Shown: piece by piece, positions 1-25,141 of the stretch
Numbering within the stretch: position 1 is the first letter of the stretch
Layout: every line of letters begins with the position of its first letter
IMG/VR virus record: IMGVR_UViG_3300030104_002700
Span: 1-25,141 of that record
Reading direction: 5' to 3' (one strand)
Origin: a virus
DNA: 25,141 bases
The notes under the pieces: generated by a model
Told to the model about the DNA's origin: nothing
The model's database searches: none
What the model saw: the letters and a program-made list of their open reading frames with translations, nothing else
Translations under genes and position numbers: made by a program

Positions 1-941
1 TCATAAGTATTTGCAGACTCTAATTTACTTAAGTTTTGTTCGAGAGCAAATGACGGTAAATCTTCACCGTTTGTTTCACTAAAAGTATATTTGATTGGGT
101 CATCAATTAGTCCATCTGCACCAATAGAAGGCAAAGTAAGTAAAGCCATGTGAGTAGCAGTATCTTGAACAGCAACAGGAGGAATCATAAATGATGAATC
201 AGTGGCAGTTCTGTAAAAGATTGGCCCAGTAAAGGTATGCCCAGTTAAATCATCACTGATTGCCTTTGCAGTTGCATTTTCGCCAATATCTAAATAGTGA
301 ACATTGTTTGCATGTGCAGTATAAGGTGGAGTTGCAGGGTCTAAAGAACCTGAACCAGTAAATGTAGCATTAATTTTACTGCACTGTCCTAGAGCATAAT
401 ATAAGAAAGCACCATGATTAACAACTAATGCTAAGTTTCCACCCGAAGAAGTTTCAATACCTTTGTATTGATGAGTGAAGTTTCTTGAACCACCAAGAGA
501 AAGATTCATTTGTTTCATTTCTACTTCAATATTAGGAAAAGCGGAAGTTTCAAGCAAACCAAGCCAATTATCCGCACTTAGTCTTGCTTTACCACTACTA
601 AGTGTTGATGGAGCAGGTGCGCCATATCCTCTAATAACTACAAAATCAGCCGCATCTTCAATGGTTAAGTTATGAGCAGGAGTAATAGTAATGCTAGTAA
701 CATCATTAGCAGTAATAGTGTGAATAGAATGAACAGCAGTAGAACTTGTGCTATTGTCATATAATTCTACTTTACAACCAACATAAAGGTTTTCAACCAT
801 TCTTACATTGTCAGTCCATAGTGCGTCTGCTACTAATTTTGTTGTTGTCGAACCTGAGTTATTTAAAATAATTTTTAAATCTAATTCTGGTATCATTGTC
901 AGGCTTGCGCCGCTTCCTAAAAATATATCTGTGTTTGCCAT
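1..941 (-). CDS. Putative major tail / tail tube protein (C-terminus cut by window edge)
   Basis: An open frame of 313 codons runs from an ATG at 941 off the left edge. It begins MANTDIFLGSGASLTMIPE and is preceded by GGAGAG about 9 bases upstream, a good ribosome site. The protein looks beta-rich and Ser/Thr/Gly-rich, with few charged stretches. A late stretch (TFSETNGEDLPSFALEQN, residues about 287-304) resembles the 'lpsf-E' region of siphovirus tail tube proteins, which polymerise around the tape measure to form the tail tube. It is the last gene in the transcription order seen here, directly after the tail-terminator-like gene, which is where a tube gene is expected. The family call rests on position and style rather than a catalytic motif; another virion surface or tail protein is possible. 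Confidence 0.55.
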   Translation of the reverse strand, partial: MANTDIFLGSGASLTMIPELDLKIILNNSGSTTTKLVADALWTDNVRMVENLYVGCKVELYDNSTSSTAVHSIHTITANDVTSITITPAHNLTIEDAADFVVIRGYGAPAPSTLSSGKARLSADNWLGLLETSAFPNIEVEMKQMNLSLGGSRNFTHQYKGIETSSGGNLALVVNHGAFLYYALGQCSKINATFTGSGSLDPATPPYTAHANNVHYLDIGENATAKAISDDLTGHTFTGPIFYRTATDSSFMIPPVAVQDTATHMALLTLPSIGADGLIDDPIKYTFSETNGEDLPSFALEQNLSKLESANTY

Positions 942-971
942 GCTATCTCTCTCCTTTCCTTTACGAACTTA

Positions 972-1481
972 CTAAGGGAGTGTTAATGCGAATCTTTTTG
1001 CTTCTATTGTTAATTTATAGCCGAATAAACGCTTACTACGGTCATTACTTTCACTTCTTGAACCAACAAATAATTGATTAAACTTTGAACCATCACTCGC
1101 AGTATATCCGGTTCGGCTACGCTCAAGTGCATGACGAGCGACCAAGTATAAAGCCCTTAGCCTATCTTTGCCAAAATCGGCATCTGTTCCGGCTCTTTCA
1201 TCGTGAATCGTGCGTATGTGCATAGTAAATGAGTATGTCTCGTTTCTAACATCAAAGTGAACAGTGGGGTATTCAAGGCTTTGAGAGTCTTCAAAGAAGA
1301 TAATGACATCTTTAGATGTTAAATCATAACGAACACCTTTATTCTTTTGTAATGTTCTTACATCAATAAAGTTCGGAATAGCCACATGGTCGGCTGTAAT
1401 TGTTCCCGCACTCTGTAAAGTAGTAGCAGAAGAAGACCAATTGCTACTTACTAAATCTATGAGAAGGCTGACTTCATCCAT
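972..1481 (-). CDS. Putative tail terminator / neck protein
   Basis: 169 residues from an ATG with GAGGTGAATGA immediately upstream. The middle has alternating beta segments (KGVRYDLTSKDVIIFFED, then RNETYSFTMHIRTIHDE) followed by a helix (DRLRALYLVARHALERSR). This beta-beta-helix pattern is typical of tail terminator/neck proteins, which cap the tail tube and join it to the head. It lies between the connector genes and the tube-like gene, the usual place for this class. Its start overlaps the end of the preceding gene by 25 bases, suggesting coupled translation. There is no diagnostic motif, so the call rests on gene order and secondary-structure impression; a tail completion protein of a different fold would fit equally well. 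Confidence 0.42.
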   Translation of the reverse strand: MDEVSLLIDLVSSNWSSSATTLQSAGTITADHVAIPNFIDVRTLQKNKGVRYDLTSKDVIIFFEDSQSLEYPTVHFDVRNETYSFTMHIRTIHDERAGTDADFGKDRLRALYLVARHALERSRTGYTASDGSKFNQLFVGSRSESNDRSKRLFGYKLTIEAKRFALTLP

Positions 1482-1678
1482 TCATTCACCTCTTTTGTTA
1501 TTTTTTTACTAATTGCTTTAGTAAAGTTTTCTTCTGCGTTTTGAATGACTTCTTCATCACTTAAAGATATATCTATTCCTAAAATTTCAGATAATTCTTG
1601 AGTTGCTAATTGCCTTTCTTTTTCAATTTGTAAGAATTTTTTAAATTCTCTCATGTGAATAAGAGACATATCAAACAT
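1457..1678 (-). CDS. Small helical protein, unknown, in neck region
   Basis: 73 residues, rich in Glu, Lys and Ile, beginning MFDMSLIHMREFKKFLQIEK; almost entirely predicted helix. The ribosome site GGGTGATTAA directly precedes the ATG. It follows the tagged Pro-rich gene after a 4-base gap, and its 3' end overlaps the tail-terminator-like gene by 25 bases. Small helical proteins between connector and terminator genes are common in tailed viruses, but nothing in the sequence assigns this one. It could be a chaperone or minor neck component (inference). Confidence 0.55.
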   Translation of the reverse strand: MFDMSLIHMREFKKFLQIEKERQLATQELSEILGIDISLSDEEVIQNAEENFTKAISKKITKEVNEWMKSAFS

Positions 1679-1682
1679 TTAA

Positions 1683-2201
1683 TCACCCGTAAATGCTTTT
1701 CTTTCTTCTTTGTTCTCTTTGTCTAATTTCTTCCATTTTAGCAGGAGTCATACCCGCAGGTGGGCCTTTAGGCTTTGGTTGATTAGATTGTGGTTGATTA
1801 GGTTTGGCTACACTATCTCTTGCTTCTTGTAATGCTTGAGGGTTTGGCTTTAATATTTTTTTCCATTTAGAACGCATTTGAATATCTTTTGGTGGAGTTG
1901 GTTTTTGCCCATACATAGAAGGCAAACGCTTAGGTTTAGGAATTGGTGGTGTAGTAGCACTTAATTTTTTATTCATAAGAGCATTAAGTTTATTAGTATA
2001 AATTTTAATATTTCTTGGATTATTTGATTGTTGGGCTTCTTTCAACTTTGCTCTAATTTGTTCCATTTCTAAATCTGGTGCAGAAGGAACAGAAGGCGCA
2101 TTCATATCAGGTCTTGGTGGTTTTTGTTGTTCATTAGGCCCTCTTAGAGTCTGTAATAATTGTTCTTCATTCACATTTTTTATTATATCAAACCATTTCA
2201 T
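1683..2201 (-). CDS. Pro/Gln-rich protein with N-terminal and internal WxxI(I/L)K tags
   Basis: 172 residues starting MKWFDIIKNVNEEQLL. The ATG at 2201 is chosen over an upstream in-frame TTG because the TTG lies inside the ribosome site (GAAGGTGA, then ATGAC, then ATG). Residues about 25-45 and 85-110 are Pro-rich linkers. A helical segment at about 45-80 carries the charged stretch EQIRAKLKEAQQSNN. A second tag-like motif, SKWKKILK, occurs at about residues 111-118, closely matching the N-terminus of the gene ending at 23858 (MSKWKKVLK). The C-terminus is basic (EQRRKKSIYG). The function of the body is unknown. The low-complexity build fits a flexible adaptor or internal protein; the two tags may let it bridge two copies of a partner (inference). 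Confidence 0.7.
   Translation of the reverse strand: MKWFDIIKNVNEEQLLQTLRGPNEQQKPPRPDMNAPSVPSAPDLEMEQIRAKLKEAQQSNNPRNIKIYTNKLNALMNKKLSATTPPIPKPKRLPSMYGQKPTPPKDIQMRSKWKKILKPNPQALQEARDSVAKPNQPQSNQPKPKGPPAGMTPAKMEEIRQREQRRKKSIYG
2177..2201 (-). repeat. 25-base copy 1 encoding MKWFDIIK tag
   Basis: These 25 bases are identical to 23829-23853 and encode the first eight codons (MKWFDIIK) plus one base of two otherwise unrelated proteins. Identity extends through synonymous positions. Confidence 0.9.
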
Positions 2202-2212
2202 GTCATTCACCT

Positions 2213-3331
2213 TCAATCAAGTAAGAAAACCAAGTCGGACTTGCCCTTGAGTATATCATCTGCTTCCTTTTTGAGTATATCATACTTTTCCTTCGTTGAG
2301 ATATTACCGCCAGTTTCAGCAATTAAAATTGTTTGGTCGTCATGTCTAAGTAATTCAGCCGCAACTAACATAGTAGCGGCTTTATGTATTGCAGACGGAA
2401 CACGACTACTACCTGCAATATAGGTGCAAATGATTGAATTTTGAGTATGATATGGATAATCTCTTAAAAAGAAAATACGCCCTTCATCCCCTATTGCCCA
2501 GAATGAACCAAGTCTCTTCATATCTTGCATGTCAGTGAACGCAACCGACGAAGTATTTGATGTTTGACCCGCCTTATCGGTGATAGTGATGGTGCAATTT
2601 GAGCCATCTTCTCCTGCTAAAAGGCTTGAAATGTTCACTTTATTGCCGTTATCGGGGTCAGTAGAAGCATAGAAGAAATCACTTATGTTAAGGCTATTTG
2701 GTGAAGACTCCAATATTTTGTCTCTTGTTGCTCCTGTGAACTGTGCTGTCTTTGAAGGATATTCCTCATTAATTAAATGACAAATCTCTTGAGCAGTTGT
2801 CTTTGAGCCAAAGCCATTATGAAAAGTATTATGTGCGGCTAAAGAACCTTCAGCGTGATGATATAAAACCCAAGAATCTCCACTGTTGGGCAATTGTAAT
2901 GTAATGCTTCTTACATTTTTATATCCTGTTGGGTCAAGAGTTAAACTCGCTTGAGCAGAAGCAAGTTCTAAATAACTATTTCCTTGCCAAACTTGTAGTG
3001 AAATTACCTTTTTTAGTTTCAAAGTATCTAATTGAACAAAACCCACATACCCACCATAGTATGATTGCATAGGGTGTCTAATAAACTCAAAGTTATGAAA
3101 TTCGCTTCTATAAATAATTGGCCGATAAGAACGCTTTACTTTATCATCAATTATTCCTTCTATATTTTTAATAATTGCACCTACTTGGGCTTGGCTTGGA
3201 AAAGTAGAACTTGAAAATGCTGGTATTTGTAGCATATCTGAAACTGCTCCCTTATCAGTATAATAACCACTACCTGTTGAGTAATCAACATTTATTGCTG
3301 TATAGTCACTTGGGGAGGATGCAATTGCCAT
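2213..3331 (-). CDS. Head-tail connector (gp6-like) with large inserted domain
   Basis: 372 residues from an ATG behind AAGGTGTTTAAAT. The N-terminal part (about 45-75) has the helix VGAIIKNIEGIIDDKVKRS, and the C-terminal part (about 305-365) has AIHKAATMLVAAELLRHDD followed by KYDILKKEADDILKG. This helix arrangement is typical of HK97 gp6 / SPP1 gp15-type adaptors, which form a dodecameric ring under the portal. Those proteins are usually about 100-150 residues, whereas here about 200 residues of beta-rich sequence sit between the two helical halves. Position just before the terminator-like and tube-like genes fits a connector. The insert could decorate the neck or bind a tail or whisker component (inference). 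Confidence 0.55.
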   Translation of the reverse strand: MAIASSPSDYTAINVDYSTGSGYYTDKGAVSDMLQIPAFSSSTFPSQAQVGAIIKNIEGIIDDKVKRSYRPIIYRSEFHNFEFIRHPMQSYYGGYVGFVQLDTLKLKKVISLQVWQGNSYLELASAQASLTLDPTGYKNVRSITLQLPNSGDSWVLYHHAEGSLAAHNTFHNGFGSKTTAQEICHLINEEYPSKTAQFTGATRDKILESSPNSLNISDFFYASTDPDNGNKVNISSLLAGEDGSNCTITITDKAGQTSNTSSVAFTDMQDMKRLGSFWAIGDEGRIFFLRDYPYHTQNSIICTYIAGSSRVPSAIHKAATMLVAAELLRHDDQTILIAETGGNISTKEKYDILKKEADDILKGKSDLVFLLD

Positions 3332-3333
3332 AT

Positions 3334-5253
3334 TTAAACACCTTCTAATAATGAGTTTTGTAGAGTAGTAAGACCTCTTTTAGTTGAATCAATAAAAGCC
3401 TTTGCACTTTTAATAGCAGTCCTGTCATAACTTTTACCATATGTAGCCCTTGACATATCTTTAGTATCTTCTCCAATATTTGCTGCTTTTGTTTCTATTG
3501 TATGAGTAGCGTTAATTAAAGATGGAGACTTAAAATTATATGTGACTTTAGTTGGTTTATCTTGAGGGGGCTTCATTTTTCCATCTTTTCCTTTATACTT
3601 AACATATTTTGTAGTTATTTTTTCTACCTTTAATTCTATTTCATATAAAGTTTTTAAGTTTCTAAGTGGAGAAGAAAAAGTTGTTTTAATAAAACTAGGT
3701 AGTTGCATTTTATATGCTTCTTTTGCACCTTTATTAGATAATACTCTTGGTGAAGCCCCTCCGCCTGTTTTTGATTCTAATGCTTCTAATTTTTCTTCAA
3801 CGAAGTTATCCATTCTTTCTTTAAAACCTGACAGTTCTTCTTTTTTTGCTTCAATTTCTTTATTGACATACTGTTTAAGTTTTTTAAGTTCGGCAATATA
3901 AGTTTTGTAAAGGTTAAGTAATTTTTTAGTATTGCTTTTAGTTTTACCTATCTCTTTAAACATATTTTCAAGTCTAGTTAATGTTTGTTTGAAATCATCT
4001 ACATTAGAAAACGAATTCAAAAGAGTAATTTTTTTACCATCCACTTCTCCTACATTATTGATATAATTAAAGTCTGGAGTAATAAAGTCTCCTTTTTTTG
4101 TTACTAAAACTTTTTTACCTTTTTTTCTTTTGAGAGTTTTAGTTTGTTTTTTACCATTAACTATTCTTGAAACTTTAACTTCATCTTTATAAGCGTGTTT
4201 TGAAAGAGGACTAAAAAACTTATTATTGAACTTAATTTCTTCGGGTGTGAACTTAGTTTCATAACGGCCTTTTTTTGCTCTTTTTCCAATTTCTAATTGG
4301 TTTTTAATTCTTTCGAGAGTTCTTTCATAAGCACCTTTAAATGAAAGAACTAAGTCTTCTGCTTCCGCATTAGTCAATGTTTTTTCTAAAGTCGGAATGT
4401 TTAACTCTTTCCAATCACCAGCATAATTTTGATTTAAAAATTGCTCTTCATAAAAATATTTACTTTCATTAGTTCCAGAACTAAGCAAACTACCTCCGGC
4501 AATTTCGGCTTCTCTATATGATTGTCGGTCGTCTTTAGAGGTAGTTTCAATATTCCTTCTACCAACTTTTTTAGTTTGCCTACTTTCCATTAAAGCAATC
4601 GGGGCAAATCCTAATTTTTCAAGAACATCAATTTTACTATTTTCTTTTGGATTTTTTGGATTATTAAAATCTATTTCATTAAATATAATTGACCTCAATT
4701 CAATCGTTACTTTCGCCCCTTTCTTTTGAGTTGTTGTTTTTGTAACAACATTAACCTTAGTGCTTTTCCTGCCTTCTTTTCCAACAAATGCTTTATACTT
4801 ATCGAATTGAGCATCAGTAAGACCTGCTTCTCTATTCTCTCTCGCTTCTTTAACACTGTCAGGGTTCTTAACAACCTTAGATACTAAAGAAGGATTTGAT
4901 AAATCTGCAAATGTTATGTCTTTACCATTCTGAGCAGTTAATAATCCGATTGCTTTTTCTCCAGAAGGGCTTAATTTAATTTTGTATTTTGTTAAAACTT
5001 CCGATACTTTAGCAGTATTTATTTGTTCTACCGCTTTATTGTATGTTTTAACATACTCTGTTTTTATTTTACTTTCCCAATTAAGAGGATTAACCTCCGC
5101 CATTTCTTCTAAAGAAAGTTTTTTAGGAATGCTTCTATATGATTTGTCTTTTGCTGTAAGATAATTTCTAAGCAAAAACAAAACCATTTCTTTTTGGATA
5201 GTATTAATATCCAAAGAGATTTCTTGGCCTGTTCTTGCGTATTTAATCTTCAA
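3334..5253 (-). CDS. Large lysine-rich protein of unknown function (639 aa)
   Basis: The TTG at 5253 is the only start available before an in-frame stop, and GAGTTGATT lies just upstream. The same GAGTTGATT-type site precedes another lysine-rich gene, the one ending at 15653. The protein is very basic throughout, with runs such as KKGAKVTIELRS and KRKKGKKVLVTKKG, and has a long helical, probably coiled-coil region at about 420-490 (ELKKLKQYVNKEIEAKKEEL). No enzyme motif is visible. Its place among neck genes suggests a virion protein. A DNA-contacting internal protein, a portal-proximal ejection protein or a minor capsid protein are all possible; no firm function is claimed. Confidence 0.6.
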   Translation of the reverse strand: MKIKYARTGQEISLDINTIQKEMVLFLLRNYLTAKDKSYRSIPKKLSLEEMAEVNPLNWESKIKTEYVKTYNKAVEQINTAKVSEVLTKYKIKLSPSGEKAIGLLTAQNGKDITFADLSNPSLVSKVVKNPDSVKEARENREAGLTDAQFDKYKAFVGKEGRKSTKVNVVTKTTTQKKGAKVTIELRSIIFNEIDFNNPKNPKENSKIDVLEKLGFAPIALMESRQTKKVGRRNIETTSKDDRQSYREAEIAGGSLLSSGTNESKYFYEEQFLNQNYAGDWKELNIPTLEKTLTNAEAEDLVLSFKGAYERTLERIKNQLEIGKRAKKGRYETKFTPEEIKFNNKFFSPLSKHAYKDEVKVSRIVNGKKQTKTLKRKKGKKVLVTKKGDFITPDFNYINNVGEVDGKKITLLNSFSNVDDFKQTLTRLENMFKEIGKTKSNTKKLLNLYKTYIAELKKLKQYVNKEIEAKKEELSGFKERMDNFVEEKLEALESKTGGGASPRVLSNKGAKEAYKMQLPSFIKTTFSSPLRNLKTLYEIELKVEKITTKYVKYKGKDGKMKPPQDKPTKVTYNFKSPSLINATHTIETKAANIGEDTKDMSRATYGKSYDRTAIKSAKAFIDSTKRGLTTLQNSLLEGV

Positions 5254-5264
5254 GGTTAATCAAC

Positions 5265-5933
5265 TCACATTAACCATTTAGCCCAAGCCGCACCTTTTTG
5301 AATTGCTGAACCTAAATGTAATCCGCTTGAAGGTGCTTCATAACTCATTTGTCCCGTTTGTGGGTCAATCCAGTAAGGTCGCCCATATCCATCATTTCCA
5401 CTTGGAGGAATAGGATAGCCCGAACCGTTATTCATAGCCGCTTGACCTTGCATAAATTGTTGTTGGTTTCCTGTTAAACCAGCAATTGCCATACCTGCTG
5501 ATGGTGCGGTAGCCCCCATTTGACCGCCCATTTGACCGCCATTGAAACCTTGAGATTCAAGGTATTGTTGCTTCGCAAGTTTGCGTTGATTTACTACTTC
5601 TGTGTTAATTGCTGATTGAAGAATCTTTTGAATATCTAAATCAATGTTCTCTTGAGTGATTCTTTCATACTCTCTCATAGCATCAGCGTCAATTGTCATT
5701 TTTGAACCATTAACTGTAAAAGATAATTTACCTAACATTTGACTTACTACTCTTTCTACTACATCTTCCATTAACTTCTCAAAGGTAGTTAAAAATTGCT
5801 CACCATGATATTGAAAGAACTCTTCTACATGATTATCTTGTAAAGAAAGTAAGTTATTAACTGTCTTAAATTGTTGGTCGCCTTGCGCTGTTACTGCGCT
5901 CATTACTGTTTTATTGCTTGTTCCCCATACCAT
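5265..5933 (-). CDS. Unknown virion-region protein, Gly/Gln-rich C-terminal half
   Basis: 222 residues; the ATG follows AGGTGGAATAATT. Residues 1-125 are mostly helical (for example VEEFFQYHGEQFLTTFEKL), and residues about 130-175 are Gly/Gln/Met-rich low complexity (GGQMGGQMGATAPS). The protein closes with an aromatic stretch, GRPYWIDPQTGQMSYEAP, and a hydrophobic end, KGAAWAKWLM. There are no cysteines and no membrane segment. The layout of a folded oligomerisation part plus a flexible tail is common among virion accessory proteins. It lies between the zinc-knuckle gene and the lysine-rich gene, with a 2-base gap to the former. Function is not recognised. Confidence 0.6.
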   Translation of the reverse strand: MVWGTSNKTVMSAVTAQGDQQFKTVNNLLSLQDNHVEEFFQYHGEQFLTTFEKLMEDVVERVVSQMLGKLSFTVNGSKMTIDADAMREYERITQENIDLDIQKILQSAINTEVVNQRKLAKQQYLESQGFNGGQMGGQMGATAPSAGMAIAGLTGNQQQFMQGQAAMNNGSGYPIPPSGNDGYGRPYWIDPQTGQMSYEAPSSGLHLGSAIQKGAAWAKWLM

Positions 5934-5935
5934 AA

Positions 5936-6565
5936 TTATTCCACCTTTTTAGAGTTGGTTACAATTGCATTAAGTCTTACTGTATTAACTTCTATTTCTG
6001 CAATTAGCCTAATTACTTCGGCCATCTCTGTCTCATTATCCTTGACTACGGGTGGACTTATAACCCATCCGGTTGATGTCAAAGAAAGAATGTCTTGTTT
6101 AGATAAAGTGGTTATTGGCCCACTCTTTAACATTTGAGGAACTTTAGGTCGAGGAATAAATGCTTTAAAATCTAATCCGTGTTCATCGGCTAAAATCTGT
6201 TGTTGTAACATCTCCATCTGTTTATGAATACCTGCGTGTTTAGGACAATAAGTTCCTCTCATTGGCCTTCCTTTGGTAACATTATCTAAAGGAATAGGTG
6301 GCCTCAAATAATCTCCCGATTCCCATATATGGTGCATTCCACAAACAATACATCTATCTTTGAGATTAAACTTATATCCATATTTAATAATAAACTTTTT
6401 CTTTTCTGGTAATAGAATCTTTTTAATTTCTTTTAGTTGCTTCTTAGGTTTAAGAGCATCAAATGTATATTCTTCAATAGAACCTGCGGCTCTAAACTGT
6501 TGTAGTTTTGGTAAAAATAAATTCTTTGTTTGTGGGCTGCTTATTAAATTAGGTTGTTGATACAT
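5936..6565 (-). CDS. Zinc-knuckle protein, unknown function
   Basis: 209 residues from an ATG behind TGAGGAATAACT. A metal site is likely: Cys72-x2-Cys75 with His78/His79 (RCIVCGMHHIWESG), then Cys107-x2-His110 (YCPKHAG). The N-terminal third is basic (KPKKQLKEIKKILLPEKKK), and the C-terminal 45 residues form a helix (EMAEVIRLIAEIEVNTVRL). No known family is recognised beyond the treble-clef/HNH-like spacing; the HNH catalytic His-Asn-His pattern is not evident, so nuclease activity is not claimed. It sits between the GTPase gene and the Gly/Gln-rich gene in one run of genes. Confidence 0.6.
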   Translation of the reverse strand: MYQQPNLISSPQTKNLFLPKLQQFRAAGSIEEYTFDALKPKKQLKEIKKILLPEKKKFIIKYGYKFNLKDRCIVCGMHHIWESGDYLRPPIPLDNVTKGRPMRGTYCPKHAGIHKQMEMLQQQILADEHGLDFKAFIPRPKVPQMLKSGPITTLSKQDILSLTSTGWVISPPVVKDNETEMAEVIRLIAEIEVNTVRLNAIVTNSKKVE

Positions 6566-6574
6566 AGTTATTCC

Positions 6575-7243
6575 TCAGTAATCCTTTATTAGAGTTGTAA
6601 TTCCTTTATAAACCATTTCGGGGTCAGACTTTGCCGATACTATATATTTGAATGTTGGTATTCCTTTATCATTTAATTGTCTCATTCCATACTTAAATGG
6701 TTCGTAAATATCATGCTTATCAATTGATTGTCCTTCTCTTAGTGGGTATTTTTCTCCCCATATATCATACTTATTAGCCCAAATACTTACTGCCATAGGA
6801 TAATCTACTTCTTTTTTTCTTTTACCATTAGGCCAAATGTTTGCTGTAATTGTATCTACTAAAAATTTCCATGCTAATTGATGGTCTAAGTTTGATGGTG
6901 AATCTAAATGTCTGTGGTCTATCATAAAAATAATGTATCTTACTTTACGAGTTTTCATATCTTTTACCCATTCTTTCCAATACATCGCTTCTCCGCCAAT
7001 GTCTGCACTTTTTAATGTATGAGAATCTCCGTCAAACTTGATTACTTTTCTACTTGCTCTTTCAAGTCCGACTGTTCTTTTGTTAATTTGTTGAACTTCA
7101 CCTCTTGTTCTTAACTGATGACTTAAAGTTGTTTTTCCAACCATTGTTGCCCCATAAACTCCAAAATTAATAGCGTGTATTCTTTTGTAAAAAGATACTA
7201 CTGCTTCTGTAATTAAGATGGCAAATCCTGCCATTACTGACAT
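6575..7243 (-). CDS. Arf/SR-beta-like small GTPase
   Basis: 222 residues. All five G-box signatures are readable: G1 GATMVGKTT (Gly31, Lys37, Thr38), G2-like KRTVGLE (Thr57), G3 DIGGE (Asp81, Gly84), G4 ANKYD (Asn157, Lys158, Asp160) and G5 SAK (203-205). The T-V-G and D-x-G-G spacing is closest to the Arf / SRP-receptor-beta group. The residue after G3, glutamine in most Arf and Ras proteins and used in hydrolysis, is Glu85 here. Residues 5-18 are hydrophobic (AGFAILITEAVVSF) and may be a membrane anchor like the SR-beta N-terminus. The start is supported by GGAGGTCATTGA. Its start directly abuts the stop of a membrane-protein gene, with another next door, so the three may act together at a membrane. 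Confidence 0.8.
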   Translation of the reverse strand: MSVMAGFAILITEAVVSFYKRIHAINFGVYGATMVGKTTLSHQLRTRGEVQQINKRTVGLERASRKVIKFDGDSHTLKSADIGGEAMYWKEWVKDMKTRKVRYIIFMIDHRHLDSPSNLDHQLAWKFLVDTITANIWPNGKRKKEVDYPMAVSIWANKYDIWGEKYPLREGQSIDKHDIYEPFKYGMRQLNDKGIPTFKYIVSAKSDPEMVYKGITTLIKDY

Positions 7244-7465
7244 TCAATGACCTCCAAACATTGATTTTATAAATGAAATTAACGAACCCATGATATTAAC
7301 ATCAAAAACACCCATTATGTTTCCTATGAGTAGTGCTGATAGTGTAGCAAAACTACCCCAAAACCATGCTCTCATTTTAATAAAGAACATATCAGCAGAA
7401 TGCGCTCTTGATTGGTTATATGCGTAATCCGAGTCGGAGAATCCCATTATATCTCCAAGAACCAA
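7244..7465 (-). CDS. Small single-pass membrane protein paired with GTPase
   Basis: 73 residues from a TTG with a perfect GAGGTGATTTAA ribosome site. An ATG six codons later has only GGAGATATA, so the TTG is preferred. One clear transmembrane stretch, WFWGSFATLSALLIGNIMGVF (21 residues listed only as its ends: Trp35 to Phe55 approximately), is followed by an amphipathic C-terminal segment SLISFIKSMFGG. The N-terminal 30 residues are polar and would lie on one side of the membrane. The stop TGA abuts the GTPase ATG, indicating coupled translation. No family is recognised; a receptor or anchor for the GTPase is a plausible role (inference). Confidence 0.65.
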   Translation of the reverse strand: MVLGDIMGFSDSDYAYNQSRAHSADMFFIKMRAWFWGSFATLSALLIGNIMGVFDVNIMGSLISFIKSMFGGH

Positions 7466-7475
7466 TTAAATCACC

Positions 7476-7889
7476 TCATTGTTGAATAGTAGCCAAAAAT
7501 TCGTTTGGTATTTGGCTTTCTTCAAATGAGGCACTTGGTTGTTCGGGATAAACGGTATTCCACGCTTCTCTTCTTTCTACTCCGTATTGTTTCATACTTT
7601 CACGAAGTTTTTGTTTAATTTGTTGTTCTCTTGCTACACGCTGAAAATGTGCTTCAATTTGTCTATCAAGTAATCTAATCTCAATTCTATCATTGAGAGA
7701 CAAGTCAAACAATGCTTTCATAACCATAATTCCACCAACCGTAATCAATCCAAATAGGACTGAATGTGCTAAAGCACCATAAGGGAAGTTAAGGCCATAA
7801 GCCGAATAAAAATAAACATTTGCGCCACTGACTGTTCCAACAAATAAAATTGTCATAACCAATCGAGTATCATTATTTAATGCCGCCAT
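7476..7889 (-). CDS. Two-pass membrane protein with cytoplasmic helix
   Basis: 137 residues; ATG behind GAGGTGATTTA. Two hydrophobic segments, about residues 10-30 (MTILFVGTVSGANVYFYSA) and 38-60 (ALAHSVLFGLITVGGIMVMK), form a hairpin. They are followed by a long charged helix (RIEIRLLDRQIEAHFQRVAR) and a C-terminal tail. It is the first gene of a three-gene group with the single-pass protein and the GTPase. This hydrophobic hairpin with a soluble coiled tail does not match the usual holin gene setting, although a holin role cannot be ruled out from sequence alone. Confidence 0.65.
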   Translation of the reverse strand: MAALNNDTRLVMTILFVGTVSGANVYFYSAYGLNFPYGALAHSVLFGLITVGGIMVMKALFDLSLNDRIEIRLLDRQIEAHFQRVAREQQIKQKLRESMKQYGVERREAWNTVYPEQPSASFEESQIPNEFLATIQQ

Positions 7890-7898
7890 TAAATCACC

Positions 7899-8174
7899 TC
7901 AAGAGTATTCAATAGAAACTTCCATAGCACCAGAGGCTTCTTCGACAAATATACCATTCCTACATAATACTCCATGCATGTCAAATTCACCAGCAGTATC
8001 AGGAGGTATTGTAATTCTTGCTACTTCCTTACCACTTGCAGATGTATTATCAAATACTTTAATTACAGTTGGTGCGCCAACTGCACAAAAATGAATTGAA
8101 ACTAATTTTGCTTGTCCTGTTACAACTAATGTGCTTGCAGTTAAAACACCGCTACTTCTACAACCTGCTACCAT
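7899..8174 (-). CDS. Small beta-rich virion-region protein (decoration-like)
   Basis: 91 residues, beginning MVAGCRSSGVLTASTLVVTG, with the start supported by AAGTGGTATT. It has alternating beta segments, a Gly/Ala/Ser/Thr-rich composition and a closing EVSIEYS. The pattern 'G-x-L-T-A-S... KVFDNTSASGKEVARI... HGVLCRNGIFVEE' is of a kind seen in small beta-sandwich proteins encoded near capsid genes in marine tailed viruses. A capsid decoration or fibre-base role is inferred from this and from the nearby major capsid gene. No enzymatic residue is evident. Confidence 0.6.
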   Translation of the reverse strand: MVAGCRSSGVLTASTLVVTGQAKLVSIHFCAVGAPTVIKVFDNTSASGKEVARITIPPDTAGEFDMHGVLCRNGIFVEEASGAMEVSIEYS

Positions 8175-8192
8175 AATACCACTTCGCTAATT

Positions 8193-8211
8193 GGAGGAAG
8201 TCGCCTCCTCC
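8193..8211 (-). promoter_or_regulatory. Hairpin in the longest intergenic gap
   Basis: GGAGGA (8193-8198) pairs with TCCTCC (8206-8211) around a 7-base loop. It lies in the 57-base gap between the gene ending at 8232 and the gene starting at 8174. On the transcript it reads GGAGGA...TCCTCC, so it also contains a Shine-Dalgarno-like sequence that the stem would hide. No T-tract follows, so a factor-independent terminator is unlikely. A processing site or a modulator of the downstream decoration-like gene is possible. Confidence 0.35.
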
Positions 8212-8231
8212 TATTTAATGTGTCGGTCTAA

Positions 8232-8579
8232 TTACTTCTTTAAAGAAGACTTAGACTTTGTTTGGGTCTTTGTTTTCTTAAGAGAAGGTTTTGGTAGAAT
8301 TGTCTTTTTGGGAGCAGGAAGTAATTCTTCAAGTAGTTGCTTACTTGATGAAATCTCTTTACCCATTTCCACAGAAAAGACTTGTAAAAATCTATCGTTC
8401 AATTCTAACAATTCTGCTTTATCTTCTTCACCAAAAACAAAGAAATAATTTGGGTCGGAAAGACGAGTAGCCGCCCATTTTAGCGGAACGGCTACTGCGT
8501 CTTCCCTTGTAATCTCTTGTTTTGGATTGATGTAAAGCCGACGAATTGATGAATTATCACTCAATCGAACCGTTACCAT
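8232..8579 (-). CDS. Unknown small protein with lysine-rich C-terminal tail
   Basis: 115 residues; ATG behind GAGGTGAATTGA. The N-terminal 80 residues look folded (MVTVRLSDNSSIRRLYINPK and PNYFFVFGEEDKAELLELND). The last 30 are almost only Lys, Ser, Thr and Pro (KPSLKKTKTQTKSKSSLKK), a disordered basic tail that could contact DNA or an acidic surface. It lies between two groups of decoration-like genes downstream of the major capsid gene. Function is not recognised. A minor capsid or cement protein with a DNA-facing tail is one reading; a head-completion protein is another. Confidence 0.6.
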   Translation of the reverse strand: MVTVRLSDNSSIRRLYINPKQEITREDAVAVPLKWAATRLSDPNYFFVFGEEDKAELLELNDRFLQVFSVEMGKEISSSKQLLEELLPAPKKTILPKPSLKKTKTQTKSKSSLKK

Positions 8580-8589
8580 TCAATTCACC

Positions 8590-8943
8590 TCAAAGGTTGC
8601 CATAAACACGCATTCGGACTGAACCGCCGTTACCATCGTCTGCGAGAGTAGCGTTTGTTCCGTCTAAACTTGTGAACATCAGTGCTATTGAACTTTCAGA
8701 TTCATAAGCCCCTGTTGCTGAACATTCTATTTGGGCTTGTAGTCCATTAGCGTTATCATGTCCTGTAATTACTGCCGCTGTAATTGTTGATAAACCAAAA
8801 GAAGAAGCAGGTATTACTGAACCTGCCGCTACTATTGAACTTACATCAACCAAAGCATCAACCACATATTCATCGCCAACTACTTTAGGCCGTGTAATTC
8901 CCTTATGGTCGCCCAATAAGGTTACTGTAAATGCTAGTGCCAA
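8590..8943 (-). CDS. Small beta-rich protein after the capsid gene (decoration-like)
   Basis: 117 residues from a TTG preceded by GAGGTGTTTTAA. It starts M-A-L-A-F-T-V-T-L-L-G-D-H-K and ends with SVRMRVYGNL. Beta-strand alternation, Gly/Ala/Thr/Asp richness and absence of long helices suggest a beta-sandwich. It is the second small gene after the major capsid gene, a position often held by decoration, cement or head-fibre proteins that bind the outside of the mature capsid. No specific family is recognised, so this remains a positional inference. Confidence 0.58.
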   Translation of the reverse strand: MALAFTVTLLGDHKGITRPKVVGDEYVVDALVDVSSIVAAGSVIPASSFGLSTITAAVITGHDNANGLQAQIECSATGAYESESSIALMFTSLDGTNATLADDGNGGSVRMRVYGNL

Positions 8944-8953
8944 TTAAAACACC

Positions 8954-9217
8954 TCACTGTCCGATTGCTTGGAAATAAACAACATCGCCGCTGGTGCATT
9001 TAATTGCTACATCACCACTGGCAAGTGGTAAATCAGCATTAACAGTAGCCGCATTTGCTTCTACTGCACTGCCCTTATGGGTAAAAACAAGGCTTTCAAC
9101 TAAAGAAAGTCCTGTTTCGATGTTTCCGTCTGTTCCGTCTGTTGTCGTTTGTCCAGTTACCAATCGTCGGTTTCCTTCCAAATTCATTTCTAAATGTATT
9201 ACTGTTGCAAATGCCAT
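8954..9217 (-). CDS. Small beta-rich protein directly after major capsid gene (decoration-like)
   Basis: 87 residues, beginning MAFATVIHLEMNLEGNRRLV, with a clear ribosome site GAGGTGATTAAGA. Composition and length resemble the next small gene (ending at 8590): acidic, Ala/Gly/Thr-rich and beta-patterned, ending SGDVVYFQAIGQ. It follows the major capsid gene by 11 bases and is therefore expected to be produced in large amounts. A capsid-stabilising or decoration role is the natural guess, but there is no motif proof. Confidence 0.58.
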   Translation of the reverse strand: MAFATVIHLEMNLEGNRRLVTGQTTTDGTDGNIETGLSLVESLVFTHKGSAVEANAATVNADLPLASGDVAIKCTSGDVVYFQAIGQ

Positions 9218-9228
9218 TCTTAATCACC

Positions 9229-10566
9229 TCATTGTATGTTTGTTATCTTTCCTTGTCCTTTGAAGAATGAACAACCAACTTCACCAATTGTTCGGTAAAG
9301 CGCACGATTGCCCAATGTTCCTACACCGAATGGGTTTCCGTTTGCGATACCATCCTCAAAGTATTGAGTTGGTTTCATAACGGACAACCAAAGGTGGTCT
9401 GTATCAAGGAAAAGCATATCACTTAGTTTGGATGAAGCCGCACCAGTAGCGGTCATATCTTTAACAGGAATCAATGGAATATCGTAGTATGTTGCTACTC
9501 TAAATCCAACTTCTTGACCCTTTGTTCCTCTTACACCATTAACGGTAGGGACAATCTCTTTTCTATCCATAAAGCGTTCTTGGCTTTGTAATAGGTCAGC
9601 AATTGCTTGAATAGTGTCATATCCTGTAAGAATAACCTTTGGTGAACCACCAGCAAGTCGCAAATTACGAATCATAGTATTCAAAAGAGTTAAAGTTAAA
9701 GAACGAACATTACCTGCGGTATAGTCTGTTCCAAAATCAACTTCTGCATCAAGGAAAGAAGCAGCATTAAATCTTTCACTGCCGTAAATCTTTCCTAATG
9801 CGTTTGAAGCGGAAGTAGTATCAGTAGCAAGAACTCCACCATCAATTAAAAGCAATTCTTTTCTTGATGTAATTACCTTCAAAAGAGAAGTATAGTTGTT
9901 ACCAATGTTAGGCATAGCCGAACTTTCACCATAATGTTCTAATGGCATAACAAGCATCTTGTTTTGAACCTCAGCATGGTGCTTACCCATATCTTCACGC
10001 ATTTGCGCTCTAATATCGCCAATTCCATCATCAATTTGAGCCATTTCCATAGCCAATTCGCTGAAATCGAATTGATGTGCAACAACTTTTGGACTCATGT
10101 TTAATTGAGCATAAGTTGGAGCAATTGGGCCTAATCCATCTTGAGCAGTTGAAAGTGCGGCATTTTCAGGAACACCACCAATCATATCTGCTCTTGGTGA
10201 ATCCGAACCTAATTCAGCAAGGTTTTCTGTTCCGCTTGCATCAACAGTGAATAAGTTTCCACTTCCACCAGCAGGTCGGCTTTTCAATACTCTCCAACCA
10301 CTTGAAGAATAAGGTCTTTTTGAAATCATCGAAAGTGCATTGACTTCTCGGTTTAGCATAGACCAAACCTTTTGTCCATAAACGATGTTGTATAATGCTG
10401 AAACATCGGAAACTCCACTACCGGACAAAGATGGAGAACCATCGTGTCCTGTGTGAATACCTCCGACCATACCTGCTTGCTTCAATAAAGCATTACCGGC
10501 TGGTAGATTGTTAATTCCGTATGTTTGCGCTTCTAAGTCTCTAATTGTGTTAATATATCCTGTCAT
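9229..10566 (-). CDS. Major capsid protein (HK97 fold)
   Basis: 445 residues; ATG behind GAGGTGATTTAAA. The protein has a helical N-terminal region, then a long body. Features typical of HK97-type shell proteins are an early helical and Gly-rich segment (residues 1-50), an extended E-loop-like part (SSSGWRVLKSRPAGGSG), a helical spine (DIRAQMREDMGKHHAEVQNK), a P-domain stretch (NTMIRNLRLAGGSPKVILTG, followed by a helix) and a late strand (YYDIPLIPVKDM). Place directly after the protease/scaffold gene is canonical. The N-terminal region of about 50-60 residues may be a delta-domain-like segment removed by the protease, as in HK97; no cleavage site can be assigned by eye. The identification is strong from context, moderate from sequence alone. 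Confidence 0.85.
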   Translation of the reverse strand: MTGYINTIRDLEAQTYGINNLPAGNALLKQAGMVGGIHTGHDGSPSLSGSGVSDVSALYNIVYGQKVWSMLNREVNALSMISKRPYSSSGWRVLKSRPAGGSGNLFTVDASGTENLAELGSDSPRADMIGGVPENAALSTAQDGLGPIAPTYAQLNMSPKVVAHQFDFSELAMEMAQIDDGIGDIRAQMREDMGKHHAEVQNKMLVMPLEHYGESSAMPNIGNNYTSLLKVITSRKELLLIDGGVLATDTTSASNALGKIYGSERFNAASFLDAEVDFGTDYTAGNVRSLTLTLLNTMIRNLRLAGGSPKVILTGYDTIQAIADLLQSQERFMDRKEIVPTVNGVRGTKGQEVGFRVATYYDIPLIPVKDMTATGAASSKLSDMLFLDTDHLWLSVMKPTQYFEDGIANGNPFGVGTLGNRALYRTIGEVGCSFFKGQGKITNIQ

Positions 10567-10577
10567 TTTAAATCACC

Positions 10578-11297
10578 TCAAATGTTGTTCACCATCTTAT
10601 GAATATCCGACCATTCCATGTCTGCAAGGTCTTCTATTGATGGGAGTTGTATAGTTGCTTCTTCTTGAGCCTTAATGATTGAATCTTTCTCGGCTGTCAA
10701 AGACTTTCGCAATTGAGTGAACTCTTCCTTTAGGGAAGAAATCTCACTTGCAGCGTCATATTGAGACTTTGCGAGAATATTCTCACGGTTTGCTTTTTCA
10801 TTAGCAAATCGAGCCTCAAAAGACTTTCGGAGATTATCGTAAGCAAGTGCTTCAAGTTGTTCTTCACGGAAAGCGGCATATGCTTTTTCAATGTTTGAAT
10901 TACTCAAATCAAGAGAATCAAATTCATTGTTACTAAATGCCTTAACAACAGGCATATCCGAAGAAGTCGGCTTACCATTGTTAATTACGATTCTGTCAGC
11001 AGGTTCGCCAATTTGGTTTCCTGCACCATCAAGGGTTCTTAGGTATGCTTTATCAGCATACATTTCTTTTTCATAGTCGCCTTTTTCATCCAATTTTTCA
11101 TCCAACATTTCTTCATCATCAGCCATTTCCAACATTTCTTCTTCATCAGCCATTTCTTCATCAGCCATTTCCATGCCGTCTTCTTTAGAAGCCCGTTCCA
11201 TCATTTCTTTATCATCTTCTTCCTCTTTGCGAAGCATATTAACTTCTTCCAAAAGGGTGTCCAATTCGCTCAGTGCTTTTTCTAATTTTTCACTCAT
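10578..11297 (-). CDS. Possible nested scaffolding protein (internal start in protease gene)
   Basis: An in-frame ATG at 11297 (MSEKLEKALSEL) is preceded by AGGAAGTGAAAAA, close to the ribosome sites used by the neighbours. It falls exactly at the boundary between the protease domain and the coiled-coil scaffold domain. Translation from here would give a 239-residue protease-free scaffold, as lambda Nu3 is made from within gene C. This rests on one site only. Confidence 0.45.
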   Translation of the reverse strand: MSEKLEKALSELDTLLEEVNMLRKEEEDDKEMMERASKEDGMEMADEEMADEEEMLEMADDEEMLDEKLDEKGDYEKEMYADKAYLRTLDGAGNQIGEPADRIVINNGKPTSSDMPVVKAFSNNEFDSLDLSNSNIEKAYAAFREEQLEALAYDNLRKSFEARFANEKANRENILAKSQYDAASEISSLKEEFTQLRKSLTAEKDSIIKAQEEATIQLPSIEDLADMEWSDIHKMVNNI

Positions 11298-11828
11298 TTT
11301 TTCACTTCCTATATCTTGTTTTAAAATATCGAATTTCGCTTCGGGATTTATGCCTTTTTCACATATTGTTACTTCATGGAGTTCTAACTTACTTATTTCG
11401 TTATATTCCCCTAATTCATTGTGACTTTTCTTTACTTTTTGTAATGCTTGTCCACCAATACTAAATGACCTTAATGACCCTTTGCGAATGTTTCTTCCTA
11501 CTTCTTTTGCTTTTTCAATGTCATCTCTTAGTTTAATTACTACAAAGAATCCCACATCATCTACTTCGGATTTCCATAATTTTCCTGTTTTATCTCTATA
11601 TGAATCTACGACTTCACCGACTTGAACATTTGAATGGTTTGTCATTACATTTCTAAACTTTGAATCTTCCATGAACTTCTTAACTGATTCTTTTAATGCT
11701 TTTAATGTAATCAAATCATTTTGCTTATCTACAATTTCAATGCTTGCATATCCACCAATCATTAAGTCGTCGTTGCTCTTTAGAATATTGAATCCATCAT
11801 TCCTTGTAGCCATGACGCTTATGCTCAT
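10578..11828 (-). CDS. Prohead maturation protease fused to acidic scaffold, with C-terminal tag
   Basis: 416 residues from the ATG at 11828; an in-frame TTG three codons upstream lies too near the AGGAAGG ribosome site. Residues 10-165 match the XkdF/U35-like serine protease pattern: 'GGYASIEIVDKQNDLIT', a candidate catalytic His65 in TNHSNVQVGEV, candidate Ser121/Ser123 in GSLRSFSIGG, and LHEVTICEKGINPEA. After residue 178 comes a coiled-coil (MSEKLEKALSELDTLLEEV), an acidic Met/Glu/Asp repeat region, a second helical region and the C-terminus DMEWSDIHKMVNNI. This protease-plus-scaffold build is known in other tailed viruses; the protease clears the scaffold before DNA packaging. The C-terminal peptide matches the small coiled-coil protein ending at 15055 and the N-terminal tags elsewhere. 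Confidence 0.8.
   Translation of the reverse strand: MSISVMATRNDGFNILKSNDDLMIGGYASIEIVDKQNDLITLKALKESVKKFMEDSKFRNVMTNHSNVQVGEVVDSYRDKTGKLWKSEVDDVGFFVVIKLRDDIEKAKEVGRNIRKGSLRSFSIGGQALQKVKKSHNELGEYNEISKLELHEVTICEKGINPEAKFDILKQDIGSEKMSEKLEKALSELDTLLEEVNMLRKEEEDDKEMMERASKEDGMEMADEEMADEEEMLEMADDEEMLDEKLDEKGDYEKEMYADKAYLRTLDGAGNQIGEPADRIVINNGKPTSSDMPVVKAFSNNEFDSLDLSNSNIEKAYAAFREEQLEALAYDNLRKSFEARFANEKANRENILAKSQYDAASEISSLKEEFTQLRKSLTAEKDSIIKAQEEATIQLPSIEDLADMEWSDIHKMVNNI
10591..10619 (-). repeat. C-terminal tag coding repeat, copy 1 (M-E-W-S-D-I-H-K-M-V)
   Basis: 29 bases that match 15077-15105 at 26 positions. Both encode M-[ED]-W-S-D-I-H-K-M-V near the end of different proteins. Confidence 0.85.
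11102..11170 (-). repeat. Tandem coding repeat for acidic Met/Glu/Asp stretch
   Basis: Two 27-base units (11102-11128 and 11129-11155) differ at one base. They are followed by another exact copy of the last 15 bases of the unit (11156-11170). They encode the acidic EMADEE/EMLEMADD repeats of the scaffold region. Slippage could change the length of this segment. Confidence 0.8.
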
Positions 11829-11854
11829 CTTGCTCAAACCTTCCTATTCTCTTT

Positions 11855-11869
11855 GACTATATAATAGAC
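11855..11869 (-). promoter_or_regulatory. Possible TATA-type promoter element ahead of protease/capsid genes
   Basis: On the minus strand this reads GTCTATTATATAGTC, within a 47-base gap before the protease start, one of only two gaps above 40 bases. TTATATA resembles an archaeal TATA box and lies about 30 bases before the ATG. The element is also an imperfect inverted repeat. In AT-rich DNA such matches arise by chance, so this is weak. Confidence 0.22.
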
Positions 11870-11875
11870 ACCGTT

Positions 11876-14398
11876 CTATTTGGTAGGGAGGGGCAATTCT
11901 TTATACCTGTCCTCATAAATATCCCATAATCCTGCATCTGTATCGTCATCAGCAGGAGTTTGTTTATATCCAGACCATGCTAACCACATATCTTTATTAT
12001 CTACTTTAAGTCTTCTAATGTTAAATTTAGTTTCAAACTTATTACCTTCAAGGAAATACTCATGATAACCATGTTTTTGTATTCCTAATCTAATTTTACC
12101 TTCATCAAGTATTTTTCTCTTGGATATATTGTTTGCTATCATAGCAGGAAATTTACCGGCTTTACCAAACAACTCAAATATATCATCATCTTTTTCTAAA
12201 TCAATAAGCCAATTTAAAGTCTCATCTTTAAGTTTAATAACTAAATTTAAATTATCATCATCTCTAAGGTATAATTTAAATTGCCCTGTTTGATATTCTT
12301 TTGGAGTCTTATATGATTTAAGAATATTTTCTTCTTGCATTATCTTATCGTCTTCGGAATAAAGTTTATTGGTCTTTTCATCATATGAAATACCATCTCT
12401 TTGCTTCATCCAGTCTTTAAGTTTATCTAATTTACTTTCAAGAATATCTTCATAAATATCTTTATGTTCCTTGACTAAATGATTATGAAGTTCCTTAATT
12501 GTTTTAGGCCCAGTAGTCTTCATAAACTGAAATGCTGCTACTGTTAATCGAGATTGCTTAGTTTTCATAATCTCTTCCGCTTGTTGTTTCCACATATCTA
12601 AATCAACTAAAGCATTTTTAGACATTAAGTTATCTTCTTCAAAACCATAAATAGTAAAGCCATCCATGTCTCCTTTAATTATAATAGACGCTTCTCCGTG
12701 TATATGGTCTGTAATTTTCAAACCTTTCTTTAATGCTTCTACATTATAATTCAATGATTTTTTTTCATCGTTGGATAGTATCTCAAGAGTGATTAACTTA
12801 TCGGGGTGCATGGCTTCGGGAACTTCTATGACCTTAGCGGAGTGAACAATATATCGCTCTCCTTCTTTCTTTACTTGGTCTATTTTGACCCTTACAATGC
12901 TTCCTAAGTCAGCACTAATTTTAGTGTTAAGGGCTTTACCAACAACCATATAGGTTTTACCTTCTATTTCTTGGTAATGTTTTCCTTCTCCTTCTGTTGG
13001 CCCTGCACCGAGAGTATAAGAATAATTACCATTGGAAGATTTCTTATCGAGAACAAGTAAATCTAAATCAACAAAACTCTTCCACTTAATCCATTTAGGG
13101 TTTTTCTTTGTCCCAACATAGTAAGTTGAAGTAGAATCTTTAATTACCACACCTTCTGCTGTTGGCATATCCATGATTGCTTTAGAGTATTCTTCTATAT
13201 CTTTAGTAGAATCTGCTAAACGAGTATCTTTTTTAGAAGGGAAAGTTAAGTCTTCACTTGAATGAATAGAATAATTATTAAACATTAACTGCATTCTTTG
13301 AGTTAATGTATCTTCTAATAAAGATTTCTCATTATGTCTTAGTAAATCGAACATATGTATTCTTAATCTACCGTCAGGATTTTTGTCATTAAATACATGA
13401 GAGATTGTTTCTGCTCTATTGAGGGCTTCATCTCCTTTAAACAAAAGTAAAGACCCATCTAAGATACAATCTCCAAAGTGTTTCTTCTGTAATTCCTTTA
13501 CTTGTTCTTTACACTTAGAAGTAATATCTTTACCATCAAATGAATACACTTTAACTTTCTTATCTATTTTGTGCATTTGAATGCGAAGACCGTCATACTT
13601 TTCTTGAACATAATATTCACCACTAAAGCCTTTAAGTTCATTCATGTCTTCTATATCAAATATTCTATACATAGGTTTATTTGGAACAATAAAATCAGAT
13701 TCGGCTTTTTCTTCTGTGGATTTCTTTTCTTCTGCCTTCTTAATTGGTAGTCCTTCAATATCTTCTAATTCATTCCAATCATCTTTATCATTCTTAGAAA
13801 GAAAGATTAACTCTAATATATTCATCGCTGCCTTTACTTTAGATTTAACTTTGTTTGAGTCTTTTCCATCCCCGTAATGCTCAATAATATAGAGGTCAAT
13901 ATCATCCACTTCTATGTCAAGTCCTTGAAGACCCTCTGTAATATCGTCGGGTTCGATGTCTTTAACAGCGTAAATGTCGGGAGATAGTGCTTTACTGTCT
14001 TCTCTAATGGCATAGTGAACGAATTTAACCATGTTACCCGTTGAAGATAACAATGCTTCCAAAACTTCACCTTTGAATCTTTTAGCGAAAGGGTCATCCA
14101 CTGATTCGGAAGAATAACGAAGTTTCTTTATTCCTTCAAATATCTTTTCAGCGTTTTGAGATTGAGGGTCTTTGACATCATCTGCTTCTAAATCTGAAAT
14201 CTCAATAAAGTTCTTTAACTCATTTGAAAGTTCATTACTGTTTTCATAGGCTTCTGTAATACCATCTATTGCACTACGCCACTTTGCCCCGTATTCTTTG
14301 GGGTCAGTGCGAGCCGATAGATAAGCCACTCTTACTTTCTCAAATAAGCGAACAATTTCATCCGATGTGGACTTATCTTTTTCAAGAAGATAAGCCAT
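11876..14398 (-). CDS. ATP-dependent DNA ligase-like protein with extra C-terminal domains
   Basis: 840 residues; ATG behind AGGTGAAATAA. Nucleotidyltransferase motifs are clear: I EKYDGLR (Lys267 would carry AMP, Arg272), III LDGSL (313-317), IIIa HMFDLL (348-353), IV EGVVIK (415-420) and V WIKWK (436-440), followed by an OB-like region to about 525. Motif III normally reads D-G-E; here the Glu is Ser316. Residues 1-240 are helical and only loosely like a ligase DNA-binding domain. Residues about 612-680 look like a winged helix. Residues about 705-810 (LNLVIKLKDETLNWLIDLE; IQKHGYHEYFLEG) recall the LigD 3'-phosphoesterase layout without its catalytic His and Asp. The likely role is sealing or binding DNA ends during packaging or after injection; reduced activity is possible. 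Finding it between protease and portal genes is unusual. Confidence 0.8.
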   Translation of the reverse strand: MAYLLEKDKSTSDEIVRLFEKVRVAYLSARTDPKEYGAKWRSAIDGITEAYENSNELSNELKNFIEISDLEADDVKDPQSQNAEKIFEGIKKLRYSSESVDDPFAKRFKGEVLEALLSSTGNMVKFVHYAIREDSKALSPDIYAVKDIEPDDITEGLQGLDIEVDDIDLYIIEHYGDGKDSNKVKSKVKAAMNILELIFLSKNDKDDWNELEDIEGLPIKKAEEKKSTEEKAESDFIVPNKPMYRIFDIEDMNELKGFSGEYYVQEKYDGLRIQMHKIDKKVKVYSFDGKDITSKCKEQVKELQKKHFGDCILDGSLLLFKGDEALNRAETISHVFNDKNPDGRLRIHMFDLLRHNEKSLLEDTLTQRMQLMFNNYSIHSSEDLTFPSKKDTRLADSTKDIEEYSKAIMDMPTAEGVVIKDSTSTYYVGTKKNPKWIKWKSFVDLDLLVLDKKSSNGNYSYTLGAGPTEGEGKHYQEIEGKTYMVVGKALNTKISADLGSIVRVKIDQVKKEGERYIVHSAKVIEVPEAMHPDKLITLEILSNDEKKSLNYNVEALKKGLKITDHIHGEASIIIKGDMDGFTIYGFEEDNLMSKNALVDLDMWKQQAEEIMKTKQSRLTVAAFQFMKTTGPKTIKELHNHLVKEHKDIYEDILESKLDKLKDWMKQRDGISYDEKTNKLYSEDDKIMQEENILKSYKTPKEYQTGQFKLYLRDDDNLNLVIKLKDETLNWLIDLEKDDDIFELFGKAGKFPAMIANNISKRKILDEGKIRLGIQKHGYHEYFLEGNKFETKFNIRRLKVDNKDMWLAWSGYKQTPADDDTDAGLWDIYEDRYKELPLPTK

Positions 14399-14407
14399 TT
14401 ATTTCAC

Positions 14408-15055
14408 CTATGAACTTCTACCGAAATACATGGTTAATTCTTTTAAATCATCCATTATTTCTTTCATATCGCTTTCCATTTTACCTTGTTTGCTCAAAGG
14501 AGCAGTCAAATACTCGGAAGTAATTTTCTTCATAGCGGCTTCTAATGCAGCAAAAGTTTCATTTGCCATTTGTTGCTGTTGTTCTGTAAATTCGACATCT
14601 CTATCGTCTTTCTTAAAGTCACCAAATCCACCTTTGCTTTTACCAAGCATAGTCATTTGTTTAGTTAATACCTGATAGACAGCCTCTACTTGAGTCTTAA
14701 GTTGTTTTAGTGCTTTTGTTTCTTCTTCGTTCAAAACACCCTTAGCAAGTTGTTTTTCGATTTTTCTATCTCCTTCAGTAACAAACGCTCTTGCTAAACG
14801 AATAGCCTTAATCATCTTTGCCTTATCAAAGGCTTTCTTAATTTTGCCACTTTTGAACTCTTCTCCACCGGCATTAGCATGAACCTTGTCTTGCTTAATA
14901 CCATGTTTAGATGCTTTAGCCTTTGGTCGCTTAACCTTTTCAATTGTTGGCATTTCATCTTTTGTTAATCCATCTCGTAATTGTTCTAAAGATTCTCTTG
15001 CTTTAAGAATCGTTAATTCGACTATTTTTTCTTCTCTTGTTACTTTTTCCGGCAT
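14408..15055 (-). CDS. Charged helical protein, unknown
   Basis: 215 residues; ATG behind GTAGGTGGACAATA, overlapping the stop of the preceding gene. It is almost wholly charged helix, starting MPEKVTREEKIVELTILKAR. It has a basic Gly-containing linker (about 45-75) and long helices (RKIEKQLAKGVLNEEETKAL; DMKEIMDDLKELTMYFGRSS). There are no cysteines or catalytic motifs. It lies between the tagged coiled-coil gene and the ligase gene. Head-assembly or DNA-binding roles are possible, but nothing is specific. Confidence 0.58.
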   Translation of the reverse strand: MPEKVTREEKIVELTILKARESLEQLRDGLTKDEMPTIEKVKRPKAKASKHGIKQDKVHANAGGEEFKSGKIKKAFDKAKMIKAIRLARAFVTEGDRKIEKQLAKGVLNEEETKALKQLKTQVEAVYQVLTKQMTMLGKSKGGFGDFKKDDRDVEFTEQQQQMANETFAALEAAMKKITSEYLTAPLSKQGKMESDMKEIMDDLKELTMYFGRSS

Positions 15056-15294
15056 TATTGTCCACCTACCTTTTCTACCATTTTATGAATATCAGACCAA
15101 TCCATACTTCCAACATCTCCCATTGGAGAATCGGATGAATTACCGTTATTCATATTTGGACTTGGACTTTGAGATACTACTAAACCGGACTTCATCAACA
15201 AGTTATCTTGGTGATAAACAGTCTTTTCTAAATTTTCAATCTTCTCTGTTAAAGCCTTAAGGATGGCTAATAATTCTACATTTTGTTCTGTCAC
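15055..15294 (-). CDS. Small coiled-coil protein with C-terminal WSDIHKM tag
   Basis: 79 residues from a GTG behind AAGGTGATGACAA. The GTGA overlaps the upstream stop by 3 bases. Residues 5-35 form a heptad-like coiled coil (ELLAILKALTEKIENLEKTV). Residues 40-60 are a Ser/Pro/Asn linker (SQSPSPNMNNGNSSDSPMG). The end, SMDWSDIHKMVEKVGGQ, matches the last residues of the protease/scaffold protein. The build of coiled coil, linker and terminal peptide looks like an adaptor or mini-scaffold that shares a docking peptide with the main scaffold (inference). Confidence 0.7.
   Translation of the reverse strand: MTEQNVELLAILKALTEKIENLEKTVYHQDNLLMKSGLVVSQSPSPNMNNGNSSDSPMGDVGSMDWSDIHKMVEKVGGQ
15077..15105 (-). 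repeat. C-terminal tag coding repeat, copy 2 (M-D-W-S-D-I-H-K-M-V)
   Basis: It matches 10591-10619 at 26 of 29 bases and encodes the tag at the end of the small coiled-coil protein. Confidence 0.85.
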
Positions 15295-15656
15295 TTGTCA
15301 TCACCTTTTTTCTTTGGATAAACTAAATCTCTTAATTGCCGATACAGCAACTCGTAGTCCTTACGAAGTTCAGTAGCGGTAGCCACTATGTCAATGTTCC
15401 TGTCATCCATTGACTTCATCTTCTTCTTGAGTTTATTATCGGACTTAACTAAGTCTAAATCCTTAAGAACATCAATTAACTCACCCATTTGAGTAAAGTC
15501 CTTTCCAAAAAATTCTGTCGGTTGTGCGGCTTGTAAGACCTTTTTAAGACGCTTTCTCTTTTTAGCATCTAATCCGTCAAGTAACTTCTTTGGCGTATCT
15601 TTCTTATCCTCTTTGAGAATAATTTCTTTTCCTTCTTCGTAAAAATCCCATGTCAT
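15291..15656 (-). CDS. Small lysine-rich protein, unknown
   Basis: 121 residues; ATG behind GGGGGATAAAGA, overlapping the stop of the 878-residue gene by 4 bases (ATGA). It begins MTWDFYEEGKEIILKEDKKD: the M-T-W start recalls the tag, but the I-[IL]-K spacing is not kept. The protein is helical and basic (KKRKRLKKVLQAAQ), with a C-terminal helix rich in Leu and Tyr (RKDYELLYRQLRDLVYPKKK). No family is recognised. Translational coupling on both sides suggests it is made with its neighbours. Confidence 0.58.
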   Translation of the reverse strand: MTWDFYEEGKEIILKEDKKDTPKKLLDGLDAKKRKRLKKVLQAAQPTEFFGKDFTQMGELIDVLKDLDLVKSDNKLKKKMKSMDDRNIDIVATATELRKDYELLYRQLRDLVYPKKKGDDK

Positions 15657-18289
15657 TCTTTATCCCCCTGTATTTTTTCATTTAATCTTGCAAGTCTTTT
15701 TCCTTCTTCTTTTGCGTGTTCTTTCCAAGAACTAATAAAATCCTCTAAATCATCGTCTTCTAAGTCTATTACTTTTTCATATTTCTTTTCTAAATACTTA
15801 GCAATATCAGCAATTGAAGATATTTCTTTTCCTTGCTCATCAAAAATAGGATTGGCTTTGAACCTTTGAGTTAAAACATCAAGCATCTTTGGCTTTTCTT
15901 TAATTTTTTCTCCTGCCATTTTTGCCCTTTTAATTTCAAAGAACTGTTGAAGCAAAGAAACTTCTTCTCTTTCTTGAGTGGCGGTTTTTAGGTATTCTTC
16001 AATTTCTTTGCTCTTTTTGTAAAGTCTTCTACTTTTAGTTTCAAGTTTTCCAAAGTTAATATATAAGTCTTTGACGGAACTTAAATCTTTTTCATCAAAT
16101 GCTTTTAAAAACGCATCGAATTCAAATTCTCTTAAAATGCGACTTTCTTCTCCTTTAGGGTCAAAATCTAAATCAATCGTTTCAATTAACTTAGTGTATT
16201 GTTCCGGTTTAGGTATTTCGTTTGCATCAATATACACACTTAATGTTTCTTGTTTATTAAACTTTTTAAGGAGTTCTAGCACTTCATTTTCTAAGTCTCT
16301 TTTAGCAGTTAAAGCCACTTTAATCGAAGAACCTTTAGCGGAAGGGTCAAACAACGTTCTACTAATCTTTATTTTAGCAAGCCTATAAGTAGTTTGCATT
16401 TTAATCATAGCCTCTACAAAATCAACCATGTTTTTTAATTCTTCAAGGTATTCCTTGTTTCCCACTACTCCAGCAATTAATTCTAATTGTTCGTTTGCTT
16501 CAAATAACATCTCTTCATTTTCGGAATACTCTTTTAGGTCTTCCTCTGTAACAGCCAACATTCTTTTTTCTTCTGCCTCTTTAGCAGAATCAATTGCTTC
16601 TTGTAATATCTTACCATGAGACTTACCAGTAACTCTTTGAAACATTTTATTTCCATCCAATTTAGGTTTAGTGTCCATAGTAAAAGAATAATATTTTCTT
16701 AAATCATTTACAATCTCTTCGGTTAATTCATCATACTCTTTAAGTAAAACCTTTGGAATCTTCTTAACTTTCTTTTTGAGTTTAAGCCCTTGCATAATTT
16801 CTTTCTTTCTGTCAGCCATATAATTTTGAATATCTTCCTTACTTGACTTTCTTCTAGCCTTTGGAGAAATACCACCAGAGTATTCGGCAAACCTTTTAAT
16901 TATATCTATTAACTTAACTTCTTTGAATTTTTTATTCTTGAGAGCATTTGAAACCAAATTAACCTTTTCTATTAATTCACCGTGTCCTTCGGTTTCTGGA
17001 TTGTATGGTTGTCGTCTTATAGCAATTTTAAACTTACCACCGGCTTTTGAAATATCAATCATATTATAAACCATTGTTGAATCACTGGCTTTTTTAAGTT
17101 TTCCTTCTTCTCTAATTAAATCCCCGACTCTTTTTATATTAGAAATCCTGCTCGGCCTAAGAGTTGAGCCTCGGTCTAATATTTCGATTTTAGTATCTTT
17201 TTTCTTACCTCTTTCTTGCATCCATTCGGGTGTGCTTCGGGGAGAATCATAAATATCTTTTGGTAGTTTTAATTTCTGTGGAGTAATTTTATTTACTTCC
17301 ATTTTCCTATCAAGTAAATCTAAAATAGCAACTACAAATTCTCCACCATAAGACAATATTCCAGCAAGGGCTTTTGAATTATGAGTTTCATTCCCCTCTA
17401 AAGGTAATTTAATTCTAGCACCTATTTCTTTAAATTCCTTAGCAAAATTTGTCCAAAAACTTTTAGTAACTTTATTTAGTTTAGAACTGTCGTCACCAAG
17501 AGTTCCCATAAGTTTTTTTCTTTGGCTTTCAGCAACTTTCAATTCTTCCATCATTTCTTCATTTCTATTTTTAATCATCCGCATAATTTCTGCGGCTTTT
17601 CTTTTAACCTTCACATCTTTACTTTCATCTTTTAATTTAGTGAGTGCTTCTGATAAATAAAGATTAACCTCTCTGGTTGCGCCCATTCCTTTAGCACCGC
17701 CACCTTGAATAATTGCACCAGATTTTTTTGATTTGACATTTCTTGCCATAGAAGAAGAAACTAAAAAATCTTTTAATTTGTTTTTATATTCTGTGCTATT
17801 TTTATCTACCTTGCCACCTTTCATTGGTAAGCCATCGTAAGGAAACTTTACAGCAACTTGTTTTAATCTACTTAAATATTTTTTTGTCTCAGGTTTATTT
17901 AAAATAGTTTTAAGTTCTCTCAGTGCAGTTTTATTATTCAATGCAAGAAAGAGTTCTTCTCCGGTAATATCTATTTCTTCTTTTGGAGTATCTTTAGGTT
18001 TTTTAGCAGGTTCGTCGAAAACTTTTAATCTTCTATCTCCTAATTTTTCACGAAATGCTCTCCTTTTTGAACGCTCTCTTCTTTTTATTTTTTCTTCTAA
18101 TGCGCCTTTTTCATCTTTTTGATATTTTGCACGACTTTCTTCTCTCTTTTTTCCAGTCAAGGGAGTGTATTTAAATTCTTCTTTCGGTATCTCTTTAGCA
18201 ATATCACTTTCAATATATTCAACAAGACACTTAATTAAAAATTCTGGGTCGTTCATACGACCTGCTAATTGTGCCTTTAGGAAGACCAT
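15653..18289 (-). CDS. Very large lysine-rich helical protein (878 aa), unknown
   Basis: ATG behind GAGTTGATTTAAT. The protein is basic and mostly helical, with no cysteine cluster, membrane segment or recognisable enzyme motif. The N-terminal 120 residues are extremely charged (KREESRAKYQKDEKGALEEK; KRRERSKRRAFREKLGDRR). A Gly-rich patch, AIIQGGGAKGMGATREVN, occurs at about 190-207, and long acidic/basic helices run from about 540 to the end, which is acidic (VIDLEDDDLEDFISSWKEHA). It lies between the portal-proximal genes and the protease gene. Size and position suggest a virion protein such as an internal core, ejection or portal-associated protein. It is the largest unexplained gene here. 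Confidence 0.6.
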   Translation of the reverse strand: MVFLKAQLAGRMNDPEFLIKCLVEYIESDIAKEIPKEEFKYTPLTGKKREESRAKYQKDEKGALEEKIKRRERSKRRAFREKLGDRRLKVFDEPAKKPKDTPKEEIDITGEELFLALNNKTALRELKTILNKPETKKYLSRLKQVAVKFPYDGLPMKGGKVDKNSTEYKNKLKDFLVSSSMARNVKSKKSGAIIQGGGAKGMGATREVNLYLSEALTKLKDESKDVKVKRKAAEIMRMIKNRNEEMMEELKVAESQRKKLMGTLGDDSSKLNKVTKSFWTNFAKEFKEIGARIKLPLEGNETHNSKALAGILSYGGEFVVAILDLLDRKMEVNKITPQKLKLPKDIYDSPRSTPEWMQERGKKKDTKIEILDRGSTLRPSRISNIKRVGDLIREEGKLKKASDSTMVYNMIDISKAGGKFKIAIRRQPYNPETEGHGELIEKVNLVSNALKNKKFKEVKLIDIIKRFAEYSGGISPKARRKSSKEDIQNYMADRKKEIMQGLKLKKKVKKIPKVLLKEYDELTEEIVNDLRKYYSFTMDTKPKLDGNKMFQRVTGKSHGKILQEAIDSAKEAEEKRMLAVTEEDLKEYSENEEMLFEANEQLELIAGVVGNKEYLEELKNMVDFVEAMIKMQTTYRLAKIKISRTLFDPSAKGSSIKVALTAKRDLENEVLELLKKFNKQETLSVYIDANEIPKPEQYTKLIETIDLDFDPKGEESRILREFEFDAFLKAFDEKDLSSVKDLYINFGKLETKSRRLYKKSKEIEEYLKTATQEREEVSLLQQFFEIKRAKMAGEKIKEKPKMLDVLTQRFKANPIFDEQGKEISSIADIAKYLEKKYEKVIDLEDDDLEDFISSWKEHAKEEGKRLARLNEKIQGDKE

Positions 18290-18300
18290 ATTAAATCAAC

Positions 18301-18528
18301 TCAAAAAGGAATGTTTTCTTTCTTTCCACGACGCTTTGAAGGCGGTAAAATAACATCAGGAACATCATTAGATGTTCTTGTTGCTTTATGTGAAGTATCT
18401 GGTGGTAATCCACCAACTGAAAAATCTTTAGTCTTTTTTAGCGTTCTTGCATCGGCTGAGTTTTGTGCTTTAACTTTAGCCAATTCTTTCTTTAATTGTA
18501 TCTCTTTTTGTTTTAAATCATTTGTCAT
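18301..18528 (-). CDS. Small coiled-coil protein behind portal, unknown
   Basis: 75 residues starting MTNDLKQKEIQLKKELAKVK. The ATG at 18528 sits at normal spacing from GAGTTGG; an in-frame TTG nine bases upstream is within the site. The first 25 residues are a charged coiled coil; the rest is disordered and basic (PPSKRRGKKENIPF). It starts right after the portal stop, so it is probably translated with the portal. Possible roles are a portal chaperone or assembly adaptor; not recognised. Confidence 0.55.
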   Translation of the reverse strand: MTNDLKQKEIQLKKELAKVKAQNSADARTLKKTKDFSVGGLPPDTSHKATRTSNDVPDVILPPSKRRGKKENIPF

Positions 18529-18529
18529 A

Positions 18530-20173
18530 TTAACCAACTCTTCTTTCTGTTCTTGAATCTACATTTTGATTACCTGCTTCTGCTGGCAATCCACTCATGC
18601 GCTTATCCGGCCCTACTTCGTTCCTTGCTTTATTTCTTGTGGCCGGTGGGTTTTCTTGGGGTTTAGAACCGCCACCTTCTGCAAACATTCTTGCTTGTTC
18701 ATCTAAATCTCTTTGGTCTAAATTAGAACCTGCTAATGGGTCTGCTCCTTGTTGTTCTCCACCTTCAACTGGTTGTTGTTCCGGTTGAGGTTCAGGCTTT
18801 TTAAATGTAAATTGTCCGTCTTCATCCATATCAACTTCAAACCCTAGATTTTTAATTGAAGCAGCAATATTAACTTCTATCTCTCTTTTACGAAGACCTG
18901 CAATTTCATCTTCTTCTTCGGATGGAGGAAGTTTTAATTCCCAATCAGTAATTCCAAATTGCTTTGTTAAGTAAGGGAAAACATAATTATTATAAACATT
19001 TTGAGCCATTTGAACTGCTCGATTAGTAACAAGTATTTGCATACCTTCATTATTCAATCCACCGCTGGTTGTATTATCAGCCATGAATACTTTACTTACT
19101 CCATAAAATGCTGAAATTCTATCTCTTAAATCATCTTTAACTGAAATGTAATCCATTTCTTTGAGAGAATCCATAAACTTAATCCATTCAACAGCACCTT
19201 TACCACCCTCTGCTTCAATTCCCATAACAGGAATAAAGTGAGGGTCGGCTTCCATCTTTTCTTTTACACCTCTCCAAAAGGCTCTCATTGAATCCATGTT
19301 GCGTGTTTGAACGGCCAAAAGACCTCTTGGCATTCTACTCTTAGTGTATGCTGAATTAACATAATTCTCCATAGCAATAAGAGTCATAATATGATTGTAT
19401 AGTGTAATTACAGGAGAGAAACCATAAAGGCGACTTGGGCTGTATTTACTAAAGTGTAACACTTCTCCTTCTAAGAAGTATTGGTCTTCACCATTTGCTC
19501 TATTAACGAAGTGAACAGGCTTCATATCGGAACCACAAGTTTCACACTTTGAATAGGGTTCAGTAGATAACATACTTCTATGATTTAAACAAGTAAATCC
19601 TTTGTTTCCTTTCACTCCGTTTTCATCAGCATAAATAAACATAGTCACTGGGTCGCCTCGATAAATCTCTTTAATTCGGTGCATTCTAATTTTACCATTA
19701 CCGTCTAAGAAATACTCTTTAACTAATACAATGTAAGCATCATCCATAGTATTCAAATCATCTTCTAATTCTTTCAATACATCTATAAATAGTTGTTCGG
19801 ATGGATTAACATATCCTTCTAAAAACTTTTCAGCGAATTGTAATTGCTTAACATCAGGAACTCTCAAATCTTCGGATTCACAACGAGAACATTGTTGAAC
19901 TGGTCGCTTATGTTTCTTACCGCAATTATTACAAATTGCTTCAAAAGCCTTCTCCCAAACATAACCTCTACGATAAACCTCTTGTTTTAATTGAGTAATA
20001 CAGGTTCTTACAATTACAGACTGTTGCACCATCGAATAAATGATTGGTGCTGTCATCATGTAATTATTTTGCCTTTCTTGAATACCCATGTTATATATCT
20101 GTCTATCCGCAGGTTTAGGAGTAGAACGCCTAAACAAGTTAGTAAAGGAGAATCGTCGCTTTTCTTCAGCCAT
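18530..20173 (-). CDS. Portal protein with two zinc-ribbon inserts
   Basis: 547 residues; ATG behind GGGGTGTAAGG. Portal features include the N-terminal helical region (PIIYSMVQQSVIVRTCITQL), YFLEGEVLHFSKYSPSRLYG ahead of a helix (residues about 232-251), the long spine helix (about 290-345), DRISAFYGVSKVFMADNT (about 350-370) and a disordered Gln/Pro/Glu tail (about 455-547). The portal forms the ring at the DNA-entry vertex and docks terminase. Two metal-binding inserts occur: Cys81-x2-Cys84...Cys95-x2-Cys98, and Cys195-x2-His198...Cys210-x2-Cys213. They fall in the wing region and could bind DNA, terminase or stabilise the ring. Lying after the terminase gene and before protease and capsid genes supports the call. 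Confidence 0.88.
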   Translation of the reverse strand: MAEEKRRFSFTNLFRRSTPKPADRQIYNMGIQERQNNYMMTAPIIYSMVQQSVIVRTCITQLKQEVYRRGYVWEKAFEAICNNCGKKHKRPVQQCSRCESEDLRVPDVKQLQFAEKFLEGYVNPSEQLFIDVLKELEDDLNTMDDAYIVLVKEYFLDGNGKIRMHRIKEIYRGDPVTMFIYADENGVKGNKGFTCLNHRSMLSTEPYSKCETCGSDMKPVHFVNRANGEDQYFLEGEVLHFSKYSPSRLYGFSPVITLYNHIMTLIAMENYVNSAYTKSRMPRGLLAVQTRNMDSMRAFWRGVKEKMEADPHFIPVMGIEAEGGKGAVEWIKFMDSLKEMDYISVKDDLRDRISAFYGVSKVFMADNTTSGGLNNEGMQILVTNRAVQMAQNVYNNYVFPYLTKQFGITDWELKLPPSEEEDEIAGLRKREIEVNIAASIKNLGFEVDMDEDGQFTFKKPEPQPEQQPVEGGEQQGADPLAGSNLDQRDLDEQARMFAEGGGSKPQENPPATRNKARNEVGPDKRMSGLPAEAGNQNVDSRTERRVG

Positions 20174-20184
20174 CCCTTACACCC

Positions 20185-20337
20185 CTACTTGTTTGCAGGT
20201 TTCTCTTCCTCTATATAGTCTTCGACTTTCATTATTGCTGGTTTGCCTTGTTTTTCCCAACAACGCTTACAAAAACCAAAAGGCATAACTTTCCTATACG
20301 ATTGAGTATAACATCGAGCGCAATAAATATGACCCAA
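20185..20337 (-). CDS. 50-residue zinc-ribbon protein
   Basis: A 50-codon frame starts at a TTG directly after the TAA of the upstream gene, with GAGGTGA five bases before. It reads M-G-H-I-Y-C-A-R-C-Y-T-Q, then PFGFCKRCWEKQG and an acidic tail MKVEDYIEEEKPANK. Cys6-x2-Cys9 and Cys23-x2-Cys26 make one zinc ribbon. It ends 11 bases before the portal ATG. The two zinc ribbons in the portal raise the possibility of a related role at the portal vertex. The start and frame are supported by the ribosome site and the conserved cysteine spacing. Confidence 0.72.
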   Translation of the reverse strand: MGHIYCARCYTQSYRKVMPFGFCKRCWEKQGKPAIMKVEDYIEEEKPANK

Positions 20338-20760
20338 TTATCTCACCTCGTCGTAATCAATTAAGCCTAATTGTTTCATTTTGAGCCAAAAGTTTGTAGA
20401 TAAACTTTGAAATGCCTTTCCACCTACAAGGGGTATATTTTCCTTACCTTGTAATTCTTCTCGCATTTCACGAACATATTTTTCTCCACGACCTGCACCT
20501 TTTTCCCCTTTAATTTCAAATGCTAATATAGCCCAATAAGGATATGATTTATCTCCTTTTTTGTGTATATCTATTCTAACCTTAGCCATAGCATTCTCGT
20601 CTTGTGATTCCCATATTTGGTTTCCCTTTCTTTTAGAATCAGGTCTTGATAAAAATTCTCTAGGAAATTGTAGTAAATAAGGAGTTGAAAGACTTTGATG
20701 AGGAACAGCATGTCTATTACTAGAATCTATTAATGGGGCTTTTAATATATCAAACCACAA
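20338..20760 (-). CDS. Tagged protein MWFDILK..., unknown body
   Basis: 140 residues. The TTG at 20760 is chosen because AGGTGGT lies at normal spacing; an upstream in-frame GTG is inside that site. Starting there puts the tag W-F-D-I-L-K at residues 2-7, as in the other tagged proteins. The body has a short positively charged part (RPDSKRKGNQ), then a beta-patterned core (AKVRIDIHKKGDKSYPYWAI; LAFEIKGEKG) and a C-terminal helix (FWLKMKQLGLIDYDEVR). It overlaps the LAGLIDADG gene by 11 bases. The body is not recognised; the core might be a small nuclease-like or nucleic-acid-binding fold, but no catalytic set can be assigned. Confidence 0.65.
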   Translation of the reverse strand: MWFDILKAPLIDSSNRHAVPHQSLSTPYLLQFPREFLSRPDSKRKGNQIWESQDENAMAKVRIDIHKKGDKSYPYWAILAFEIKGEKGAGRGEKYVREMREELQGKENIPLVGGKAFQSLSTNFWLKMKQLGLIDYDEVR

Positions 20761-22108
20761 GACTACCACCTATTTGTTCCATAGAATCCATTAGTGACAT
20801 TTTACAATTATCCTTATATTTTTGAATATCGTCTAAATAGATTCCTTCTTTCAAGAAATCAAAACCTACATGGTCTTTATGATTCTCCCACTTCATAAGT
20901 TTGAATATTTCATCACAGCGACTCTTATACCAGTCTTGTTTTTTATATGATTTTTTCATTCTTATTAACTCAAGAAGTAACTCTGCATTACCTTTCTTTA
21001 ATCTAAAATGAGGCAAACACTTTGTTAATAAATCTGTAACATGGTCTTGAGAATAAAAGTTAAGTCGTTGGACAGGCCGTGTATCTTGTGGTGACTTTTG
21101 ATTTAAATGTAATTTACCAAATCCAATTGATTTGTGCATTTCTTCCATAAATGCACGACCTCTATCTCCGGTAGCAATTAAACCGACTCTTGGGTTATGG
21201 TTTCTATCCATTGTAATATATCCATCGGAGTCAATAAATGCAGCAGTATAAGCCCAAATGTTCTTTTTGATTTCATTTGGCATTTTATAATATCCACCAT
21301 TAACAACAGCGACATCTAATTTTTTAACCATTTTAGAAATCATATTTGAAGTAGTGTTCTTATGTAATACAGAAGGCATTTTATCATGAAGTTGTTTTGC
21401 TCCAATTCCGGGTTGTTTTCGTATTTCGGTTTCAATAAAAGAAAGAACTCTTTCTTTCTTTGATTTAACAAGAGACTGGTCGGAAATGTTTTTAATTTCT
21501 GCTCTAAAATCTTTCTTTGCTAAACGGCAAGTCTTTTCAAGAGAAGAGTAATCTTTACCATAAACCATATCTGTCTTCTTTAAGTCATGTTCCCAAAACT
21601 TACACAAAGCATCTACAACTTTTCTTCTTGACTTAACATCTCCCATTTTATTTAGTTTCATCAAATCCTTTTCGTTAAATCTCATTTTGAGTAATGGTTC
21701 TTTGTATGGACTTAACCAGTAAATAGAATCAATACACTTTGAGATATGTTCGGAGTAACCATCAATGACTGTATCAATTGCTTTAGCCATTCTTACTCTG
21801 TCTTCTCCCTTTAGTTTTCTTCTTGCTTTACGCATCTTTCTTACTAAATCTGGAATATTTTCTCCATCAACAACATACTCATTAGGAAATGAAGAAAGTT
21901 GTTTTCTTGCTTCGGTAGCGTTAATATTTAAGTTCTTAGATAGAGTAGTAACTGCTTCGTAATCCGACATGACATAATCAGTAATACCCTTATTTAGTTC
22001 AATACCTACATCACTAAGGGCTTGAACAACAGGTTTCTTTTCTTCCTGTAACTCTTCTAATTCTTCAATTTCATCCTTTGAGTCAATTAAATCTTGTTCT
22101 GTAACCAT
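20750..22108 (-). CDS. LAGLIDADG-domain protein adjacent to terminase
   Basis: 452 residues, with the ATG at 22108 at best spacing from GAGGTGG. Residues 1-215 are helical and charged with no recognised domain. Residues about 220-278 look like a winged helix (FIETEIRKQPGIGAKQLHDK ... GGYYKMP). A single LAGLIDADG motif, YTAAFIDSDGY (about 287-297, acidic residues Asp293 and Asp295), begins a C-terminal domain of about 150 residues. A single motif implies a homodimer if it is an endonuclease. It follows the terminase large subunit with a 10-base gap. No intein splice residues are seen, so this is not an intein. It may be a homing endonuclease, or it may have been recruited as the DNA-recognition (small-terminase-like) partner; the N-terminal extension favours a recruited role. 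Confidence 0.7.
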   Translation of the reverse strand: MVTEQDLIDSKDEIEELEELQEEKKPVVQALSDVGIELNKGITDYVMSDYEAVTTLSKNLNINATEARKQLSSFPNEYVVDGENIPDLVRKMRKARRKLKGEDRVRMAKAIDTVIDGYSEHISKCIDSIYWLSPYKEPLLKMRFNEKDLMKLNKMGDVKSRRKVVDALCKFWEHDLKKTDMVYGKDYSSLEKTCRLAKKDFRAEIKNISDQSLVKSKKERVLSFIETEIRKQPGIGAKQLHDKMPSVLHKNTTSNMISKMVKKLDVAVVNGGYYKMPNEIKKNIWAYTAAFIDSDGYITMDRNHNPRVGLIATGDRGRAFMEEMHKSIGFGKLHLNQKSPQDTRPVQRLNFYSQDHVTDLLTKCLPHFRLKKGNAELLLELIRMKKSYKKQDWYKSRCDEIFKLMKWENHKDHVGFDFLKEGIYLDDIQKYKDNCKMSLMDSMEQIGGSLVV

Positions 22109-22118
22109 CATAACCACC

Positions 22119-23552
22119 TCAAAAGTTCACACCTATGACTCCGTTACTATGCCGCTTATACTTGTTGGTAGTGGGCGGCTCAAACAATCCTAAATCGTCT
22201 AAGAGTATGAATGTTTCACTCATTGTATGTGTTGCGGCGTTTGCTAATGCAAGGCTCATTACCATGTCGTCATGCGCCCCAATTCCTTCAAACTTCCCCT
22301 TTTCAGTAATAGCAAACATTGATAATTCTTCAAGTAGAGTCATTGAAACTCTTCGGCTTTCTTCATTACCATAAGGTAAATTAATCTTTTGATTTTCAAA
22401 ATTCATTTGAAGGCTTAAGATAATCTCTTCCTTCTTCTTTCGAGTAGTATTAAAGTCATGAACATTTAAGTCGCTTACATTCCTTAATTCTTGAGTAAAA
22501 GATTTAGCGAATGTATTTGTTTCAAATAACACAACTTCAGGATGAAACATCTTTCCAATTAACCTAACCTTTTCTATGTTTTCTCTAAACTCTACATTCT
22601 TAGAACGGTCAATAAATACAATTGTTTTATTGTCGTGTTCATCTACTTCTAATACAGTAATAACATTGTAGTCACCATCAGTAGAAATAGCAGGGTCTAC
22701 TCCAACATAATACTTAAATCCTTCACGACGATGTGGCTTAAGAATATGTTCTTTACTCTTTGCTTTTTCTAAATACTCAGGATTAAACAAAGAAGTTCCA
22801 GTAGAGATAGGAACGCACAAGTATTCTCTTGTGAACATTAAAGAACCAACTTCAGCCTTTCTTGCCATTAGTGCATCGTAATCCCATCTCTCCGGCCATA
22901 ATGGTTCATTGAGAGCATTGAAACAAGGATATGTTCGGACAGTATAAGCAGGATTTTCCTCAAGTTGCTGGTAAATATCTGTATAACTGAAAGGCGTTCC
23001 AATTACTCTCAATGAAGCGGTGTGGTGAAGTGTTGGTATCATGTCACCATAAAACCAATCTGTAACCTTTTGAATACCAGTCATACTGAACTCTTTCAAA
23101 GGGTCGTCAATAATAATCTCTTGAGGGTGAAGTCCACGAATCTGTGAACCAACGGAACGCTCTAAGATTTGGTTTCCGTTTGTTAATGTAATATTACCAA
23201 TAGCCCAACCTCTTGCAGGTTTAAATTGTTTAAGCATTGGGTGAGTGAACATCTTATCAATGTCTCTCATGTGAACCATTGTCTGTTTTTGGTTCGATGA
23301 AATGTAAAGCATTTGATATGGAGGTTCTTGAAATATTAAATTCCAAACAACCCAACTGTGCATAAATACTGATTTTCCGTGGTCTCTTGAACAAACAATA
23401 ACAGTTCTTTGAGTATCATTCATTAATTCAAGCCACTCTTGTTGATAATTAGGAAACATAAAACCTAAAACATTTTGAAAAAAGTAAGGAAAAGAGTTTC
23501 GAGATAACTCCATATCCATTTGATGTTCAAAGTTAAAGGCTTCTATTTCCAT
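22119..23552 (-). CDS. terL: Terminase large subunit
   Basis: 477 residues; ATG behind GGGAATGATTTT. The ATPase half has Walker A CSRDHGKSV (Lys60, Ser61), Walker B EIIIDD (145-150) and the coupling motif GTPFS (185-189). The nuclease half is RNase H-like, with Asp286 in GVDPAISTDGDYN, Glu344 in FETNTF and the Asp428-Asp429 pair in GAHDDMVMSLALA. This enzyme pumps DNA through the portal and cuts concatemers. The length is normal and the gene is uninterrupted. It stands near the start of the structural genes, and the LAGLIDADG gene is immediately behind it. Confidence 0.93.
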   Translation of the reverse strand: MEIEAFNFEHQMDMELSRNSFPYFFQNVLGFMFPNYQQEWLELMNDTQRTVIVCSRDHGKSVFMHSWVVWNLIFQEPPYQMLYISSNQKQTMVHMRDIDKMFTHPMLKQFKPARGWAIGNITLTNGNQILERSVGSQIRGLHPQEIIIDDPLKEFSMTGIQKVTDWFYGDMIPTLHHTASLRVIGTPFSYTDIYQQLEENPAYTVRTYPCFNALNEPLWPERWDYDALMARKAEVGSLMFTREYLCVPISTGTSLFNPEYLEKAKSKEHILKPHRREGFKYYVGVDPAISTDGDYNVITVLEVDEHDNKTIVFIDRSKNVEFRENIEKVRLIGKMFHPEVVLFETNTFAKSFTQELRNVSDLNVHDFNTTRKKKEEIILSLQMNFENQKINLPYGNEESRRVSMTLLEELSMFAITEKGKFEGIGAHDDMVMSLALANAATHTMSETFILLDDLGLFEPPTTNKYKRHSNGVIGVNF

Positions 23553-23556
23553 AAAA

Positions 23557-23853
23557 TCATTCCCAAAGGTAGGGTTCTTCTAATATTTGAGCATAGGCTT
23601 GTCTGCCTAATTGTTTTTTTGCTTCTGCTTCACTTATACCGCTTGGTAATTCACCAAGTTCTTCACGAAGTTGTAATACTCGCTCTCTAAATGCTTTCCA
23701 AAATGCAGAATTTTTACTATTTTTAAGTTTTTGTTGTTTTTCTTTTGTTGCTCCTAAACCACCTGCATATTCGGAAAAATTGTAAGGGTCGCTTCTACCG
23801 ACACCCTTTCCGTAGTTTCTAGATTTTCTTTTTATTATATCAAACCATTTCAT
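23557..23853 (-). CDS. Tagged small helical protein MKWFDIIK...
   Basis: 98 residues; ATG behind GGTGATATT. It starts MKWFDIIKRKSRNYGKGVGR, the tag being identical to that of the gene ending at 1683. The body is mainly helical (ENFR-type charged helix FWKAFRERVLQLREELGELP) and ends with an aromatic LEEPYLWE. The Gly/Arg-rich linker after the tag (SRNYGKGVGRSDP) suggests the tag hangs off the folded body. It precedes the terminase gene by 4 bases, so a small-terminase role is possible by position, but no helix-turn-helix is obvious. Confidence 0.65.
   Translation of the reverse strand: MKWFDIIKRKSRNYGKGVGRSDPYNFSEYAGGLGATKEKQQKLKNSKNSAFWKAFRERVLQLREELGELPSGISEAEAKKQLGRQAYAQILEEPYLWE
23829..23853 (-). 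repeat. 25-base copy 2 encoding MKWFDIIK tag
   Basis: Identical to 2177-2201; it encodes the start of the small helical protein before the terminase gene. Confidence 0.9.
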
Positions 23854-23857
23854 AATA

Positions 23858-24289
23858 TCACCATTTTACTTTATTTGCCCAATAAGCGGCACTTGTCTTT
23901 CCTCTCTTAATATTCTTAGAATGTCGGCTCTTAAATGATTTGCGCTTGGCTTTCATTCTTTTACTTTCACCTTTTTTTGGTTTTCCGGCTACACTTGCGC
24001 CTTGCTCACCAAATCGAATAGTCTTTACTTTCTTGCCATCACGAACAACAACTACATGAGATTTCTTAGGGTGCTTTGGTGTTCTCTTTGGCTTACTAAA
24101 ACCTGAAACTCCGGCTCTCTTTAATGCAGGGTGTTTCTTTCTAAGTATTTTAAAGTCCTCTGCATCAATCTTATTATTCTTATTCTTATCTAATTTCTTT
24201 TGATTACCAACAAGAATTTTTTCACTTTCTTCTTCTTCCATCTTTTCAGTTCCACAATGGCCCTTTAAAACTTTTTTCCATTTACTCAT
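23858..24289 (-). CDS. Basic EF-hand-containing tagged protein
   Basis: 143 residues from the ATG at 24289 (AGGTGAAAAAT upstream; an earlier in-frame GTG is inside that site). It begins MSKWKKVLKGHCG, a tag variant. Residues about 34-45 (DKNKNNKIDAED) fit a calcium-binding EF-hand loop: acidic or amide side chains at positions 1, 3, 5, 9 and 12 and Ile at 8. The rest is strongly basic (GKPKKGESKRMKAKRKSFKS) and ends KTSAAYWANKVKW. The last 60 residues resemble small basic proteins seen in marine tailed phages ('...V-F-G...R-R-K-S-F-x-A-R-H...Y-W'), recalled rather than searched. DNA condensation inside the head is a possible role. Confidence 0.65.
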   Translation of the reverse strand: MSKWKKVLKGHCGTEKMEEEESEKILVGNQKKLDKNKNNKIDAEDFKILRKKHPALKRAGVSGFSKPKRTPKHPKKSHVVVVRDGKKVKTIRFGEQGASVAGKPKKGESKRMKAKRKSFKSRHSKNIKRGKTSAAYWANKVKW

Positions 24290-24857
24290 ATTTTTCACCT
24301 ATTAAATAACCTAATTGTTTTCCTGCTTTAATATCGCTTGGATAATGACTTCCCATCTGTATTCTTGATAATGATATTTGGTCTGCCATTTCTTTGAGTT
24401 CTTTCTTTTTATCTGGATATTTAGTTGATAATACTTTTTCTAAAGCATGAGCCAACATAGCATGTCCACTGGGAAAAGAAGGAGTATCATCAGTAGTAGT
24501 TTTAGGATTTTTAATTTTATCACTTACCTCATATGGTCTTTTTCTTTTATGCTTCATCTTTTCTCTCATAGCAATAATATTTACATCATCCATTAAATTA
24601 TTGAATTGTTTGTCGGAAGCCCCTACAATCTTAGTCATTTCAATACTTGGTTTCAAATCTGCATTTTTCATATTTTTAGGTGTTATTTTTTTCTTTTGCA
24701 TAATAGATAAAACTTCTTTAATTTCTGTTTCTTCTTTTGGATAAGTCATCTTAGGAACAGCAATATCTAATTTAGGTTTTTTTTCTAATAGCAATTTATT
24801 TTTATCTGATAGTCTATTAGTCCATGCTGATTCTTTTAGTATATTAAACCAAGTCAT
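24282..24857 (-). CDS. Soluble PAP2-type acid phosphatase with N-terminal tag
   Basis: 191 residues. The PAP2/vanadium-haloperoxidase signature is complete: Lys100-x6-Arg107-Pro108 (KMKHKRKRP), PSGH at 129-132 and Ser164-Arg165-x5-His171-x3-Asp175 (SRIQMGSHYPSD). His132 and His171 are the expected acid and nucleophile. There is no signal peptide or transmembrane helix, unlike lipid phosphatases of this family; it starts with the tag MTWFNILKES. The start overlaps the previous stop as ATGA, indicating coupling. A role on soluble phosphate esters (nucleotides, polyphosphate, cell-wall or lipid precursors) is open; the tag suggests it may be carried in the virion (inference). Confidence 0.82.
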   Translation of the reverse strand: MTWFNILKESAWTNRLSDKNKLLLEKKPKLDIAVPKMTYPKEETEIKEVLSIMQKKKITPKNMKNADLKPSIEMTKIVGASDKQFNNLMDDVNIIAMREKMKHKRKRPYEVSDKIKNPKTTTDDTPSFPSGHAMLAHALEKVLSTKYPDKKKELKEMADQISLSRIQMGSHYPSDIKAGKQLGYLIGEKYE

Positions 24858-25084
24858 GCGGTAAATGGCCCCCTTCTTTTACTACTTGGTTTGTGAGTGT
24901 AAATGTCTCCATCCTTGTGCATAAAGATTTTACCTTCATTTTCTAATTTAGATAGTGCTGCTTTAATTTCAGATTCTTCTCCAAATTGTTTTAGATTCTT
25001 CATACCTAAAGCACCGCCTTCTTTTTTAATTTCAGCAAGAATCTTTCCTTCAATGTCCATTTTTAATATATCTTCCCAACTCAT
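24854..25084 (-). CDS. Tagged winged-helix-like protein
   Basis: 76 residues; ATG behind GAGGATGAGAAC. It starts MSWEDILKMDIEGK, a tag variant that matches the C-terminal form M-[ED]-W-S-D-I-H-K-M. The body, ILAEIKKEGGALGMKNLKQF ... IKAALSKLENEGKIFMHKDG, has the helix-helix-helix-wing pattern of winged helix-turn-helix proteins, ending with a basic PSSKRRG. It may bind DNA. It is coupled to the PAP2 gene by an ATGA overlap. Other small helical domains are possible. Confidence 0.65.
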   Translation of the reverse strand: MSWEDILKMDIEGKILAEIKKEGGALGMKNLKQFGEESEIKAALSKLENEGKIFMHKDGDIYTHKPSSKRRGPFTA

Positions 25085-25141
25085 GTTCTCATCCTCTTTG
25101 TCTTTCTTTTACTTGTTTCTTTTCTTGCTAAAGCGACCTTA
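25081..25141 (-). CDS. C-terminal end of an upstream gene (partial)
   Basis: On the minus strand an open frame enters from the right edge and reads K-V-A-L-A-R-K-E-T-S-K-R-K-T-K-R-M-R-T, then TGA. The TGA overlaps the ATG of the next gene (ATGA), as at other junctions here. The basic tail resembles the ends of neighbouring proteins. Only 19 residues are visible, so no function can be given. Confidence 0.5.
   Translation of the reverse strand, partial: KVALARKETSKRKTKRMRT

What the first reader, a model, noticed from the sequence alone, without database searches (positions are those of the whole stretch)
24282..24857. A soluble PAP2 phosphatase carried with virion genes and bearing the tag
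All three PAP2 motifs are intact, yet there is no signal peptide or membrane segment, and the protein begins with the tag. A phosphatase delivered with the particle could act on nucleotides, lipid or cell-surface phosphates at entry, or remove phosphate signals used in host defence. These roles are inference.
Basis: partly seen in the sequence, partly recalled or inferred. Interest (0 to 1): 0.66.

Follow-up and report, generated by a model that had tools for sequence, protein, structure and literature searches.

The report
Phosphatase bearing a capsid-packaging-type tag
A virus of marine archaea encodes a soluble phosphatase whose first eight amino acids match a tag found on many of its unrelated proteins and at the tail end of its capsid-building proteins, so the enzyme is probably loaded into the virus head and injected into the host.

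Summary
Minus-strand ORF 24285-24857 (191 aa) is a soluble PAP2-fold phosphatase. All three catalytic motifs are present, and their key residues are invariant in 25 sequences. It has no hydrophobic segment, and its nearest solved folds are class A acid phosphatases. It begins with MTWFNILK. The tag is real. In eight 91-96 kb relatives plus the window, W-x-x-[IV]-[LIM]-K is 41 times denser in the first 20 residues than in protein interiors (121 proteins; about 1 expected). 118 of the 121 lie on the virion-gene strand, in about 70 unrelated families, with varied codons. The decisive new fact is that the same motif, M[DE]W[SNAK][DE]IHKMV, closes the scaffold half of the prohead protease (81 of 96 distinct ORF ends) and a 79-aa scaffold-like protein (77 of 80). 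Homologues of two tagged protein types in bacterial phages lack the tag. I conclude the tag is most likely a capsid-targeting signal that imitates the scaffold's C-terminus. It would work like phage T4's CTS. The phosphatase is then one interchangeable injected cargo, present in only a minority of loci. Packaging and injection are inferred, and the substrate is unknown. PhoN in magroviruses was previously listed as a metabolic gene, probably this one.

The parts
24285..24857 (-). Tagged soluble PAP2 phosphatase, 191 aa
   Evidence: PF01569 E=7.2e-10; AF2 model pLDDT 85, pTM 0.84; class A acid phosphatases are the best solved-structure matches
24834..24857 (-). N-terminal tag MTWFNILK
   Evidence: Tag statistics. 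Residues 1-10 have mean pLDDT 49, and the class A acid-phosphatase alignments mostly start after residue 20, so the tag lies outside the matched fold
24534..24560 (-). PAP2 motif 1, KX6RP (residues 100-108)
24462..24473 (-). PAP2 motif 2, PSGH (residues 129-132)
   Evidence: invariant
24333..24368 (-). PAP2 motif 3, SRX5HX3D (residues 164-175)
   Evidence: S164 R165 H171 D175 invariant
24854..25084 (-). Tagged (MSWEDILK) small protein with a weak winged-helix-like match; its stop overlaps the PAP2 start by 4 bases
   Evidence: homologues beside PAP2 in relatives
23858..24289 (-). Tagged (MSKWKKVLK) basic protein with a weak EF-hand-like stretch and a phrog_7595 domain; its start overlaps the PAP2 stop
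   Evidence: homologues in bacterial phages lack the tag
23557..23853 (-). Tagged (MKWFDIIK) 98-aa protein, unknown
20338..20769 (-). Possible tagged (MVVLWFDILK) 143-aa protein
1683..2201 (-). Tagged (MKWFDIIK) 172-aa protein with a second internal SKWKKILK
10578..11837 (-). Prohead serine protease (S78) with a long C-terminal scaffold-like half
   Evidence: PF04586 E=4.8e-10; alignment A4
10590..10619 (-). C-terminal copy of the motif in the protease, MEWSDIHKMV
   Evidence: M407, W409 and H413 are the only invariant residues near the C-terminus in A4; 81 of 96 distinct ORF ends
15055..15294 (-). 79-aa scaffold-like protein: N-terminal helix, disordered linker, C-terminal helix
   Evidence: AF2 model, helices 3-35 and 66-77; alignment A5
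15076..15105 (-). C-terminal copy of the motif in the 79-aa protein, MDWSDIHKMV
   Evidence: 77 of 80 distinct C-termini
22119..23552 (-). Terminase large subunit (context)
   Evidence: phrog_38 E=9.5e-56
18530..20173 (-). Portal protein (context)
   Evidence: phrog_18178 E=1.8e-66
9229..10566 (-). Major capsid protein (context; predicted receptor of the tag)
   Evidence: phrog_24667 E=2.9e-21

Best explanation
The gene encodes a soluble PAP2-fold phosphomonoesterase carried as cargo inside the head of a magrovirus-like tailed archaeal virus. Its first eight residues (consensus M-x-W-x-D-I-L-K) are a capsid-targeting sequence. They imitate the C-terminal motif (M-[DE]-W-x-[DE]-I-H-K-M-V) by which the protease-scaffold and a 79-aa scaffold-like protein would hold on to the major capsid protein. 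During prohead assembly the tagged proteins occupy the same site or co-assemble with the scaffold. They are enclosed with the protease, perhaps released by cleavage, and ejected with the DNA into the host. There the phosphatase would remove phosphate from small phosphorylated molecules early in infection. Shown here: PAP2 fold and intact motifs, solubility by hydropathy, the tag's reality and protein-level conservation, its scaffold-end counterpart, late-strand location, and cargo swapping in one genomic slot. Inferred: binding to the capsid, packaging, cleavage, injection and substrate. For the substrate I favour nucleotides or other soluble phosphomonoesters, as for class A acid phosphatases, at about 0.4.
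For: Tag enrichment is 41-fold at N-termini, with 118 of 121 on the late strand and codons for I, L and K spread across synonyms. 133 tagged ORFs fall into 70 sequence clusters. In an alignment of 69 cluster representatives only W3 is invariant and K8 at least 90% conserved. The C-terminal motif occurs in 81 of 96 distinct protease ORF ends and 77 of 80 small-protein ends. M-x-W survives even in the distant lineage (MSWNEVHE, MDWSDLDS). The 79-aa protein is modelled as helix, linker and terminal helix carrying the motif. Basic proteins beside PAP2 have homologues in marine bacterial phages that start without the tag. All relatives with a complete N-terminus carry the tag, except L023, which instead has SKSWKYILK just after the PAP2 domain. 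PAP2 is accessory: 4 of 26 portal loci with at least 9.5 kb upstream, while the same slot holds other tagged genes in viruses with up to 97% identical portals. Precedents: T4 internal proteins share only a CTS (PMC3012670; PMC9026906); the P1 DarB N-terminus targets cargo to the head (PMC9024508); herpesvirus protease-scaffold and scaffold bind the capsid protein through a shared C-terminus (PMC12474303).
Against: No virion proteome or binding data exist. Position +4 differs between N- and C-terminal motifs (L against H), and the C-terminal copies extend by M-V. No prohead-protease cleavage site was identified after the tag. HVTV-1, a cultured relative by published MCP phylogeny, lacks the motif on the head proteins examined, so no published proteome could be used as a test. 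The PAP2 substrate is unknown.
Confidence: 0.7

Rival explanations
1. An ordinary late-expressed auxiliary metabolic gene: a cytoplasmic acid phosphatase (PhoN-type) for phosphate or riboflavin metabolism made during infection. The tag serves some other purpose.
For: Class A acid phosphatase (PhoN) was listed among magrovirus AMGs (PMC10160649). The closest solved relatives are PhoN/PhoC enzymes.
Against: It lies among the late virion genes in a cluster of tagged ORFs. The tag is shared with scaffold C-termini, which a metabolic role does not explain.
Confidence: 0.15
2. The tag is a docking peptide for another partner (portal, tail, host membrane or a replication factory). PAP2 then acts in the infected cell or at the cell surface as a lipid or envelope phosphatase.
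For: The peptide is short and amphipathic with a Trp. PAP2 relatives include lipid phosphatases, with VIA Z 16.4 for LpxE and 15.5 for a PgpB-type enzyme.
Against: The motif ends the protease-scaffold and the scaffold-like protein in nearly all relatives, pointing to the capsid interior. The protein has no membrane segment.
Confidence: 0.1
3. The shared N-terminus is a DNA-level element (promoter, ribosome site or recombination scar) or recent domain duplication, not a protein signal.
For: It sits at gene starts, and some genomes hold tandem tagged paralogues (14 members of one cluster in two genomes).
Against: Codons for I, L and K vary close to background usage, the motif also occurs at C-termini, and the 70 clusters are unrelated beyond the tag.
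Confidence: 0.03

Closest known systems
T4 capsid targeting sequence (CTS) of internal proteins IPI-III
   Same: Short N-terminal peptide that is the only conserved part of a diverse, swappable set of small, often basic head proteins encoded with a prohead protease (PMC3012670, PMC9026906)
   Different: Different sequence; here the motif also forms the C-terminus of the protease-scaffold and a scaffold-like protein; cleavage is not shown; the host is archaeal
Phage P1 DarB N-terminal packaging signal
   Same: An N-terminal stretch directs large cargo into the head for delivery (PMC9024508)
   Different: P1 Dar proteins show no shared consensus, whereas here the consensus is strong
Herpesvirus UL26/UL26.5 scaffold C-terminus
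   Same: Protease-scaffold fusion and separate scaffold share a C-terminal motif that binds the HK97-fold capsid protein (PMC12474303; the fold statement is own knowledge)
   Different: Herpesvirus cargo proteins are not known to carry it (own knowledge); here many other proteins do
Encapsulin cargo-loading peptide
   Same: Short terminal peptide that loads diverse enzymes into an HK97-fold shell (own knowledge; PMC7355545 listed, not read)
   Different: Usually C-terminal and in a cellular compartment with no DNA and no scaffold (own knowledge)
Class A non-specific acid phosphatases (PhoN/PhoC)
   Same: PAP2 fold with spacing KX6RP-20-PSGH-31-SRX5HX3D; VIA Z 16-17.6 over about 165 residues
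   Different: 21% identity or less; no signal peptide, no cysteine, smaller, viral tag at the N-terminus; no activity data

Membership tests
PAP2 phosphatase superfamily | Three catalytic motifs KX6RP, PSGH, SRX5HX3D | tested here: met
   key residues invariant in 25 sequences
PAP2 phosphatase superfamily | Profile and fold similarity | tested here: met
   PF01569 above cutoff; Foldseek and VIA hits
Class A non-specific acid phosphatase | Exported by a signal peptide | tested here: not met
   No hydrophobic N-terminus; tag in its place (hydropathy only)
Class A non-specific acid phosphatase | Passes a curated PhoC family model | tested here: not met
   NF045654 27.3 bits against cutoff 430
Class A non-specific acid phosphatase | Broad phosphomonoesterase activity | not testable with these tools
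   Needs purified enzyme
Capsid-targeting-sequence cargo (T4 CTS type) | Short N-terminal peptide common to otherwise unrelated proteins | tested here: met
Capsid-targeting-sequence cargo (T4 CTS type) | Genes co-located and co-oriented with head genes; cargo set variable between relatives | tested here: met
Capsid-targeting-sequence cargo (T4 CTS type) | Removed by the prohead protease | not tested
   No cleavage-site analysis done; needs virion mass spectrometry
Capsid-targeting-sequence cargo (T4 CTS type) | Sufficient to bring a protein into the head | not testable with these tools
   Needs virion or prohead experiment

The most novel reading that the evidence does not exclude
Magroviruses use a cargo-loading code in which tens of unrelated proteins, including a phosphatase, a GNAT acetyltransferase and DNA-binding-like basic proteins, imitate the scaffold's capsid-binding C-terminus at their own N-terminus. 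The code fills the head with an exchangeable injected arsenal. It would be, to my knowledge, the first such code described in archaeal viruses and an HK97-lineage bridge between T4 CTS, herpesvirus scaffold ends and encapsulin cargo peptides.
Probability: 0.6. Interest if true: 0.85.

Novelty: new variant of a known kind. Interest (0 to 1): 0.72.

Why it matters
Magroviruses infect abundant ocean archaea (Poseidoniales) and are known almost only from metagenomes. A readable packaging tag would list, directly from sequence, which proteins each virus injects at entry, an otherwise invisible early-infection arsenal of mostly unknown families. It also gives a concrete test of how HK97-fold capsids choose cargo: whether cargo borrows the scaffold's binding site. 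The PAP2 enzyme is the rare member of the set with a recognisable catalytic fold, so it is a good first candidate for assays.

Tried and rejected
A scan of GTDB genome contigs found no close cellular relative of this PAP2 (patterns reach close relatives only), so its origin is unresolved. tblastn against phage records gave only distant PAP2 hits. HVTV-1 was read as a cultured relative with a possible proteome, but its protease, MCP and neighbours lack the motif. Pfam and PHROG scans of 69 tagged representatives gave few named families (PAP2, GNAT, DUF6321, weak EF-hand and metallopeptidase-like matches). Prevalence of PAP2 is only a rough figure: the 80 portal loci kept are the best of 444 and biased towards the window's clade, and PAP2 elsewhere in those genomes would be missed. 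A DNA-level origin of the tag was considered and rejected on codon and C-terminal evidence. A single-motif chance explanation was rejected on shuffles. Of the fifteen protease ORFs without M-x-W, one has L-D-W and the other fourteen appear cut off within the protein; truncation was not checked one by one. A phylogeny within the PAP2 superfamily was not made, because suitable cellular neighbours were not retrieved.

Full report
What is there. The finding's coordinates hold a minus-strand ORF of 191 aa in a 25,141-base IMG/VR virus record. Related records reach 91-96 kb. From the portal, terminase, S78 protease and MCP matches, the genome size and the conserved DNA ligase, I take the virus for a magrovirus of Poseidoniales. 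This assignment is inference; PMC10160649 and PMC12999244 describe such genomes.

The enzyme. PF01569 matches at E=7.2e-10. A profile of 25 relatives matches class A acid phosphatases best (7f17, 6.7e-12; PhoN, 3e-10) ahead of lipid phosphatases. The AlphaFold model (pLDDT 85, pTM 0.84) aligns to class A acid phosphatases 1eoi (Z 17.6) and 2a96 (Z 17.4) over about 165 residues, with LpxE at Z 16.4 and haloperoxidases lower. The gap to LpxE is about one Z unit, so 'closer to soluble acid phosphatases than to LpxE' rests mainly on the sequence comparison. All three motifs are present, with spacings of 20 and 31 residues, and the catalytic residues are invariant in the 25 sequences. Maximum hydropathy is 0.36 over 19 residues and there is no cysteine. 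It fails the curated PhoC model and has no export signal, so I file it as a soluble PAP2 protein, not as a class A acid phosphatase.

The tag. In eight 91-96 kb genomes plus the window, W-x-x-[IV]-[LIM]-K occurs 121 times in the first 20 residues of ORFs, against 0.96 in shuffles, at 41 times the internal density. 118 of the 121 are on the strand of the virion genes, and codons at the I, L and K positions are spread among synonyms. A looser definition gives 133 proteins in 70 clusters with no detected similarity outside the tag. In 69 aligned representatives W3 is invariant and K8 at least 90% conserved. W sits at position 3 in 52 of 70, and information falls to near background immediately after K8. 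In the model the tag is a low-confidence N-terminal stretch, and most class A acid-phosphatase alignments start after residue 20.

Its counterpart in the capsid machinery. The prohead protease has a long acidic, low-complexity and helical C-terminal half that ends in MEWSDIHKMV. Across two distant lineages M407, W409 and H413 are the only invariant residues near the end. The 79-aa protein encoded three genes upstream of the protease ends in MDWSDIHKMV. It is modelled as a long helix, a disordered linker and a terminal helix that carries the motif (moderate confidence). Over many relatives 81 of 96 protease ORF ends and 77 of 80 small-protein ends have the motif. The residues shared by cargo tag and scaffold ends are M(-2), W(0), an acidic residue or N at +2, I(+3) and K(+5). 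Because Met is conserved at C-termini, where it is not a start codon, it belongs to the motif itself. I did not test the comparison of the two motif sets for significance beyond these counts.

Detachable and exchangeable. Homologues of the tagged basic protein 23858-24289 in 43 phage records, and of another tagged protein in 61, never cover 80% of the query. The four and three that I read start without any W-x-x-I-x-K. The slot upstream of the portal holds a different set of tagged genes in each relative, and PAP2 is present in 4 of 26 loci with enough upstream sequence. In the divergent lineage (L017-L022, L024) the PAP2 domain is followed by a basic C-terminal extension; in L019, L021 and L024, which I read, it is introduced by SKSWE[DN]ILQ. 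L023, which lacks the N-terminal tag, has SKSWKYILK right after the PAP2 domain and before a second domain. So one copy of the tag is kept even when its place changes.

Mechanism. Shown: fold, intact catalytic motifs, tag, scaffold counterpart, late-strand clustering, cargo exchange. Inferred: that the scaffold C-termini bind the MCP (as in herpesviruses, PMC12474303), that the N-terminal tag uses the same site or co-assembles with the scaffold, that tagged proteins end up in the head (as with T4 CTS, PMC3012670 and PMC9026906, and P1 DarB, PMC9024508), and that they are ejected into the host. Substrate unknown: soluble phosphomonoesters favoured from the acid-phosphatase relationship, lipid or polyprenyl phosphates possible.

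Novelty. The library searches found no report of a capsid-targeting sequence in an archaeal virus, within the limits of an open-access library. The PAP2 gene itself is probably what was listed as PhoN among magrovirus AMGs (PMC10160649); the present data suggest reading it as packaged cargo instead. Works like: T4 CTS cargo. Is a member: not claimed, because cleavage and sufficiency are untested.

Noticed in passing
window 11876-14398 (-): An 840-aa ATP-dependent DNA ligase lies between scaffold-type genes and the protease in the window and all eight near-complete relatives; six of them carry a second, different ligase (about 510 aa) on the opposite strand. The virion-cluster ligase has no tag at either end.
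   Followed up: no
L039/L040 and L065 (G003, G005): Tandem arrays of tagged paralogues (M.W.DILK..ITQSRVKE, 14 members in two genomes) of unknown function; one member has only a weak SH2_2 Pfam match (E 0.0018).
   Followed up: partly
L068 11910-20698 (HVTV-1 genes 113, 115, 116): Three head-cluster proteins of HVTV-1 share a stretch like VY[VI].SP.EAPE...GG.YYY at different positions; possibly another cargo or docking domain.
   Followed up: no
L083 6941-7342; window 23858-24289: Tagged cargo proteins are modular: an EF-hand-like stretch joined to a winged-helix-like or basic phrog_7595 domain behind one tag.
   Followed up: partly
window 20750-22117 (-): A 455-aa ORF with an HNH/homing-type match (phrog_5046, E 2.8e-6) lies between terminase and portal, a likely mobile insertion.
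   Followed up: no
L119, L204: The source contig is 184,733 bases, about twice the size of relatives; possibly a concatemer or joined assembly.
   Followed up: no
L230, L231: Untagged homologues of the DUF6321-type cargo lie directly upstream of the capsid gene in a cyanophage and a pelagiphage, suggesting a head-related role beyond archaeal viruses.
   Followed up: partly
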